DNA of 64,000 bases. Source: Streptacidiphilus rugosus AM-16 (lineage in GTDB: Bacteria > Actinomycetota > Actinomycetes > Streptomycetales > Streptomycetaceae). A program made the position numbers and the translations under genes. The stretch is taken from the NCBI RefSeq assembly GCF_000744655.1, contig NZ_JQMJ01000004.1:5084001-5148000 (forward strand). Reading direction: 5' to 3'. The notes below the pieces were generated by a model. It did not search any database and was not told the origin of the DNA. It saw nothing but the letters and a program-made list of their open reading frames with translations. Positions within the stretch are counted from its first letter, which is position 1, and each line of letters starts with the position of its first letter. Of this stretch, positions 1 through 64,000 are shown in pieces.

Positions 1-14
1 AGCCGCGCGGGGCC

Positions 15-917
15 CTACTGCTGCTGCGGCAGCGGGAACGGGAAGGCGACCCCGGTCAGGGTCTCCGAGACCTCCCAGAGGCGGCGGGCCCGTTCGGGGT
101 CGCGGGCGTTGTCGCTGAGGACCGCCGGGGCCGGGTGGCCCTTGAGCTCGCCGCGGCCGTCGGGTCCCGTGTAGCTGCCGCCGGGCAGGTCCTGGGTGGC
201 GGCGTAGAGGACGGGCAGCGCGCCCATGGACTCGGACTGGGCCACCAGCCGGTTGGTGACCGTCATCATGGCGCGCTGCAGGGCGCTCCCGGTGCCGCGC
301 TGCAGGTTGGTGGCCGCGTACCCGGGGTGGGCCGCGTGCGCGGTGACCGCGGAGCCGGCCCGGGTCAGGCGGCGCTGCAGCTCCTGGACGAACAGCAGGT
401 CGGCGAGCTTGGACTGCTGGTAGGCCCGCCACGGGCTGTAGTCCCGCTCGGAGTTGAGGTCCGCGAAGTCGATGTCCACGCCCGGCCTGCGGTGGGCGTT
501 GGAGGCGACGCTCACCACCCGGCCGGTGATCTGCGGCAGCAGCAGGTTGGAGAGCGCGAACGGTCCCAGGTGGTTGGTGCCGAACTGCATCTCGAAGCCG
601 TCGACGGTGCGGCGCTGCGGGATCGCCATCACCCCCGCGTTGTTGACCAGCACGTCGAGCGGTCCCTCCCAGCCCGCGGCGAACCGGCGCACCGAGGCCA
701 GGTCGGCGAGGTCGAGCTCGCGCACCTCGGTGCTGCCGCCGCAGGACCGCGCGGCCTCCGCGCCGCGCGCGGTGTCCCTGACGGCGAGCACCACGTGCGC
801 GCCGACACGGGCCAGCTCCCGGGACGTGATCAGGCCCAGACCGCTGGTCGCGCCGGTGACCACGACCGTGCTCCCGGTCAGGTCGGGCAGGTCCGCGGCC
901 GTCCACTTCTCACCCAT
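15..917 (-). CDS. Short-chain dehydrogenase/reductase (SDR)
   Basis: A 300-residue classical/extended SDR oxidoreductase. The Rossmann cofactor motif TGATSGLG is at residues 21-28, NNAG at 92-95, and the catalytic pair is Tyr166 and Lys170 in YQQSK, with serines around 136-139 as the third member. The length and the second half resemble the retinol dehydrogenase/protochlorophyllide reductase-like SDRs common in actinomycetes; the substrate cannot be inferred. The ATG start has a purine-rich ribosome site just upstream (GGAGAAG). It is divergent from the VOC gene at 1040 and lies at the window edge, so its downstream neighbour is unknown. Confidence 0.9.
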   Translation of the reverse strand: MGEKWTAADLPDLTGSTVVVTGATSGLGLITSRELARVGAHVVLAVRDTARGAEAARSCGGSTEVRELDLADLASVRRFAAGWEGPLDVLVNNAGVMAIPQRRTVDGFEMQFGTNHLGPFALSNLLLPQITGRVVSVASNAHRRPGVDIDFADLNSERDYSPWRAYQQSKLADLLFVQELQRRLTRAGSAVTAHAAHPGYAATNLQRGTGSALQRAMMTVTNRLVAQSESMGALPVLYAATQDLPGGSYTGPDGRGELKGHPAPAVLSDNARDPERARRLWEVSETLTGVAFPFPLPQQQ

Positions 918-1039
918 CCCTCGATTCTTCTCCGGCCCACGCCCCGGGGCGAGTGGGCGGGAGGACCCGCGTTACGCGTCCGGGTGAGGGTGGCCGCAGC
1001 GGGAGCGCCGGGAGGCCGCCGCGGCAGCACACTGGCAGC

Positions 1040-1576
1040 ATGAACGCTCCCGATCCCGCCACCGTGGCCGCACGCGCGGCCGAACGCGAGCGGCTGCGCG
1101 CCGCCCATCTGCGCCCGCAGGGGCGACGCCCGGCGTCCTCCGCGCGCGGCATCCACCACACCGCGCTGATCAGCAGCGACGTGGAGGAGACCATCCGCTT
1201 CTACCAGGACCTGCTGGGCTTCCCGCTCGTCGAACTGATCGAGAACCGCGACTACCCGGGGTCCTCGCACTTCTTCTTCGACCTCGGCAACGGGAACCTG
1301 CTCGCCTTCTTCGACTTCCCCGGCCTCGACGTGGGCCCCTACGCCGAGGTGCTGGGCGGGCTGCACCACGTCGCCATCTCCGTCGAACCCGAGCGCTGGC
1401 GCGGACTGTGCGAGCGGGTCGCCGACGCCGGTGTCGCCCACGAGGTGCACAGCGAGGTCTCGCTCTACTTCCGCGATCCCGACGGCGCCCGCATCGAGCT
1501 GATCGCGGACCCGCTGGGCGAGATGTACGGCAGCGAGATCCTCGGCGCGGACGGGCCGGCCGCTACGGACGGCTGA
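1040..1576 (+). CDS. VOC-family (glyoxalase/dioxygenase fold) protein
   Basis: A 178-residue single VOC protein. After a charged ~35-residue N-terminus the fold runs from GIHHTALIS to IELIADPLG. Candidate metal ligands are the His of HHTAL, the His of LHHVAIS and the Glu of RIELI, the usual positions in the superfamily. The family includes lyases, dioxygenases and resistance proteins, so no reaction can be assigned. The ATG at 1040 has no strong ribosome site; it was chosen because residues further upstream look non-coding. The 3' end overlaps the convergent glycosyltransferase gene by 14 bp. Confidence 0.85.
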   Translation: MNAPDPATVAARAAERERLRAAHLRPQGRRPASSARGIHHTALISSDVEETIRFYQDLLGFPLVELIENRDYPGSSHFFFDLGNGNLLAFFDFPGLDVGPYAEVLGGLHHVAISVEPERWRGLCERVADAGVAHEVHSEVSLYFRDPDGARIELIADPLGEMYGSEILGADGPAATDG

Positions 1577-2564
1577 GCACGCCCCTGGCCAGCTGCGGAA
1601 TCCTGGCGCTCTGGAACGCCCCGTACCCGCCGCCTGCCACCAGCTGGAACTTGACCCCCTCACGGCCCTGGGGCCGCTCGTAGCCCCCGGGCACGAAACG
1701 CTGGTACTGCTCGCTCGCCCGCCGGAAGAACTGCGGGCGCTCGGAACGCGCGAGGCAGCCCGAGAGGTGGAGCAGGAAGAGGTGGTGACGGACCATCCGG
1801 GTGAACAGGAAGGGCGCGGCCTCGGTACGGGCGTACTCGCCCAGCAGGCCGAAGCTCTCCTCGTAGCGGTCGAAGACGTCGAAGTGCGTGGCGCCCGGCG
1901 ATCCCGCGGGGTGCTGGGTGTGCCTGCGGCGGATCTGCACGCAGTCCCACTTCAGCGCGGCCACGCGGTCCGCGGCCAGCAGGGCGCGGTGCACGACGGC
2001 GACCTCCTCGTGCAGCCCCTCGGGGAAGCTCAGCGCCTGCGCGGCCCAGAAGTCCCGCCGGATCAGCCGGTCCCACACGTAGGCGGGAGCCCCGAGGAGC
2101 TCGGGCCGGTCCGCGGGGTCGAAGGGACGGGAGTCCAGGCCCGCGAGCAGTTCGGCCGCTGCGCCCGGCCAGGACCGGCCCTTGTGCAGGCGGGTGTGGC
2201 CGAGCAGCAGCACGTCCGGTTCGTCGCAGGTCCGCAGCCGGTCGGCCATCGCCTGCAGGGTGCCGTCCCAGAGGATGTGGTCGGTGTCGAGGAAGAGCAG
2301 GTACCGGCCGGTCGCCCGGTCGGCCCCGGCGTTCCTGACCCGGCCGACGCCGACGACCCCGTCCAGCCGGACGAGCGAGACCCGCTCGTCGCTCCGGGCG
2401 AAGGCCTCGACGACCGCCGGACGGCATTCGGGGGACTCGTCCGCGACGACGACGACCTCCACGTCCTTGAAGGACTGGCACAGGATCGACTGCAGGCAGC
2501 CCTCCAGGCCTCCCTGCCGGTCATGGGCGATGACGATGACACTGATCAATGGTGAGGTGAGCAC
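1563..2564 (-). CDS. Family 2 glycosyltransferase (GT-A)
   Basis: A 333-residue GT2 enzyme. It opens with the nucleotide-sugar binding strand ISVIVIAHDR (residues 7-16) and has the metal-binding DxD as D93-T-D95 in LFLDTDH; the C-terminal half has the HEE and RRRHTQ blocks seen in transferases associated with CDP-glycerol/teichoic-acid type polymer genes. It most likely transfers a sugar to a cell-surface polymer. It is divergent from the exported-peptide locus across a 414-bp gap, so a role in glycosylating that peptide (11 Ser/Thr after the GG site) is possible but unproven. The GTG start has no clear ribosome site; a TTG five codons in (LISVIV) is an alternative. Confidence 0.85.
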   Translation of the reverse strand: MLTSPLISVIVIAHDRQGGLEGCLQSILCQSFKDVEVVVVADESPECRPAVVEAFARSDERVSLVRLDGVVGVGRVRNAGADRATGRYLLFLDTDHILWDGTLQAMADRLRTCDEPDVLLLGHTRLHKGRSWPGAAAELLAGLDSRPFDPADRPELLGAPAYVWDRLIRRDFWAAQALSFPEGLHEEVAVVHRALLAADRVAALKWDCVQIRRRHTQHPAGSPGATHFDVFDRYEESFGLLGEYARTEAAPFLFTRMVRHHLFLLHLSGCLARSERPQFFRRASEQYQRFVPGGYERPQGREGVKFQLVAGGGYGAFQSARIPQLARGVLSRP

Positions 2565-2978
2565 GACACCGGAACATAGAGTGCCCGTTCCGTCACCGAC
2601 AAGTTCGGTTGCCGCCTCTGAGCTGCATCGTTATGCAAGATCACGCAACCTTCACAGACCGTCCCCAGGTGGGCCGCTCCCCACTTCTTCTCCTCCGCCT
2701 TCGCGTGGGGCACACAAGTGCCGCGCCGCGGAGCCCCGCTTGCGCCGGAGCGCTACGCCGCGCACGCATCTGCGCCACGTCGTTCACAGAAGCCCCATTT
2801 TTCCGACCGAGCCGCCGCATATCGCACCCGTAAAACGCCGGGAATGTTCACATAAAAACCGCATCAGCGAGATTGGACATATATCCGGATTACATGCTTG
2901 GATCATGTCAAGAAAGGGAACCGCAGCCACCGGTTCCCGGTACTCGAATTACTCAGAGCCTTGAGAGGAAAAAGAATC
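2565..2978. promoter_or_regulatory. Divergent promoter region, glycosyltransferase / exported-peptide locus
   Basis: This 414-bp gap is noticeably richer in A+T than the rest of the window, especially 2800-2980. It must hold the promoters of the glycosyltransferase (leftward) and the peptide operon (rightward). I see no convincing consensus -10/-35 pair; a TTGGAC at about 2873 and AT-rich TATATCC-like sequence lie 80-105 bp upstream of the peptide start. Short open frames that run through the area look non-coding. Confidence 0.5.
2916..2938 (+). promoter_or_regulatory. Hairpin in the presumed leader of the exported-peptide gene
   Basis: Perfect 8-bp inverted repeat GGGAACCG / CGGTTCCC around a 7-base loop, 40 bases upstream of the GTG start. 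No T run follows, so it is not a classic terminator. It may be a protein or RNA regulatory site. Confidence 0.35.
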
Positions 2979-3230
2979 GTGCGCAGCGACTTCACGCCCC
3001 AGGTCGAGACCCGCGAGATCGACGACACGGACCTGGACGGCGTGGCCGGCGGCATCGGCCTGGCCGGCGGCGTCCGCCTCGGCGGCGGCATCGGCGTGAC
3101 CGGCCTCTCGGACACCCTGGGCGCCGTCGGCTCCGCGGTCCCGGTCGGCGGCCTGCTGAACACCGCCACCGGCCTGACCGGCCTCACCGCCCCGGTCAAC
3201 AGCCTGACGGGCATCGTCTCGGGTCTCTGA
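2979..3230 (+). CDS. Double-glycine leader precursor of an exported Cys-free peptide
   Basis: An 83-residue peptide starting at GTG 2979, chosen over an upstream ATG (2898) because GAGAGGAAA sits at 2963-2971 with ideal spacing. The acidic leader ends REIDDTDLDGVAGG, matching double-glycine leaders cut by C39 peptidases (cleavage expected after Gly25). The 58-residue remainder is hydrophobic and glycine-rich, with repeats of the TGL/LTG type, 11 Ser/Thr, one Arg, one Asp, two Pro, and no Cys, Lys or aromatic residue. Further GG pairs (30-31, 35-37, 57-58) are alternative cleavage points. The next three genes supply adaptor, peptidase-exporter and second exporter. Lack of Cys argues against a lanthipeptide or thiol-glycosylated product; an unmodified bacteriocin-like or self-assembling surface peptide is more likely. 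Confidence 0.75.
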   Translation: MRSDFTPQVETREIDDTDLDGVAGGIGLAGGVRLGGGIGVTGLSDTLGAVGSAVPVGGLLNTATGLTGLTAPVNSLTGIVSGL

Positions 3231-3266
3231 CCGGGATATCCGCCACCGCGCGGAGATGTGATCGAC

Positions 3267-3295
3267 CGGGCCCCGGATCACTATTCCGGGGCCCG
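3267..3295 (+). terminator. Intergenic hairpin between peptide precursor and exporter genes
   Basis: Perfect 11-bp stem (CGGGCCCCGGA with its complement) around a 7-base loop, 36 bases after the precursor stop and 58 bases before the HlyD start, with no T run. Such hairpins between a small precursor and its transport genes usually act as partial terminators or 3' stabilisers that keep precursor mRNA in excess. Confidence 0.6.
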
Positions 3296-3353
3296 CGTCA
3301 CGCCCTGCCGCAATTCTGCGGAATCAGCGTCGAACAGATCGAGGAAAACCTCC

Positions 3354-4166
3354 GTGCAGTTCCGGCAGCAGGCGCTCGCCAAACAGCAGTCGGCCGACGA
3401 TCTCGACGTGCCCGCCCATCTGGCCCGGCCGCAGGGCCGCCTCGTGCTGGCCGTCACGGCCGCCGTGGTCGCGGCCGCGTGCTTCTGGGCGGTCGCCGGA
3501 ACGGTCGCCTCGAAGCTGAGCGTACCCGGGGTCCTGATCCACGCGGGGGGCGACTACACCCTGCAGAGCCCCGTCGCCGGGCAGGTGGTCGCCGTCTTCG
3601 CCGGCGCGGGCGACACGCTGGCCGAAGGGAGCCCGTTGCTCGAGGTGCGGCCGGGCCAGGGTCAGAAGGTGCAGACCGTACGGACGGTGGCGGCCGGACG
3701 CCTGACCGCGCTCGCGGCCGGGCTCGGCACGGTCGTCGAGACCGGCTCGGCTCTGGCGACGGTGGAACGCGTCTCCAGCCCCGCGGAGCCGCTGGTGGCG
3801 GTGCTCTACACGCCGGCCGGCACCGCCGCGTCGATCCCGGTCGGCGCGACGGTGGACGTCACCGTGCAGTCCGTGCCCGCGCAGCAGTACGGCGTCCTGC
3901 GCGGGCGGGTCCTGGCGGTGGGGACCGGCCCCCAGACGGAGCAGCAGATCACCGGCTTCCTCGGCAGTGCGGAACTCGGCCGGCAGTTCAGCGCGGAGGG
4001 CGAACCGGTCGCGGTCGTCGTCGGCCTGGAGCGGTCCGGCCGGACCAGATCCGGATACGTCTGGTCCTCCACGCAGGGACCGCCGTACCCACTGCGGTCC
4101 GAGGTGCTGGTGAGCGCCGCCGTCCAGGTGGCCACGGAGCACCCGGTCTCCTGGATCCTGCCGTGA
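3354..4166 (+). CDS. HlyD-type membrane-fusion/adaptor subunit of peptide exporter
   Basis: A 270-residue adaptor. A short cytoplasmic N-terminus is followed by one membrane helix (LVLAVTAAVVAAACFWAV, about residues 30-50) and a biotinyl-lipoyl-like hairpin (LQSPVAGQVVAVFAGAGDTLAEGSPLLEV), then a beta-rich domain. This is the layout of small actinobacterial NHLP-exporter HlyD proteins. The start is GTG 3354, set by GAGGAAAA at 3341-3348; an upstream ATG at 3258 is rejected because it would run through the hairpin. The stop overlaps the next gene (GTGA at 4163-4166), so the two are translationally coupled. Role: links the ABC exporter to the outside face of the membrane. Confidence 0.85.
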   Translation: MQFRQQALAKQQSADDLDVPAHLARPQGRLVLAVTAAVVAAACFWAVAGTVASKLSVPGVLIHAGGDYTLQSPVAGQVVAVFAGAGDTLAEGSPLLEVRPGQGQKVQTVRTVAAGRLTALAAGLGTVVETGSALATVERVSSPAEPLVAVLYTPAGTAASIPVGATVDVTVQSVPAQQYGVLRGRVLAVGTGPQTEQQITGFLGSAELGRQFSAEGEPVAVVVGLERSGRTRSGYVWSSTQGPPYPLRSEVLVSAAVQVATEHPVSWILP

Positions 4167-6400
4167 GCCCCCGCACCACCGCGCGGCACGGCGGCCCACC
4201 GCCAGGCGCCGGAACGCGTCGGCGCCCGAAGAACCGGACGAAGCGACAGAAGACCGTCAGGACCGCCACGGTCCTCCAGATGGAGGCCGTGGAGTGCGGC
4301 GCCGCGGCCCTGGCCATGGTGCTGGGACACCACGGCCGGCACGTCCCGCTGGAGGAGCTGCGGACCGCCTGCGGCGTCTCCCGCGACGGCTCCCGTGCCG
4401 GCAACGTGCTGAAGGCGGCGCGCGGCTACGGCCTGACGGCCAAGGGCATGCAGATGGAGCCCACCGCGCTGGCCACGGAGGTGCGCACGCCCGCCGTGCT
4501 CTTCTGGGAGTTCAACCACTTCGTCGTCTACGAGGGGATGGGACGCCGCCTCGGCCGACGCGGGGCGCACCTCAACGACCCCGCCTGCGGCCGCCGTTTC
4601 GTGGACGAGGCGGATTTCGACGCGAGTTTCACCGGCGTGGTGCTGACCTTCGAACCCGGCCCGGGGTTCCGCACCGGGGGCAGACGGCCGAGCGTGCTGA
4701 GCGCGCTGCCCTCCAGGCTGCGCGGCACCGGCGGCGCGACCCGGGCCCTCGTCCTCGCCAGCCTGCTGCTGGTCTGCGTCGGAGCCGTGGTGCCGGCGCT
4801 GAGCCGCACCTGGATCGACTCGTTCCTGATCGGCGGCCGGACCTCCCTGCTGCCGGTGCTGTTCGCGTCGATGGCGGCCATGCTGCTGTTGACCGCCGTG
4901 CTGACCGCCGTGCAGCAGGCGAACCTGCTGCGCGCGCGGATGATCTCGTCCACCCTGAGCAGCGCCCGCTTCCTGCGGCACCTGCTCAGGTTGCCGGTCT
5001 CCTTCTTCGCCCAGCGCAACCCGGCCGACCTGGTCCAGCGGCTGCGGTCCAACGACGCCGTGGCCGAGGCACTGGCCAGGGACCTCGCCGCGGCGGGCGT
5101 CGACGCCGTGGTCGTCGTCCTCTACGCGGTCCTGCTGTGGAACTACGACCCGCAGCTGACCCTCCTCGGCGTCGGCGTCGCGCTGCTCAACGTGGCGGCG
5201 CTGCGGCTGGTCGTACGGGTCAGGGGCACCGGCGTGCAGAAGCTCCGCGCCGACAGCGCCAGGTTGACCAACACCTCGTACAGCGGGCTGCAGTTGATCG
5301 AGACCATGAAGGCGACCGGCGGCGAGACCGGGTACTTCCGCCGCTGGGCCGGGCAGCACGCGGTCACCCTGAACGGGGAGCAGCGCCTCGGCGTGCCCAG
5401 CGCCGCTCTGGCCGTCGTCGCGCCGACCCTCGCCGCGCTCAACAGCGCCCTGATCCTGCTGATCGGAGGGCTGCGAGCGGTGGAAGGCGGGATCTCCGTC
5501 GGCCTGCTGGTCGCCTTCCAGGCGCTGGTGGCGGGCTTCACCGCTCCCGTGGCGCGGCTGAACGGGGCCGCCGGCCGGATCCAGGACTTCGCGGCCGACA
5601 TGGCCAGGCTCAGGGACGTGGAGAGCTTCCCCGCCGACCCGCGGCTCGGCCGGTCCGGGCCCGACACCGGCGCGCGGCGGCTGAGCGGTCATGTGGAGCT
5701 GCGCGACGTGACCTTCGGGTACAGCGCGCTGGACGAACCACTGCTCCGCGGCTTCTCGCTGGACGTCGGCCCCGGCCGTCAGGTGGCGCTGGTCGGCGGG
5801 TCCGGCAGCGGGAAGTCCACGGTGGCCCGGCTGATCTCCGGCCTGTACCAGCCCTGGGAGGGCGAGATCAGCATCGACGGACGACGGCTGCCGGAGATCC
5901 CGCGCGGCTCGCTGGCCGCCTCGGTGGCCTCGGTCGACCAGGAGATCTTCCTCTTCGAGGGCACCGTCCGCGACAACGTCGCGCTCTGGGACCCCTCCGT
6001 CCCCGACGAGGCGGTGACCGCGGCGCTGCGCGACGCGGCGGTCCTCGACGTGGTCGCGCGACGACCCGGCGGCATCCACGGCCGGGTGGAGCAGGACGGC
6101 CGCAACTTCTCCGGCGGTCAGCGGCAGCGCCTGGAGATCGCCCGGGCCCTGGTCCGCGGGCCCAGCGTGCTGGTCCTGGACGAGGTGACCAGTGCGCTGG
6201 ACGCGGCGACCGAGCAACTGGTCATCGACAACCTGCGGCGGCGCGGCTGCGCCTGCGTGGTGATCGCCCACCGGCTGAGCACCGTGCGCGACAGCGACGA
6301 GATCGTGGTCCTGGACCGGGGCCTCGTCGTCGAGCGCGGCCGGCACCGGGAGCTGGTCGCGGCGGGAGGGCCCTACGCCGCTCTGGTCGGGGAGCACTGA
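4163..6400 (+). CDS. C39-peptidase ABC exporter (NHLP bacteriocin export, peptidase/permease/ATPase)
   Basis: A 745-residue exporter. The N-terminal C39 cysteine protease has Cys45 (VECGAAAL), His119 (FNHFVVYE) and Asp139 (LNDPACG), the complete catalytic set that cuts after Gly-Gly. A six-helix permease lies at about 165-460. The nucleotide-binding domain has Walker A GGSGSGKST (545-553), signature [10 protein letters not shown], Walker B VLVLDEVTSALD and the H-loop IAHRLST. Length fits the NHLP type 1 subunit. It starts at GTG 4163, overlapping the adaptor stop; an open frame extends 430 codons upstream but is a shadow of the preceding genes. It should mature and export the peptide encoded at 2979. 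Confidence 0.92.
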   Translation: MSPRTTARHGGPPPGAGTRRRPKNRTKRQKTVRTATVLQMEAVECGAAALAMVLGHHGRHVPLEELRTACGVSRDGSRAGNVLKAARGYGLTAKGMQMEPTALATEVRTPAVLFWEFNHFVVYEGMGRRLGRRGAHLNDPACGRRFVDEADFDASFTGVVLTFEPGPGFRTGGRRPSVLSALPSRLRGTGGATRALVLASLLLVCVGAVVPALSRTWIDSFLIGGRTSLLPVLFASMAAMLLLTAVLTAVQQANLLRARMISSTLSSARFLRHLLRLPVSFFAQRNPADLVQRLRSNDAVAEALARDLAAAGVDAVVVVLYAVLLWNYDPQLTLLGVGVALLNVAALRLVVRVRGTGVQKLRADSARLTNTSYSGLQLIETMKATGGETGYFRRWAGQHAVTLNGEQRLGVPSAALAVVAPTLAALNSALILLIGGLRAVEGGISVGLLVAFQALVAGFTAPVARLNGAAGRIQDFAADMARLRDVESFPADPRLGRSGPDTGARRLSGHVELRDVTFGYSALDEPLLRGFSLDVGPGRQVALVGGSGSGKSTVARLISGLYQPWEGEISIDGRRLPEIPRGSLAASVASVDQEIFLFEGTVRDNVALWDPSVPDEAVTAALRDAAVLDVVARRPGGIHGRVEQDGRNFSGGQRQRLEIARALVRGPSVLVLDEVTSALDAATEQLVIDNLRRRGCACVVIAHRLSTVRDSDEIVVLDRGLVVERGRHRELVAAGGPYAALVGEH

Positions 6401-6401
6401 C

Positions 6402-9311
6402 GTGACGTTCGGTCAGCAACCGGTCCCGCCCCTGACCGAGGCTCCGGCCGAGGACGGGGTGCTCGCCGCCCTCGGCGCCCTGGGCACACCCGTCGACTGC
6501 ACCGGCCTGCGGCGGCTGCCGTTGGAGGGGCCCCAGGTGGTGTGGCTCGTCGTCGCGGGCGCGCTGGACCTGTTCGCGGTCGACGCGACGGTGGAGGGCC
6601 GCTGGCAGTTCCTCGGCCGCCTCGAGGCGGGCGGCCTGCTGCCCGGCCCGGCCGCCGGACCGCGGCACACCGTGATCGGCAGGCCGCTGGCGGGCTGTGC
6701 CCTGCGCCGGATCCAGTTGCGCGAGCTGTTCTTCGAGCCCCAGTACGCGCCCGAGTGGCCGTACTACGGCGCCCACGGCCTGCTGACCCCGCTGGAGGGC
6801 GCCTTCGCCCGGGGCGTCGGCCGCAGCCTGCGCCTCCTGTTCGAAGCCCGCGCGCTCGGCGGGTCCGCGAACGCAGGGGGTTCCGGTGAGCTCGGGGGGA
6901 TGGGCGAACTCGGCGAACTCGGTGACGAGGACGTCCAGTGGCTGACGGTCACCCCGGGCAGCCTGATCCACGGCGGGGTCTACAGCCAGGAGACGGCCCA
7001 GGACCTCTTCGTCGCCCCGGCGACCTGGCGGCAGCTGGTCGACCAGCAGAGCCGGCTGCTGGTGGCGCTGGACCAGTGGATCGACCGCCTCGAACGCGAC
7101 TACGAGGAACGCGCGGCGGCCGGCCTGAGGGCCGGTGACGCGGTGCGCGCCCAGGCGGACCAAGCGCTGATCGCCTCCCTCGACCGCCCGAACCGCGACC
7201 GGTCGACCCAGGAGCGCCCCGGCGCCGGGTCCCGGGGAGCGGCCGATCCCGACCAGGCCACCCTGGCCGCCTGCCGGATCGTGGGCCGCGCGGCCGGGAT
7301 CGAGGTCCTCGCACCCACCGCAGGCGCCACGGCCGAGGACCGGCTGACGCCGGTCGAGCGGATCGCGCTCGCCTCCGGTTTCCGCACCCGGGCGGTACGG
7401 CTCACCGGGCGCTGGTGGCGGCAGGACGCCGGTCCGCTGCTGGCTCACCGGGCGGGATCCGGAGCCCCCGTCCCGCTGCTCTGGCGGCGGGGCGGGTACG
7501 TGTCGTCGGACCTCGCGGGCCGCCGGCGCACCCGGATCCGCGAGGCGAACGCGGACCAGTTCGAGCCCCGGGCCGACCTGTTCTACCGACCGCTCCCCGA
7601 ACGGCCGCTCTCCGGCCGCGGGCTGCTCCGCTTCAGTCTCCACGGCACCGGGGCCGACCTGCGGCGGATGGCGCTCAGCGGTCTGGTCGCGGTGCTGCTC
7701 GGCACTCTCGTGCCCATCGCGACCGGCCAGGTGCTCGGCACGTACGTGCCGAACGCCGAGAACGGGCTCATCGTCCGGACCTCGGTGGCGATCGCCGTGA
7801 CCGCTCTGGTCGCGGCCGCCTTCATGCTGATGGAGAACATCGCGATCCTGCGGCTGGAGGGACGTGTCGAAGCAGGCCTGCAACCCGCGGTCTGGGACCG
7901 GCTGTTGCGCCTGCCGACGCCGTTCTTCGCGGAACGGTCGACCGGGGAGCTGGCCTCCGCCGCGATGGGCATCAGCGCCATCCGCCGGGTTCTGTCCGGC
8001 ATCAGCTCGGTGGTGGTGCAGGCCGGCACGGTCGGCCTGGTCAACCTCGGTCTGCTGCTCTGGTACAGCGTCCCGCTGGCGCTGGCCGCGATCGGCATGC
8101 TGGCGCTGGTCGGGGCGGTCTTCCTCGGTCTGGGTCTGTGGCAGTCCCGCTGGCAACGCAAGCTGACCGCGCTCGACAACAAGCTGAACAACCAGGCGTT
8201 CCAGACCCTGCGCGGACTGCCGAAGCTGCGCGTCGCGGCGGCGGAGGACTTCGCCTACGCGGCGTGGGCCCGCGAGTTCGCCCGGAGCCGTGAACTGCAG
8301 CGGCGGGTGGGCCGGATCAAGAACCTGATCACCGTGCTCAACTCGGTCTACCTGCCGTGCTGCATGCTCGTCATGTTCGTGCTGCTGTCCGGTCCGGCCC
8401 GCGGCAGCATGTCGGCGAGCGACTTCCTCACCTTCAGCACCTCCGTGACGATGGTGCTGACCTCGGTGACCCAGCTGACCGGCTCGCTGCTGTCGGCGGC
8501 GTCCACGCTGCCGCTCTTCGAGCAGATCAGTCCGGTCCTCGCGGAGGTCCCCGAGGTGCGGAGCGGCAGCGCCGCGCCGGGCAGGCTCGCGGGCGCGATC
8601 GAGGCCAGGCAGCTGTCCTACCGCTACACGGACGGCGGCCCGCTGGTGCTGGACGACGTCTCGTTCCGCATCGAGCCGGGCGAGTTCGTCGCCATCGTCG
8701 GCGCCAGCGGCTGCGGCAAGTCGACGCTGCTGCGGATGCTGATCGGCTTCGACCGGCCGACCTCGGGCAGCGTGCTCTTCGACGGCCAGGACCTCGCCTC
8801 CCTGGACCTGGCGGCGGTCCGGCGTCAGTGCGGCGTCGTGCTGCAGAACGCCCAGCCCTTCACCGGTTCGATCCTGGACTGCATCCGCGGCACCGGCGGC
8901 CACACCGTCGAGGAGGCCTGGCAGGCGGCCGCGATGGCGGGCCTCGCCGCGGACATCGAGGCCATGCCGATGGGGATGCACACCGTGCTCTCCGACGGCG
9001 GCGGCACCGTGTCGGGCGGCCAGCGCCAGCGGCTGATGATCGCCCAGGCACTGATCCGCCGCCCCGGCATCCTGCTGTTCGACGAGGCCACCAGCGCCTT
9101 GGACAACGAGACCCAACGCGTCGTCATCGAGAGCACCCGCGCTCTGCGCGCGACCCGCGTGGTGATCGCCCACCGGCTCTCCACGGTGCTGGACGCGGAC
9201 CGGGTGATCGTGATGTCCGCCGGCCGCGTCGCCCAGCAGGGCCCGCCCGCCGAACTCCTCGCCGACACCGCAGGCCCGTTCCACGCACTGGTCCGGCGCC
9301 AGCTCTCCTGA
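6402..9311 (+). CDS. NHLP-type ABC exporter, second permease/ATPase subunit
   Basis: A 969-residue ABC protein one base after the previous stop. The N-terminal ~340 residues lack a C39 protease and contain a region typical of the type 2 NHLP subunit. Six membrane helices lie at about 415-700. The ATPase has Walker A GASGCGKST (from 767), signature VSGGQRQRL, Walker B ILLFDEATSALD and H-loop IAHRLST. A short Gly/Leu-rich insertion (repeated GELG motifs around residue 165) is unusual. It probably forms the export complex with the C39 subunit. Start GTG 6402. Confidence 0.9.
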   Translation: MTFGQQPVPPLTEAPAEDGVLAALGALGTPVDCTGLRRLPLEGPQVVWLVVAGALDLFAVDATVEGRWQFLGRLEAGGLLPGPAAGPRHTVIGRPLAGCALRRIQLRELFFEPQYAPEWPYYGAHGLLTPLEGAFARGVGRSLRLLFEARALGGSANAGGSGELGGMGELGELGDEDVQWLTVTPGSLIHGGVYSQETAQDLFVAPATWRQLVDQQSRLLVALDQWIDRLERDYEERAAAGLRAGDAVRAQADQALIASLDRPNRDRSTQERPGAGSRGAADPDQATLAACRIVGRAAGIEVLAPTAGATAEDRLTPVERIALASGFRTRAVRLTGRWWRQDAGPLLAHRAGSGAPVPLLWRRGGYVSSDLAGRRRTRIREANADQFEPRADLFYRPLPERPLSGRGLLRFSLHGTGADLRRMALSGLVAVLLGTLVPIATGQVLGTYVPNAENGLIVRTSVAIAVTALVAAAFMLMENIAILRLEGRVEAGLQPAVWDRLLRLPTPFFAERSTGELASAAMGISAIRRVLSGISSVVVQAGTVGLVNLGLLLWYSVPLALAAIGMLALVGAVFLGLGLWQSRWQRKLTALDNKLNNQAFQTLRGLPKLRVAAAEDFAYAAWAREFARSRELQRRVGRIKNLITVLNSVYLPCCMLVMFVLLSGPARGSMSASDFLTFSTSVTMVLTSVTQLTGSLLSAASTLPLFEQISPVLAEVPEVRSGSAAPGRLAGAIEARQLSYRYTDGGPLVLDDVSFRIEPGEFVAIVGASGCGKSTLLRMLIGFDRPTSGSVLFDGQDLASLDLAAVRRQCGVVLQNAQPFTGSILDCIRGTGGHTVEEAWQAAAMAGLAADIEAMPMGMHTVLSDGGGTVSGGQRQRLMIAQALIRRPGILLFDEATSALDNETQRVVIESTRALRATRVVIAHRLSTVLDADRVIVMSAGRVAQQGPPAELLADTAGPFHALVRRQLS

Positions 9312-9408
9312 GCGGGGGCGGAGGCCCGAGCGGGGTGGCGGCTTCGGGATGCCCCGCCGTCGGTGCGGGGGCAGGCTGGAGTCGCGGGGTCGGCAGGAGG
9401 TGGACGTG

Positions 9409-9654
9409 ATGCAGACGATCGTCGGCTGGCACGTCGAGGTGGAGTTCGAAGAGGTCGACAAGAGGACGCGCGCGGCCGCGCTGCTCAGGCTTCCGGACGG
9501 CACGGAACTGCGCGCGCACGCGCATGCGACGCGGCATCCGAGCGATCCCGGCCAGCAGCGGGTGGGCGAGGAGCTGGCCGCGGCGCGGGTGCTCAACGCG
9601 CTGGCCAGGGAGTTGATGGAGAAGGCGGCGGCCGAGCTCGCCGCGGCTCCCTGA
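9409..9654 (+). CDS. DUF1876 small protein
   Basis: An 81-residue protein matching the actinobacterial DUF1876 pattern: an N-terminal W-H-V-E-V-E-F strand, then LRLPDGTELRAHAHATRHPSDPG, and a C-terminal helix VGEELAAARVLNALARELM. Function unknown; relatives are often stress- or morphology-associated. ATG 9409 is preceded by CAGGAGG at 9394-9400. It stands alone 97 bases after the exporter gene, not obviously part of that operon. Confidence 0.85.
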   Translation: MQTIVGWHVEVEFEEVDKRTRAAALLRLPDGTELRAHAHATRHPSDPGQQRVGEELAAARVLNALARELMEKAAAELAAAP

Positions 9655-9746
9655 TCCGGACCTGAAACGTCCGGCATACGGACAGGCGGGTGGCCACTGC
9701 AAGGAGTGGATGCGCGGACAAGTTACCCTGTAGTAGTCATAGTGGC

Positions 9747-10367
9747 ATGAACACGCCAAGTGAGTCTCTTGGGTACACAAGCACCCGACGCGTGCCGCGC
9801 CCCCGCCGCGAGCAGCAGATCCTCGCGGCGGCCGTGGAGCAGTTCGGGCTGCACGGTTACGACGCCGCCTCGGTCGCCGCCGTCGGCGCGCGGGTCGGTG
9901 TGACGAAAACCTTGGTCCATCACTACTTCGGTTGCAAGCGTGACCTGCATCTCGCCTGCCTGGCCTGGGCCGGCGAGGAGCTGCTGGCGGACCTCGAGTC
10001 CACCCTCGTCCGCGCCTCCGCGGACGGGGACCCCGAGGCGGCCCTGCACAACCTGTTCACCCTGCTCGAGCGCAGGCGCGAGACCTGGCTGCTCCTCTCC
10101 GACGCCCTCCAGCAGGGCGCGGGCAGCCTGGTCCCCGCGGTGGGCCGCTGCCGCGTGGCGATCGACCGCGTCGCGTCCGCCTGCACCGCGGGCCTCGTCC
10201 ACCCGGGCGCGGACGAGGACACCGCGGAGTCGGCGGCGCTGCGTCAGGGCTGGTGGGGCCTGGTCACCGGCATGGTCCGTTGGTGGGCCCGCCACCCCGA
10301 ACAGCCGGCGCGCACCATGGCCGACCGCTGCGCCCGACTCCTCGCCGTCACCAGCCCGGTGGGCTGA
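9747..10367 (+). CDS. TetR-family transcriptional regulator
   Basis: A 206-residue regulator. The N-terminal helix-turn-helix is REQQILAAAVEQFGLHGYDAASVAAVGARVGVTKTLVHHYFGCKRDL (about residues 24-70). The effector domain is typical of unassigned TetR proteins. ATG 9747 lies only a few bases after a promoter-like AT-rich stretch (9720-9745) and has no ribosome site, so a leaderless transcript is possible; the upstream GTG at 9690 is an alternative start. Targets are unknown; no divergent partner gene is present. Confidence 0.85.
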   Translation: MNTPSESLGYTSTRRVPRPRREQQILAAAVEQFGLHGYDAASVAAVGARVGVTKTLVHHYFGCKRDLHLACLAWAGEELLADLESTLVRASADGDPEAALHNLFTLLERRRETWLLLSDALQQGAGSLVPAVGRCRVAIDRVASACTAGLVHPGADEDTAESAALRQGWWGLVTGMVRWWARHPEQPARTMADRCARLLAVTSPVG

Positions 10368-10536
10368 GCGCGTCGGCCGGGACCGACCGGCTTGATCGTT
10401 CCGGGTCGGACCGCGGACGCGGCGCGCTCAGCCGCAGGAGCCCCCGGTCGCACGCCGGGAGGCGCCCCTCGATCGGCCCCGCCGGACGCTCTCGGCGATC
10501 CGGCCACGCGGACGAGAGGCCCCTCGTGGCCACGCC

Positions 10537-12282
10537 TCAGCGGCACTGGCCGGAACGGGGCCCGGCCGTGGTGTCGTCGGACTGCACGGGTGCGGGGTCG
10601 TTGCCCGCACACTGCAGCGGACCCGCGACGGTGTCGCCCGACAGCTCGACGCCGCCGGTGTTGCCGGTCAGCGTCACCGGGCCGTGGATCGCGTTGCCCG
10701 CGCAGCCGTCGGCGGCGTCGGCGGCTCCGAGCAGGACCTCGCCGGTGGTGCCGTTCACGGCGAACGGACCGTCCACGGTGGAGCCGCAGACGGTGAGGGC
10801 GAGCGAGCCGCCGGCCGTCAGCGGGCCGTGGATCTGGGCGCCGAGGACGGCCAGCGCCCCGCCGGGACGGACGGAGACGGGACCGTTCTGGCTGCCGCCG
10901 GCGGCGATGCAGAGCGAGCGGCCCGCGTCGACCGTCAGCGGGCCGTGGTGCGCGGAGGTGAGGCACGGTTCGCTGAATCCGACCGTGACGCCGGTCGGGG
11001 CGGCGGTCCCGCCCGGGGTGAAGACCGGGTCGCCCCCGTAGGTCGCCGTGATCGGGTGCGTTCCCGGCTGGAACCCGGCCGTGGCGAGGGAGGCCTGACC
11101 GCCGGTCAGTGGCACGGTGGCCAGCGTGGTGGCGCCGTCGGAGAAGGTGACCGTCCCGCTCGGGGTGCCGCCCGCGGGGTTCGCCGGGGCGACACTCGCG
11201 GTGAGGGTGACGGGATGCCCGAAGAGCGGCGTCGCCGTGTCCGCGGTCAGCGTGGTCGTGGTCCCGTAGCGGAAGGAGACGACGGCTCGGCCGTCGCCCT
11301 GCCGGACGCCCTGGAGCAGGGAGACGCCGGTGTCCGTCGGCGCGGCGAAGCTGCTGCCGCCGCCTCCGCCCGCGCCGTACAGGTCGCCGGGGTTGCCGCC
11401 GCCGGAGCCGCCCGCGCCGCCGAAGTACCCGCCGCCTCCACCGCCGCCACCGTTGCCGCCCCGGGCGCCGTTGCCGCCCGAGCCGCCGCTGCCCGGGTTG
11501 TACAGGCCGGTCCATGCGTCGTAGTCGCCGCCGGGCGCGCCGGGGCCGCCGAGCACGGAGTTGGGGCTGCCCGCGCCGGGGGCGGTCTGGGTTCCGCCGT
11601 CGCCGGCGACCCCGGATCCGTCCGGCCCGCCGCCCTGGCCGCCGGAGGCGCCGACCGGTCCGCCGCCCGCGCCGCCGAGCAGCAGCGGACCACCGTTGCC
11701 CGCGCCGCCGCCACCGCCCGCGACCAGCACCCGGTCGGCCGCGCCGAACGCCCCGACCCGGACGTCGGAGGCGCCGCCGCCGGAGCCGCCGCCGCCGTGC
11801 GCCCCACCCCCGCCCGAACCGTGGCCGAAGCCCCCGGGGCGGGCGAACTCGCCGTGCCGCGAGCTGCCGGGGATGCCGGCGGCTCCGACCGTGATCTGCA
11901 GGACCTGACCCGGGGTCACCGCCAGGGTGGCCAGCGACTCGCCGCCCAGGCCGCCGGCCGCGCCGTCGTTCGGCGGATTGGGCATCACGAACCCGGCCGC
12001 GCTGCCGCCCTCGGCCCCGAACAGGTCGACGGTGACGGCGGTGACGCCGTCGGGCACGGTGAAGGTGTCCGTGCCGGTGGCGGAGTAGGTGCAACTCGGC
12101 GTGCCGGCCGTGCCGACTGCGAGAAGCCCGCCGCTTCCGCAGGGCGAGGCCGAAGCGGGGTCGGCCGCGGCGGCGGTCGCCGCGACCGGGACGAGCGCCG
12201 CCGCGAGCAGGCCGACGGCGACGGCCTGCGCGGTCAGGGCGGAGCCGAACGGGTGCGAGTGTGTGGTGACGGGTCTGCGCAT
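10537..12282 (-). CDS. Secreted glycine-rich protein with Ig-like repeat
   Basis: A 581-residue exported protein. A signal peptide (AQAVAVGLLAAALVPVAATAAAA) is followed by a short Cys-containing region, a Gly_rich domain of about 230 residues dense in GGxGG (beginning around VPDGVTAVTVDLFGAEGG), a bacterial Ig-like domain of type 3 (TTTTLTADTATPLFGHPVTLTASV... to GVTVGF), and a C-terminal repeat region where GPLTV/GPVSV-type beta strands recur. No catalytic motif is seen; an adhesive or surface-layer role is inferred. The ATG at 12282 was chosen because the signal peptide follows; a GGAGAGG lies a rather long 14 bases upstream. The next gene upstream on the same strand is also secreted. Confidence 0.75.
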   Translation of the reverse strand: MRRPVTTHSHPFGSALTAQAVAVGLLAAALVPVAATAAAADPASASPCGSGGLLAVGTAGTPSCTYSATGTDTFTVPDGVTAVTVDLFGAEGGSAAGFVMPNPPNDGAAGGLGGESLATLAVTPGQVLQITVGAAGIPGSSRHGEFARPGGFGHGSGGGGAHGGGGSGGGASDVRVGAFGAADRVLVAGGGGGAGNGGPLLLGGAGGGPVGASGGQGGGPDGSGVAGDGGTQTAPGAGSPNSVLGGPGAPGGDYDAWTGLYNPGSGGSGGNGARGGNGGGGGGGGYFGGAGGSGGGNPGDLYGAGGGGGSSFAAPTDTGVSLLQGVRQGDGRAVVSFRYGTTTTLTADTATPLFGHPVTLTASVAPANPAGGTPSGTVTFSDGATTLATVPLTGGQASLATAGFQPGTHPITATYGGDPVFTPGGTAAPTGVTVGFSEPCLTSAHHGPLTVDAGRSLCIAAGGSQNGPVSVRPGGALAVLGAQIHGPLTAGGSLALTVCGSTVDGPFAVNGTTGEVLLGAADAADGCAGNAIHGPVTLTGNTGGVELSGDTVAGPLQCAGNDPAPVQSDDTTAGPRSGQCR

Positions 12283-12414
12283 GGGAACTGACGCTGCCTC
12301 TCCGGGCGCGATGGGCGGCCCGATCGGGGGGCGGGGAACCCGCGGGCAGGACGGCATGACCGCCGTCCTGCCCGCGGTTGCGATAGGGAGTCGGTGCAGG
12401 GGTGACGTGGCGGA

Positions 12415-13494
12415 TCAGACGCCGTCGTTGGCGCAGAGCGCCCACGCGTCGGAGTAGTTGGACGAGGACCCGGCGCCGCCGGTGTGGGTGTAGGCCGTCC
12501 AGTACGACGCGGTCGTGGTCCCGTCGCTGACCGGGTTGCCACCGGAGTCGCTGGGGAAGCTGCCGTTCAGGTGGTCGCCGCCGGAGCCCGGGCCGGTGAA
12601 GTCGGTGGTGGTGACGTTGCCACTGCTGATCGCCGCGCCGCCGCTGACGAGCTTGCCGTCGTTGGCGCCGCAGCCGACGGTCACCGTCTGGCCGGTGGTC
12701 GCCGAGTTGGGACCGCTCGCCTCGCTGTTGCGCACCGTCACGGTGACCCCACTGACGTTGATGCCACTGCCGCTGCAGATCGCGTACGCGTAGGTCTCGT
12801 TGCCGGTGCCGCCGCCACCGCCGTTCCAGCCGACCGCGGCCCAGGAGTCGGGGTTGGTCGAGCCGTCGGCCGCGGCCTTCTGCCCGTAGTCGTGGCCGGC
12901 GTCGTCGAAGGTCGGGTAGCTGGCGATCGGCTTGATGCTGCCCACGGAGGCGGGGGTGGTCCGCGCGCCGCCGCCCAGCAGTCGGGTGCCGGACGGGCAG
13001 GTCGCTATGACCAGGCCCACGGTGGCGGCCGAGCTCGGACCGGAGATCTTGTTCATCACCACCTGGGTGTGGTTGATCAGGCTGCTGCCGAAGCACACCG
13101 CGTACGGCGTGCTGGAGAAGGAGGCGTTCACCGCGCCACCGCTGCCACCGATGCCCAGCCAGTGGGTGACGTCGGTGCCGACGACGCCGGTGGAGCCGGT
13201 GTACTCGGTGGAGCCGTCGGGGCTGGGCTCGGTGCCGTTGACGTGGTTCCCGTTGGAGGACGTCCCGGTGCCGATGGCCTGGTCGATGCCACCGCCGGAG
13301 ATCAGCCCGCTGGCGCAGTCGGCATGGGTGGAGATCTCCGAGAAGGTGGAGGCGGGTCCGGCCGTTGCGCCCGGGGTCTTCACGGTCACGCTGACGCTGT
13401 TCGCATAGGCGGTGCCCGAGGCGGCCATCACCATGACGGCGCCGATCGCCAGCACCTTCGCCGCGATCACGCGGCGCGACAAGCCCTTGGACAT
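12415..13494 (-). CDS. Secreted protein with internal repeats, unknown function
   Basis: A 359-residue exported protein with a clear signal peptide (VIAAKVLAIGAVMVMAASGTAYA). The mature part is rich in Gly/Ser/Thr and contains three similar blocks of about 100 residues, each beginning with a C...LxSGGG or C...LLGGGA motif and ending near AYAIC/PYAVC/AWALC, so pairs of cysteines recur regularly. I do not recognise a characterised family. It is likely an extracellular beta-rich structural protein. It is 133 bases upstream of the glycine-rich secreted gene on the same strand and may share its transcript. Confidence 0.75.
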   Translation of the reverse strand: MSKGLSRRVIAAKVLAIGAVMVMAASGTAYANSVSVTVKTPGATAGPASTFSEISTHADCASGLISGGGIDQAIGTGTSSNGNHVNGTEPSPDGSTEYTGSTGVVGTDVTHWLGIGGSGGAVNASFSSTPYAVCFGSSLINHTQVVMNKISGPSSAATVGLVIATCPSGTRLLGGGARTTPASVGSIKPIASYPTFDDAGHDYGQKAAADGSTNPDSWAAVGWNGGGGGTGNETYAYAICSGSGINVSGVTVTVRNSEASGPNSATTGQTVTVGCGANDGKLVSGGAAISSGNVTTTDFTGPGSGGDHLNGSFPSDSGGNPVSDGTTTASYWTAYTHTGGAGSSSNYSDAWALCANDGV

Positions 13495-13840
13495 CGTGCG
13501 GTCCTTTCTCGAGGAGGCGGAGCGCTGAAATCCTGTTGTGCGACGTGCGGGTAGACCATTGGTGATCCGTACGGCTCGCCTGCCGCTCCCCTGGGCGGTC
13601 CTCCAGGCGACGCCACCCCGTCGGCGCCTCTCCCCTTTCCTCTCCGGGGTTCCACCTGATCCGTCCTACCCGAGCCGGACCGCAGATACCCGCCGAATCG
13701 GCTGTACTGGCTTGTAACTGCCAGCCAACTTCCCACTCCCCCTTGGTGAATGCGGCCACACGGCGAACCGGACCCGCGGACCGGAACCGCAGACCGGTAC
13801 GCTCGCCGCTGACGAGTCCCCCGAACCGCAAGGACAGCCC
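13495..13840. promoter_or_regulatory. Divergent intergenic region, secreted protein / GNAT gene
   Basis: This 346-bp gap separates divergent genes and must contain both promoters. The part 13680-13760 is the least GC-rich and includes a small inverted repeat (CTGGC / GCCAG around an 8-base centre, near 13708). No confident promoter hexamers or small genes were seen. Confidence 0.4.
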
Positions 13841-14674
13841 TTGACCACCGTCACCCGTCTCGACGACCTCCTCGACGGCCATCCGCTGGGCCCGAGAATC
13901 CCCTTCGTCGCCGTGGACGGCGACGTGGAGGTGGCGACCGGCGACCTGATGGCGAAGTCGTGGATGGGCGACGAGACCGGCCGGCTGGTCAACGTCCGCT
14001 GGCAGCCGGGCCGCGTCGACGCCGCCGCCATGATCGTGGAGGCGGCGACGGCGTCGGCGCGGCCCGGCACCGTGCTCAACGCCGCGACCAACGCGGAAGT
14101 CCATCCGGACCCGGCCGAACGCATCGCCCTCTTCGAGTCCTGCGGCTTCGAACCGTGGCAGGAGAAGGAGGGCTTCTGGTGGCGCGACGAAGGCCGGGAA
14201 CTGCCCGAGCCCGACCGGATCACCGCCCGCACCCTTGCGCAGGTCGGCAGCGAGAGATTCGCCCGGCTGATCGAGACCTGCTCGGCCGACACCCTGGACC
14301 GGATCGACGCCGACGCGATGGCCTCCATGGGCCCGTCCGCCTGGTCGGCCGCGTTCCTGGCGGCCTGCGACGACTCCACGTGGCTGCTCGCCGAGGACAC
14401 CGAGGGGCAGGCCGTGGGCCTGGTCTCCGTCGGTGAGTTCGACGAAGGCGTCGGCACGATCACCTACATCGCCGTCGCCCCGGACCATCGCGGCCGGGGC
14501 TACGTCGACCAACTGCTGCGACTGGCCAACCGCACGGCGCGCGAACGGGGCTTCACCGGGATGCTCTCGGACACCGACGTCCTCAACGTCCCGATGATGG
14601 AGGCCTTCCGGCGCAACGGCCACAGCCCGGAAGCCCGCGCCTGGCACAAGTGGATGCACCGCAGGAAGGTGTAG
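13841..14674 (+). CDS. GNAT-family N-acetyltransferase
   Basis: A 277-residue protein with a degenerate N-terminal acetyltransferase-like half and a canonical C-terminal GNAT domain: the core strand TYIAVAPDHRGRGYVDQLL carries the acetyl-CoA pyrophosphate-binding motif (R-G-R-G-Y), followed by NVPMMEAFRRNGH. Substrate unknown. The start is TTG 13841 with AAGGACAG just upstream. The 3' end is one base from the convergent methyltransferase stop. Confidence 0.85.
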   Translation: MTTVTRLDDLLDGHPLGPRIPFVAVDGDVEVATGDLMAKSWMGDETGRLVNVRWQPGRVDAAAMIVEAATASARPGTVLNAATNAEVHPDPAERIALFESCGFEPWQEKEGFWWRDEGRELPEPDRITARTLAQVGSERFARLIETCSADTLDRIDADAMASMGPSAWSAAFLAACDDSTWLLAEDTEGQAVGLVSVGEFDEGVGTITYIAVAPDHRGRGYVDQLLRLANRTARERGFTGMLSDTDVLNVPMMEAFRRNGHSPEARAWHKWMHRRKV

Positions 14675-14675
14675 C

Positions 14676-15434
14676 TCAACGCCGGGTTGTCCCGCTCCGA
14701 CGGAACAACGCGGCCCACAGGAACGTCACACCGAACAGTGCCGACTCGGGGGGTTCCTCCCGCATGCGGCGCAATTCCACCTCCACCAGGTCGGAGAAGA
14801 TCCAGCGCAGCGCTTCGGGGGTGTAGGCGAGGCCGCCCTGGAGCTCGCGTTCACGGTAGAGGTCCGCGTCCGTGAGCTCCGACCCCGTTCCCCCCTCGCC
14901 GGCGGCGAAGCTGGTGAGCGCGAGACAGCCGCCAGGGGCGAGGACTCGGTCGAGGAGGGCCAGGTAGCTGACGCGGCGGTGCGGCGGCAGGTGATGGAAG
15001 CACCCCGAGTCGACGACCAGGTCGTACGGACCACTCAACTCGGCGGCGGAAAAGGCGAAAGCGTCACCGCACAGGTACCGGACGTCGACTCCCGCCTCGT
15101 GCGCCCGGTCCTCACCCCAGGCGACGGCCACCGGAGAGAGGTCGACGGCGTCCACCTCGAAACCGTGCGCTGCGAGGTACACGGCATTGCGGCCCGGCCC
15201 ACATCCCAGGTCCAGGGCCCGGCCGGGCGTGATCAGCCCCTGCTCGAGGTAGCTGGCCAGGTTCTCGTCCGGCTTCGCCACGAAGAACGGGACCGGCCGT
15301 GACCGGTCGGCATAGAACCGGTCCCAGAAGCCCCTGCCGTCGCCGGTCGCCAAGCGACCGGCCTCGGATTCAGATGCGAAGAGCCCGTCCAAGAGCGCGA
15401 GAACGTCCTCGACGGTGCGTACGGTCCGGTCCAT
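14676..15434 (-). CDS. Class I SAM-dependent methyltransferase (TehB/thiopurine-like)
   Basis: A 252-residue methyltransferase. Motif I is ALDLGCGPGRNAVYLAAHG, the acidic residue at the end of strand 2 is in VDAVDLSP, and motif IV is DLVVDSGCFHHLPP. The N-terminal FWDRFYADRSRPVPFF resembles TehB-like and thiol methyltransferase-like proteins. The substrate is unknown; detoxification of small thiols or metalloids is one possibility. ATG 15434 has a strong AAAGGGGGG ribosome site. Confidence 0.87.
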   Translation of the reverse strand: MDRTVRTVEDVLALLDGLFASESEAGRLATGDGRGFWDRFYADRSRPVPFFVAKPDENLASYLEQGLITPGRALDLGCGPGRNAVYLAAHGFEVDAVDLSPVAVAWGEDRAHEAGVDVRYLCGDAFAFSAAELSGPYDLVVDSGCFHHLPPHRRVSYLALLDRVLAPGGCLALTSFAAGEGGTGSELTDADLYRERELQGGLAYTPEALRWIFSDLVEVELRRMREEPPESALFGVTFLWAALFRRSGTTRR

Positions 15435-15733
15435 CCGACCCCCCTTTCGACCTGTCGATCATAGGAGCGCGGATGACAAAAGACCAGGTCACACGGCATA
15501 TGGCGACAGCTGGAACGGGCTGTCGTGGACCCGGGAGAACATCGGCAGGCCCCCGCCCCGGTACCCGCCTCCGCGTCCGCCCAACCACCCGTCAAAGGCC
15601 GGGAAGGGGCCAACCTCACCTGCGGCCGGGAGACCAATTCGACGAGTTTTCCGAGCGGATGGGCCCGGGTGTCAGGGCTCTTCGATACCTTTCCGGGCGT
15701 CGGATCAGATCATGACTCTCGAAGGCGGACCCA

Positions 15734-16219
15734 GTGAGCTTCCACCTGCACGTTCGGGCCGCCCCAGCGGCGGAAATCCGCCGCGACCCTGCGTGGATCG
15801 AGGCCTTCATGCTGGCGGCCTGGGACCGCCGTCGGGAGGAGTGCGCGGCGGGGATCGCGAACGCGATCGAGAAGGACTTCGCGGAGGTGAACCGGCTCTA
15901 CACCGGCGCCCCGGACTGCCCCGCAGGCCCCGGGAGCCCGAGCGGACTGCCGGTCTTCGGCGGCGAACCGGTCTTGCGTGACGACGGTCCCCCGTTCCTG
16001 ATCATGCCGACCGAGCAGGTCGGGGCAGCGGCCGCGTTCTTGAACGAGGCCTCCTTCGACGCGCTCTGGCTTGCGTCCGGCGCGGCGATCTCTGCGAACC
16101 AGGGAGGAGACCCAGCGTTCGTTCGAGAGATTTTCCTGAGCCACCACGGAGGTCTCGTCGCCTTCTACGGAGCGGCTGCTGACGCAGATCAGGCCGTCCT
16201 CAAGGCGTTCTGGTACTGA
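15734..16219 (+). CDS. DUF1877 (YfbM-like) protein
   Basis: A 161-residue protein that fits DUF1877: the opening SFHLHVRAAPAAEIRRDPAW, a long helical region with FMLAAWDRR, and a C-terminal block HHGGLVAFYGAAADADQAVLKAFW. Function unknown across the family. The start is GTG 15734. The 299 bp upstream (15435-15733) separate it from the divergent methyltransferase gene; I see nothing else there. Confidence 0.8.
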   Translation: MSFHLHVRAAPAAEIRRDPAWIEAFMLAAWDRRREECAAGIANAIEKDFAEVNRLYTGAPDCPAGPGSPSGLPVFGGEPVLRDDGPPFLIMPTEQVGAAAAFLNEASFDALWLASGAAISANQGGDPAFVREIFLSHHGGLVAFYGAAADADQAVLKAFWY

Positions 16220-16391
16220 GACCCACCGGACGCGGCCCAGGGCGCGTCCCGCCTCGCGTGAACGGGCGGCCGACCACGCCTGACGCCCTTCGGCAGCAAT
16301 GGCTCCAGCGGCGCTCACTGGCCGTCCGTCAGATCTTCCCGCGCGACAAGAAGTGATCACCACGCATCTTGATCCGCTCCTGGAACAGACC

Positions 16392-18374
16392 CTAGTTCCG
16401 CGACAGCGCCCGGCTGGCCCCGGCGGCGATGGCGATGCCGAGGGCCCAGCCGGCGACGGTGAGGCCGGAGGCGACGGCGAGGGAGAGGCCGGTGCTCTGC
16501 CATTCGTCGGAGGGGCCGAAGTGGACCACGGGGATGAGGCGGTCCGCCGTGTAGAGGAAGGGGTTGAAGACCAGGTGCTCCTCGGGGTGGACGGCGCGGG
16601 GGCGGTGGGAGGCGAAGTAGACGCTCCCGGCGGCGAGCAGGCCCGCCGCCCAGGCGGCGGCGCGGCTGGGGCGGTAGCCGTGGCCGGTGAGGAGGTCGGC
16701 CAGCAGGCCGGGGGCGCGACGCCACCACGGGCGGGCGGCGCGGCGGGCGCGCTGGCGGGCGAGCAGCACCGCGCGGGCCTCGTCGTCGTGGCCGAGTCGA
16801 CGGTAGTGGGCCGCCAGCTGCTCGAAGGGTCGCGGCTGGTAGCCGCCGACCTGACGCCGCAGCAGCCGCAGGCGCTCGGCCGCGGGCCGGTAGGGGGCGA
16901 GGTTGTCGTAGACCAGGCCGTCCAGTTGCAGCCGGTGCGGCCAGGGGTCCGTGCCCTCGTCGTAGATCTCGGTGATGGAGCAGCCGTACAGCGTCAGCAG
17001 GGCGTCGGGGCTGGTCATCCCCGACAGGTTGAGGTGTCCCTGGATCCGCGCCCCGACCAGGCGCACCTCGCCGCTGGTGGTGAAACCGTCCTTGAGCCGG
17101 AGGCCCTGCGTGATCACCGCCCCGGAGAGGTTGAGCGCCACGTCCCCCTCCGGCACCACCAGCTCCGCGCCGTGCATCCTGAGGTTCGAGCCCAGGCTCG
17201 CGCCGTCGAGGTGCACGGTGCCCTCGGAGCGGAAGGGCCGCAGCGTGCCCCGGGAGTCGGTGTGGCGTTCGAAGCGCGCCTCGCGGGCGACCCTGACGCC
17301 CTGTCCGGCCAGGGTGTAGCCCTCCGCGCTCCGCAGCCGTGATCCGCTGAGTTCGAGCTGCTCGCCTATCACCGCTCCGGCGATCAGCACGGTGCCGTCG
17401 ACGTCCGCGTCGGTGAGGCGGAACGAGCGCCCCACCGTGATCCCCCTGGCGTGCAGTGCGCCGTCGCTGCCGTGCAGGACGGACTCCTGCAGTCCCAGCG
17501 TGCCCTCGATCCTGGCGCCGGCCATGGCGATCCGGCCGCGGCTGGTGAAGGGAACGGTGCCGCGTCGCATGGACACCTCTCCCGCGACCGACATCTGACG
17601 GCACGACAGCGTGTCGCCGCCGGGGTTCTCCAGCGTCGCGCCGTCCAGCACCAGGCGTCCGCCGAGCCTCGCGTCGCTCAGGTCGACCGTTCCCACGCTG
17701 TGCAGGCGCTCGGCCAGCAGCTGGTTCCCCGTCTCCAGCAGCCGTGCGTCCAGCGTCGGGCCGCCGGGGTTGCGGATGGTGGTGCCGTTGAGCCGCAGCG
17801 TCCCCCTGACCACGGCGGTCGTGCAGCGCACCGAGCCGTGGACGACGGCCCGGCCGAGCAGCACGCTGCCGAGGACCTCGGCACCGCCGAGGAAGACCCG
17901 GTGGCCGGCCGCGGTGGGATCGGTGAAGACGCAGTCGCGGAGGTCGAGGACCCCGTCGACCCGCCCGTCGGCCAGCGAGAGCGACGCGATCCGCGAGCCG
18001 CGCAGCACGATGGACCGGCAGGAGGCGTTGTCGGCCACCAGGGCGCCGATCCGGCAGCCGGAGAGGGCGAGAGCATGGCGGACCTCGCAGTCGGCGAGGT
18101 CGAGGTCGCCCAGGATCATGGCGCCGCGCAGCCGGACCGCGCCGACTCCGCCGGGCTCGGCCGGGCGCGCTCCGAGCAGCAGCGCCTTGACCACCTCGGC
18201 CCTGACGCCGCGCCCGGCGTCCCAGGCGTCGGACGCCGACACGGCGTCCGCACGGGCGTCGCCGACCCGCAGATCCACCAGCAGCCCGGAGGCGAACGCG
18301 TCCCAGACCGCCTGCTCCTGGGCGCTGAGCGCGCCCAGCCAGGCCGGGACCGGGTGCTGTGTGGGGCTGGTCAT
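16392..18374 (-). CDS. Membrane-associated beta-helix-like protein
   Basis: A 660-residue protein of the kind often labelled membrane-associated oxidoreductase in streptomycetes, although no oxidoreductase motif is visible. From about residue 80 to 480 short strands recur (LRGAMILGDLDLADCEV, LSLADGRVDGVLDLRDC and many similar), giving a probable right-handed beta-helix like pentapeptide proteins. A basic helical stretch follows, then two or three membrane helices near the C-terminus (AAAWAAGLLAAGSVYFA; LSLAVASGLTVAGWALGIAIAAG). ATG 18374 has GAGAGG 7 bases upstream; the frame stays open further upstream but without coding character. Confidence 0.78.
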   Translation of the reverse strand: MTSPTQHPVPAWLGALSAQEQAVWDAFASGLLVDLRVGDARADAVSASDAWDAGRGVRAEVVKALLLGARPAEPGGVGAVRLRGAMILGDLDLADCEVRHALALSGCRIGALVADNASCRSIVLRGSRIASLSLADGRVDGVLDLRDCVFTDPTAAGHRVFLGGAEVLGSVLLGRAVVHGSVRCTTAVVRGTLRLNGTTIRNPGGPTLDARLLETGNQLLAERLHSVGTVDLSDARLGGRLVLDGATLENPGGDTLSCRQMSVAGEVSMRRGTVPFTSRGRIAMAGARIEGTLGLQESVLHGSDGALHARGITVGRSFRLTDADVDGTVLIAGAVIGEQLELSGSRLRSAEGYTLAGQGVRVAREARFERHTDSRGTLRPFRSEGTVHLDGASLGSNLRMHGAELVVPEGDVALNLSGAVITQGLRLKDGFTTSGEVRLVGARIQGHLNLSGMTSPDALLTLYGCSITEIYDEGTDPWPHRLQLDGLVYDNLAPYRPAAERLRLLRRQVGGYQPRPFEQLAAHYRRLGHDDEARAVLLARQRARRAARPWWRRAPGLLADLLTGHGYRPSRAAAWAAGLLAAGSVYFASHRPRAVHPEEHLVFNPFLYTADRLIPVVHFGPSDEWQSTGLSLAVASGLTVAGWALGIAIAAGASRALSRN

Positions 18375-18713
18375 GCGCGTGCCTCTCGCCTCGGCGGGCG
18401 ATCCCGCGCGGTCGAACGTACGCGCCCATCCTGCCGGGCTCCGACCTGCCCGTCCGCCGGTTCGATCAGACGAGGGGTCAGCCGGTCCCGAGCGTCGGCC
18501 CGTCGGGCTGCCGCTCCCGCTCGACTCGCACCGCTGCGCCACCCGAGGGACCACCGAAACGGTGAACCCGACCGGCCCGGAGCAGCTCTGACCAGGGGTT
18601 TCGCCGACCCTCCCGCGGCTGCCCGAGAAGCGCCGGGCGATCACGCACGGTGAACTGGCATACCGTGTGGCCGGTGACAAGCCCGTAGAAATCCCTGCAG
18701 AAGGGACGAGGCC
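18375..18713. promoter_or_regulatory. Divergent intergenic region, membrane protein / nitrile hydratase-like genes
   Basis: A 339-bp divergent gap. A TACCGT-like -10 near 18661 lies about 50 bases before the rightward gene, but no matching -35 is obvious. No operator repeat or small gene is evident. Confidence 0.35.
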
Positions 18714-19532
18714 ATGCCCAACTCTGCCATGCGGGACGACAACAGTCAGTTGCGCCCCGCGCTTCACCAGCTTCAGGACTGGGTCTACCCGGACGGATTC
18801 CCGCACGACCTGTTCGAAGCGTTCATGAAGACGCCGCACGATGTCGGCGGCGAGCCGGACGCGCCGGCGGTGTGCGAGGAGAAGCAGGAAGAGCAGTGGG
18901 AGCTCAACGCGTTCGTGACCTGCGAGGTGCTCGCCTGGCGAGGGATCTGGACCTCGGAGGAGCGCCGCAGGCTCGGGAACGTCGACCTCGGCAGGACGCA
19001 GTACCACGGTCTCCCCTACTACGGCCGCTGGGTGCTGGCGGCCGCCCGCAACCTCGTGGACAAGCAGCACGTCACGCTCGGCGAACTGATCGAGCGGGTC
19101 GCCGAGGTGCGGCAGCGTCAGGGCGGCGACGGGTCGCTGACCGCCGAGCCGCGGACGACCGGCGACGGCAGCACGGTGGTCAGGAACCGGCACCACACCG
19201 AGGCGGTGGGCCAGGGCGACCCGCAGCGCTTCGCCGGGCAGGCCGGCGAGCCCCGGTTCGCGGTCGGCGACGCGGTGCGGGTCCGGCAGTTGCCGACGCT
19301 CTTCTACACCCGTACCCAGGAGTACCTGAGGGGCGCGCCCGGCACGGTGGTCCGGGTGTCCTACGAGACGGTCCTGCCGGAGGACGAGGCGTTCGACCGT
19401 GAGGACCAGCGGCCCCAGTGGTACTACATCGTGCGCTTCAGGATGACCGACCTGTGGGAGGGGTACGCCGGTCTCCCGCACGACACGCTGCAGGCCGAAC
19501 TCTCACAGCTGTGGCTCGAGCCGGCCGGCTGA
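18714..19532 (+). CDS. Nitrile hydratase / thiocyanate hydrolase beta-type subunit
   Basis: A 272-residue structural subunit. The N-terminal half has the nitrile hydratase beta helical pattern (HDVGG..., WELNAFVTCEVLAWRGIWT, YHGLPYYGRWVLAAARNLVDK). The C-terminal half has the SH3-like barrel FAVGDAVRVRQL, TRTQEYLRGAPGTVVRV, YYIVRFRMTDLWEGY. The wording of the barrel is closer to what I recall of thiocyanate-hydrolase-type subunits than of classical nitrile hydratase beta. It should pair with the metal-binding alpha subunit encoded next. The order beta-alpha-accessory matches cobalt-type nitrile hydratase operons. ATG 18714 is preceded by AAGGGACGAGG. Confidence 0.82.
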   Translation: MPNSAMRDDNSQLRPALHQLQDWVYPDGFPHDLFEAFMKTPHDVGGEPDAPAVCEEKQEEQWELNAFVTCEVLAWRGIWTSEERRRLGNVDLGRTQYHGLPYYGRWVLAAARNLVDKQHVTLGELIERVAEVRQRQGGDGSLTAEPRTTGDGSTVVRNRHHTEAVGQGDPQRFAGQAGEPRFAVGDAVRVRQLPTLFYTRTQEYLRGAPGTVVRVSYETVLPEDEAFDREDQRPQWYYIVRFRMTDLWEGYAGLPHDTLQAELSQLWLEPAG

Positions 19533-19598
19533 CCGGGTCACGGCAGCGCCGGACGCAGGACGAACAGACACAACCAGGCAGGAGCTGAGGTCAGCAAG

Positions 19599-20323
19599 AT
19601 GGGGACGAGTGCCGAGCACGGCGGGAGCGCCCACGACGGGACGCACGCACCGATGGTCGAGGAGATCACCGACTTCGAGGTGCTGGAGATCGCGCTGCGC
19701 GAGCTGGCCATCGAGAAGGGGCTGTTCACGGCGGAGGATCACCGCCACTACACGGAGTGGGTCGAGCAGATGGGGCCGGCCCCGCCGCCCGGCTGGTGGC
19801 CAGGGCGTGGCTCGACCCGGCCTTCAAGGAGCTGGCGCTGACGGACGCGCTCGCCGCCAGTCGGGAGGTCGGAGTCGACTGGCTGCACGACCCGCCGACC
19901 GGTTTCGGGGCTCCGAGCGACTTCACGCTGCTGCACGTGCTGGAGGACACCCCCACGCTGCACCACGTGGTCGTGTGCACGCTGTGCTCCTGCTATCCGC
20001 GCCCGATCCTCGGCAACTCCCCCGAGTGGTACCGGACGCCGAACTACCGTCGCCGCATCGTGCGCTGGCCCCGCCAGGTCCTGGCCGAGTTCGGCCTTCA
20101 CCTTCCCGAGGACGTCGAGGTCCGGGTCGAGGACTCCAACTCCAAGCACAGGTTCCTCGTGCTGCCGGTCCGCCCGGAGGGAACGGAGGGCTGGAGCGAG
20201 GACCAGCTCGCCGAGATCGTCACCCGCGACTGCATGATCGGCGTCGCCCTCCCCCGGCCCGGCGTGACGTCGAACGCGCCTCGCCCCGAACACGCCGCCG
20301 CCCGGCCGATCGCCGGCCACTGA
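19599..20323 (+). pseudogene. Nitrile hydratase alpha-type catalytic subunit, frameshifted
   Basis: The metal-binding subunit is encoded in two frames. The first (19599 to about 19783) reads MGTSAEHGG..., EIALRELAIEKGLFTAEDHRHYTEWVEQMGPA. The second (about 19784-20323) reads AARLVARAWLDPAFKELAL..., then the metal claw CTLCSC (19976-19993, Thr as in non-corrin cobalt enzymes), SEWYRTPNYRRRIVRWPR and LPVRPEGTEGWSEDQLAEIVTRDCMIG. Restoring one C in the CCCC run at 19780-19783 joins both into one protein of about 241 residues. So this is either a true one-base deletion or a homopolymer sequencing error. A ribosome site (GGAG...GAGG) precedes ATG 19599. If the break is real, the enzyme is inactive. 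Confidence 0.85.
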
Positions 20324-20340
20324 CTCACCGAGGACTTCGG

Positions 20341-20703
20341 ATGTCGACCAACCAGGACATGAGCACCGTGCCGACGCTCGACCGCATCGTGGAACGCGGC
20401 CAGGTGTGGCCGCGGATGGCGCAGAAGTACGGCGTCGCCAATCCGGTGCCACCGTGGAAGTCGAGCCTGGACGGGATGTGCGACGCGCTGGACAGGGAGG
20501 CGACGACGCTGCCGCCGCTCTCCCGGCGCGACGACGAGGACCGTCTCTCCCGAGGGGCGTACCGGGCACTCCCCTTCCCGGAGAGCCAGCTCGTCGCACT
20601 GGCCCACTCCCTCGTCACCAGGGGCGTGATCGACGAGGACGCGCTGGCCGCCCGGATGGACTCCGTGCGCGCACGGCTGGAAGCCCAGCCCGCCTGCAGA
20701 TGA
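20341..20703 (+). CDS. Nitrile hydratase accessory (activator)-like protein
   Basis: A 120-residue protein 17 bases after the alpha gene. PPWKSSLDGMCDALD and the C-terminal LPFPESQLVALAHSLVTRGVIDEDALAARMDSVRARLE match the pattern shared by nitrile hydratase activators and the beta-subunit N-terminus. It could be a metallochaperone-like activator or the third small subunit of a three-subunit thiocyanate-hydrolase type enzyme; the sequence alone does not decide. ATG 20341 has GAGGA a few bases upstream. Confidence 0.7.
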   Translation: MSTNQDMSTVPTLDRIVERGQVWPRMAQKYGVANPVPPWKSSLDGMCDALDREATTLPPLSRRDDEDRLSRGAYRALPFPESQLVALAHSLVTRGVIDEDALAARMDSVRARLEAQPACR

Positions 20704-20733
20704 CTCCACCCGCCGCCCGGCCCGGACCTGGCG

Positions 20734-21969
20734 TCAGGACAGCGGCGCGGACCCGCGGGGCCGGCCTCCGAGCCGGCTGAGGACCGCGGCGACGACCGCG
20801 AAGGCGGCGGCGGAGATCAGCAGCGTGGGGTAGCCGAAGCGGTGCAGCACCGGGCCGCCGACGAAGCCGGCCAGTGACAGGCCGACGAACAGGGCGCTGT
20901 TGTTCCAGGACAGCATGGTGGTCGCGGCGTCCGGGAAACGGTCCACCAGCCGCCGCTGCTGCGCCGGGAACATGGCGTAGGCGACCAGGGCGAACGGGGC
21001 CAGGGTGACGATCAACGCCAGGGTCCCCGGGAAGGCGAGCGCGACCAGCACCTCCAGGAAGGCGGTGCCCAGCAGGGTGGCGGTCACCACACGTGCCGCG
21101 CCCAGCCGGTCGGCGGCGCGGCCGCCGGTCAGGCCGCCGACGACGGCCCCCACCCCGTAGGCCACCAGCAGCAGCGGCACGTCGCCGCCGTGACCGTGCG
21201 ACTCGCAGGCCACGGCGAGGAAGGTGTACAGGGCGTAGACGGCCAGCGCCCAGCAGGTGGTCACCGCGACGGCGAGCAGGGTGTCGCGGAAGGCGCCGAC
21301 GTCGGGGGAGGCGTGCTGCGGCGCGGGCGCGCCCGCCTCCGGCGGGCCGGTGGGCGGCCAGGCCCGCAGGTGAGGAACGGTCAGCACGGCCGTGGCGCAG
21401 GCGAGCACGACGAACACCTGCCGCCAGCCGATGTGGGTCCCCAGCAGCGCCCCGAGCGGCGCGCCCACCCACAGGGCGGTGAGCAGGCCCGAGCCGACGA
21501 CGGCGAGCACCTGCCCCCGGCGCTCGGGCCTGGCCCGCAGACTGGTCAGCGTGTAGACGGTCGGGCCGGTCGCGGCGCCGGCGACCCCGGCGACCACCCG
21601 CATGACGATCAGCGTCGCGAAGTTCGGAGCCAGGGCGGTGCCGATGTTCGCCGCCGAGAACAGGGCGAGGGCGGCCACCAGCACCAGCCTCCGGTCGGTG
21701 CGGTCGGCCACCCGTCCGAGCAGGGGCGCGGCGACGACGTAGGCCAGCGAGAAGGCGGTGACGGTCAGGCCGACCTGCGAGGTCGAGACATGGAAGGCGC
21801 GCGAGAGCTCGGGCAGCAGGGGGGAGACCACGAAGAGGTCCGTGCCGACCAGGAACTGCGTCACCCAGGCGAGACCGATCTGACCGCCGGTGATGCCGGC
21901 CCGGCGGTCCTGTGCGGGATCGTCGCCCGGTTCGGGGGAGGTGGAGGAGCGCTGCTGCACATCCGCCAA
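20734..21969 (-). CDS. MFS transporter, DHA1-type
   Basis: A 411-residue, 12-helix major facilitator protein. The loop 2-3 signature appears as LLGRVADRTDRRLVL, helix 5 region as GAPLGALLGTHIGWRQVFV, and a second half copy as VGGLTGGRAADRLGAARVV. The family exports drugs or small metabolites; substrate unknown. TTG 21969 was chosen because GGAGGGGGAG lies about 10 bases upstream; GTG 21960 is a close alternative. The gene converges on the accessory gene at 20703 and is divergent from the methyltransferase at 22137. Confidence 0.87.
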   Translation of the reverse strand: MADVQQRSSTSPEPGDDPAQDRRAGITGGQIGLAWVTQFLVGTDLFVVSPLLPELSRAFHVSTSQVGLTVTAFSLAYVVAAPLLGRVADRTDRRLVLVAALALFSAANIGTALAPNFATLIVMRVVAGVAGAATGPTVYTLTSLRARPERRGQVLAVVGSGLLTALWVGAPLGALLGTHIGWRQVFVVLACATAVLTVPHLRAWPPTGPPEAGAPAPQHASPDVGAFRDTLLAVAVTTCWALAVYALYTFLAVACESHGHGGDVPLLLVAYGVGAVVGGLTGGRAADRLGAARVVTATLLGTAFLEVLVALAFPGTLALIVTLAPFALVAYAMFPAQQRRLVDRFPDAATTMLSWNNSALFVGLSLAGFVGGPVLHRFGYPTLLISAAAFAVVAAVLSRLGGRPRGSAPLS

Positions 21970-22136
21970 GCTAACCCGCTCCCCCTCCCGTCGCCGGGCG
22001 GCTCGCAGGGGCCGCCATCCGGGTCGGATCGCACGGCCGAACGGTCGGAGATCGGCCTTCCGCCGCTGGTGGCGTGCGCTGCCACGGCATGCCTTGAGTC
22101 GGTACGACGCCGCCCCGCCTTCGGGAAGGACCTCCA

Positions 22137-22976
22137 GTGGACGACGAGCCGGACCGCGACCCGGACCACGAGCCCGGCCACACGCCGGACCACGGGCACT
22201 ACGGAGCCGACCTCTTCTCCCCCGAGCAGACCGGGGAGGGAGCGCGCATCGACCACGGTGCGCTGGCCTACGACGCGGCGACGCGCGCCCGGCTGACCGC
22301 ACTGGGGGTCGGACCGGGTTGGCGCTGCCTCGACGTGGGCGCGGGCACCGGCACGATCAGCCGCTGGCTGGTCGACGCGGCCGGGGTCCACGAGGTGCTG
22401 GCCGTCGACCGGGACCCACGCTTCGTGGGAGCCCGCGCGGGCGACCGGCTGCGGACGATGGCCGCCGACATCACCGGCCCGGCCCCGCTGCCGGGCCGCT
22501 TCGACCTGGTCCATTGCCGTTTCCTGCTCATGCACCTGCGCGGCCACGCCGAGGTGCTGGCCCGGCTGGCCGACCTGGTGGCGCCCGGCGGCTGGCTGGT
22601 CGTCGGCGACGCCGTCGACCTGACCACCGCGGTCTCGCCGCACGACGCCTACCGGCGGACCATGGCGGCCATGTGGCGGGTGCTGGGCGAGCGGATCGGC
22701 ACGGACATCACCTGGGTGACCCGGTATCCGCAACTCCTGCGCGATCTCGGGCTGGCCGACGTCGGCGCGGAGATCATCGTGCCGCCGCTGACTGTCGACG
22801 CGCCAGTCACCGCCTTCTGGCAGGAGACCTGGCGCAGCATGCGCGACGCACTGGAGTCCGGTGCGTCGCTGGGCCCGGACGAGCTCGACGCCGCCCTGGA
22901 CTACCTGTCCTCGCCGGAGCTGGCCGACCTCTCCCCCGGCATGATCACCGCCTGGGGCCGCCGTCCGCCCGGATGA
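22137..22976 (+). CDS. Class I SAM-dependent methyltransferase
   Basis: A 279-residue methyltransferase. It begins with an Asp/His-rich tail (DDEPDRDPDHEPGHTPDHGH) of unknown purpose, then motif I CLDVGAGTGTISRWL, the ribose-binding acidic residue in LAVDRDP, motif IV FDLVHCRFLLMHL and motif VI LVAPGGWLVVGD. Similar enzymes act on small metabolites or natural products. GTG 22137 has GGAAGGA 6 bases upstream. Confidence 0.85.
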   Translation: MDDEPDRDPDHEPGHTPDHGHYGADLFSPEQTGEGARIDHGALAYDAATRARLTALGVGPGWRCLDVGAGTGTISRWLVDAAGVHEVLAVDRDPRFVGARAGDRLRTMAADITGPAPLPGRFDLVHCRFLLMHLRGHAEVLARLADLVAPGGWLVVGDAVDLTTAVSPHDAYRRTMAAMWRVLGERIGTDITWVTRYPQLLRDLGLADVGAEIIVPPLTVDAPVTAFWQETWRSMRDALESGASLGPDELDAALDYLSSPELADLSPGMITAWGRRPPG

Positions 22977-23174
22977 ACGGCGGACCCGAGCGGCGCGACA
23001 ACTCGAACAGGTGAACCCACGGCCCGGCCGTCAGGCGCGTGGCGGTATCGGAAGGGCGCGGCGGCCCTGTGCACCGCACGCTCGGAGGGGGAGTCCCAGC
23101 ACCGGTGAAGGACACCGGTGGTGACGACCACTCCGACTGATCCAGTGACAGATACCGATCCGGAAAGGCCTTCC

Positions 23175-25133
23175 ATGCGCAAGGGTGTGTCAACTCGGGG
23201 GTTGGGCGTCGTCGCCGCAGCCGTGCCCCTCATCGCTGCGGCGTTTCTTCCCGGTACGCCGGCCCTCGCGGCGTCGCAGCAGCGGGCCGTGCTCGACGGA
23301 ACCCATCCGACCTGGGCGCGGCCGGACACGGACCGCGGACCGGTCAGCGCCGCCACCCCGGTCACCGCCAGGGTCTATCTCGCCGGGCGCGACTCCTCCG
23401 GTCTCGAGGCGCTCGCCCAGGACGTGTCCGACCCGGCGTCGCCGCGCCACGGACAGTTCCTGACCACCCAACAGGTTCGGGAGCGCTTCGGAGCCGACGC
23501 GCGGCAGGTGGCCGCAGTGCGGGCCTGGCTCACCTCGGCCGGACTGACCGTGACCGGCGCCAACGAGCACTACCTGACCGTCAGCGGGGACGCCGCGCAC
23601 GCCCAGCGGGCCTTCCAGGCCAGGCTGCGGTCCTTCCAGCACGACGGCCGGGTCTACCGGGCCCCCGCCGACGACCTGTCCGTGCCCGCCGAGGTCGCCT
23701 CCGCGGTGCTGACGGTGATCGGCCTGAGCGACGCGCCGAGCGTCGTCCACCACGACACGGTCACCCCGGCCGACACCCTGCCGGGACCGGCCCCCGCCTT
23801 CGTCAACGCCGGACCCTTCTCCAGCTACTACGGCCAGCGCACGGCGACCGGGACCCCGCCCGCCTACGGGCGCGTCCAGCCCTACGCGATCAGCGGCTAC
23901 ACCGGGAGGAACCTGCGCGCCGCCTACGGCGCGACCGCCGCCCGGCTGACCGGCAAGGGCGTGACCGTCGCGGTCGTGGACGCCTACGACTCGCCGACCA
24001 TCGGCGACGACGCCGCGACCTACGCCGCACGGCACGGTGACGCCCCCTACGGCAGGGACCAGCTGCTGCGCTACGACCCGGCCCAATGGACCCAGACCGC
24101 GGAGAACCAGTGCGACGCCCGCGGCTGGTACGGCGAGCAGACGCTGGACATCGAGTCGGTCCACGCGATGGCGCCGGCGGCCAGGATCTCCTACGTGGGC
24201 GCCTCCTCGTGCGACGACCCCGACCTGATCGACGCGCTCGACCGCGTGGTCGACCGCCACCTCGCCGACATCGTCAGCAACTCCTGGGGAGAGCCGGAGA
24301 ACGCCTCCGCGCCCGCCCTGGACAAGGTCTACAAGCAGATCTTCCTGCGCGGCGCCGCCGAGGGCATCGGCTTCTACTTCTCCAGCGGGGACAACGGCGA
24401 CGAGCAGGCCGCCAGCGGTCAGAAGCAGACCGACATGCCCGCCTCGCTGCCGTGGGTGACGGCTGTCGGCGGTACCGCGCTGGGCATCGGCGCGAGCAAC
24501 AACTACGGCTTCGAGACCGGCTGGGGCACCGAGAAGACCCTGCTCGCCCCCAACGGCGCCTCCTGGTCGCCGACTCCCCCCGGACCGTTCACCAGCGGCG
24601 CCGGCGGCGGTACCAGCGCCCGCATCGCCCAGCCCCGCTACCAGCGCGGGGTCGTCCCCGCCGCGCTCGCCGACCTGAACGGCCGACGCATGCGGGTGGT
24701 GCCGGACATCGCGGCGGTCGCCGACCCGAACACCGGCTTCCTGGTCGGGCAGACCCAGACCTTCCCTGACGGCTCGGTGAGGTACAGCGAGTACCGCATC
24801 GGCGGGACCAGCCTCGCCTGCCCGGTCATCGCCGCCCTGCAGGCACTGGCCCAGCAGGACCACGACCACCCGATCGGCTTCGCCAACCCGGCGATCTACG
24901 CCCGCTACGGCCACGGCCTCTACCACGACGTGACCGACCACCCCTTCGGTCCGCGTACCGAACTGGCCGAGGTCCGCAACGACTTCACCAACGGGGTGGA
25001 CGCGAGCGGCGGCATCGCCACCTCGCTGCGCACCCTCGGCCACGACTCCTCGCTGCACGCCACGGTGGGCTACGACGACGTCACCGGCGTCGGCACGCCC
25101 ACCGAGCGGTACCTGCGCTCCTACGAGCGCTGA
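23175..25133 (+). CDS. Secreted S53 family peptidase (sedolisin/kumamolisin-like)
   Basis: A 652-residue acid serine-carboxyl protease. A signal peptide (GVVAAAVPLIAAAFLPGTPALA) is followed by the pro-kumamolisin activation domain (ARVYLAGRDSSGLEALAQDVSDPASPRHGQFLT...) and the peptidase domain. The catalytic Glu and Asp are in EQTLDIESVHAM, VSNSWG provides the conserved Asn/Ser-Trp-Gly block, and GGTSLACPV holds the nucleophilic Ser. A Ca-binding Asp site near the C-terminus is expected for the family. ATG 23175 follows GGAAAGG; an upstream GTG (23118) would bury the signal peptide. The stop overlaps the convergent ATPase gene. Confidence 0.92.
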   Translation: MRKGVSTRGLGVVAAAVPLIAAAFLPGTPALAASQQRAVLDGTHPTWARPDTDRGPVSAATPVTARVYLAGRDSSGLEALAQDVSDPASPRHGQFLTTQQVRERFGADARQVAAVRAWLTSAGLTVTGANEHYLTVSGDAAHAQRAFQARLRSFQHDGRVYRAPADDLSVPAEVASAVLTVIGLSDAPSVVHHDTVTPADTLPGPAPAFVNAGPFSSYYGQRTATGTPPAYGRVQPYAISGYTGRNLRAAYGATAARLTGKGVTVAVVDAYDSPTIGDDAATYAARHGDAPYGRDQLLRYDPAQWTQTAENQCDARGWYGEQTLDIESVHAMAPAARISYVGASSCDDPDLIDALDRVVDRHLADIVSNSWGEPENASAPALDKVYKQIFLRGAAEGIGFYFSSGDNGDEQAASGQKQTDMPASLPWVTAVGGTALGIGASNNYGFETGWGTEKTLLAPNGASWSPTPPGPFTSGAGGGTSARIAQPRYQRGVVPAALADLNGRRMRVVPDIAAVADPNTGFLVGQTQTFPDGSVRYSEYRIGGTSLACPVIAALQALAQQDHDHPIGFANPAIYARYGHGLYHDVTDHPFGPRTELAEVRNDFTNGVDASGGIATSLRTLGHDSSLHATVGYDDVTGVGTPTERYLRSYER

Positions 25134-27199
25134 CCCGCCGAGGCCCCGGCCGGGGCCTCGGCCAGCGGCGGCCTGAGCGGGAAGTGGCAGGCCGCCGTGT
25201 GACGCGGACCGAACGCGCGCAGGAGCGGCTGCTCCTGCGCGCAGCGGTCCTGGGCCAGCGGACAGCGGGTGCGGAACCGGCAGCCCGAGGGCGGGTCGAC
25301 CGGGCTGGGCAGTTCCCCGCTGATCCCCTCCCCACGCTTGGACCGTTCCTGACCGGGGTCGGGCACGGGGACGGCCTTCAGCAGCCCGGCGGTGTACGGG
25401 TGCGCGGCACGCAGATGGATGTCGTCGGCGGTACCGACCTCGACCATCCGGCCCAGGTACATGACGCCGATCCGGTCGGCGAGGTACCGCACCACGGCCA
25501 GGTCGTGCGAGATCACGACGTACGACAGGCCGTGCGCGGCCTGGAGCCGGTTCATCAGGTTGAGCACCTGGGCCCGGACGGACACGTCCAGGGCGGAGAC
25601 CGGCTCGTCGGCGACGATCAGCTTGGGGGTGAGCGCGAGGGCACGGGCCAGGCCGATGCGCTGGCGCTGGCCGCCGGAGAACTCGTGCGGGTACAGCTCC
25701 CCGCTGTGCGGGGGCAGGCCGACCTCGGCGAGCAGTTCGGCGACCCTGGCCCGCTGCTGCCGGGCGGTGCCGATGCCCTGGATCTGCAGGGGCTCGCGCA
25801 GGATCCCGCCGACCCGCATCCGTGGGTCGAGCGAGGAGAACGGGTCCTGGAACATCATCTGCAGGTCGCGGCGGCGGCTCCGCAGTTCGCGCCCGCGCAG
25901 GCGGCCGAGGTCGGTGCCGTCGAGCGTCACCGTGCCGCTGTCGGTGCGGTCCAGACCGACCAGGATCCGGCCGAGCGTGGTCTTGCCGCAGCCCGACTCG
26001 CCGACCAGCCCGAAGGTCTCCCCGACGTCCAGGGTGAGCGAGACGCCGGAGAGCGCGTGGACGACGCGTCGGCCACTGCCCGGCAGCCGTGTGCCGCGGA
26101 CCGGGAACTCCCTGACCAGGTCGCGTGCATCGAGCAGTGGCCGGCCGACGACGGGTTCGGGCGCGGCGGCGGGACGCGGGGTCGCGGCGGCGGACTCCGG
26201 CGGCAGCGGGCCCTCCGTGGGATGCCAGCAGGCGTACCGGTGGCCGCCGTCCCGGCCCGCCTCAGTGTCGGGGCCGGTGAGCTGCGGCTCCTCGGCCCGG
26301 CAGTGGTCGTCGGCGTACGGGCACCGCTCCGCGAAGCGGCACCCGCCCGGCGGGTCGGCGAGGTCCGGCGGCATGCCGGGGATGGTGGGCAGCTGCCGCG
26401 ACGGGTCCTGGTCGAGCCGGGGCACCGAGGCCAGCAGGCTCTGGGTGTAGGGGTGGCGCATGGCGCGGAAGAGCCGGTCCGTCCCGGTGCTCTCCGCGAT
26501 GCGGCCCGCGTACATGACGTTGACCCGGTCGGTGTGGCCGGCGGTGACCCCCATGTCGTGGGTGATCAGCACGACGGCCATGTCGAGCCGGCTCCGCAGA
26601 TCCTCCAGCAGGGCCAGGATCTGGGCCTGGATGGTGACGTCCAGGGCGGTGGTCGGCTCGTCGGCGATCAGCACCCGGGGCTCGTTGGCCAGCGCCATCG
26701 CGATCAGCACCCGCTGGCGCAGGCCGCCGGAGAGCTGGTGCGGGTAGTCGCGCAGGCGCTCGCGCGGATGCGGCAGGCCGACCAGGCCGAGCACCTCGGC
26801 GGCCCGCTCGTTCGCCTCCGCCCGGCTGCAGCCGCGGTGCAGCAGGACGGACTCGGCGACCTGGTGGCCGATGGTCCTGGTCGGGTCGAGCGAGCTCATC
26901 GGGTCCTGGAAGACCATGGCGATGTCGTTGCCGCGCACCCGCCGCAGTTCGCGGTCGGGCAGCCCCACCAGCTCGCGCCCGTCCAGCCGGATCGAGGAGC
27001 CTTCGACGATCCTGCCGCCGGGCGGCAGCAGGCCCATGACCGACAGTCCGGTCATGGACTTGCCGCAGCCGGACTCGCCGACCAGGCCCAGGGTCTCCCC
27101 CGCCTCCAGCGTGAAGGACACGTCGTCCACGGCCCTGACGACGCCACGTCGGGTCCGGATGTGGGTGGTGAGGTTCCTGACCTCAAGGAGCGGTGGCAT
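25121..27199 (-). CDS. Peptide ABC transporter, fused double ATPase (DppD-DppF type)
   Basis: A 692-residue protein with two Opp/Dpp-type ATPase halves in one chain. First half: Walker [10 protein letters not shown], signature [14 protein letters not shown], Walker [13 protein letters not shown], ending in the oligopeptide-ABC C-terminal motif with [16 protein letters not shown]. Second half: Walker [36 protein letters not shown], and [16 protein letters not shown]. It energises the permeases encoded upstream. ATG 27199 was chosen at [10 protein letters not shown] with AAGGAG-like purines upstream (CTCAAGGAG orientation on the other strand); an open extension to 27670 is a shadow. A 13-bp overlap with the convergent protease gene is seen at the 3' end. 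Confidence 0.9.
25138..25161. terminator. 24-bp perfect palindrome at convergent gene ends
   Basis: A perfect 24-bp palindrome (CCGAGGCCCC GGCC GGGGCCTCGG) begins 5 bases after the protease stop and lies inside the last codons of the convergent ATPase gene. As RNA it forms a 10-bp stem with a 4-base loop and is a likely terminator for the protease transcript. Confidence 0.55.
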
Positions 27200-27243
27200 G
27201 CGTGGGGTCCTCGGATCCGTCGGGGGGTTCTGCGGCGTCGCGG

Positions 27244-28179
27244 TCACGGACGTCGGGTGCGGGCGTCCAGTGCGTCGTGGATCGCGTCGCCGATCAGGTT
27301 GAAGGCCACCACGGTGACGATCAGGATCGCGGCGGCCGGGTAGACCTGCCACCAGTAGCCGTCGTAGAGCGAGTTGAGGCCGGCCGAGAGCATCGAGCCC
27401 CAGTCGGCATGGGGCGGCGGCAGACCGAGTCCGAGGAAGCTGAGCGCGGAGAGCGTGAGGATCGAGTCGGCGATGGTGAAGGTCGCGCTGACGATGATCA
27501 CGCCTGCGGCGTTCGGCACCAGGTGCCGCAGCACGATGCGCCGCCCGGTGCCGCCCATCATCCGGGCCGCCTGGACGAACTCCCTGGTGCGCAGGGTGAG
27601 CACCTCGCCCCTGACCAGCCGGGCGGCCCCGAGCCAGGACAGCAGCGAGAGCAGCAGCACGATTCCCCACAGCGTGGGGGTGAACATGCTGACCATCATC
27701 AGCAGCAGGACGATGCCCGGCACCGCGAGGAAGGTGTCGATGACCCGCATCATCACGGCGTCGACGACGCCGCCCAGATGCCCCGCGATCGCCCCGTACA
27801 GGGTGCCGATGACGGTCGTGGTGACGGCCACCGCGAAGCCGAGTTCGAGCGAGGACTGACCGCCCGTCATCAGCCGTCCCAGCACGTCGTACCCGGAGGC
27901 GTCGGTGCCCAGCGGGTAGCCGCCGCCGGGGGCCAGGTCGGCGAGGTCCAGCCGGACGGTGATCTGGTCGGTCCGGTAGAGCAGCGGGCCGAGGAAGCAG
28001 AACGCCGCCACCAGCGCGACCAGGCCGAGGCCGACCTGGGACCGCCGGTTCTGCAGGAAGGCCGCCGCGGCGAGCCGCCCGCCGCCGCGCGGCGCCGCCG
28101 ACCCGGCGGAGACGTGCGTGGGCGCTTCGGGCAGCGGCGTCGCTCCGGGTGGGGCACCCAGGGGTTCAAGCGTCGACAT
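27244..28179 (-). CDS. Peptide ABC transporter permease (DppC type)
   Basis: A 311-residue inner-membrane permease. After a Pro/Ala-rich N-terminal tail it has the OppC N-terminal helix and five further helices. The cytoplasmic EAA loop is EFVQAARMMGGTGRRIVLRHLVPN, and LGTDASGYDVLGRLMTGGQSSL is the typical periplasmic entry motif. It pairs with the DppB-type permease and overlaps its 3' end by 14 bp, indicating coupling. Confidence 0.92.
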   Translation of the reverse strand: MSTLEPLGAPPGATPLPEAPTHVSAGSAAPRGGGRLAAAAFLQNRRSQVGLGLVALVAAFCFLGPLLYRTDQITVRLDLADLAPGGGYPLGTDASGYDVLGRLMTGGQSSLELGFAVAVTTTVIGTLYGAIAGHLGGVVDAVMMRVIDTFLAVPGIVLLLMMVSMFTPTLWGIVLLLSLLSWLGAARLVRGEVLTLRTREFVQAARMMGGTGRRIVLRHLVPNAAGVIIVSATFTIADSILTLSALSFLGLGLPPPHADWGSMLSAGLNSLYDGYWWQVYPAAAILIVTVVAFNLIGDAIHDALDARTRRP

Positions 28180-29119
28180 GGCGGATCCTGGGGTCGAGGA
28201 GGCTGTAGGCGATGTCGGCGAACAGGCTGCCGAGGACGGTGGCGACGCCGACCACCAGGGTCGACCCGAGCATGATCGGGTAGTCCTTGCTGGTGGCCGC
28301 CTGGTAGAAGAGCAGCCCCATGCCCGGGTAGTTGAACACCGACTCGGCGATCACCGCGCCGGCCACGATGCTCGGGGCCGACAGGCCCAGCACGGTGATC
28401 ACCGGCAGCAGCGAGTTGCGCAGCACGTGCCGGCTGAGCACCAGCCGCTCCGGCAGCCCCTTGGCGCGGGCCACCTGGACGTAGTCCTGCCCGAGTGTGG
28501 TGATGGCCGAGGCCCGCATGTACCGGCTGAAGCCGGCCACGCTGACCAGGGTCAGCGTGACCACCGGCAGCACAAGGCCGCGCGGGTCGGCCAGGATCCC
28601 GGCGACGGAGTCCGCCTGCGGCGCCTGGGAGGGCAGCAGGTGCAACTGCACCGAGAAGATCGCCACCAGCACCAGGGCGAAGAAGAAGTCCGGCATCGAG
28701 TACAGCACGAAGGACACGACGGTGAAGACGTGGTCCGCGAAGCGCCCTCGGCGCACCGCCTGGAAGATGCCCATCGGCAGCGCGACCGTGAGCGCGAGCA
28801 GGGTGGACAGCCCCAGCAGCAGCGCGTCGCGCGGCAGCCGCTGCGCGATCAGCGTGGACACCGGCTGCTGCAGGGAGAAGGAGACGCCGAAGTTGCCCTC
28901 GGTCACCTGCTTCACGTAGGTGACGAACTGGGCCGCCAACGGCCGGTCCAGGCCGTTGGCCGCGTTGAAGACCGCGATCCGCTCGGCGGTGGCGCGCGTC
29001 CCGAGGGTGGCTCGGGCCGCGCTGCCGGGGACCAGGTGGATCATGAAGAAGGTCAGCACCACGACGCCGACCACCACCACGACCGCCTGGCCGATCCTGC
29101 GGAGGAGATAGACGGTCAC
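28166..29119 (-). CDS. Peptide ABC transporter permease (DppB type)
   Basis: A 317-residue permease starting VYLLRRIGQAVVVVVGVVVLTFFMIHLVPG, the hallmark OppB/DppB opening. It has six membrane helices and the EAA loop DYVQVARAKGLPERLVLSRHVLRNSLLPV. The start is GTG 29119, 10 bases after the substrate-binding protein stop. The gene forms an operon in the order binding protein, DppB, DppC, double ATPase. Confidence 0.92.
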   Translation of the reverse strand: MTVYLLRRIGQAVVVVVGVVVLTFFMIHLVPGSAARATLGTRATAERIAVFNAANGLDRPLAAQFVTYVKQVTEGNFGVSFSLQQPVSTLIAQRLPRDALLLGLSTLLALTVALPMGIFQAVRRGRFADHVFTVVSFVLYSMPDFFFALVLVAIFSVQLHLLPSQAPQADSVAGILADPRGLVLPVVTLTLVSVAGFSRYMRASAITTLGQDYVQVARAKGLPERLVLSRHVLRNSLLPVITVLGLSAPSIVAGAVIAESVFNYPGMGLLFYQAATSKDYPIMLGSTLVVGVATVLGSLFADIAYSLLDPRIRHVDA

Positions 29120-29129
29120 CGGTCACCGC

Positions 29130-30965
29130 TCACGAGGTGTACGCCCAGTCCTCGAAGTTCTGCCCGCCCGAGAAGGGGTTGAGCGGCACGACGCCCTGCA
29201 GCTTGGTCCGGTAGACCAGGATGCCCTCGCGCAGCGGCAGCCAGAGCCACGGCAGCTGCTGGGCGGCGTAGTCCTCGTACTGGGTGAAGGTCGCCGCGGA
29301 GGAGCCGTACTCGGTGGCCTTGATCAGCTGGTCCATCCGCGGGTCCGAGTAGCCGCCGGAGTTGCCGTTGCCGCCGGTGTCGAAGAATCCGGTGCCGTTG
29401 GGGTAGAGCGAGTAGGGCTCGTAGCCGAACTCGGCGAGCTGCCAGCCGCACCCGGAGGCCGGGTGGGACGAGGCGGTGCAGGTGCCGACCTCGCTGATCA
29501 GGGTGTTGAACGGCTCCGACTTGAGGTTGACGGTGATGCCGGCCTGCGCCTCGGAGGACTTGATGGCGGCGTTCTGCACGTCCGTGGTGGCCCGGCCCGA
29601 GGAGTACACCAGGTTGAAAGTCAGGGCCTGTCCGGCGTTGATGCCGGCTCCGCACTGCGAGGGGCCGGTTCCCGGACTGGCGCAGGTCGTGGTCCCGCCG
29701 GGCGCCACCTTCCAGCCGTGGGCCTGGAGCAGCGCCGTCGCCTTGGCCGGGTCGTACGGGTAGGGACCGCCGGACTTCTCCAGCGGCGAGGCCCACGCGT
29801 CGGCCGCCTTGACCGGCACCGGGCCGTTGCCGGGGTCGGCGTAGCCGTTGTAGACCTTGGCCACGATCTGGTTCCGGTCGATCAGGTACTCCATGGCCTG
29901 ACGGATGTACAGCTGCCGCAGCAGCGGACCGACCTGGGCGTTGTACAGGTTGGGAATGATCTCGGCGACGCCGGGGATCGGCACGCTGGCGATGGAGTAG
30001 CCGCTGGACTCCAGCGCCTGCGCCTGCTTGATGTCGTTCAGCGGGAGCGAGGCGACGTCGAGGGAGCTGCCCGAGCGCAGGGCGTTGATCTCGGGCGTGT
30101 CCGTGGTGAACGGCGAGAAGGCGACCTTGTCGAGGGCCGACTTGGCGCCGGAGTACCCGGCGTTGGGCACGTAGCTCCAGTAGCCGTTGCTGCGGAACTC
30201 GGACAGCTTCCAGGGCCCGTCGACCACTTGCCACAGCGGGTTGCTCGCGAAGCTGGTCGTCTTCGCCCCCTCCTGCTGCAGGTAGGCGTAGACGGCCTTG
30301 GCTCCGGCGGTGGTGGTGTCGTTGTCGCCGACCGCGCCGGTCGCCGAGGTCTTGTCCCAGGCGTGCTGCGGCAGCAGCGGGACGGTGCTCAGCACGTCGT
30401 CGGTGTAGAAGTCGGGATTGTAGGCCTGTGTCAGGTCCAGCACCACGGTGTGGGCGTCGGGGGTGGACACCGCCGAGACGTCCTCGGGGAAGAGCCCGAC
30501 CAGGTGGGCGCTCCAGTTCGCGGCGTTCGCCTTCAGCAGGTTGTAGACGAATGTGAAGTCCCGGCTGGTGACCGGCTTGCCGTCGGACCAGTTCCAGCTC
30601 TTCAGCGTGATGGTGACCCGTTTGTCCCCGTTGGACCAGACCAGGGAGCTGAACAGGCTCTTGTTCTTGTTCACCACCGAGGAACCGCCGTCGCCCGCGT
30701 AGACGAGGAACGGCCACATGGGCTGGGTGAGGTTGACGTTCCATCCGTTCTGGTTGGTCGCCGGGGCGAACGGAAAGACGAAGTCGGGCTGGGCGCCCAC
30801 CTGCGCGATGGTGACCGTGCCGCCCTGCTTCACCGGGCCCTTCTTCGCCGTGGCGTTCTCACCACTGCTGATCGGCCCACCGCCGCTGCTGCCCGAGCAC
30901 CCGGCGACCGCCATCGCCAGTACCGTCGCGGCGGCCGCGACTCTCACTCCCTGCCCCACCCGCAT
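29130..30965 (-). CDS. Peptide ABC transporter substrate-binding lipoprotein (family 5)
   Basis: A 611-residue SBP_bac_5 protein. The lipoprotein signal ends in AMAVAGC with the acylated Cys at 23, followed by a Gly/Ser linker. Family features include the opening GGTVTIAQVG, KRVTITLKSWNWSDGKPVTSRDFTFVYNLL, the ligand-domain repeat FYTDDVLSTVPLLPQHAW and RQAMEYLIDRNQIV. It should capture peptides or similar ligands outside the membrane for the importer encoded downstream. ATG 30965 with GGGAGAG upstream was chosen over a longer open frame to 31040 because the signal peptide starts here. Confidence 0.92.
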   Translation of the reverse strand: MRVGQGVRVAAAATVLAMAVAGCSGSSGGGPISSGENATAKKGPVKQGGTVTIAQVGAQPDFVFPFAPATNQNGWNVNLTQPMWPFLVYAGDGGSSVVNKNKSLFSSLVWSNGDKRVTITLKSWNWSDGKPVTSRDFTFVYNLLKANAANWSAHLVGLFPEDVSAVSTPDAHTVVLDLTQAYNPDFYTDDVLSTVPLLPQHAWDKTSATGAVGDNDTTTAGAKAVYAYLQQEGAKTTSFASNPLWQVVDGPWKLSEFRSNGYWSYVPNAGYSGAKSALDKVAFSPFTTDTPEINALRSGSSLDVASLPLNDIKQAQALESSGYSIASVPIPGVAEIIPNLYNAQVGPLLRQLYIRQAMEYLIDRNQIVAKVYNGYADPGNGPVPVKAADAWASPLEKSGGPYPYDPAKATALLQAHGWKVAPGGTTTCASPGTGPSQCGAGINAGQALTFNLVYSSGRATTDVQNAAIKSSEAQAGITVNLKSEPFNTLISEVGTCTASSHPASGCGWQLAEFGYEPYSLYPNGTGFFDTGGNGNSGGYSDPRMDQLIKATEYGSSAATFTQYEDYAAQQLPWLWLPLREGILVYRTKLQGVVPLNPFSGGQNFEDWAYTS

Positions 30966-31383
30966 GACTCTCCCTTGTCTTCCGCCGGCGCATTCCGTTG
31001 CATCCACAGCAAATCGGACGAAACTGCATGCCCATGACATCCGCTGGGCGCGATTTACCCCTGGGATGCATGGTTCATGCGCGGATTACCTCGCGATCCT
31101 TCGCCGCGTTCGGGCCGCCGTGATCACGTTCCATTGATAGCAGCGGCCCACAGCCGGGCTCAATGCTCTGAATATTGCAGGATTGCGAAATATCCCAACG
31201 GCGCCGAGGGACCCGCTCTGAGCAGGCACGAAGTCGCGCCGGGGAGCAACCGCCCCGCCCTCCGGCGCGTCAGGACCGTTGAAGCAGGCGCCCGGTCTGG
31301 CCCGGGCGGCGCGCTTCGGTTCTTGACGTCCGCCGTCCTGCAATCCCGCATGCGGCCTTCAATTGATGAAGCGACAGGAAAAC
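30966..31383. promoter_or_regulatory. Divergent intergenic region, peptide importer / secreted protein
   Basis: A 418-bp divergent gap with lower GC content between 31000 and 31200. It must carry the importer promoter and that of the secreted protein. I found no strong hexamer pair or operator palindrome and no credible small gene. Confidence 0.4.
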
Positions 31384-32268
31384 ATGAATCGATCGGACGG
31401 TATCCGGGCTTCCCGGCGGGGTCGGCGGCTCGGCCGCTCGGCCTCGACGGCACTGGCCGCGACGGGCGGCCTGCTGGCCGCCGCGACGGCCCTGGCGCCC
31501 GCCGCGCACGCGGGCCTCGACGCCCCCATGTCCACCCAGTTCGACCAGCACTGCGTCACCCTCAACGGGGTTCCGACCGACGAGATCACGGTCAACGTCG
31601 AGAATCTGGGCCCGCAGTCGGGCATCACCTCGAACGGCGTCGTCGTCGCGTACACCACGGCCACGCCCGGGAACGTCGTCGACCACACCGCCAGCTCCGG
31701 TGCGGCGTTCGACCCGACCAGGAACAACACCACCTTCACCTTCGCGGTCCCCAACCCCAGCGCCGCCGACACGCTCACCGTGCGCGTGACCGGGTTCTGG
31801 AACTCCCCGACCGAGCCGTCGGCCACCGACAGCTTCTCGGCCCCCGTGGTCAACTGCGCCACGGCCGGATCGCCCGGATCGGCGGTGTTCGCCGCGAGCT
31901 CCTGGCCGTTCAGCTCGGCGTCCGCCACCGCGACCTGCGGCGTGCGCTTCATCCGCATCTTCAACGGGGGCTGGATCCGCATCCCCTGGGAGACGATCGC
32001 GGTGCACGTCGGCCCCGACTTCAAGAACACGACGGGCAGCGCCCTCGCGGGCATGCCGGTCTGGGCCGACTACTGGACCGACGGCGGCAGCACCGGATAC
32101 ACCCAGGGCGCGACGAGCACCTTCGACTCCAACGGCAACGCCACGCTGACCTTCACCGTCACCCCGACGGCGGGCACGGAGCTCAACCTCATGGTGAGCT
32201 CCCGCAGCAACGGCGTCTGGGGCAACCGCACCTTCCCGCAGCACCTGTGGGCTCCCGCCTGCGGCTGA
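31384..32268 (+). CDS. Secreted protein of unknown function
   Basis: A 294-residue exported protein with a twin-arginine-containing but Sec-like signal (SRRGRRLGRSASTALAATGGLLAAATALAPAAHA). The mature protein is rich in Thr, Ser, Asn and aromatic residues, is beta-strand-like, and has few cysteines (CVTL, VVNCA, ATCGV, APACG). No catalytic motif or known family was recognised. ATG 31384 follows AGGAAAA. A strong hairpin terminator follows the gene. Confidence 0.7.
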   Translation: MNRSDGIRASRRGRRLGRSASTALAATGGLLAAATALAPAAHAGLDAPMSTQFDQHCVTLNGVPTDEITVNVENLGPQSGITSNGVVVAYTTATPGNVVDHTASSGAAFDPTRNNTTFTFAVPNPSAADTLTVRVTGFWNSPTEPSATDSFSAPVVNCATAGSPGSAVFAASSWPFSSASATATCGVRFIRIFNGGWIRIPWETIAVHVGPDFKNTTGSALAGMPVWADYWTDGGSTGYTQGATSTFDSNGNATLTFTVTPTAGTELNLMVSSRSNGVWGNRTFPQHLWAPACG

Positions 32269-32280
32269 CCGGGAGACACG

Positions 32281-32320
32281 AGGGCCGCTCCGCCCGCTGT
32301 GCGGCGGGCGGAGCGGCCCT
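32281..32320. terminator. Bidirectional hairpin terminator
   Basis: A perfect 17-bp stem around a 6-base loop (TGTGCG) sits between the convergent ends at 32268 (+) and 32338 (-). It probably stops transcription from both sides. Confidence 0.85.
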
Positions 32321-32337
32321 GGCCGGAGCGCGGTCGA

Positions 32338-33255
32338 TCAGTGCTGGACGCCCGTCGACAGCGAGAAGTCGGCGAAGAACGCGTGGGTCCTGACGTGCGG
32401 GCCCCAACTCGTGTCGTGGCCGCCGTAGAAGGTGGAGAAGAAGACACCGCTGAACGGGATCGACCCGATCCCCGAGGCCGCCCCCGCGAAGGTGGCCGCG
32501 TGCCCGCCGTCGAACCAGACCGTGACGTCGCCGGTACGGCGGTTCACCGACTGCTCGACGGTGTGCCACTTCCCGTCGGCGAGCCACTTCCAGTCGCCGA
32601 CGCCGAGGTCGACGCCGTAGCCCGTGGGGCCCGCGTTCGTCGGGGTGTAGAGGTAGACCTCGCCGTTGTCGGGCGTGCCACCCACGCCGCGCCACATGTA
32701 CCGGGTCGACCAGCCGTCGCCGTGGTCGCCGCCGGACTCCTGGCCGATGGCGCCGCCGTAGAGGCCGGGGAGCTTGCCCGCCTTCCCCCAGTCGTAGCCG
32801 ACGGGGAACCTGAGGTGGTACTTCAGGTCGAGCGTGGCCGACGCCGCCAGGGCGGACCCGCCGGCCAGGGCGCTCAACCGGGTGTAGAACTGCGCGCCGC
32901 CCGGATTCGGGCAGTCGCCGCACGAGGGCGCGGAGGAGCCCGCACCGTAGGAGACCTCCAGGGTGCTTCCGTCGCCGGGCGCGGCGGAGTCCCTGACGAC
33001 CTGGACGTCGCCCTGACCCCAGGAGCCGGTGGAGGTCCAGCCCCAGGCGGACTTCCAGGCGCCGGAGCCGTAGCCGGTGAACTGACCGGTCCACGCGGCG
33101 GCATGGGGGGCGGCGGCGTGGGGGGCGGTGGCGGCGGCGTCCGCACTGGGACCGCCTAAGGCGAGGCCGAGCAGGCCGGTCGCGACCAGCGCGCCGACGC
33201 CGGCGGCCGCCGCGGGCAGGGCCCGGCGGCGGGGACGGTGGGTGTGGGGGGACAT
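32338..33255 (-). CDS. Secreted PL14-like polysaccharide (polyuronide) lyase
   Basis: A 305-residue exported protein with an N-terminal signal (LPAAAAGVGALVATGLLGLALGGPSADA) and a jelly-roll catalytic domain. The blocks YHLRFPVGYDWGKAGKLPGLYGG, STRYMWRG, GEVYLYTP and GKWHTVEQSVNRRTGDVTVWFDG match the polysaccharide lyase 14 pattern known from alginate and glucuronan lyases, which cleave polyuronides by beta-elimination. ATG 33255 follows AAGGAG. It lies 79 bases downstream of the uronate dehydrogenase gene on the same strand, supporting a polyuronide substrate. The exact substrate and endo/exo mode are not visible. Confidence 0.8.
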   Translation of the reverse strand: MSPHTHRPRRRALPAAAAGVGALVATGLLGLALGGPSADAAATAPHAAAPHAAAWTGQFTGYGSGAWKSAWGWTSTGSWGQGDVQVVRDSAAPGDGSTLEVSYGAGSSAPSCGDCPNPGGAQFYTRLSALAGGSALAASATLDLKYHLRFPVGYDWGKAGKLPGLYGGAIGQESGGDHGDGWSTRYMWRGVGGTPDNGEVYLYTPTNAGPTGYGVDLGVGDWKWLADGKWHTVEQSVNRRTGDVTVWFDGGHAATFAGAASGIGSIPFSGVFFSTFYGGHDTSWGPHVRTHAFFADFSLSTGVQH

Positions 33256-33334
33256 CTGACTCCTTCTGTCGCGGGGGTGGGGCCCCGGTCGGTTCTTGAC
33301 GGGAGGTGGGTTCATGGCGGGCGGGCCCGCGGGC

Positions 33335-34138
33335 TCACAGCCGGTCGGCGTCGAACTCGGCCGCGGTGAACGGTCCGCCCACGTGGGCGAAGACCGGATC
33401 GTCGGCGGGCGGCTCGCCGTGTGCGGCGAGGACGGCCGCGGCGTGCCGCTCGGCGTCGTCGGCCGGCTCGTAGCCGAGCGCGCGGGCCTCGTCCAGGGAG
33501 ACCCAGCCGCCGCGGGTGTTCCGCGAGACGCCGTAGACGATCCGGTAGCCGGGCTTCGGCGCGGTGAGGCAGGCCTCCAGCAGGCGGCCGCAGTCGTCCG
33601 GCGAAAGCCAGGTGGACAGGGCCCGGGCGTCGGGCGGCTCGGTGCAGCAGGTCATGATCCGGACGCAGACGACGTCCAGGCCGTAGCGGTGGTGGTAGAG
33701 CGCGCCGAGCGCCTCCCCGGCGGCCTTGGAGACGCCGTAGTAGGTGTCCGGCAGCGGCGGCGTGGCCGCGGTGAGCGGGTACTCGTCAGGGGTGCGGTAA
33801 CCGACTGCGTGGTTGGAGGAGGCGAAGACCACCCGTGGCACGCCCGCCCGGCGGGCGGCCTCGAAGACGGTGCAGGTCCCGTTGATGTTGACGTCGAGAA
33901 TGTCCCGCCAGGGCGCCTCCACCGAGATCCCGCCCAGGTGGACGACGGCGTCGACGTCCGCGCAGGCCCGCTCCATCGCCTCGGGGTCGGTGACCGAGGC
34001 CCGCACGAACTCCTCCGCCTCGGCCGGCTCCAGTTCCACGGTGTCGAGCAGTCGAAGGATCCGGCCGGGCCGGGCCAGCCGCGGGCGGATCAGCGTGCCG
34101 ACGGCGCCTGCCGCGCCGGTGACCAGGATGCGGGACAC
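33335..34138 (-). CDS. udh: Uronate dehydrogenase (NAD-dependent)
   Basis: A 267-residue SDR/epimerase-fold enzyme, the usual length for uronate dehydrogenase, which oxidises D-glucuronate or D-galacturonate to the aldarolactone. Family-specific blocks are TGAAGAVGTLI (NAD motif), HLGGISVEAPWRDILDVNINGT, VVFASSNHAVGY, the catalytic YGVSK, and RALSTWLSPDDCGRL, IVYGVSRNTRGGW. GTG 34138 has GAGGGAGAG upstream and gives the family length; an open extension to 34192 is not needed. The gene is divergent from the dehydratase at 34316 across a region with palindromic operator-like sites, and it is upstream of the lyase gene. Confidence 0.88.
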   Translation of the reverse strand: MSRILVTGAAGAVGTLIRPRLARPGRILRLLDTVELEPAEAEEFVRASVTDPEAMERACADVDAVVHLGGISVEAPWRDILDVNINGTCTVFEAARRAGVPRVVFASSNHAVGYRTPDEYPLTAATPPLPDTYYGVSKAAGEALGALYHHRYGLDVVCVRIMTCCTEPPDARALSTWLSPDDCGRLLEACLTAPKPGYRIVYGVSRNTRGGWVSLDEARALGYEPADDAERHAAAVLAAHGEPPADDPVFAHVGGPFTAAEFDADRL

Positions 34139-34224
34139 GGCTCTCCCTCTTCGCTCTCGCGGGTGGGGTGGTGCGTTGCCGCCCATGGTCACAGAAGATC
34201 AGCGCGTTCACAAGAACAACTTGT

Positions 34225-34240
34225 GTTCATATATGCGAAC
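34225..34240. promoter_or_regulatory. Degenerate IclR-type operator 1
   Basis: GTTCATATATGCGAAC matches the 16-bp palindrome before the glucarate dehydratase gene (GTTCATGTACATGAAC) at 12 of 16 positions, including both GTTCAT/GAAC ends. A 6-bp inverted repeat (CACAAG / CTTGTG, 34209-34225) adjoins it. It lies about 87 bases from the udh start. Confidence 0.55.
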
Positions 34241-34292
34241 GCTGCCGCCTTGACCGGCGTCCAAGCACGAGCCTAGGCTGGTTGATGTTCAC

Positions 34293-34321
34293 GTTCATGT
34301 ACGAGGTTTGTGTACATGACC
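34293..34321. promoter_or_regulatory. Degenerate IclR-type operators 2 and 3
   Basis: Two adjacent sites similar to the 16-bp palindrome: GTTCATGTACGAGGTT (34293-34308, left half exact) and GTTTGTGTACATGACC (34306-34321, 13 of 16 matches). They overlap the translation start of the dehydratase gene, so binding would block its expression and perhaps that of udh. Confidence 0.55.
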
Positions 34322-35272
34322 CAGAAGGGATCCGCGCCCGTGACCGCACTCCCCTCCGCCTCCCTGCCGCGACGGCTCGACGGTCTGCTCTTCTTCCCCG
34401 TGACCGCCTTCGACCGCGACGGCGCCTTCGATCCTGACGGCTACCGGGCGCATCTGGAGGCCAGGCTCGCCGACGGACCTGCGGCCGTCTTCGCCGCGTG
34501 CGGCACCGGCGAGTTCCCCGCCCTGGCCCCCGCCGAGTACGAGCGGTGCCTGCGGGTCGCGGTGGAGACCACCGCCGGCCGGGTGCCGGTCGTCGGCGGC
34601 TCCGGCTACGGCACGGCGCTCGCGCTGGAGTACGCCCGCGCCGCCGAACGGGCGGGCGCCGACGGCCTGTTGGTGCTGCCGCCGTACAGCGCGGAGATCG
34701 GTCAGGAGGGGCTGCTGCGGCACTACACCGCACTGGCCGAAGGCACCCGCCTGGACCTGGTGCTCTACCAGCGCGACCAGGTGGCCTTCACCCCGGACAC
34801 CGTCGCACGGCTGGCGGCCCTGCCCGGGATCGCCGGCTTCAAGGACGGCCGCGGCGACCTCGACCTGATGCTGCGCATCGTCAGCGCGGTCCGCAGCTCG
34901 GGGGCGGAGGACTTCCTCTTCTTCAACGGCATGCCGACCGCCGAGATGACCCAGCAGGCCTACCGGGCGATCGGGGTCCCGCTCTACTCTTCCGCGATCT
35001 TCTGCTTCGCCCCCGATCTGGCCCTCGCCTTCCACCGCGCACTGGAGAAGGACGACACGGCGACGCTGGCCACCCTGACCGAGGTCTTCCTGCGCCCCTA
35101 TGTCGAGCTCCGTCGGCTCCGTCCCGGCTACGCGGTGTCCCTGGTCAAGGCCGCGACCCGGGCCGTCGGCCATCCGGTGGGCCAGGTCCGCGCGCCGCTC
35201 ACCGAGCCCGAACCCGAACATCTGGACACCCTGCTGACCCTGGTGGACCGGGCCAGGGAAGCCCTGCGGTGA
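34316..35272 (+). CDS. kdgD: 5-dehydro-4-deoxyglucarate dehydratase
   Basis: A 318-residue member of the dihydrodipicolinate synthase/aldolase family. Signature blocks are LDGLLFFPVTAFDRDG, AACGTGEFPALAPAEY, YQRDQVAF (Schiff-base pocket Tyr) and IAGFKDGRGDLDL (Schiff-base Lys in GFKDG), then FLFFNGMPTAEM. The enzyme dehydrates and decarboxylates 5-keto-4-deoxyglucarate to 2-ketoglutarate semialdehyde, the step after glucarate dehydratase. ATG 34316 is used; GTG 34310 and GTG 34339 are possible alternatives. The stop overlaps the next start (GTGA). Confidence 0.9.
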   Translation: MTQKGSAPVTALPSASLPRRLDGLLFFPVTAFDRDGAFDPDGYRAHLEARLADGPAAVFAACGTGEFPALAPAEYERCLRVAVETTAGRVPVVGGSGYGTALALEYARAAERAGADGLLVLPPYSAEIGQEGLLRHYTALAEGTRLDLVLYQRDQVAFTPDTVARLAALPGIAGFKDGRGDLDLMLRIVSAVRSSGAEDFLFFNGMPTAEMTQQAYRAIGVPLYSSAIFCFAPDLALAFHRALEKDDTATLATLTEVFLRPYVELRRLRPGYAVSLVKAATRAVGHPVGQVRAPLTEPEPEHLDTLLTLVDRAREALR

Positions 35273-36438
35273 ACCGGAACGGACGGGCGGTCGTCGGCGT
35301 CAGCCTGTACCCCTGGGACGCGGTCGGCGACCCGGACTGCGCCGCCAGGATCCGCTCCCTCGGCGCGGGACAGGTCAGCCTCGCCGCCGCCTACCACACC
35401 GTGCGCGCCCTGACACCGCACCATCCCCGGCACAAGGTGGTCACCGCCGCCCACTCCGCCGTCTACTACCGCCCGGATCCCGACCGTTGGGAGGAGTCCG
35501 GCACCCCGCTGCGACCCGCCGCCGCGGCCTGGGCGGAGGACTCCTTCGGACCGGCCGCCAGGGCCCTGGGCGACGCGGGGCTCGACGTCCTCGCCTGGGT
35601 GATCCTCGCCCACAACCAGCGCCTGGGCACGCTGCACCCGAGCGCCGCGGTGGTCAACGCCTACGGGGACACGTATCCGTGGGCACTGTGCGTCGCCCGC
35701 CCCGAGGTGCGCCGCTACTGCGCCGCGCTGGCCGCCGAGGCGGCCGCCCAACCAGGGCTGTCCGGTCTGGAGTTGGAGTCCTGCGGCTGGTACGGCTTCG
35801 ACCATCTGCACGCCCACGACAAGACCGCGGGCCTCCCGCCCGCCCCGCTGGCGCGCCTGCTCCTCTCGCTCTGCTTCTGCCGCCACTGCGCGGACGCCTA
35901 CCGCGCGACGGGCCTCGACGCCCGGGAACTGCGCCGACTGGTCCGCGAGGAGCTCGACGCCGTCCTTGCCGGAACGGCGGAGGACGGCCGACTCCCCTCC
36001 GACGTCCTGGCGGCCGTCTCCCGCATGCGTACCGACACCGCCGGGCGGCTGCGCGGCGAGGTGCTCGCGGCGGTGCACGCCGAACGCCCCGGCCTCCCGG
36101 TGCTGCTGCACACCCAGCCCGACCCGCTCGCCCTCGGCGCGAACCCCGGCGTCGCGCCGTCCGAGCTCCACGACACCGCGGCCGGCCCGGTCCTCCCCTT
36201 CCGTAACCGTTCCGCCGAGGCCCTCGACGCCGTCCGCGCCTACGCAGGCCGGGACCGCCGCGTGGTGGCGGGCGTCGCAGCCGTCTCCGGCCTCGGCGCG
36301 GACCTGCCCGACCTCGGCTCCTGGTGCGCCGACCTGCTCGCCGCGGGCGCGACCGAACTCCGCCTCTACCACGCCGGCCTGGCCTCCCCCCAGGACCTCG
36401 CCGCGGTCCGCACGGCGGTGGCCGCCCTGGCCGGGTGA
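35269..36438 (+). CDS. Unknown protein, TIM-barrel glycoside-hydrolase-like, in uronate operon
   Basis: A 389-residue soluble protein starting at GTG 35269 inside the dehydratase stop (GTGA), so it is translationally coupled to kdgD. There is no signal peptide. Motifs such as VSLYPWDAVGDPD, VSLAAAYHTVRALTPHHP, VLAWVILAHNQRLG, LELESCGWYGFDHLHAHDK and SLCFCRHCADAY (two close Cys) suggest a barrel with carboxylate, His and possibly metal ligands, like glycoside hydrolases or deacetylases. I do not recognise a named family. Its position points to a cytoplasmic step in uronate or oligouronide breakdown. The Cys pair CFCRHC could bind a metal. Confidence 0.75.
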   Translation: MNRNGRAVVGVSLYPWDAVGDPDCAARIRSLGAGQVSLAAAYHTVRALTPHHPRHKVVTAAHSAVYYRPDPDRWEESGTPLRPAAAAWAEDSFGPAARALGDAGLDVLAWVILAHNQRLGTLHPSAAVVNAYGDTYPWALCVARPEVRRYCAALAAEAAAQPGLSGLELESCGWYGFDHLHAHDKTAGLPPAPLARLLLSLCFCRHCADAYRATGLDARELRRLVREELDAVLAGTAEDGRLPSDVLAAVSRMRTDTAGRLRGEVLAAVHAERPGLPVLLHTQPDPLALGANPGVAPSELHDTAAGPVLPFRNRSAEALDAVRAYAGRDRRVVAGVAAVSGLGADLPDLGSWCADLLAAGATELRLYHAGLASPQDLAAVRTAVAALAG

Positions 36439-36622
36439 CGCCCGGGATCCCTCACGCCCCCGGCGGCGCGCGGCCGACCCGGCCGTCCACGCCTCTCCAG
36501 GCTGTCCGGTGACCCGCGCGGCGTCCTCAGCCCCGGCCACCCGACGCCCGGCGGAGCGCCGCCCGACCCGCCGTCAACGGACCGCCGCCCTGTCGATGAG
36601 CGACGGAGCCCGTCGGAGACGG

Positions 36623-37225
36623 TCAGACCGGAGCGGAACTCCTGGTCGCGCCGGTCCGGCGGGGCGGCCAGGCGTCGCGTCCGGAAAGGTGGAGGACCAG
36701 TCCGGCGATGTTCCACGCGTCGTCCCCGCCCCGGTGGTGGCGGCCCTCCAGCGGTCGCCCGGCGATCTCCAGGGCCCGTGCCATGCCGGGGCGCTTGCGC
36801 AGCCCGTAAGCCTCGGTGAAGACCGCCTTGGCGTTGGTGTGACGGCGCCCGAAGGGATAGGGCACTCCGGTGGCCTGACACTGCCGGGTGAACTGGTGGC
36901 GGTCGTAGTCGCCCCAGCTGACCCACGGCCGGGAGCCCGCGTGGTGCTCGGCCGCCAGCAGCCGGCACGCCTCGGCGAAGCCGAGCCCCTGGTCCACCCG
37001 GTCCTGCGTGAGGCCGGTCAGCTCCGTGCAGAACGCGCTGACGGTGGAGCGGTCGGGCCGCACCAGGATCCCGCGGCGGGCGATCCGCTCGCCCGCGTCC
37101 AGGTCGACGACGGTCAGCCCGATCTCGATGATCTCGCCGACCGCGCCGGGCGGCGCGTCCCCCGCCCAGCAGGTCGCTTCGACGTCCACGACGTTGACGA
37201 GGTGCTCCGACCAGGTGCTGTCCAT
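36623..37225 (-). CDS. DEDDh 3'-5' exonuclease (ERI-1/RNase T-like)
   Basis: A 200-residue exonuclease. ExoI motif is VDVEATCW (Asp and Glu near residues 13-15), ExoII involves SWGDYDRHQF, and ExoIII is HHRGGDDAWN with the catalytic His and Asp. The NAKAVFTEAYGL block is typical of the ERI-1-like group that trims RNA or DNA 3' ends. ATG 37225 was chosen over an open frame to 37261 because the fold starts immediately. It is placed between sugar-acid genes but its activity looks unrelated. Confidence 0.85.
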   Translation of the reverse strand: MDSTWSEHLVNVVDVEATCWAGDAPPGAVGEIIEIGLTVVDLDAGERIARRGILVRPDRSTVSAFCTELTGLTQDRVDQGLGFAEACRLLAAEHHAGSRPWVSWGDYDRHQFTRQCQATGVPYPFGRRHTNAKAVFTEAYGLRKRPGMARALEIAGRPLEGRHHRGGDDAWNIAGLVLHLSGRDAWPPRRTGATRSSAPV

Positions 37226-37268
37226 GGCGGGCAGCGTAGGCAGGCGGGACGGGCCGAGCACCTGGTTT

Positions 37269-38552
37269 TCAGTAGCGGGGAGACTTCCGCACCCAGGTCG
37301 GATCGGCCAGCACCATGCCGACCTGGTCGTCGCGGTGGCGGATCCCGCAGTCGAGGTACTGGCGGTGGAGCCGGGCGAGGGCGTCGCGGTCCAGCTCGAC
37401 GCCCAGGCCCGGGCCGCTGGGGACCGTGAGGGAGCCGCCGGACCAGCGCAGCGCGCCCGGTCGGACCAGGTCCTCGCGCTGCCAGGGCGAGTGGGTGTCG
37501 CAGGCGTAGTCCAGCGCGGGGGTGGCGGCCGCCAGATGGGTCATGGCCGCAAGGGAGATGCCCAGGTGGGTGTTGGAGTGCATCGACATGCCCCAGCCGA
37601 AGGTCTGGCAGATGCCGGACAGCCGCTGGGTGGCCCGGAAGCCGCCCCAGTAGTGGTGGTCGGTCAGCACGACCGCGACCGAACCGAGCGCGGCCGCCTC
37701 CGGCACCTCCTCGAAGGAGGTGACGCACATGTTGGTCGCCAGCGGCAGCGAGGTGGCGCGGGCGACGGCCGCCATGCCGGGGTTGCCCGCGGTCGGGTCC
37801 TCCAGGTACTCCAGCAGACCCTCCAGCCGCGGGGCGATCCGCTGGGCGGTCCGCACCGACCAGTTGGCGTTGGGGTCGAGTCGCAGCGGGTGGTCGGGGA
37901 AGGCCTCCCGCAGTGCGACGACGGCCTCCACCTCCTCCTCGGGCGCGAACACGCCGCCCTTGAGCTTGAGCGAGCGGAAGCCGTAGGCGTCCACCAGGCG
38001 TCGCGCCTGGGCGACGATGCCCTCGGCGTCCAGCGCCTGGCCCCAGTCGTCGTCAGGGAATCCCTCGGGCGCGGCGCCCTCGGGGTGCGTCGCCCAGCGG
38101 TAGAACAGGTAGGCGCTGAACGGCACCGACTCCCGCACCGCCCCGCCGAGCAGGTCGCAGACGCGCAGGCCGGTCGCCTTTCCCTGGACGTCGTAGCAGG
38201 CCACCTCGAAGGCGCCGGCCGTCTGCGCCACGGACTTCTCCCGCGAGGCCACGCCGATCAGGTCGGTGGGCGTGTCCACCGTGACCGAGCCCAACGCCCG
38301 CGCCACGCGCAGCGCGAGGCCGTTGAGATCGAACACGTCGAGCCCGACGAGGGCCGGGGCGGCGGCCCGCAGGTTGGCGAGGACGGGGTCGTCGCCGTAG
38401 GTCTCCCCCAGGCCCACCAGACCGGCGTCCGTGCGGAGTTCGACGATCGCCCGCAGCTGGTACGGCTGGTGCACGCCGGAGGCGTTCAGCAGGGGCGGAT
38501 CGACCACGGCGACGGGAGTGACGACGACCTCGGTGACCTTGGGCGTACGCAC
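37269..38552 (-). CDS. gudD: Glucarate dehydratase (enolase superfamily)
   Basis: A 427-residue enolase-superfamily enzyme that converts D-glucarate to 5-keto-4-deoxyglucarate. The start block VTEVVVTPVAVVDPPLLNASGVHQPY and GLGETYGDD are typical of the glucarate dehydratase group. Catalytic features are the LKLKGG lysine pair, metal ligands in LRLDPNANWS, EDPTAGNP and ATNMCVTSF, and the His of MHSNTHLG. GTG 38552 is used with AAAGGGG upstream; a longer frame to 38633 would run through the operator. The product feeds kdgD. The gene is downstream of the IclR regulator gene on the same strand. Confidence 0.92.
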   Translation of the reverse strand: MRTPKVTEVVVTPVAVVDPPLLNASGVHQPYQLRAIVELRTDAGLVGLGETYGDDPVLANLRAAAPALVGLDVFDLNGLALRVARALGSVTVDTPTDLIGVASREKSVAQTAGAFEVACYDVQGKATGLRVCDLLGGAVRESVPFSAYLFYRWATHPEGAAPEGFPDDDWGQALDAEGIVAQARRLVDAYGFRSLKLKGGVFAPEEEVEAVVALREAFPDHPLRLDPNANWSVRTAQRIAPRLEGLLEYLEDPTAGNPGMAAVARATSLPLATNMCVTSFEEVPEAAALGSVAVVLTDHHYWGGFRATQRLSGICQTFGWGMSMHSNTHLGISLAAMTHLAAATPALDYACDTHSPWQREDLVRPGALRWSGGSLTVPSGPGLGVELDRDALARLHRQYLDCGIRHRDDQVGMVLADPTWVRKSPRY

Positions 38553-38569
38553 CGGCTGCCCCTTTCGGC

Positions 38570-38585
38570 GTTCATGTACATGAAC
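38570..38585. promoter_or_regulatory. Perfect 16-bp palindromic operator (IclR-type)
   Basis: GTTCATGTACATGAAC is a perfect palindrome 18 bases upstream of the gudD start. A further exact half-site ACATGAAC is at 38597-38604. Degenerate copies flank udh and kdgD. The IclR gene 73 bases away is the obvious candidate to bind it. Confidence 0.75.
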
Positions 38586-38657
38586 GGAAGACAGTGACAT
38601 GAACAGCCTAGGAGCGCCCCACTCCCCTGACAAGGCCCCCGGCCGGACCGCGGCCCG

Positions 38658-39437
38658 CTACAGGTGCCGGGTCGCCAGCGCCAGCCGCTGGCGGGCGGCG
38701 AGCAGCGCGTCGCGGATCATCTGCTCGCGGCCCGGCGTGAGGCGGGCGACCGGGACCGAGCAGCTGACCGCGTCGCGCGACGGGGTCCGGTAGGGGATGT
38801 CGACGGCGAAACAGCAGAGACCCACCGTGTTCTCCTCGCGGTCCATGGCGTAACCGCGCTCCCGGATCACGTGCAGGTCCTCGATCAGCGCGGACCTGCT
38901 GGTGTGGGTGTGGTCGGTCAGGGGCTCGAGCCGCTCCGGCAGCAGTCGCTCCACCTCGGCGTCGGTGCAGGTGGCGAGCAGGGCCTTGCCGAGCGAGGTC
39001 GCGTAGGCCGGCAGCCTCCGGCCGACCCGGGTGAAGGGGCGCAGGTAGTGCTGGGAGGCACGGGTGGCCAGATAGACCACGTCGGTGCCGTCCAGGCGGG
39101 CCAGGTGGATGGTCTCGGTGGTCTCGTCGGCCAGCCGGTCCAGGACCGGGCGGGTCGCGGCGACCACCTCGTCGCCGTCGATGTAGGCCGTGCCGACCAG
39201 CAGCGCCCGCATGCCGATGCCGTAGCGGGTGCTCGTCAGGTCGGTCTCCACCCAGCCGAGCTCGACCAGGGTGCGCAGCAGCATGTACAGGCTGCTCTTG
39301 GGGTAGCCCAGCGCCTCCTGCACCTCCGCCAGGCTGTGCAGCCCCGGCCGCCCGGCGAAGAACTCCAGGAGCTCGACCGTGCGCACGGCGGACTTGACGT
39401 TGGCTCCGGCGGATGCGGCGGGGGTCGGCAGCGCCAT
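38658..39437 (-). CDS. IclR-family transcriptional regulator
   Basis: A 259-residue regulator. The N-terminal winged helix contains VKSAVRTVELLEFFAGRPGLHSLAEVQEALGYPKSSLYMLLRTLVELGWVE; the C-terminal effector domain has ATSLGKALLA, and a GLCCFAVDIPYR block. IclR proteins of this type sense sugar acids such as 2-keto-3-deoxygluconate. Its position beside gudD and the palindromes there suggest it controls the uronate genes. ATG 39437 has GGAAGGGTGG upstream; GTG 39458 is an alternative. An AT-rich TATATT lies at about 39475 as a possible -10. Confidence 0.9.
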   Translation of the reverse strand: MALPTPAASAGANVKSAVRTVELLEFFAGRPGLHSLAEVQEALGYPKSSLYMLLRTLVELGWVETDLTSTRYGIGMRALLVGTAYIDGDEVVAATRPVLDRLADETTETIHLARLDGTDVVYLATRASQHYLRPFTRVGRRLPAYATSLGKALLATCTDAEVERLLPERLEPLTDHTHTSRSALIEDLHVIRERGYAMDREENTVGLCCFAVDIPYRTPSRDAVSCSVPVARLTPGREQMIRDALLAARQRLALATRHL

Positions 39438-39591
39438 CGGGCCACCCTTCCGGTTCACAGGCTTGGACTGCGTTCAATATAGCCCGCGGACCAGGTCAGG
39501 AAGAGTGGTGCGAGAGCCCGCCCCCGGGCCCGACCGTAGCGGCCCCGGGGATTCGGTACCGGTTTCCGGCACCCTCAACTATGTTGCTGCC

Positions 39592-40839
39592 GTGGACCAA
39601 CTGATCGCGGGGGATCCGGCATCCATCGGCCCGTACCGACTCATCGCACGGCTGGGCGCAGGCGGCATGGGCCTGGTGTACCTGGGCCGTTCCGACGTCG
39701 GACGGACCGTCGCCGTGAAGGTGGTCCAGGCCGAACACGCCCAGCACCCCGAGTTCCGCAGCAGGTTCGCCCGCGAGGTGGAGGCCGCCCGACGCGTGGG
39801 CGGGCACTGGACCGCCGCCGTGCTCGACGCGGACACGGGTGCGGCCACCCCCTGGGTGGCGACGCAGTACATCCCCGGACCCGACCTGCAGACGGTGGTG
39901 AAGAAGGACTTCGGCCCGCTGCCCGAGCACTCGGTCCGGGTCCTCGCCAACCGTCTGGCCCTGGCCCTCCAGGCCGTGCACGCCGCGGGCCTGGTCCACC
40001 GCGACCTGAAGCCGTCCAACGTCCTGGTCACCGTCGACGGACCGCGCGTCATCGACTTCGGGATCGCCCGGGCGATGGACACCCTGCTCGGCACCAGCCT
40101 GGCGACCAGCACCGGCATGCTGCTCGGCTCGCCGGGCTTCATGTCCCCCGAGCAGGTGCGCGGCCTCGAACTCACCGGCGCGAGCGACGTGTTCTGCCTC
40201 GGCGCGGTGCTCGTCCACGCGGCCACCGGCCGCCTGCTCTTCGGCGCGGGCAGCAGCGGGCTCAACGCCCACCTGTTCCGGATCGCGGAGGAGGAGGCGG
40301 ACCTGTCCGGGGTGCCGGACTCGCTGGTCGGCCTGGTCGCCGAGTGCCTGCGCAAGGACCCGGCCGAGCGGCCGACCCCGCAGCAGATCGCCGACCGGAC
40401 CGCGCACGCGACGGCGGACGAGGAGTGGCTCCCCGGTCCCGTGCTGGCCCAACTGGGGAGGCATGCCGCCCAGTTGCTTGACTTCGCGCCCGCCGCGCCA
40501 CCCACCGCGCCACCTGCGGACGCGCCCGCCGCGCCGGTCGTGCCGCCGCAGCACCAGCCCGTCCCGCCGCAGCTCCAACCGCAGGAGCCCCTGCGCCTGC
40601 CGCAGGCGCAGCCGCTGGTCCCGGACCACTACGGGCATCTGCCGCAGCCCTCGCCCCAGCCGTGGGCCGCGCCGCCCGGCCCCCGCCGCAGGCGCCGCCG
40701 GCGGGACAGTTCGGGGGGCTACCCGGCCAGTACCCGCGGGCCTGGTCCGGGGCCGAGGCACAGGTCGGGCCCGAGGACGGGCCGCCGCCGCATCCGCGCC
40801 GCTGGGGCGGCCTCCTGGTGGTCGCGCTGGCCCAGCTGA
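39592..40839 (+). CDS. Ser/Thr protein kinase, C-terminus probably frameshifted
   Basis: A 415-residue open frame with a complete Hanks kinase domain: glycine loop LGAGGMGLVYLG, Lys43 (VAVKVV), HRDLKPSN (Asp138, Asn143), DFG Asp155, SPEQ. After about residue 280 comes a Pro/Gln linker (PPQHQPVPPQLQPQE). From about 40683 the frame turns into Arg/Gly/Ser-rich sequence without character, while another frame continues the Pro-rich linker into an MFS transporter (next entry). Restoring one C in the CCCCC run at 40680-40684 would fuse kinase and transporter into one protein of about 872 residues. GTG 39592 has no ribosome site; TATGTT lies just upstream, so the transcript may be leaderless. Confidence 0.85.
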   Translation: MDQLIAGDPASIGPYRLIARLGAGGMGLVYLGRSDVGRTVAVKVVQAEHAQHPEFRSRFAREVEAARRVGGHWTAAVLDADTGAATPWVATQYIPGPDLQTVVKKDFGPLPEHSVRVLANRLALALQAVHAAGLVHRDLKPSNVLVTVDGPRVIDFGIARAMDTLLGTSLATSTGMLLGSPGFMSPEQVRGLELTGASDVFCLGAVLVHAATGRLLFGAGSSGLNAHLFRIAEEEADLSGVPDSLVGLVAECLRKDPAERPTPQQIADRTAHATADEEWLPGPVLAQLGRHAAQLLDFAPAAPPTAPPADAPAAPVVPPQHQPVPPQLQPQEPLRLPQAQPLVPDHYGHLPQPSPQPWAAPPGPRRRRRRRDSSGGYPASTRGPGPGPRHRSGPRTGRRRIRAAGAASWWSRWPS

Positions 40840-42209
40840 CGGTGCTCGCGGGCGCGACCGCCTCCAACATCGCCGTTCCGACCATCGTCCGCGATCTGCA
40901 CATGTCCAGCGGCGACACGGCGCTGGTGTCCACCCTCTACCTGCTCGGCTTCGGCGCCCTGCTCTTCGCGGGAGGGCACGTCGCGGACCACGTCGGACGC
41001 CGGACCACCCTGGTCGTCGGGCTGCTCGGCTTCGCCCTGGCCTCCGCGATCGCCGGACTGGCCCCCGGCTTCCCGGTCCTGGCCGGCGCCCGGCTGCTGC
41101 AGGGAGGTGCGGCGGCGCTGGTCAGCGCGGCCGGGCTCGCCCTGGTGAGCACCGGATTCACCGATCCGAAGGAGCGGGGCCGGGCCTTCGCGGTCTACGG
41201 CGCGATCGTCGCGGGCGGCTCGACCCTGGGGCTGCTCACCGGCGGCTGGCTGGTGGAAGAGCTCAGCTGGCGCATGTGCTTCTTCGTCGCGGTCCCGGTC
41301 GCCGCCGTCGCCGTGGTCGGCGCGTTCACCCTGCTGCCGGAACACCGGGGCCCATCCGGCGTCCGCCCGGATCCGGTCGGCCTGCTGTTGGGCTGCCTCG
41401 GGCTCGCCGCCGTCCTGGGCGGCGTCAACCAGGCGCCCTCGCACGGCTGGACCGCCCCGCTCACTCTCGTCCCCACCGCGATCGGCGTCGCCCTGCTCGC
41501 GGGCCTGGCGTGCTGGCTGACGGCGTCGGGCGGATCCTCCATGCTGCCCCATCCGTTCCGGGACAGGAACCGCGTCGGCTCCCTGCTCGCCCTCACGCTC
41601 GCGGGCGCGGGCCTGCTGGTCCTGCTCACCGCCCTGACGTACTGCCTGCAGCAGACGTTCGGCTACACCCTGCTGGGAACCGGAGCCGCCTTCCTGCCGA
41701 TGGTCGCCGCGATCACGGCGGCCGCCGCCCTCGGATCGACCGGACCGCTCCGCGGCCTGGCCCCCGGATTCACCGTCGCGGGGGGTCTGCTGCTCGCAGC
41801 GATCGGGACGGCGCTGCTGACCACCCTCCAGCCGCAGACCGGCTACGTCACCGGGATACTGCCCGGCCTGGTCCTGGCGGGCCTCGGCATCGGCCTGGCC
41901 TGGCCGTCGATCCTCGCGACGGCGACCGCCGGAAGCCCCGACCGCTTCGCCGGAGCGCTCGGGGCGACCGTGACCGCCACCCAGCAACTCGGCACGGCGC
42001 TCGGCGCGGCCTTCTTCGCCGCCTACCTGACCGGCCGGACCAGGGACCTGAACGGGCACCTGAACCAGGTCCCGACCCCGAGCGCGATCCCGAGACTCTT
42101 CCTCCAGTTCTGCACCGACGCCCTCTGGTGGGCGACGGGCGGCCTGGTGCTCGCCGCCGTCCTCGCCGCCGTGCTGGCCACCGGCAGGAGCGGTAGGGCC
42201 GACTCCTGA
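40662..42209 (+). CDS. MFS exporter, DHA2/EmrB-QacA type, probably C-terminal part of kinase fusion
   Basis: A 515-codon open frame. Its first ~50 residues are a Pro/Gly linker (RPPPQAPPAGQFGG..., VGPEDGPPPHPRR) that looks like the continuation of the kinase linker rather than a free N-terminus. Then come 14 membrane helices, with the loop 2-3 motif GGHVADHVGRRTTLV and the motif-C-type helix GAIVAGGSTLGLLTGGWLVEELSWRMCF. These transporters are proton-drug antiporters. No ribosome site precedes GTG 40662, the first possible start, which lies inside the kinase frame. Either the genes overlap by 178 bp and are coupled, or one protein is split by a lost base. Confidence 0.85.
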   Translation: MGRAARPPPQAPPAGQFGGLPGQYPRAWSGAEAQVGPEDGPPPHPRRWGGLLVVALAQLTVLAGATASNIAVPTIVRDLHMSSGDTALVSTLYLLGFGALLFAGGHVADHVGRRTTLVVGLLGFALASAIAGLAPGFPVLAGARLLQGGAAALVSAAGLALVSTGFTDPKERGRAFAVYGAIVAGGSTLGLLTGGWLVEELSWRMCFFVAVPVAAVAVVGAFTLLPEHRGPSGVRPDPVGLLLGCLGLAAVLGGVNQAPSHGWTAPLTLVPTAIGVALLAGLACWLTASGGSSMLPHPFRDRNRVGSLLALTLAGAGLLVLLTALTYCLQQTFGYTLLGTGAAFLPMVAAITAAAALGSTGPLRGLAPGFTVAGGLLLAAIGTALLTTLQPQTGYVTGILPGLVLAGLGIGLAWPSILATATAGSPDRFAGALGATVTATQQLGTALGAAFFAAYLTGRTRDLNGHLNQVPTPSAIPRLFLQFCTDALWWATGGLVLAAVLAAVLATGRSGRADS

Positions 42210-42297
42210 GGCTGTTTCTCCCAATTCGCTCCGCTTTGGGGTCATACGGGTGAATCTCGTCCGACCTTGATCTTTCCGACACTTATGATCCACTTTC

Positions 42298-43548
42298 ATG
42301 TCGGACGGACAGAGATCTTTAACGGCCGTTTCCCCAACGGCTGATGACGCCACCACGGACGTGGTGGTCCTCGGCGCGGGACCGGCCGGGCTGGTGCTGG
42401 GCAACCTGCTCCTGGCGGCCGGGGTCGACTGCGTCATCCTGGAGCGCGCGGAGCGCGGCGACCTGGCGAGCCGGGCGCGCGCCGGGTTCCTCGGCGCGGA
42501 GACGGTGCGGATCCTCGACCGCCACGGACTGGCCGAGGGTCTGCACCGGCACGGGAGGCCGCACGCCGTCTGCGAGTTCCGCAGCGAGGACGGCCGGTTC
42601 CGGCTGGACTACGCGGGCCTCGGGCGCGGCGACCGGCACACCGTCTATCCGCAGCAGGACCTGGTCGCCGATCTGCTGGCCCAGTACCTGGACGCGGGCG
42701 GACGGGTGCGGTTCGGGACCGAGGCCCGCGCCGTGCTCGGCGCGGACGGCGACCGGCCCACGGTCGAGGCGCGCGGTGCGGACGGCCGCCCGGAACGCTG
42801 GCGGCCCAGATACGTCGCCGGATGCGACGGCCGGCACGGCGCGGCACGACGCTCGCTGCCGCCGCAGGCGGTCCGCCGCCGCCACCGGGACCACGGCGTC
42901 TCCTGGCTCGCCCTGCTCGCCGAGGCCCCGCCGAGCCTGGACGCCGTCGGCTACGCGGTGCACGAGCGGGGCTTCGCCGGACACATGGCCCGCACCCCCG
43001 AGGTCACCCGCTACTACCTGCAGTGGCAGCCGGGAGAGGCGGCCGGGTCCTGGTCCGAGGAGCGGATCTGGGACGAGCTGGCGCTGCGGATGCGCGCCGC
43101 CGACTACGGCCCGCTGCGCCGCGGACGGATCGTCCAACGCACGGTCGTGGACCTGGAGTCGGACGTGCTGGAGCCGCTACGGCACGGCTCGCTGTTCCTG
43201 GCCGGCGATGCCGCGAGCCTGCTCAGTCCCTCCGCCGCCAAGGGCGCGAACCTCGCCGTCCTGGAGGCGGAACTGCTCGCCCTGGCCCTGGTGGACGACC
43301 TCGTCCACGGCGACCCCGCCGGGCTGGACAGCTACTCGGCCGCCTGTCTGGACCACGTGTGGCGGGCCCAGGAGTTCTCGCACTGGATGATCCAACTGCT
43401 GCACACCCCGCGGGGAACCGGCGGAGCGGGCGGCGAAGGCACTGGCGAAACGTTGTTTCACGACGCCCTGCGGCGCAGCCGGCTCCAGTCGCTGCGCACC
43501 TCCCGCACCCATCAGGACTGGTTCGCCGAGAACTACGTCGGCCTGTGA
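42298..43548 (+). CDS. PobA-like FAD-dependent aromatic hydroxylase
   Basis: A 416-residue class A flavoprotein monooxygenase. The FAD motif is VVVLGAGPAGLVLG (residues 22-35), the DG motif region is AGCDGRHG, and the GD motif is LFLAGDAASLLSPSAAKGANLA. The overall pattern, ILERAERGDLASRARAGFLGAETVRILDRHGL and the ending FAENYVGL, is that of 4-hydroxybenzoate 3-monooxygenase, but several usual PobA residues differ, so the aromatic substrate may be another acid. A TATGAT box at 42284-42289 lies 8 bases before ATG 42298 and there is no ribosome site, so a leaderless transcript is likely. The O-methyltransferase gene follows 46 bases later. Confidence 0.85.
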   Translation: MSDGQRSLTAVSPTADDATTDVVVLGAGPAGLVLGNLLLAAGVDCVILERAERGDLASRARAGFLGAETVRILDRHGLAEGLHRHGRPHAVCEFRSEDGRFRLDYAGLGRGDRHTVYPQQDLVADLLAQYLDAGGRVRFGTEARAVLGADGDRPTVEARGADGRPERWRPRYVAGCDGRHGAARRSLPPQAVRRRHRDHGVSWLALLAEAPPSLDAVGYAVHERGFAGHMARTPEVTRYYLQWQPGEAAGSWSEERIWDELALRMRAADYGPLRRGRIVQRTVVDLESDVLEPLRHGSLFLAGDAASLLSPSAAKGANLAVLEAELLALALVDDLVHGDPAGLDSYSAACLDHVWRAQEFSHWMIQLLHTPRGTGGAGGEGTGETLFHDALRRSRLQSLRTSRTHQDWFAENYVGL

Positions 43549-43594
43549 CGACCGTCCGCACCGCCCCGATCGAGAACGCCGAGGTTACCCCGCG

Positions 43595-45355
43595 ATGAGT
43601 CACCCCGCGATGACGACGACGCTCCCCTCCGACGCGGCCCGCCTTCGGGCCACGGTCGACTTCGTCAAGGTTCAGGACACCTCCGGGCTGCTCCCCCTGC
43701 TGCTGCCCGGGCTGGACGCACTGGAACTGCGGTCCCTGGTGGACCGCTGCCACTTCTCGCACGCCGCGCTGCTCGTCTTCCCCGCCTCGGCGGAGGCGCT
43801 GCGCGCCCAACTGGCCGACTGCGGGCTGGCCCCGGACACGGCCGCCCAGCCGAGCGTCGTCGTCCGCGACCGGCTCGCCTCGCGGCACCGGCGCGACGCC
43901 GCCGGTCTGGACGTGCGCATCCTGCGCCCGCCGGTGCCAGGACCGCGCGGTGAGCACCGCACCGTGGAGGTCTTCGCGCTGACCGTGCCGCCAGGCTCCT
44001 CGCTCGCCCCCGTGGCCGACCACGAACGGATCGGCCAGCACGAGGCCCATCTCGCCTTCGAGGTGGAGAACCCCGACCCGCTCGTGCTGCACGGCCTGCG
44101 GGCGCTGCTCGGCCGCCACGGCGCCGTCGCCGACGGCGGGGGCTACAACCCGCACGAGGACGGCACGGTGTTCTACTTCACCGCGCCGAAGGACTCGAAG
44201 GCCGGGTACGGGCGGGTGGAGCTCTACGCGGCCGGCGACCACAGGGACGTGCTGGCGGACCATCTGAGGGAGCACGGCGCGCGGCAGCCGGCGGAAACGC
44301 TTCTGCGTCTGATGACCGGGGCCTGGACCACGCAGGCTCTGGCCGCCTTCGCCGAGCTGCGGGCGGCCGACGCCCTGGACGCCGCGGCGGAGACGGCTCC
44401 TGAAGCCCTGGCCGTGGCCCTCGCCGTCGATCCGGAGAGCCTGACCCGGCTGCTGCGCTACCTGGCGATGCTGGGCGTGGTGGCCGAGGGCCGCGCGGGC
44501 TTCCGGCTCACCCCGCTCGGCGAGCTGTTGCGCAGCCGCACCCCCGGCTCGATGCGGCCGCTGGCCCTGATGTACGGCGGCCCGTTCTACCGGTCCTTCG
44601 CCGGCCTGGGGCACACGGTGCGGACCGGCGAGGTCGCCTTCGAGCGGATCTTCGGCGAGAACCACTTCGACCACTTCGCCCGGGACCCCGAACTCGCCGA
44701 GCTGTTCGACCAGTCGATGGCCGCGAGTTCACGGCTCTTCGAACCGCTCGCCGCCCACCCGGTCGTCACCGCCGCGGGCCGTGCGCCCGCCCCCGCCACG
44801 ATCGTCGACATCGCCGGCGGCAACGGCGAACTGCTCGGCCGCCTGCTGGGCGCGCACCCGCGGCTGCGGGGCGTGCTGCTGGAGCGGCCGCACGCCGTCG
44901 CAGCCGCACGACGCTCCCTCGACGCCGCCGGACTCGGCGCCCGGTGCACCTACCTGGCCGGCGACTTCGCCGACGTCCCGCCGGACGCCGAGGTCTACGT
45001 CCTCTCCCGGGTGCTGCACGACTGGGACGACGACCGCTGCCGGGAGATCCTGCGGCACTGCGCCCGCGCCATGCCCGCCCACGCCGACCTGCTGATCGTC
45101 GAGCGCGTCCTTCCGGCCGACGGCGCCCCCTCGCTGGCCACCGCCTGGGACCTGCACATGATGTGCAACGTCGGCGGCCAGGAGCGACGCAGCGACCACT
45201 ACGCCCGGCTGCTCGCCGACGCGGGCCTGGCCCTCGTCGGACACGCCTCGCTCCCCCTCGACGGCAGCGTGCTGCACGCCCGCAGGACTACGGCGTCGGC
45301 GGGCGGCCCGCCCGCTGCCGGCCCGGCGCGCCGGGAGCCGGAAGCGGCTCGATGA
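43595..45355 (+). CDS. Two-domain O-methyltransferase with VOC-like N-terminus
   Basis: A 586-residue protein. The C-terminal ~350 residues are a plant-COMT/ActO-type O-methyltransferase: dimerisation helices LLRLMTGAWTTQALAAFAEL, the motif RLTPLGELLRS, SAM motif IVDIAGGNGELLGRLL, LAGDFADVPPDAEVYVLSRVLHDWDD and the catalytic His region. The N-terminal ~230 residues are a separate domain with HFSHAALLVF, IGQHEAHLAFEVENPDPLVLHGLRALL and GRVELYA, which look like two VOC modules with possible His/His/Glu metal ligands. Paired with a PobA-like hydroxylase, it probably methylates a newly made aromatic hydroxyl. The 3' end overlaps the convergent gene by 68 bp. Confidence 0.82.
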   Translation: MSHPAMTTTLPSDAARLRATVDFVKVQDTSGLLPLLLPGLDALELRSLVDRCHFSHAALLVFPASAEALRAQLADCGLAPDTAAQPSVVVRDRLASRHRRDAAGLDVRILRPPVPGPRGEHRTVEVFALTVPPGSSLAPVADHERIGQHEAHLAFEVENPDPLVLHGLRALLGRHGAVADGGGYNPHEDGTVFYFTAPKDSKAGYGRVELYAAGDHRDVLADHLREHGARQPAETLLRLMTGAWTTQALAAFAELRAADALDAAAETAPEALAVALAVDPESLTRLLRYLAMLGVVAEGRAGFRLTPLGELLRSRTPGSMRPLALMYGGPFYRSFAGLGHTVRTGEVAFERIFGENHFDHFARDPELAELFDQSMAASSRLFEPLAAHPVVTAAGRAPAPATIVDIAGGNGELLGRLLGAHPRLRGVLLERPHAVAAARRSLDAAGLGARCTYLAGDFADVPPDAEVYVLSRVLHDWDDDRCREILRHCARAMPAHADLLIVERVLPADGAPSLATAWDLHMMCNVGGQERRSDHYARLLADAGLALVGHASLPLDGSVLHARRTTASAGGPPAAGPARREPEAAR

Positions 45356-47108
45356 CCGTGCCGTCGTCCAGCACCGCCCGCAGCGGAGCACCCTGCGCAT
45401 AGGGCACGGAAAGGAAGTGACGGCCCGCCACGTCCGCCGTGGCTCCGGTGGGCAGAATGATGCGGCTGACCCTGCGGCTGCCGGCCACCAGCAGGAAGGC
45501 GGCGCCCCCGTGCGGCGGAGCCCAGCGGACCCCGGCCACCACGTTCTGCTCGAAGCGGCTGCACGAACGGCCGCCGGCCTCCGCCCCGGTGACCGTCGCA
45601 CCCGCGGCGCCCGGGGCCAGGAAGAGGGTGTCGGTCGAGCCGTCGCCGTTCCAGCGGTCGGCGCGGGCGCACACCCAGGCGGCGGTCCCGTTCGTGCCCG
45701 GCAGCGGCTGCTCCGCGAACTGCCAGGCGTTGACGGCCTTCACGGCCTCGCCGCGTAGGGCGGGCAGCTCGCAGGCCAGACGGGACCAGAGCACCAGCGC
45801 GGCCGGTCCGGTCGCCTCGCGCGGCGACTGCGCCGGGCCCGCCTGGGGCGGCGGCTGGTAGGTCAGGTGGGTCGCGACGAGCATGCCGAGATCGGTGAGC
45901 AGGAACGCGTGGTGCTCGGCGACCCGCGGCGAGGAGCGCAACTGCAGCACGGGCCAGGAGCCGCAGCCGACCGCCGGGGGGCGGGGCGCGGGCGCGGTGA
46001 CGCCCTGCGGCGCGGCCAGGTCACGGGCGGGGGTGTCGGGGGCGCGCAGGTCACGGAGTTGGAGGCTGCCGACCCAGGGTGCAACGAGGAAGCGGTCGCC
46101 TGCCGCGGTGCTGCGCAGCAGCACCGCACCGGCGGAGGTGACGTCCGCGTCGTCGTCCCGCGCCACCTCCAGACGCTCGGCGTCTGCCGCGGTCGGCAGG
46201 TCGGGCCGGGTGTAGCGGGCCAGTCTCGACCCGTCGTCCAGCAGCACGACGTCCGCGCCGTCCAGCCTCCCGGCCCAGAGCACCCGGGGTGCGTGCGCCG
46301 GGGGCAGTGGGTCGGTGCCGGGCTCCGCAGTGACCAGGCCGGGGGTGCACCAGCTGCCGACCGCACGGGCGAGCAGCTCCGCGTCGCCGAGCCCTGGACC
46401 GCGGGCGGGCCAGGCGCCGAAGTCCAGCCGCGCGGTGTCCGTCCACGCGTCGGCCGGAGCCGCGGGCGCGGGAGGACCGGCCGCCGCCGGGCAGGAGGCG
46501 CGCGACGCGACCCCGGCGCCCGCTCCGGGCAGCAGACCGGCCACCACGGCGACGGTCGCCAGGCCGATCAGTACGAGGAGGGCCGCGGGGAGCCGCCTCG
46601 GCGGGCCGGTGAGGCCCGGGCGGGCCCGGACGTAGCAGGGGTCGAAGGCCGGTCCGAGCAGCAGGCGGCGCGTCTCCGCGGCCCGCAGCCCCGCGCGCAG
46701 CCCGGGGAGCAGCCGCGCCGCCGCCGAGGTCGCGGCGACGGCGTCGGCGACCCCCGCCGCGCGCAGGGCCTCGATCGTCGCGGCCTCGTCCAGCTCCTCC
46801 AGCTCCAACAGCACCGCGGCCGCCCGCTCGGCGGCCGGCAGGCCGCCGAGCCGCTGGTCGAGGCGCAGCGCCTCCGGCTCGTCGAGCGGCGGGAAGAGCC
46901 GTAGGTCCGCGCTGCGGCGGAACCCGCGGGTCCACCGGCGCGGAGCGGCGGCCAGGACGGCGCGCAGCACGACCACGCGCGCCTGCAGACCGTCGGCCGC
47001 ACCCGCCGCGCGGCGGGCGGCACGGTGCGCGAGGAGGACTCGGCGGTGTCGGTCGATGTCGGCGGGAAGCATCAGGTAGGCCATGCGGGCCGACCGTTCG
47101 TACTCCAT
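45288..47108 (-). CDS. Large single-pass membrane protein, unknown function
   Basis: A 606-residue protein. The N-terminal ~170 residues are cytoplasmic, Arg/Ala/Leu-rich and helical, resembling sigma-factor-adjacent regulatory proteins. One membrane helix is at about 178-200 (LPAALLVLIGLATVAVVAGLLPG), followed by an extracytoplasmic domain of about 400 residues with pairs of Cys (ASCPAA, GSWCTPG, VGCGSW, ACELP, VCARAD, RSCSRF). No enzyme motif was recognised. The ATG start lacks a ribosome site; a second Met eight codons in is an alternative. The end overlaps the convergent methyltransferase gene. Confidence 0.7.
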   Translation of the reverse strand: MEYERSARMAYLMLPADIDRHRRVLLAHRAARRAAGAADGLQARVVVLRAVLAAAPRRWTRGFRRSADLRLFPPLDEPEALRLDQRLGGLPAAERAAAVLLELEELDEAATIEALRAAGVADAVAATSAAARLLPGLRAGLRAAETRRLLLGPAFDPCYVRARPGLTGPPRRLPAALLVLIGLATVAVVAGLLPGAGAGVASRASCPAAAGPPAPAAPADAWTDTARLDFGAWPARGPGLGDAELLARAVGSWCTPGLVTAEPGTDPLPPAHAPRVLWAGRLDGADVVLLDDGSRLARYTRPDLPTAADAERLEVARDDDADVTSAGAVLLRSTAAGDRFLVAPWVGSLQLRDLRAPDTPARDLAAPQGVTAPAPRPPAVGCGSWPVLQLRSSPRVAEHHAFLLTDLGMLVATHLTYQPPPQAGPAQSPREATGPAALVLWSRLACELPALRGEAVKAVNAWQFAEQPLPGTNGTAAWVCARADRWNGDGSTDTLFLAPGAAGATVTGAEAGGRSCSRFEQNVVAGVRWAPPHGGAAFLLVAGSRRVSRIILPTGATADVAGRHFLSVPYAQGAPLRAVLDDGTVIEPLPAPGAPGRQRAGRPPTP

Positions 47109-47281
47109 CGACGAGGCGGCGTCCGCCCGCCGGGCCGGGGCGACCCAGACGGCCTAACGCGGCGATCATCCGATGGTCACGCGGGGCGTCCCGGTCATCG
47201 CCCCGCGAGCGCCTCGCCGACGCGATGCGCCCTCCCTGCGGCTCCAGACGCCGCCAGGGTCGGCCGACTGCCCGGTCCGGC

Positions 47282-47297
47282 GAGAGAGCGCTCCCGC
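47282..47297. promoter_or_regulatory. LacI-type operator-like sequence
   Basis: GAGAGAGCGCTCCCGC contains the perfect core GAGCGCTC and 6 of 8 matched arm positions, like the palindrome at 47928. It lies in the divergent gap between the membrane protein and the PRC-barrel gene. Confidence 0.3.
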
Positions 47298-47356
47298 ACG
47301 AAGCCGTCGACGGGGCGGCGATGTGCTCTCCGCGCCCGCCCCCGGACGGACCCACC

Positions 47357-47381
47357 GTGTCGATCCGACGGCTCGGGGTAG
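47357..47381 (+). promoter_or_regulatory. SigB-type promoter of the PRC-barrel gene
   Basis: GTGT, a 15-base spacer and GGGTAG match the streptomycete SigB-family consensus (G-T, 14-16 bases, GGGTAC/T). It ends 54 bases before the PRC-barrel start. It has the same arrangement as the site upstream of the sigma-factor gene. Confidence 0.55.
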
Positions 47382-47435
47382 GCGCGGTGACAGGCGATCC
47401 ACGACGGATCGGCCCCGAGACCGCGGAGGTGGACA

Positions 47436-47789
47436 GTGAACCGGCAGCTGTGGAGCTACCCGACCGACAGCGGCCTGCTGGCCGGGGAGGACGTGACCGA
47501 CTACCGGGTCGAGGCAGCCGACGGCGCCATCGGCCACGTCGAGGCGGTCCTCGACCGCGAGGAGCAGCGCTCGTTGATCGTCGACACCGGCACGTGGATC
47601 TTCGGCCGGCGCGTCGTCGTCCCGGCGGGCGCGGTCTCGCGCGTGGACGGAGCGACCCGGACGGTGCACGTGGTGAGGACGAAGGACGAGGTCAAGGCCG
47701 CACCGGCGTTCGAGCGCAACGACGACGACTTCTGGACGCGACTGGGCAGCTACTACGGCGGCTTCCCCGGCTACGGCCCCATGTTCTGA
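47436..47789 (+). CDS. PRC-barrel domain protein
   Basis: A 117-residue protein. The PRC barrel covers roughly residues 15-80 (DVTDYRVEAADGAIGHVEAVLDREEQRSLIVDTGTWIFGRRVVVPAGAVSRVD), followed by an acidic-aromatic tail (YYGGFPGYGPMF). Small PRC-barrel proteins of this kind are common stress-induced proteins in actinomycetes; the molecular role is unknown. GTG 47436 has GGAGG upstream. It has a SigB-like promoter before it and a strong terminator after it, so it is a single-gene unit. Confidence 0.85.
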   Translation: MNRQLWSYPTDSGLLAGEDVTDYRVEAADGAIGHVEAVLDREEQRSLIVDTGTWIFGRRVVVPAGAVSRVDGATRTVHVVRTKDEVKAAPAFERNDDDFWTRLGSYYGGFPGYGPMF

Positions 47790-47804
47790 CACGGCGACAC
47801 CTCG

Positions 47805-47839
47805 GGCGGGCCCCGCACCACAACGGCGCGGGGCCCGCC
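47805..47839 (+). terminator. Hairpin terminator after PRC-barrel gene
   Basis: A perfect 12-bp stem (GGCGGGCCCCGC and its complement) with an 11-base loop, starting 15 bases after the stop codon. Confidence 0.8.
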
Positions 47840-47927
47840 TTCGCCGTGCCCGAGGCGCCCCCCGCGCGTGCTGCTCGCGCCCGGGTCATTGACACGGGAA
47901 CTGACGAGGGCACACCATGTCCGACGC

Positions 47928-47943
47928 GAGAGAGCGCTCTCTC
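47928..47943. promoter_or_regulatory. LacI-type operator of the GH16 gene
   Basis: GAGAGAGCGCTCTCTC is a perfect 16-bp palindrome centred on CG, 63 bases before the glucanase start. It resembles operators of LacI-family sugar repressors in streptomycetes (core GAGCGCTC). The cognate repressor is not in this window. Confidence 0.65.
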
Positions 47944-48006
47944 ACCCCGCCGAGCCTCTCTCGCGCCGCCCCCACCCAGGCACGCGTCCCCCGAGGGGAG
48001 AGCCGC

Positions 48007-49716
48007 ATGTTCACCCGCCTTCGCGCCCTCAGCACCACCGCCGTGTTGGCCTTACTGTCCGCCGGAGTCCTGGCCGGTGTGGCCACCGCGCCCGCCGCGC
48101 ACGCCGACACCCCGCCCCCGCCGCCGTCCGGCTGGACCACCGTGTTCAGCGACGACTTCTCCGGCGCGGCCGGATCCGCGCCCTCGTCGGCCAACTGGTT
48201 CTACGACATCGGCACCGGTTACGGCACCGGGGAGAAGGAGCAGACCACCAGCTCGACCGCCAACACCTACCTCGACGGCAACGGCCACCTGGTCCTCAAG
48301 GCGCTCTCCAGCGGCAGCGCCTGGACCTCCTCGCGGATCGAGTCCACCCGTGACGACTTCCAGGCCCCGGCGGGCGGCAAGCTGGAGATGACTGCCTCGA
48401 TCGAGCAGCCGAACCCGGCCGACGGGCTCGGGTACTGGCCCGCCTTCTGGGCGCTCGGTTCGCCGATGCGCGCGGGCGGCGGCTGGCCGCAGTCGGGCGA
48501 GATCGACATGATGGAGGACGTCAACGGACTCAACGAGGCCTCGCAGACCCTGCACGACTCGGCCGGGAGCAGCGGACACCCGCTCATCGCCTGTCCCGGC
48601 GCGGGTTCCGGCTGCCAGACGGGTTACCACACCTACTCCGTCGTCGTGGACCGGACCAACACCGGCGCCGAGAGCCTGCAGTTCCTGATGGACGGCACGG
48701 TCGAGAGCACGGTCACCGAGGCCTCGGTCGGCACGGCCGCCTGGCAGCAGGCGATCGACCACGGCTTCTTCCTGATCCTGGACCTCGCGATGGGCGGCAA
48801 CTACCCGGACGGCGTGCAGGGTTCGGCCACCCCGACGGCGGCCACCAGCTCCGGGGCCTCGATGAGCGTCGGCTACGTGGCCGTCTACGAGCAGGGCGGC
48901 AACTCCACGCCGCCCGCCACGGCCACCGCGTCGGGGACGGTGACCGGCAACGGCGGACTCTGCCTGACCAACCAGAACTCCCTGAACACCGAGGGCAACC
49001 CGATGGGCCTCTCCGGCTGCAACGCGAGCAGCGGGCAGCAGTGGTCGACCTGGAGCGACAACACCGTGCGCGTGCAGGGCGGTTGCCTGGACGTCGTGAG
49101 CGCGGGCACCAGCAGCGGCACGAACACCGACTGGTATCCCTGCAACGGCACCCCCGCCCAGACCTGGACCCACCAGGCCGACGGCGAGCTGCTGAACCCC
49201 AACTCCGGTCTGTGCCTGACCGATCCGGGCGGCAACACCGGGGCCAGGCTCGACATCGAGACCTGCTCGGGAGCGGCCGGCCAGCTCTGGACCGGCCCCG
49301 CGGGCGGCGGTGGGGGCGGCGGCTGCGGCACCACCGACCTCGCGCTGAACCGGCCCGCGACCGCCTCCTCGCAGGAGAACGTCGCCTTCCCCGCGCAGAA
49401 CGCGGTGGACGGCAACAACGGCACCCGCTGGTCGTCGCAGTTCGCCGACCCGCAGTGGCTGCAGGTCGATCTCGGGACGACCCACTCGATCTGCGGCGTC
49501 ACCCTGGCCTGGGAGACCGCCTACGGCAAGGCCTTCCAGATCCAGACCTCGAACGACGGCGTCAACTGGACCACGGTCTACGCCACCACGACGGCGACCG
49601 GCGGCACCCAGAGCCTGAACGTCTCCGGCAGCGGGCGCTACGTGCGGATGTACGGGACCGCGCGCGGCACCCAGTGGGGTTACTCCCTGTGGGAGTTCGA
49701 CGTCCTGGGCAGCTGA
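48007..49716 (+). CDS. Secreted GH16 endo-beta-glucanase with lectin and discoidin domains
   Basis: A 569-residue exported enzyme. A signal peptide (LSTTAVLALLSAGVLAGVATAPAAHA) is followed by the GH16 catalytic domain with the acid/base signature GEIDMMEDVNG (two catalytic Glu around the Asp) and WPAFWALG, a ricin-type CBM13 lectin domain (GLCLTNQNS..., QQWSTW, CLDVV, QTWTHQADGEL), a Gly linker, and a C-terminal F5/8 discoidin CBM32 domain (NRPATASSQENVAF..., GNNGTRWSSQFADPQWLQVDLG). It probably hydrolyses beta-1,3- or 1,3/1,4-glucans. ATG 48007 has GGGGAGAG upstream. A LacI-type palindrome precedes it, suggesting substrate induction. Confidence 0.9.
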   Translation: MFTRLRALSTTAVLALLSAGVLAGVATAPAAHADTPPPPPSGWTTVFSDDFSGAAGSAPSSANWFYDIGTGYGTGEKEQTTSSTANTYLDGNGHLVLKALSSGSAWTSSRIESTRDDFQAPAGGKLEMTASIEQPNPADGLGYWPAFWALGSPMRAGGGWPQSGEIDMMEDVNGLNEASQTLHDSAGSSGHPLIACPGAGSGCQTGYHTYSVVVDRTNTGAESLQFLMDGTVESTVTEASVGTAAWQQAIDHGFFLILDLAMGGNYPDGVQGSATPTAATSSGASMSVGYVAVYEQGGNSTPPATATASGTVTGNGGLCLTNQNSLNTEGNPMGLSGCNASSGQQWSTWSDNTVRVQGGCLDVVSAGTSSGTNTDWYPCNGTPAQTWTHQADGELLNPNSGLCLTDPGGNTGARLDIETCSGAAGQLWTGPAGGGGGGGCGTTDLALNRPATASSQENVAFPAQNAVDGNNGTRWSSQFADPQWLQVDLGTTHSICGVTLAWETAYGKAFQIQTSNDGVNWTTVYATTTATGGTQSLNVSGSGRYVRMYGTARGTQWGYSLWEFDVLGS

Positions 49717-49724
49717 CGCCCAGG

Positions 49725-49764
49725 GACGGTCCGCCCGGTCGCCTCGGCGGCCGGGCGGACCGTC
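49725..49764. terminator. Bidirectional hairpin terminator
   Basis: A perfect 14-bp stem (GACGGTCCGCCCGG and complement) with a 12-base loop between the GH16 stop and the convergent SsgA-like gene, whose stop codon it touches. Confidence 0.8.
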
Positions 49765-50230
49765 AGGACAGCTCGCGCCCCAGCAGCGCGTCCCACTCGC
49801 GTTCCCAGTCGCAGGCCTCGTCCTCCCGCCCGGGGCGGACGCAGTCCCGGCAGGCCCGCAGGAACCGTACGACGGCGTCCCGCCTGGCCTCGAGGACCGC
49901 CTCCGCGGTACCGGACCGCAGCGTCAGCCGGACGGCCCCCTCGCCCGCCGGAGCGACCCGTATGTCGCCGTCGCCGACGGGGGCCAGCAGCCCGACGTCG
50001 AGCAACTCCCTGGCGAACAGCCAGGTGAGATCCCCGCTGCCGGGCCCGACGAAGCCGGGAAAGCTCAGCTTCACCGCGAACGGGTCGGACCGCCGGTAGG
50101 CGAACCTGGCGGGCAGCTGCGGCCCCGCGTCGGAGCTGTCGATCAGCACGAGCGGGATGTGATGCTCGATCTCGGAGAACAACGTGGCTCCTCGGGCCGG
50201 GGTGAATGCGGTGCGTGCGATGGTGCGCAT
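49763..50230 (-). CDS. SsgA-like sporulation/cell-division regulator (SALP)
   Basis: A 155-residue SALP. The pattern IEHHIPLVLIDS..., LPARFAYRRSDPFAVKLSFPG, LTWLFARELLDVGLLAPVGDGDIRVAP and VVRFLRAC is that of SsgA/SsgB-family proteins, which guide septum site selection and cell-wall remodelling during sporulation of morphologically complex actinomycetes. Which of the several SALPs this is cannot be told by eye. Presence of this family supports a streptomycete-type host. ATG 50230 is used. It lies 10 bases downstream of the small membrane protein genes and may be part of their transcript. Confidence 0.87.
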   Translation of the reverse strand: MRTIARTAFTPARGATLFSEIEHHIPLVLIDSSDAGPQLPARFAYRRSDPFAVKLSFPGFVGPGSGDLTWLFARELLDVGLLAPVGDGDIRVAPAGEGAVRLTLRSGTAEAVLEARRDAVVRFLRACRDCVRPGREDEACDWEREWDALLGRELS

Positions 50231-50240
50231 GCCCAGGTGG

Positions 50241-50471
50241 TCAGTAGTCCTGGCGGTAGCGGCGTTCCTCGACGATCTCGGAGTCCGGACTGCGGTCCAC
50301 CAGCAGGCGCCGGCGCCGGAAGAGCGCGCCGTAGGTCAGCAGGCCGAGCAGTCCGGCAATCATCAGGATCACGCCGACCACCGGTATGTCGATGCCCTTG
50401 ACGTGCCAGTCGACGCCGAACGCGAGGACCGCGCCGGCAGCGAAGACGAGGATGCAGCCTCCGATACCCAT
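50241..50471 (-). CDS. DUF6458 small membrane protein
   Basis: A 76-residue protein with two membrane helices (GIGGCILVFAAGAVLAFGVDW and IPVVGVILMIAGLLGLLTYGALF) and a basic/acidic cytoplasmic tail. The wording GVDWHVKGIDIPVVGVILMIAG matches the actinobacterial DUF6458 family, whose role is unknown. It lies 4 bases after the upstream small membrane gene, in an operon. Confidence 0.82.
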   Translation of the reverse strand: MGIGGCILVFAAGAVLAFGVDWHVKGIDIPVVGVILMIAGLLGLLTYGALFRRRRLLVDRSPDSEIVEERRYRQDY

Positions 50472-50475
50472 CAGC

Positions 50476-50754
50476 TCACCGTTCCTTTCCGAAGTTTCTG
50501 TAGCGCAGGACCGACGCCACGCCCAGGTAGGTCAACGCGGGCACGCCGTAGACCAGCACCACCCGCCCGGTCCGGTCGGTCACGCGGTCGAACAGGCTGT
50601 GCGACCAGGTGGCCAACCAGTCGGCACTCGTGCGGAAGAACTGCACCGCCGGGTTGGCGGCGTCGGCTCCGATCAGGTCCATCAGCAACCAGCCGACCAG
50701 GACCAGCGCGGCCAGCAGGGCCGCGAGCCTGATCAGCGAGGAGAGGCCGGACAC
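50476..50754 (-). CDS. Small two-helix membrane protein
   Basis: A 92-residue protein with an N-terminal membrane helix (LIRLAALLAALVLVGWLLMDLIG) and a second helix (VVLVYGVPALTYLGVASVL). No named family. GTG start at 50754. First gene of a short operon with DUF6458 and perhaps the SsgA-like gene. A SigB-like promoter lies upstream at 50837-50861. Confidence 0.7.
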   Translation of the reverse strand: MSGLSSLIRLAALLAALVLVGWLLMDLIGADAANPAVQFFRTSADWLATWSHSLFDRVTDRTGRVVLVYGVPALTYLGVASVLRYRNFGKER

Positions 50755-50836
50755 AGGTCGTGCTCCTCACTCGCTCCCGGCCGAGTCGCGTGCCGGGCGG
50801 GGGAGCGTGCGCACCCGACATGTCGTCAGGTCGCGT

Positions 50837-50861
50837 CTGCCCCCTTCCCGTCGGGGAAAAC
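50837..50861 (-). promoter_or_regulatory. SigB-type promoter of the small membrane operon
   Basis: On the reverse strand, GTTT, a 15-base spacer and GGGCAG. The -35 is an exact consensus; the -10 differs by one base from GGGTAG. About 75 bases from the GTG start. Confidence 0.4.
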
Positions 50862-50875
50862 GGTCGCGGACGCGC

Positions 50876-50919
50876 CGAGGGCCCCGCCCTCGCGCCCTTC
50901 GCGCGAGGAGGGGCCCTCG
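50876..50919 (-). terminator. Hairpin terminator after the sigma-factor gene
   Basis: A long stem of two perfect segments (10 bp CGAGGGCCCC and 8 bp CCTCGCGC with their complements), separated by a 2/1-base bulge, with a 5-base loop. It lies 52 bases beyond the sigma-factor stop and just before the next gene's promoter. Confidence 0.75.
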
Positions 50920-50970
50920 AATCCTTTCGTGGGCCGACGCCTGACGGTCATTCGGCCGCCGTCATGCTGC

Positions 50971-51903
50971 TCACCCCTGGTCGTCGTCGACCATGAGGCC
51001 CTTGCGCAGGCTCGCCAGGGCGCTGGAGAGCAGCCGGGAGACCTGCATCTGGGACACGCCGATCCGTGCGCCGATCTCGGCCTGGGTCAGCTCGTCGACG
51101 AAGCGCAGTCCGAGGATCGTGCGGTCGCGCTCCGAGAGCCCGGCCATCAGCGGCTTGAGCGAGGCCAGGTCCTCCACCTGGTCGAAGAGCGGGTCGACGA
51201 CGCCGATCCGGCGCAGCAGCGGGTTGTCCTCTTCCGGCTCGGTCGTGCCGGCGGCGCTCGGCGTCTCCAGCGTGCCCGCGGTGTAGCAGTTGGCGGCGAG
51301 CCGGCCGTCGACGACGTCCTGTTCCGGCAGGCCCAGGTGGTCGGCGAGCTCCCTGGTGGTGGGGGCCCGGTTGAGCCGCTGCTCCAGGTCGTCGCTCGCC
51401 TTGGCCAGGCGCAGCCGCAGTTCCTGCAGCCGCCGGGGCACGTGGACGGCCCAGGTGGAGTCGCGGAAGTACCGCTTGATCTCGCCCGTGATGGTCGGCA
51501 GCGCGTAGGTGAGGAACTCCACGTCGCGGGACTGGTCGAAGCGGTTGATCGCTTTGATCAGCCCGACGGTGCCGACCTGGACGATGTCCTCCATCGGTTC
51601 GCTGCGGTGCGCGAACTGCGTCGAGGCGTAGCGGACCAGACCCAGGTTGAGCTCGACGAGCGAGTTGCGGACGTAGGAGTACTCCGGCGTCCCCTCCTCC
51701 AGCGCGCGCAGGCGCGTGAACAGGACCCGGGAGAGTTCCTTGGCCGTCGCGGTGTCGACGGTGGCGGGGTCGGGTATCTCCGGCAGCGCATCGCCCGCGG
51801 CGGTGGCGGCCGTGGTGACGGCAGTGGTGACGGCACTGTTGCCGATCTCACGAGCCTCCGGGACGCGGCTGACGGCGGCGGGTGCGGTGACAGTGCGGGG
51901 CAT
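50971..51903 (-). CDS. RNA polymerase sigma factor, SigB/SigF/SigG family
   Basis: A 310-residue group 3 sigma factor. Region 2 is NSLVELNLGLVRYASTQFAHRSEPMEDIVQVGTVGLIKAINRFD...FLTYALPTITGEIKRYFRD; region 3 follows with WAVHVPRRLQELRLRLAKA; region 4 is LSERDRTILGLRFVDELTQAEIGARIGVSQMQVSRLLSSALASLRK. This family drives general stress and sporulation genes and is held inactive by a HATPase anti-sigma factor, freed by a STAS protein. Such a STAS/HATPase pair is divergently encoded right next to it (52170-52996). A SigB-type promoter before the gene suggests autoregulation. Confidence 0.92.
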   Translation of the reverse strand: MPRTVTAPAAVSRVPEAREIGNSAVTTAVTTAATAAGDALPEIPDPATVDTATAKELSRVLFTRLRALEEGTPEYSYVRNSLVELNLGLVRYASTQFAHRSEPMEDIVQVGTVGLIKAINRFDQSRDVEFLTYALPTITGEIKRYFRDSTWAVHVPRRLQELRLRLAKASDDLEQRLNRAPTTRELADHLGLPEQDVVDGRLAANCYTAGTLETPSAAGTTEPEEDNPLLRRIGVVDPLFDQVEDLASLKPLMAGLSERDRTILGLRFVDELTQAEIGARIGVSQMQVSRLLSSALASLRKGLMVDDDQG

Positions 51904-51975
51904 GAGGCTCCTCCGGCGACGTGGCCCCTGCCGGCGCTGCGGCAGGACCCGGTTTCTTCGGGCTTCTACCCGCGC

Positions 51976-52000
51976 CTACCCGCGTTCGCCGGGGCGACAC
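51976..52000 (-). promoter_or_regulatory. SigB-type promoter of the sigma-factor gene
   Basis: On the reverse strand GTGT, 15 bases, GGGTAG, identical in boxes and spacing to the PRC-barrel promoter. It ends about 73 bases before the sigma-factor start, as expected for an autoregulated SigB-type gene. Confidence 0.55.
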
Positions 52001-52169
52001 GTCGCCGCCGTGACCTTTCTGTGATGATCCGGTGATCACCCCGACGGGACGCGGTGGTGGAACGGGAAGGAGTCGGTGCCCGCCACCGTGCATGACCGCG
52101 CGACCGCGCGGGCACCTGCCCGGTAGCCTCTGCGCAGAGGCGACCATCGACACGTGGGAGAGCGCGCGC

Positions 52170-52550
52170 ATGTCCGAACGGCCCGAGGCACCCTCCGTCG
52201 ATCCCGCCCCGGAGCGGTTGACCGTCTCGGTGCGCAGACAGGACGGCGCCGGAGTGGTCGCCGCCGCCGGGGAGCTCGACCACGACACGGCGCCCTCCCT
52301 GGCCGAGGCCGTCCGCTCGCTGGCGGACGCGGGCGTCACCCGGATCGTCGTGGACTGCCGCGAGCTCGGCTTCTGCGACTCCACCGGCCTCAACGTGCTG
52401 CTCAAGGCGCGCCTGCGGGCGGTCGACGACGGCGGCAGATTCCTGCTGACCACGCCCGGCCCGCAGCTGCGCCGACTGCTGGAGCTGACCGGAACGGACT
52501 CCGTCTTCGAGATGCGCGACGACGTCACCGCCGCTCTGGCGGACACGTGA
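52170..52550 (+). CDS. STAS-domain anti-anti-sigma factor
   Basis: A 126-residue STAS protein: LTVSVRRQDGAGVVAAAGELDHDTAPSLAEAV and the phosphorylatable serine in ELGFCDSTGLNVLL. When dephosphorylated such proteins bind the anti-sigma kinase and release the sigma factor. ATG 52170 follows GGGAGAG. The stop overlaps the next start (GTGA), so it is co-translated with the HATPase gene. Confidence 0.9.
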   Translation: MSERPEAPSVDPAPERLTVSVRRQDGAGVVAAAGELDHDTAPSLAEAVRSLADAGVTRIVVDCRELGFCDSTGLNVLLKARLRAVDDGGRFLLTTPGPQLRRLLELTGTDSVFEMRDDVTAALADT

Positions 52551-52996
52551 ACGGCCCGCGCACCGAGTCGGGCCTCACGCGCCAGGTGCCGGGGCGGCAG
52601 GTGCGCCGCCTGGGACTCGACGGCGTCAGCCGCCCGGTCGGGCGCGCCCGCGACTTCACCGGCGCGGCGCTCGCCGAGTGGCAGTGGGCCGACCCGCAGA
52701 CCGACGACCCGGACGAGCAGGAACGCGCCGAGGACGTCCTTCTCGTCGTCTCCGAACTGGTCGCGAACGCGATGACGCACGGCGGCGGCGTCAGGGAACT
52801 GACGATCACCCTGGACGGCGACACTCTCGTCGTCGGCGCCACGGACCGCGAGCCCGGCCTGCCCACCCTGCACACCCCGGGCGACCCCACCCGCCCCGGC
52901 GGCCACGGCCTCCAGGTGGTCCGCCGCCTCAGCGACCAGTGGGGCACCACGGCGCACCCCACCGGCAAGACGGTCTGGGCCCGCTTCGACCGCTGA
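52547..52996 (+). CDS. HATPase anti-sigma factor (RsbW-like kinase)
   Basis: A 149-residue GHKL ATPase. N-box VVSELVANAMTHGGG, G1-box ATDREPGLP and G2-box GGHGLQVVRRLSDQWG are present. It would bind the sigma factor and phosphorylate the STAS partner encoded immediately upstream, with which it overlaps (GTGA). The likely target is the divergent sigma factor at 50971. Confidence 0.88.
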   Translation: MNGPRTESGLTRQVPGRQVRRLGLDGVSRPVGRARDFTGAALAEWQWADPQTDDPDEQERAEDVLLVVSELVANAMTHGGGVRELTITLDGDTLVVGATDREPGLPTLHTPGDPTRPGGHGLQVVRRLSDQWGTTAHPTGKTVWARFDR

Positions 52997-53018
52997 GCCG
53001 TCCCGTTGGGACGTCCCG

Positions 53019-53432
53019 TCAGTCGGAGCGCACCAGGCCGATCTGCCACCGGGACGCCATCGCGACCATCTGCACCGTGCACGGCTCCCTCCTGTCGCCG
53101 ACGAAGGCGAACTGGATCCCGTCCTCGTAGCCTCGCTGGTTGCGCAGGAGCCAGATCCACTGCGCCGACATCCCGAGCGCCTGCCTCCACGGTGAGCCGG
53201 CGGGTGCCGGGCCGACGCTCTCGTGCTCGCGCCGTGCGATCCGGCCCGCGTCGATGCGGACCGTGTCGTCGTCCGGGTCCACGGAGAGCGTCCAGGACCC
53301 GTGCTCGAAATCAAGGACGACGGCGCTCACCCACCCTGGCACGTCGCCGAATTCGGCACGGACATGGTGGACGCCGGTCAGTCGCCCGGCGTCGTCGACC
53401 ATTGCCTCGATCGCGTTCTGATGCACGCTCAT
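53019..53432 (-). CDS. Small protein of unknown function (immunity/DUF6334-like)
   Basis: A 137-residue soluble protein, beta-strand-rich and acidic (GWVSAVVLDFEHGSWTLSVDPDDDTVRIDAG, WIWLLRNQRGYEDGIQFAFV). I do not recognise it with certainty; the style resembles actinobacterial DUF6334 or small immunity-like proteins. ATG 53432 was chosen; the frame stays open far upstream as a shadow of the next gene. No neighbour suggests a role. Confidence 0.65.
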   Translation of the reverse strand: MSVHQNAIEAMVDDAGRLTGVHHVRAEFGDVPGWVSAVVLDFEHGSWTLSVDPDDDTVRIDAGRIARREHESVGPAPAGSPWRQALGMSAQWIWLLRNQRGYEDGIQFAFVGDRREPCTVQMVAMASRWQIGLVRSD

Positions 53433-53500
53433 GTCCCCCGTGGTCGACTCCGGTCCGCCGTTGCGGATGATCCTCGCATCACGGCGGTCGGGCGGCAGGC

Positions 53501-55189
53501 TCAGGTGGCGTAGACGGAGAGGCCTGAGGCCTGGCCGGCGGGCCAGCCGGTGTTGGCGGTGAAGAGGAGGCGCAGGTAGCGGGTGGTCGCGCCGGCGGGG
53601 TAGGAGAGGGTGGCGGTGTTGCCGGTGGCGGGGTCGAAGAGGTAGCCGGCGGCCGGGAGCACGGTGGTGAAGTTCGCGCCGTCGGTGCTGCCCTGGAGCG
53701 TGACGGTCTGGGTGCGGGCGCCCCAGGCGGTGGAGGGCGGCAGGGCGAGCACGATCCTGCGGGTCGTCAGCACGGAGCCGAGGTCGACCTGGAGCCACTG
53801 CGGGAAGGCGTTGTCGGCGCTCTCCCAGTACGAGCCGGGGTCGCCGTCGACCGCGTTGGCGGCGACGTAGACCTGAGTGTGGCTGCTCTCGGCGACGGGG
53901 CGGTGCAGCGCCAGATCGGGGTTGCCGCCACCTCCCCCGCCGCCGGAGCCGACCACCGGCTGGGTGGGACGCGTGGCGGTGAGGGCGGTCCGGCCCTTCA
54001 GCATGGAGCCGCCGTCGGCGGTGAGCCGCAGGTAGTAGTCGGAGGAGCAGGCGGTGCCGTCCTCGTCCAGGGCGAGCAGCCCCGAGCCCGCCGGGACCTG
54101 GCCCTGGTTCTCCGCGGTCCTGGCGATCTGGTTCCCCTCGCCGAACTCGTCGAACATGGAGATGTAGACGCTGCTCACGCCAGCCCTGGTCATGTTGTAG
54201 AACTGCCGCCACATGAAGTCGCCGTGGGCCCGCTGGCGGGCCGAGAGGTCGCCGGGGAGGACGCACGGCTGGTAGTCGACTCCGTGCGCGGCGCAGTCGG
54301 CGAGGTCGGGAACGGTCGCGTCGGCATAGAAGTGGTCCGCGTCGGCGGCGGTGCCGATCCGGCCGACCATCCACGGCGAGAGCATGTCGAAGGCGTGGTA
54401 CACGTCCAGGTAGCCGGCCCGGGAGTCGTTGGCGCCCAGTCGCCACCAGGTCGGCACACCGCCCATGACGTAGCAGCCCTGGGACTTGAACCAGCTGATG
54501 ACGTCGGCGCAGGCGGCCGGAGACCACGGGTGGTTGGCGTCGTCGAAGCCGAAACCCCAGATGCCGACCACCGGCTTGCCGTTCTGGCGCGCGTAGGCGG
54601 AGGAGGCGGTGTGCGCGGACATCCTGCTCGTCCAGTCCGCCTTGATCTCCGACTGCATCGCCGCCCAGCCGCTGACGTCGTACATCACGTAGAACCTGAC
54701 GCCGTACACCTCGGCGGAGGCCCGGACCCTGGCGGTGACCGCGTCCCGGGTGGGGCCCTCGCTGCCGTTGGGGTCGAAGCGCTGCAACGCGGCGGTGTCG
54801 CAGCCGTTCTGCCGCATCCACTGGAAGTGGGTGTCGACGGTCTGCTGGTCGTAGGAGGAGAAGAGGGAGGCGGGACCACCGTTGCCGAGGTCGGCGTAGG
54901 CGGTCGGGTAGGTGCGGCTGAACTCCCGTGAGTCCGGCCAGGCCTTGATGACGTTGTTGCCGGGCGAGGGCGCCTGGGACCAGTTCTGGCCCCAGTGCCA
55001 CCAGGCGTTGATCGGCGCACCGTCACCGGGGCAGGCGAACCAGCCCTGGTAGCCGACGGTCACCTTGCCGACGACGTCGCCGGCCGGGCTCGCCGCCCGC
55101 GCCGTGCCCGATGCGGTGAGCCCGCCGAGGGCGACGCCCGCGGCGCCGGCCGAGAGTGTGGACAGGAAGGTGCGACGCGAGACTGTCAT
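53501..55189 (-). CDS. Tat-exported GH99-like glycoside hydrolase with discoidin domain
   Basis: A 562-residue exported protein. A twin-arginine signal (SRRTFLSTLSAGAAGVALGGL) is followed by a barrel domain of about 380 residues beginning KVTVGYQGWFACPGDG and containing YVMYDVSGW, VVGIWGFGFDD and SVYISMFDEFGEG, which resembles GH71/GH99-like endo-mannosidase-type enzymes. After a Gly linker comes a C-terminal F5/8 discoidin domain (DLALHRPVAESSHTQVYVAANAVDGDPGSYWES...). It likely acts on alpha-mannan or a similar polymer outside the cell. ATG 55189 was chosen at the Tat signal. Confidence 0.82.
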   Translation of the reverse strand: MTVSRRTFLSTLSAGAAGVALGGLTASGTARAASPAGDVVGKVTVGYQGWFACPGDGAPINAWWHWGQNWSQAPSPGNNVIKAWPDSREFSRTYPTAYADLGNGGPASLFSSYDQQTVDTHFQWMRQNGCDTAALQRFDPNGSEGPTRDAVTARVRASAEVYGVRFYVMYDVSGWAAMQSEIKADWTSRMSAHTASSAYARQNGKPVVGIWGFGFDDANHPWSPAACADVISWFKSQGCYVMGGVPTWWRLGANDSRAGYLDVYHAFDMLSPWMVGRIGTAADADHFYADATVPDLADCAAHGVDYQPCVLPGDLSARQRAHGDFMWRQFYNMTRAGVSSVYISMFDEFGEGNQIARTAENQGQVPAGSGLLALDEDGTACSSDYYLRLTADGGSMLKGRTALTATRPTQPVVGSGGGGGGGNPDLALHRPVAESSHTQVYVAANAVDGDPGSYWESADNAFPQWLQVDLGSVLTTRRIVLALPPSTAWGARTQTVTLQGSTDGANFTTVLPAAGYLFDPATGNTATLSYPAGATTRYLRLLFTANTGWPAGQASGLSVYAT

Positions 55190-55359
55190 GGACCATCCCG
55201 GAGACAGGGCAGCCGACATGGACAGGACGGACCTCGGCCGCGCTCTGGGCGGGAGCGTATTGACCGGATGACATCAAGGCAAGACTCGAAGCAGCTTACG
55301 CAAATCCTGTCGCTGGTCGCGCAAAACTTGCATAGCGCCTTTCTCGGGGGTCGAGTCGC

Positions 55360-55896
55360 TCAGGAGAGCGCGCCCACGTGGGCCAGCGCCTGACGGAGCA
55401 GCACCCCCTGGCCGCCCGGCATCTCCTGCTGAACCAGCTGCGAGGAGGCCTCCTCCGGGGTGAACCACTCCAGGTCGAGCGCGTCCTGCCGGGGCCGGCA
55501 GTCACCGGTGACCGGGACGACGTACGCGAGCGAGACGGCGTGCTGACGCGGGTCGTGGAAGGAGGTGACCCCGAGGGTGGGGAAGTACTCGGCGACCGTG
55601 AACGGCTGCAGGGAGGCCGGGATCCGGGGCAGCGCGACCGGGCCGAGGTCCTTCTCCAGATGCCGAAGCAGGGCGTCTCGGATCCGCTCGTGGTACAGCA
55701 CCCGACCGGAGACCAGGGTGCGACTGACCGTTCCGTCGGGCCCGATCCGCAGCAGCAGTCCGACGTGCGTCACCTCGCCGCTGTCGTCGACGCGCACGGG
55801 CACGGCCTCGACATAGACGATCGGCATTCGGGCGCGCGTGAGTTCGAGCTCGTCGGACGCGAGCCATCCGGGCGTGGTTTCGGTCACGTCAGACAT
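55360..55896 (-). CDS. NUDIX-like DUF4916 protein
   Basis: A 178-residue protein: GWLASDELELTRARMPIVYVEAVPVRVDDSGEVTHVGLLLRIGPDGTVSRTLVSGRVLYHERIRDALLRHLEKDLGP, the DUF4916/NUDIX pattern, with PFTVAEYFPTLGVTSFHDPRQHAVSLAYVVPV and LDLEWFTPEEA. The canonical Nudix box is altered. Function unknown. The gene is followed by 170 bp that contain nothing obvious besides the next promoter. Confidence 0.85.
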   Translation of the reverse strand: MSDVTETTPGWLASDELELTRARMPIVYVEAVPVRVDDSGEVTHVGLLLRIGPDGTVSRTLVSGRVLYHERIRDALLRHLEKDLGPVALPRIPASLQPFTVAEYFPTLGVTSFHDPRQHAVSLAYVVPVTGDCRPRQDALDLEWFTPEEASSQLVQQEMPGGQGVLLRQALAHVGALS

Positions 55897-55972
55897 TGGG
55901 TGATCGTACTGTCCCGCCGTCCCGACGCGCGCGTCACCCGCCCGAAGCGGTCGGCGCGTCTCCCTAAAGGGT

Positions 55973-56023
55973 GACGGGGTCCGGCCGCGCGGGAGCAGAA
56001 CTCCCGCGCGGCCGGACCCCGTC
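55973..56023 (-). terminator. Very strong hairpin terminator after the VOC gene
   Basis: A perfect 23-bp stem with a 5-base loop (CAGAA), the most stable hairpin in the window, 29 bases beyond the stop of the leftward VOC gene and 77 bases before the DUF4916 start. Confidence 0.85.
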
Positions 56024-56052
56024 CCGCGGCGGACGACCCGACCGACGGCCCG

Positions 56053-56823
56053 TCAGCTCTCGCGCGGGGCGAAGACACCGAAGGTGGCGCCCTGCGGGTC
56101 GCGGACGACGGCGATCCTGGGGCCGTTCTCCATCTCGACGTCCACCGGACCGTGCATGACCTCGGCGCCCAGCTTCGTCGCCGCGGCCGCGGCCGCGTCC
56201 ACGTCTGCGACCAGGAAGAACGGGTTCCAGTGCGAGGGCACCTCCGGCGGGAACATGTCGCCCATGTCCATCACCCCGCCGAACATGGTGTCCGCCAGGC
56301 CCACCATCGGGTAGGACTCCTCGTCCGACCAGACCTGCCAGCCGAACAGGCCCTTGTAGAAGTTCACGGCGGCGTTCTTGTCCCGGGTCGACAGGTCGAT
56401 CCAGGCAAGGGAGTTGGACTCCTCCGCGACGCCGAAGCCGCTGAACTTCCCGGTCTGCCAGACGGCGAACGGCGCACCGGTCGGGTCGCTGAGCAGCGCC
56501 CAGCGGCCCAGGTCGCCCACGTCCATCGGCTCCATCCACACCTGTGCCCCGCCGCTCTTCGCGTCGGCGCACGCGGCCTCGACGTCGGGGGCGGCGAAGG
56601 AGAGCAGCCACATCACCGGCTGCTGCGGGTTCATCAGCGAGGCCACGGCCGCGGCCGGCGAGCCGGCCAGCGAGAAGGTCGTGTAACCGCCGTACTGGGG
56701 GTCGGGGTCCGTCTCGGCGGTCCAGCCGAACAACTGCCCGTAGAACGTCTTGGCCGCTTCCGGGTCGCGGGCACTCAACTGCGCCCAGCAGGGCGCGCCC
56801 GGGAGCTTTCCGATGACCTTCAC
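56053..56823 (-). CDS. Double-VOC protein
   Basis: A 256-residue protein with two VOC modules. Module 1: PGAPCWAQLSARDPEAAKTFYGQLFGWTAE... to DPTGAPFAVWQ; module 2: NSLAWIDLSTRDKNAAVNFYKGLFGW... to DPQGATFGVF. This is the common actinobacterial glyoxalase/bleomycin-resistance-like family 27 kDa antigen Cfp30B type; no catalytic metal set is complete, so it may bind rather than convert a ligand. GTG 56823 follows AGAGGAA. Confidence 0.88.
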   Translation of the reverse strand: MKVIGKLPGAPCWAQLSARDPEAAKTFYGQLFGWTAETDPDPQYGGYTTFSLAGSPAAAVASLMNPQQPVMWLLSFAAPDVEAACADAKSGGAQVWMEPMDVGDLGRWALLSDPTGAPFAVWQTGKFSGFGVAEESNSLAWIDLSTRDKNAAVNFYKGLFGWQVWSDEESYPMVGLADTMFGGVMDMGDMFPPEVPSHWNPFFLVADVDAAAAAATKLGAEVMHGPVDVEMENGPRIAVVRDPQGATFGVFAPRES

Positions 56824-56964
56824 CGCGGTTCCTCTCGTCTGGGTACGAAGGGGGCGATTCCCCATACAAGCCCCGAGCCGGAACGGATGCCACTCGACAC
56901 GCGCCACGGCAGGCCCGTGCAACCCGCACGAGGTCCGGCCGCCCCGGGAGGCGACGCGTGGGCC

Positions 56965-57192
56965 TCAACGCCTCGTCCCGCCGGTTCTCGCCCCCTGCTC
57001 CCGGTACGCGGCCCAACAGGCCGGGCACACGTCCTCGGGCGAGACCTCGTCGGCGTCGGCGATGGACAGCTTCCGGGAGCCCGGGGTCAGCACCCGCCCG
57101 CACAGGGCGCCGTGCTGGTCCTGTCGGACGACGTGCCATCGGGCGACGTCGACGACCGACGGGTCGTGGATCGAGAGTTGGTGTTCGGCCAT
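56965..57192 (-). CDS. Small putative zinc-binding protein
   Basis: A 75-residue protein with a likely zinc site: His in ARWHVVRQDQHGALCGR plus Cys, and CPACW near the end (H-x-C / C-P-x-C pattern). Similar small proteins of unknown function are common in actinomycetes. The start is uncertain: ATG 57192 or GTG 57207, neither with a ribosome site. Confidence 0.6.
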   Translation of the reverse strand: MAEHQLSIHDPSVVDVARWHVVRQDQHGALCGRVLTPGSRKLSIADADEVSPEDVCPACWAAYREQGARTGGTRR

Positions 57193-57237
57193 CAGTTCGC
57201 AGTACACGGTGTCACGTCACAGGTCGGCGGGTCCGGG

Positions 57238-57645
57238 TCAGTGGCCGAAGAGGTGGCGGTGGCGCCGGCCGGCGCCGGAGCCGGCCATGGGCCGTTCGTT
57301 CTCGTCGGTCTCGGCGGGAACCGTCTCGACGGGCGCGGTCTCGATCGGCACGGACGTGGCCGGCGCCGTGGTCGTCGCCTCGGGGGCGGCGGCGTGGCGG
57401 GCGCCGCGCAGCACCGCCCTGCGGCGGCTCGCCATGCGGCCGCCGACGCCCATCATGGCGAGGGCGAGGCAGAAGATCAGGGCCAGCGCGAGCCCGGAGA
57501 GGAAGATCTCCAGACTGTTCATGGTCGCGATGGTGTTGCCGAGGACCACCACCTGGTAGTCCGGTCCGCCGGAGAGGTTGCCCGCGATCAGCAGACCCGT
57601 GAAAGCTCCGGTGGCACAGAGCAGGAGCAGGCCGAGCAGCAGCAT
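57238..57645 (-). CDS. Small two-helix membrane protein with Thr/Glu tail
   Basis: A 135-residue protein. Two membrane helices (LLLGLLLLCATGAFTGLLIAGN and IFLSGLALALIFCLALAMMGV) are followed by a basic stretch and a Thr/Glu/Val-rich tail (TAPVETVPAETDENERP) ending in Arg/His. No family recognised. ATG 57645 follows AAGGAG. A possible SigB-like promoter lies at 57704-57727. Confidence 0.7.
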   Translation of the reverse strand: MLLLGLLLLCATGAFTGLLIAGNLSGGPDYQVVVLGNTIATMNSLEIFLSGLALALIFCLALAMMGVGGRMASRRRAVLRGARHAAAPEATTTAPATSVPIETAPVETVPAETDENERPMAGSGAGRRHRHLFGH

Positions 57646-57703
57646 TCCAGGCTCCTTCGTCGTCGCTGCAGGCAGGCGGTCGTCCGACCGCCCCCAGCGC
57701 GTC

Positions 57704-57727
57704 TGACCCGTTCCGCCTCCCCCAAAC
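57704..57727 (-). promoter_or_regulatory. Weak SigB-like promoter
   Basis: On the reverse strand GTTT, 14 bases, GGGTCA. The -35 is exact but the -10 departs from GGGTAC/T, so this is the weakest member of the set. Confidence 0.25.
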
Positions 57728-57820
57728 CCGGTCGGGCCGGGACCGGGGTGTGATTCCGCGCGAACCGGGCATCCTCCCAGCCCGGACGCTGGTCCGGTGC
57801 AGCAGGCGAGGAGTGACGAG

Positions 57821-58420
57821 ATGGTCACCTACCGACAGGACGACACACAGACGCTGCCCCAGCACTACGGCGCGGCGCTGGACCACTTCGGACGCCTCGT
57901 ACGGCAGGTCGAGCCCGAGCAGTGGGGCCTGCCGACGCCCTGCCGCGCGTGGAGCGTGCGCGACCTGGTGAACCATGCGACCGTGCAGCAGCTGTGGGTG
58001 CCTCCGCTGCTGGCCGGGGCGAACGCCGTCTCCCTCGCCGACCTGCTGACCGGCGACCAGCTGGGCGACGACCCCGCCCTCGCCTGGAAGCGCGCCGCCG
58101 CCGAGGCCGAGGAGGCCGTCCACGGCAAGCGGGCTCTCGACGGCACGGTGACCCTGTGGCACGGTCCCGCGCTGGCCGCGCACCTGTGCAGCCAGCTGGC
58201 CATGGACACCGTGGTGCACGCCTGGGACCTGGCCCGCGCGATCGGCGCGGACGACAGGCTGCCGCACCTCCTGGTCGCCTTCGCCCTGCGCGAGGTCTCC
58301 GGCTACGCCGACCGGCTCAGCGCCTCCGGTCTCTTCGACGCCCCGGTCCGCCTCGCTCCCGACGCGGACTCCCAGACCCGCCTGCTGGCCCTGACGGGCC
58401 GCGACCCGCGAGGCCACTGA
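57821..58420 (+). CDS. TIGR03086-type (mycothiol maleylpyruvate isomerase N-like) protein
   Basis: A 199-residue DinB-like four-helix protein. The opening QHYGAALDHFGRLVRQVEPEQWGLPTPCRAWSVRDLVNHATVQQLW carries the first metal-binding His, and HLCSQLAMDTVVHAWDLARAIG carries the conserved VHAWDLARA motif with further ligands. Such proteins use zinc or nickel and often mycothiol in detoxification; the substrate is unknown. ATG 57821 follows GAGGAG. A hairpin terminator follows the stop. Confidence 0.87.
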   Translation: MVTYRQDDTQTLPQHYGAALDHFGRLVRQVEPEQWGLPTPCRAWSVRDLVNHATVQQLWVPPLLAGANAVSLADLLTGDQLGDDPALAWKRAAAEAEEAVHGKRALDGTVTLWHGPALAAHLCSQLAMDTVVHAWDLARAIGADDRLPHLLVAFALREVSGYADRLSASGLFDAPVRLAPDADSQTRLLALTGRDPRGH

Positions 58421-58442
58421 CGGCGCTCCCGCCGGAGCGCCG
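58421..58442 (+). terminator. Hairpin terminator
   Basis: A perfect 9-bp stem (CGGCGCTCC / GGAGCGCCG) with a 4-base loop, immediately after the stop codon. Confidence 0.7.
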
Positions 58443-58474
58443 CTCGACGCGGCCTCGGGCCGCCCCGATCGCAC

Positions 58475-58499
58475 GCTTGACCGCGAACGAGCCGGGTAG
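58475..58499 (+). promoter_or_regulatory. SigB-type promoter of the 62-residue protein gene
   Basis: GCTT, 15 bases, GGGTAG followed by ACG; 47 bases before the GTG start. It shares the GCTTGACCG...GGG-AGACG context with the promoter at 60232-60256. Confidence 0.5.
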
Positions 58500-58545
58500 A
58501 CGCCCGGCGGCACAGCCGGTGAGGGAAGTGAGAGGAGCGACGGGG

Positions 58546-58734
58546 GTGAACGATCACAGCCGTCAGCCGCCGCGTCACGGCGCCGAGGCCGCCATGGACG
58601 CCGCGGCCCGGCAGCTCAAGGAGGAGATGGAGATCGCGCTGCGCCATCTGAGGGAGCAGGTGCGCGGATGGCGCGCACCCGGAGTCCGCGCGGCGGGCGA
58701 CGAGGACGGCGACGCGCGGTACCGACAGGCGTGA
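58546..58734 (+). CDS. Small helical protein, unknown function
   Basis: A 62-residue protein with an amphipathic helix (AAMDAAARQLKEEMEIALRHLREQVRGW) and a charged tail. GTG 58546 has GAGGAG 8 bases upstream and a SigB-like promoter before it, which supports reality despite the short length. No family recognised. Confidence 0.55.
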   Translation: MNDHSRQPPRHGAEAAMDAAARQLKEEMEIALRHLREQVRGWRAPGVRAAGDEDGDARYRQA

Positions 58735-58748
58735 CCACCGTGAGCCCT

Positions 58749-59010
58749 GCGGCCGTGCCCGCCGCAGCCGTGGACAAAGCGGCCCCGATCAACGCGGCCG
58801 TAGGCCTGGCATCCCTGGACGCCGCCGCCGTGGACCGGCCGGCCCTGAGCACCGCCGCCCTGGACCGCGCGGCCGTGACCACCGCAGGCCTGAGCACCGC
58901 GGCCGTAGGCCGGGCAACCCCGGACGCCACCGCCGTAGGCCGCGCGGCCGTGACCACCGCAGCCGTCGGCCGCGCGGCCCTGAGCACCGCGGCCCTGGGC
59001 ACCCGGGCCG
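58749..59010. repeat. 15-bp-period tandem minisatellite
   Basis: About 17 degenerate units with a period of exactly 15 bp; GCGGCC recurs at intervals of 15, 30 or 45 bases (58749, 58779, 58794 and onward). Typical units are GCCGTGACCACCGCA, GCCGTCGGCCGCGCG and GCCCTGAGCACCGCG. Read on either strand it gives five-residue repeats (A-V/L-x-x-A). A rightward frame starts at GTG 58731 but has no stop until 60329, opposite real genes, so coding is doubtful. Confidence 0.75.
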
Positions 59011-59027
59011 GGACGCCGGGGCAGGGG

Positions 59028-59474
59028 TCAGGCTCGCTCGATCTCGAACCAGACCGCCTTGCCGTCGGCCCTGGGCTCGCTGCCCCAGCGGGACGAGAGC
59101 CGCTCGACGACGCGCAGGCCGTGGCCGCCAGGACGGGCCGGCTGCGCCGGCGGCCGTACCTCGGGTTTCTGCGGGCTCGCGTCGACGACCTCGACGCGCA
59201 GCCGGTCCCTGCCCGCGTCGTGGACCGCGAGTTCGCGCGGTCCGCCCGCGTGCAGACAGGCGTTGGTCACCAGCTCGGAGGTCATCAGGAGCACGTCCTC
59301 GACCACGGCGCGCTGCTCCTCGCCGCGTCTTGCGTCCTCCGGGATCTCCAGCCAGCCGCGGGCCGCCAGGCTCGCGTACACGAAGTCACGGCAGCGCCCG
59401 ACCACGCCCGAGCCCCCGGCCAGTTCCAGCCGGTCCCCCTGCGACCCGTCGGCCGACCCGCTCAACTGCTCCAC
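59028..59474 (-). CDS. HATPase anti-sigma factor (RsbW-like), second copy
   Basis: A 148-residue GHKL ATPase. N-box MTSELVTNACLHAGG, G1-box VVDASPQ and G2-box GGHGLRVVERLSSRWG are present. It resembles the enzyme at 52547. GTG 59474 follows AAGGGAA. It lies 41 bases downstream of a STAS gene on the same strand, forming a second partner-switching pair. The long frame to 63848 in this phase is only a shadow of the histidine kinase gene. Confidence 0.87.
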   Translation of the reverse strand: MEQLSGSADGSQGDRLELAGGSGVVGRCRDFVYASLAARGWLEIPEDARRGEEQRAVVEDVLLMTSELVTNACLHAGGPRELAVHDAGRDRLRVEVVDASPQKPEVRPPAQPARPGGHGLRVVERLSSRWGSEPRADGKAVWFEIERA

Positions 59475-59515
59475 CGTGGTTCCCTTCGCTCGTCGGCTCG
59501 CTCGTCGGCCGTGGC

Positions 59516-60214
59516 TCAGTGCACCCCGCGCGCCTCGTCGACGGAGGCGTACTGCGGGAACAGCGTTCCCGCTCCGGTGATCTCGAAGACCCTCGCCACG
59601 CCGGGGGGCATCCCGACGAGCGCCAGCGAGGCGCCGCGCTCCTGGGCCCGGGTCCGGGCCTCCAGCAACAGGTTGAGTCCGGTCGAGTCGCAGAAGCCGA
59701 GGTCGGAGAAGTCCACCAGGATCCGGCCCGCCCCCGCCTGCTCGCAGCGGCCGAGCGCGGCGCGCAACGCCGGCGCGGTGTCGTGGTCGAGCTCCCCGAC
59801 CAACCGCAGCACGGACTCCCGCGGGTCCACGCTCTCCGTCACGGCGAACCGCCCCTCGGCGGTCTCGCCGTGCTCCCAGGTCTCGGACGGCATGGGTCCG
59901 TGCTCCTTCCGGTCGGGGCGGGCGGTGTGCGGGGGCCCCGGCGTCGCTCTCGCCATCATCTCCCGGGTACGCGCCGCAGGCAGCACGGTGGGCGCTCCCC
60001 CTCCGGTGTCCGCGTCGCCCGTGGCGCCTGGCCGGTCCCCGCGGCTCCTGCCGCGGCGCCGGGGCAGCCGGCGCAGGCGGCGCGGCCGCATGGTCCGCAG
60101 CGCCGGCTCGAACCGCTCGTCGCGGCTCAGCTCCTGCTCGATGAAGAAGAGTGCCCGTCGCCCGCGCTGGGTGAGGACCGGGCCGTCCCTGGGCTCCACG
60201 GGGCGCCTCCTCAC
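59516..60214 (-). CDS. STAS anti-anti-sigma factor with DUF3040-like N-terminal extension
   Basis: One uninterrupted 232-residue frame. The C-terminal 125 residues (from MPSETWEHG, ATG 59893) are a complete STAS domain with ELDHDTAPALRAAL and the phosphoserine motif LGFCDSTGLNLLL. The preceding ~107 residues start VLTQRGRRALFFIEQELSRDERFEPALRTMRP, a DUF3040 pattern, then a basic Arg/Gly linker. There is no stop between the parts. An AAGGAG 10 bases before ATG 59893 would allow a short STAS-only form, and a SigB-like promoter ending 18 bases before GTG 60214 favours the long form. Both may be made. The HATPase partner is the next gene. Confidence 0.72.
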   Translation of the reverse strand: MRRRPVEPRDGPVLTQRGRRALFFIEQELSRDERFEPALRTMRPRRLRRLPRRRGRSRGDRPGATGDADTGGGAPTVLPAARTREMMARATPGPPHTARPDRKEHGPMPSETWEHGETAEGRFAVTESVDPRESVLRLVGELDHDTAPALRAALGRCEQAGAGRILVDFSDLGFCDSTGLNLLLEARTRAQERGASLALVGMPPGVARVFEITGAGTLFPQYASVDEARGVH

Positions 60215-60231
60215 TGTCGGTGTTCCCGCGT

Positions 60232-60256
60232 CTGCCCAGTCCGGGACCGGTCAAGC
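60232..60256 (-). promoter_or_regulatory. SigB-type promoter of the DUF3040-STAS gene
   Basis: On the reverse strand GCTT, 15 bases, GGGCAG. One mismatch from GGGTAG; flanks resemble the promoter at 58475-58499. It would give a leader of only about 10 bases to GTG 60214. Confidence 0.4.
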
Positions 60257-60392
60257 AGAAAGCCGCCCATCGGGACGGGACGGCCCGCGCGGGGACTTCC
60301 GACATGGAAACGTGGAACCATGGAAGTGAGCGCTGCTCCGACGCCAAGCCTGCCGATCCGGTCGGCCGGCCGACGACTCGTGGAGGTCGGAC

Positions 60393-63857
<3,465 letters not shown>

Positions 63858-63895
63858 CCTGTGCCGGTCCGCGCCGGTCCGCTGCGGGCCGGGGC

Positions 63896-64000
63896 TCAGC
63901 CGAGCCGGACCAGCACCAGGCTCGCGTCGTCGTCGGTGTCGCCGACGGCCGTGGCCAGCAGCGCGTCCGCCTGGGCCTCCAGATCCCCGTCCGGCTCCAG
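63896..64000 (-). CDS. C-terminal fragment, probable SpoIIE-type PP2C phosphatase
   Basis: The last 34 codons of a leftward gene that continues past the window edge. The ending GDTDDDASLVLVRLG fits the C-terminus of SpoIIE/PP2C phosphatases, where the D-D-D metal ligands precede a hydrophobic strand. Such a phosphatase would dephosphorylate STAS proteins, matching the two STAS/HATPase pairs nearby. Only the 3' end is visible. Confidence 0.6.
   Translation of the reverse strand: MEPDGDLEAQADALLATAVGDTDDDASLVLVRLG

Follow-up and report, generated by a model that had tools for sequence, protein, structure and literature searches.

A locus in Streptacidiphilus rugosus AM-16, lying within the 64,000-nt stretch of DNA analysed here (the window), is a frame-broken member of a protein family that joins a Hanks-type Ser/Thr kinase, a linker and an MFS domain, the MFS domain being on balance rather probably a sensor derived from a transporter, and the break likely an assembly error. 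From N- to C-terminus, members of the family have a Hanks-type Ser/Thr kinase in the cytoplasm, a linker rich in Pro, and an MFS domain whose relatives are the 14-helix DHA2 exporters.

The kinase frame (39592..40839, + strand, from the ORF list) runs from a GTG start over 415 aa to an in-frame stop. Its residues 15–268 (39634..40395, +) match the Pfam Pkinase model PF00069 (E 1.8e-36, 126.3 bits against a curated cut-off of 31.7), and are 81% identical to the kinase region of an intact relative, L014. The catalytic motifs VAVK, HRDLKPSN and DFG are present in all 35 rows of the fused family, the window copy included; judged by domain and motifs, the N-terminal half is a Hanks-type Ser/Thr kinase. 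The family resembles AfsK-like and other membrane Hanks-type kinases of Streptomyces in its kinase domain and Pro-rich linker, but the NCBIfam AfsK model NF053615, although covering residues 1–409, gives 301.4 bits, far under its equivalog cut-off of 1300. In addition, the 19 paralogous kinases examined end in one to three hydropathy-predicted transmembrane segments (TMs) after the kinase, whereas the present family ends in an MFS domain, which thus occupies the usual place of the membrane sensor. In the kinase tree, the fused kinases form a single group (35 rows, SH-aLRT 98) beside two sister kinases, L127 and L128, that carry one TM and an ectodomain in place of the MFS; L107 and L013, being the same locus, were entered once in the trees.

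The second frame (40662..42209, +) encodes 515 aa from a GTG, and remains open back to 40482. Its residues 55–449 (40824..42008, +) match the Pfam MFS_1 model (E 1.6e-40, 139.5 bits against a cut-off of 33.4), a score by which the C-terminal half belongs to the MFS superfamily. Hydropathy gives 12 windows in this half. The closest solved structure by sequence is EfpA (E 5.6e-49), aligned over residues 53–499 of the 515-residue frame, and similarity to the DHA2 exporters EfpA, QacA and EmrB extends along almost the whole MFS domain. The present family differs from these exporters by its fusion to a kinase, by the loss of a coupling site in 21 of 35 copies, and by some shortened copies. The initial annotation had called this half a drug exporter: the MFS_1 match agrees with that label, while the TM1 acid is replaced by Gly and the score with the DHA2 efflux model TIGR00711 (143.6 bits) lies under the subfamily cut-off of 230.2, so that drug export is the weaker part of that sequence-based reading. 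An AlphaFold2 model of L014, built from a four-row alignment, was set aside as too poor (mean pLDDT 35.9).

The two halves are joined by a Pro/Gln-rich linker (40486..40790, +), which begins around residue 299 of the kinase frame and whose translation is split between both frames; intact homologues also have Pro-rich linkers. A codon model trained on the same genome places the switch best at 40660, with a 95% interval of 40648..40730 (+), and an HMM places it at 40659. Over 40482–40839, the switch model is better than the kinase frame alone by 31.6 nats, and than the MFS frame alone by 50.1. The MFS frame is one step back relative to the kinase frame, and L014 aligns to the window in two pieces (frames +1 and +3), bearing out the earlier claim that the two frames are separated by one step. 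The run of five C at 40680–40684, proposed as the site of the break, does fall inside the interval, but is not singled out by the statistics. Among the surveyed copies of the fusion, the window copy is the only split one.

Of 394 Streptomycetaceae genomes, 33 carry the kinase of this family, counting that of the window, and in 30 of the 32 others the MFS lies in the same open frame (29 by tblastn, and L123 by Pfam, with Pkinase and MFS_1 in one chain). These 30 homologues thus combine transporter-type and kinase domains as expected of a transceptor, the frame being broken in the window. Five named Streptomyces loci with a confirmed relationship to the MFS half all have the kinase in the same frame, one of them (L013) being also counted among the 32 genomes as L107. 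Streptomyces xanthophaeus NRRL B-5414 is one example of a strain whose copy is intact. The single chain that the initial annotation had suspected is therefore found in most relatives, the opposite of what genes that are always separate would give, and by these comparisons the kinase–MFS fusion does exist as a type of protein conserved in evolution. In a class-wide survey, 3 of 394 genomes match at E 1e-125, all of them Streptomycetaceae, and no spread outside this family was found in that set at that threshold. In an MFS tree that includes 17 of the 34 unfused loci, the fused domains lie on one side of a branch with all 17 unfused domains on the other (100); this topology allows a single fusion event but, being unrooted, does not prove it. 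The sole annotated record found with this kinase, on a plasmid, names the fusion protein simply "MFS transporter"; "bifunctional kinase/MFS transporter" may be another name in use at NCBI.

The gene also shares a promoter feature. A −10-like box of the leaderless type (TATGTT, matching TANNNT; 39580..39585, +) lies 6 nt before the GTG of the kinase, and TANNNT occurs 6–8 nt ahead of the GTG in 33 of 37 homologous loci, compared, at spacings of 4–9 nt, with 286 of 77705 positions in the background and 15 of 242 predicted starts of other genes. From its sequence, the kinase–MFS gene looks leaderless. Inspection by eye gave no visible ribosome site ahead of the MFS frame, as had been noted earlier, but this absence carries little weight since the kinase start itself looks leaderless. 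The flanking genes encode an IclR regulator and a 4-hydroxybenzoate 3-monooxygenase. They were discarded as a guide to function, as neither falls in a neighbour family common to another locus; no conserved neighbours were detected, the biggest neighbour family reaching 4 of 37 loci. Neighbours predicted by a simple gene finder were grouped into families at 35% identity across 60% of their length, so that weak sharing may escape.

What, then, broke the frame? A one-base assembly error is the most likely cause, and the living strain would then probably make the fused protein. A sequencing error may well lie behind the one-step change: two further genes in the assembly show a break in the identical direction, which makes a miscalled base more probable than programmed frameshifting. 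Frame-switch candidates are about as frequent in the window's genome (4 in 584 kb, the focal one included) as in genome G003 (2 in 359 kb), so that the assembly is not plainly error-ridden. This similar rate would also suit a true inactivating mutation, the second choice and a somewhat unlikely one, by which the strain's sole product would be a soluble kinase ending in an Arg-rich tail, the MFS half being dead or starting to decay. The long branches of the window copy (0.16 for the kinase, 0.73 for the MFS) point the same way, as does its low rank for MFS conservation, with 55 of 69 family-conserved columns retained (third lowest of 32; median 0.955). On the other hand, GC3 is still normal in both halves (0.934 and 0.935), the 515 MFS codons contain neither a stop nor a second break, and the two other broken genes again argue for an error. 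Could the ribosome itself restore the frame? Canonical −1 slippery sites have the form X-XXY-YYZ, and the C run as read in the kinase frame does not, although it could slip within the switch interval and the MFS frame has no visible start signal of its own. Programmed −1 frameshifting, which would make the fused protein, or both products, from the present sequence, was dropped as very improbable: the 100 nt downstream (40686–40785) are not more stably folded than shuffled versions (z −0.11), giving no stable RNA structure, and the relatives with an in-frame MFS need no shift. Even less credible is a chance overlap of two separate genes, for which the GTG at 40662 would open the MFS frame; this start would fall within the linker of the kinase frame, without a visible ribosome site, and 30 of 32 homologues carry both halves in a single frame, which already contradicts separate genes as the state of the family.

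Across the family, the MFS half changes faster than the kinase. Within the same gene, dN of the MFS is 4.3–16.8 times that of the kinase (11 pairs). The MFS dN/dS is 0.35–1.10 in 9 fused pairs whose MFS dS does not exceed 0.27, leaving out L113–L116 (0.64) and L120–L125 (0.98), whose dS is near 0.4; L121–L122 has no MFS value in the dN/dS list. Unfused MFS domains show dN/dS of 0.06–0.32 in 11 rows of pairs at least 83% identical, two of these rows being repeats (L003 is L022). Codon bias inflates dN/dS, and unfused paralogue pairs of 62–77% identity reach 0.43–0.79 at a probably saturated dS of 0.32–0.48, so that the argument rests solely on close pairs and on comparing the two halves of one gene. 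Fast change could come from relaxed constraint or from changing substrates, and not from sensing. The MFS part is also shortened in four copies: 252–292 codons in L113, L116 and L119, and 189 in the plasmid gene (WP_331721238.1), against 469–485 in three full-length copies.

A further difference concerns the QacA-type acid-Tyr-Arg site. At the TM1 position taken, from alignments, as the equivalent of QacA D34 (40851..40853, +), unfused paralogues have Asp and the window has Gly. The complete site is kept in 14 of 35 fused copies, with possible misalignment of the column in the most divergent ones (L123, L126, L129, L130), versus 33 of 34 unfused paralogues, which were chosen from one genus by similarity to the MFS of L014, and among which L005, being itself frame-broken, is gapped at two of the three positions. 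The TM1 acid is missing in 19 of 35 fused copies, including that of the window, and in none of the 33 unfused copies with a letter there. Motif A is mostly retained in fused copies, with its Asp in 35 of 35 and its first Arg in 30 of 35.

The sequences themselves give the fused architecture and how well it is conserved, the box in the promoter, rapid change in the MFS half and, in most copies, loss of the coupling site; a sensor role goes one step further. The MFS half would be a transceptor-like sensor derived from a transporter. It would bind a small molecule, and through the linker either its occupancy or its rocking motion would control the kinase, which in turn would phosphorylate a target that the species have in common. 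The minority of copies with a preserved acid-Tyr-Arg site may still transport. A broader proposal, tentative and somewhat short of probable, is that one family of Ser/Thr-kinase receptors in Streptomycetaceae senses through a captured drug-exporter fold. After its capture, this fold would have lost its coupling to protons in the majority of lineages, diversified rapidly while the kinase stayed conserved, and shrunk in several lineages to 40–60% of its length, so that an exporter became a pure receptor. Alternatively, the protein might be a self-regulated exporter, with the MFS exporting a metabolite or drug, the kinase gating export through phosphorylation of either linker or transporter, and fast evolution reflecting substrates that change between species. 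Real transport would fit with motif A mostly retained and the MFS in frame in most genomes, and the MFS_1 match, the similarity to EfpA, QacA and EmrB, and the 14 copies with an intact site are in favour of it. This alternative is nevertheless unlikely given the TM1 acid missing from the window and 18 other fused copies, when D34 and E407 of QacA are described as essential for all types of substrate (PMC10425836), the shortened MFS forms, and the absence, across 37 loci, of conserved neighbouring genes, for instance those of a biosynthetic cluster.

The sensor reading has a parallel in CbrA of Pseudomonas, a "transceptor" with transporter and kinase in one chain, in which the transporter part apparently modulates kinase activity (PMC7096432, PMC13022988, PMC7918813). 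CbrA starts with its transporter (SLC5, STAC, PAS and histidine kinase) and transports histidine, whereas the present family, known from its sequence, starts with a Ser/Thr kinase followed by the MFS. The fused MFS is probably best read as the sensor of a Hanks-type kinase, derived from a transporter in a way comparable to CbrA. Kinase–MFS fusion as such is already known, since a transport class exists for it: TC 2.A.1.34, Sensor Kinase-MFS Fusion (SK-MFS), lists one Streptomyces coelicolor member, with substrate "unknown" (PMC3924187). The likeness, a kinase joined to an MFS protein, lies in the class name, the table entry compared here giving neither the type of kinase nor the domain order. 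In the literature surveyed by title, abstract opening and selected passages, this entry is the only near match, and no description of a Ser/Thr kinase–MFS fusion was seen. Ser/Thr kinases tied to other transport-related domains have been reported, with a solute-binding domain in S. coelicolor and a domain termed MalT-like by the authors in M. tuberculosis (PMC1262709); they differ by having no MFS domain, and the words "major facilitator", "MFS" and "permease" are absent from the main text of that article.

Transporter-like sensors also include UhpC and the yeast Snf3/Rgt2. To our knowledge, the ligands of most bacterial Ser/Thr receptor kinases are unknown, and a kinase with a transporter-fold sensor would offer a direct route to a ligand search. 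The plasmid fusion gene labelled only as a transporter illustrates the relevance for annotation. The fusion would also allow the control of a kinase by a rocking membrane protein to be studied, and its shortened forms, together with the loss of the coupling site, may represent natural stages in the passage from transporter to receptor.

The Ser/Thr kinase frame proposed in the initial annotation runs on the forward strand from a GTG at 39592 to 40839, with a Pkinase domain at residues 15-268 (Pfam), and the MFS frame of the same strand, likewise borne out, is open from 40482 and ends at 42209, with an MFS_1 match at residues 55-449 of the stretch starting from the GTG at 40662 (Pfam). As had also been noticed, the Pro-rich linker begins in one of these frames and continues in the other. 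With codon statistics learned from the window's own genome, a model with a frame switch outscores the kinase frame alone by 31.6 nats and puts the change at 40660 (95% interval 40648-40730). The run of five C at 40680-40684, suspected earlier as the break site, is among the positions covered, though the model gives it no preference over the rest; homopolymers of C or G at least 5 nt long turn up roughly twice per kb across the window.

At the level of sequence, the kinase-MFS fusion is a conserved architecture. Scanning genome contigs with the MFS half returned 32 candidate stretches, five of them confirmed relatives, all five from Streptomyces and with the kinase in the same open frame (5/5), and a genome of the window's genus (G003) holds both domains in one 889-codon open frame. 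When the kinase of an intact fused relative (L014) is used as query, a clear group stands out at a threshold of E 1e-135, present in 33 of 394 genomes from the window's family (taken as Streptomycetaceae), with at least 74% identity inside the group against at most 66% for the next kinases (sample of 150 genomes). The kinase is present in 4 of the 14 genomes of the window's own genus, and of 394 genomes sampled across the class, three give matches at E 1e-125, each of them belonging to the window's own family. The single chain initially envisaged is found in 30 of the 32 non-window loci: in 29 of them the MFS domain lies in the open frame of the kinase (tblastn), and L123 carries Pkinase and MFS_1 in one chain (Pfam; MFS_1 E 1.9e-16). 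No MFS match was obtained for the sister kinases L127 and L128, in which the kinase is followed by one TM segment and an extracellular stretch, itself without a Pfam family at E 0.001. The window copy is the sole one whose MFS domain is in a different frame from the kinase. The family is equated with Streptomycetaceae on the ground that one of its loci, L107, is the same as L013 of Streptomyces xanthophaeus. Streptomyces sp. NBC_00212 has an extra plasmid copy (L131 9001-10689; NZ_CP108116.1, WP_331721238.1), annotated 'MFS transporter', that consists of the kinase and the first 189 MFS codons.

A TANNNT box is located 6-8 nt upstream of the GTG in 33/37 loci (TATGTT in the window). Counted at spacings of 4-9 nt, the motif is present at 286 of 77705 positions of the background and before 15 of 242 other predicted gene starts; the box and its distance to the GTG form what is, by prediction, a leaderless promoter layout. 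In several of the 37 fusion or sister loci, similarity within the 60 nt before the GTG reaches further upstream, by eye. Neighbouring genes are not conserved, the biggest neighbour family being present in 4/37 loci, and the fusion gene seems to travel alone. Its function should not be inferred from the flanking IclR regulator or hydroxybenzoate hydroxylase.

How did the window copy come to be broken? An assembly error is the probable cause. The alpha chain of a nitrile hydratase (window 19632-20311) is split between frames at ~19772, where an intact relative (L174, from G054) aligns to the window in frame +3, then +2, and L005, an unfused DHA2 gene elsewhere in this genome (G000:C4:5868118-5869529), is broken within motif A at a G run, at a place where L017, L018 and L030 are intact. 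All three breaks shift the frame back by one step and lie in G/C-rich sequence, although nearly the whole genome is G/C-rich. The shared direction of the hydratase and L005 breaks with the focal one favours an assembly error. The hydratase beta chain lies directly upstream of the split alpha chain, the second frame break within the window.

A true mutation, which is possible but rather unlikely, would be in keeping with the number of frame-switch candidates, 4 in 584 kb here, much like in G003 (2 in 359 kb), as scanned with a sensitivity of 34/48 simulated indels, and with the window MFS being among the least typical (55/69 conserved columns, third lowest of 32). Among these four candidates, the focal gene and the hydratase are breaks, and L133 is by eye an ordinary neighbouring gene start; the fourth, in L140 (~16275) between a regulator-like N-terminal part (by eye) and an AAA/TPR part, stays a candidate, homology having failed to confirm it. 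That a programmed frameshift produces the fusion is hardly credible, since the RNA downstream of the junction folds like its shuffles (z -0.11), and 30/32 homologues are fused without any shift.

The kinases of the fusions cluster together (35 rows, SH-aLRT 98), next to the ectodomain kinases, and fused MFS domains are separated by one branch (support 100) from 17 unfused paralogues (MFS proteins without the kinase); as the MFS tree is unrooted, a single fusion event is allowed, not proved. Several small subgroups are common to both trees, by eye, as would follow from joint inheritance of the two halves, and the window copy and L119 have long branches and are placed differently in the two trees. 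The 19 best-scoring paralogous kinases outside the fusion group carry one to three predicted TM segments after the kinase (hydropathy), so that the MFS domain occupies the usual place of the membrane sensor.

The MFS half looks atypical for a pump. In QacA, D34 (TM1) is in contact with both R114 and Y63, and every substrate type is deemed to require D34 as well as E407 (PMC10425836). With QacA itself outside the alignment, the counterparts of D34, Y63 and R114 were located through the conserved TM1 motif and an identical spacing of 29 and 80 residues; they fall at positions 21, 50 and 101 numbered from HPRRWW of L014. D-Y-R is found in 33/34 unfused paralogues (the remaining one, L005, is gapped at two of the three sites), while acid-Y-R is kept in 14/35 fused copies and D-Y-R in 8/35, with an uncertain site alignment in the most divergent ones; the TM1 acid is absent in 19/35, including the window (G-Y-R). 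Within the same gene, MFS dN is 4.3-16.8 times kinase dN (11 pairs). MFS dN/dS is 0.35-1.10 in nine close fused pairs and 0.06-0.32 in unfused pairs at least 83% identical, and that of fused kinases 0.04-0.22, absolute values being inflated by codon bias; unfused paralogue pairs of 62-77% identity give 0.43-0.79 for the MFS, with dS probably saturated. The C-terminal part of the MFS is missing in L113, L116 and L119 (252-292 codons vs 469-485 in three full copies), and since the kinase tree places L113 and L116 as sisters, their short form was seemingly inherited through a lineage split. An unfused MFS match (G013:C1:834215-835645) contains one in-frame TGA.

No account of a Ser/Thr kinase joined to an MFS domain came up in the open-access literature searched on kinase-MFS fusions. 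The transport classification has a family 2.A.1.34, 'Sensor Kinase-MFS Fusion', with one S. coelicolor member of unknown substrate (PMC3924187), which, judging by its name, may be akin to the present fusion. As this family is already listed and no Ser/Thr version was found, the fusion is best placed as a new form within the known class of transporter-kinase fusions, and is not categorically new. CbrA of Pseudomonas, described as a histidine transporter that also works as a kinase (PMC7096432, PMC13022988), offers a precedent for a transporter and a kinase in a single chain.

The main rival reading, an exporter regulated by its own kinase, is possible for members that keep the coupling site, and the largely kept motif A is an argument for either a conserved fold or transport. 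The best-supported reading is nevertheless that of a receptor kinase with a transporter fold as sensor, to which the one-frame fusion, intact kinase motifs, sensor-like position, degenerate coupling site and short forms all point. The MFS half would then bind a ligand and be coupled through the linker to the kinase, which may act on a target common to the family members.
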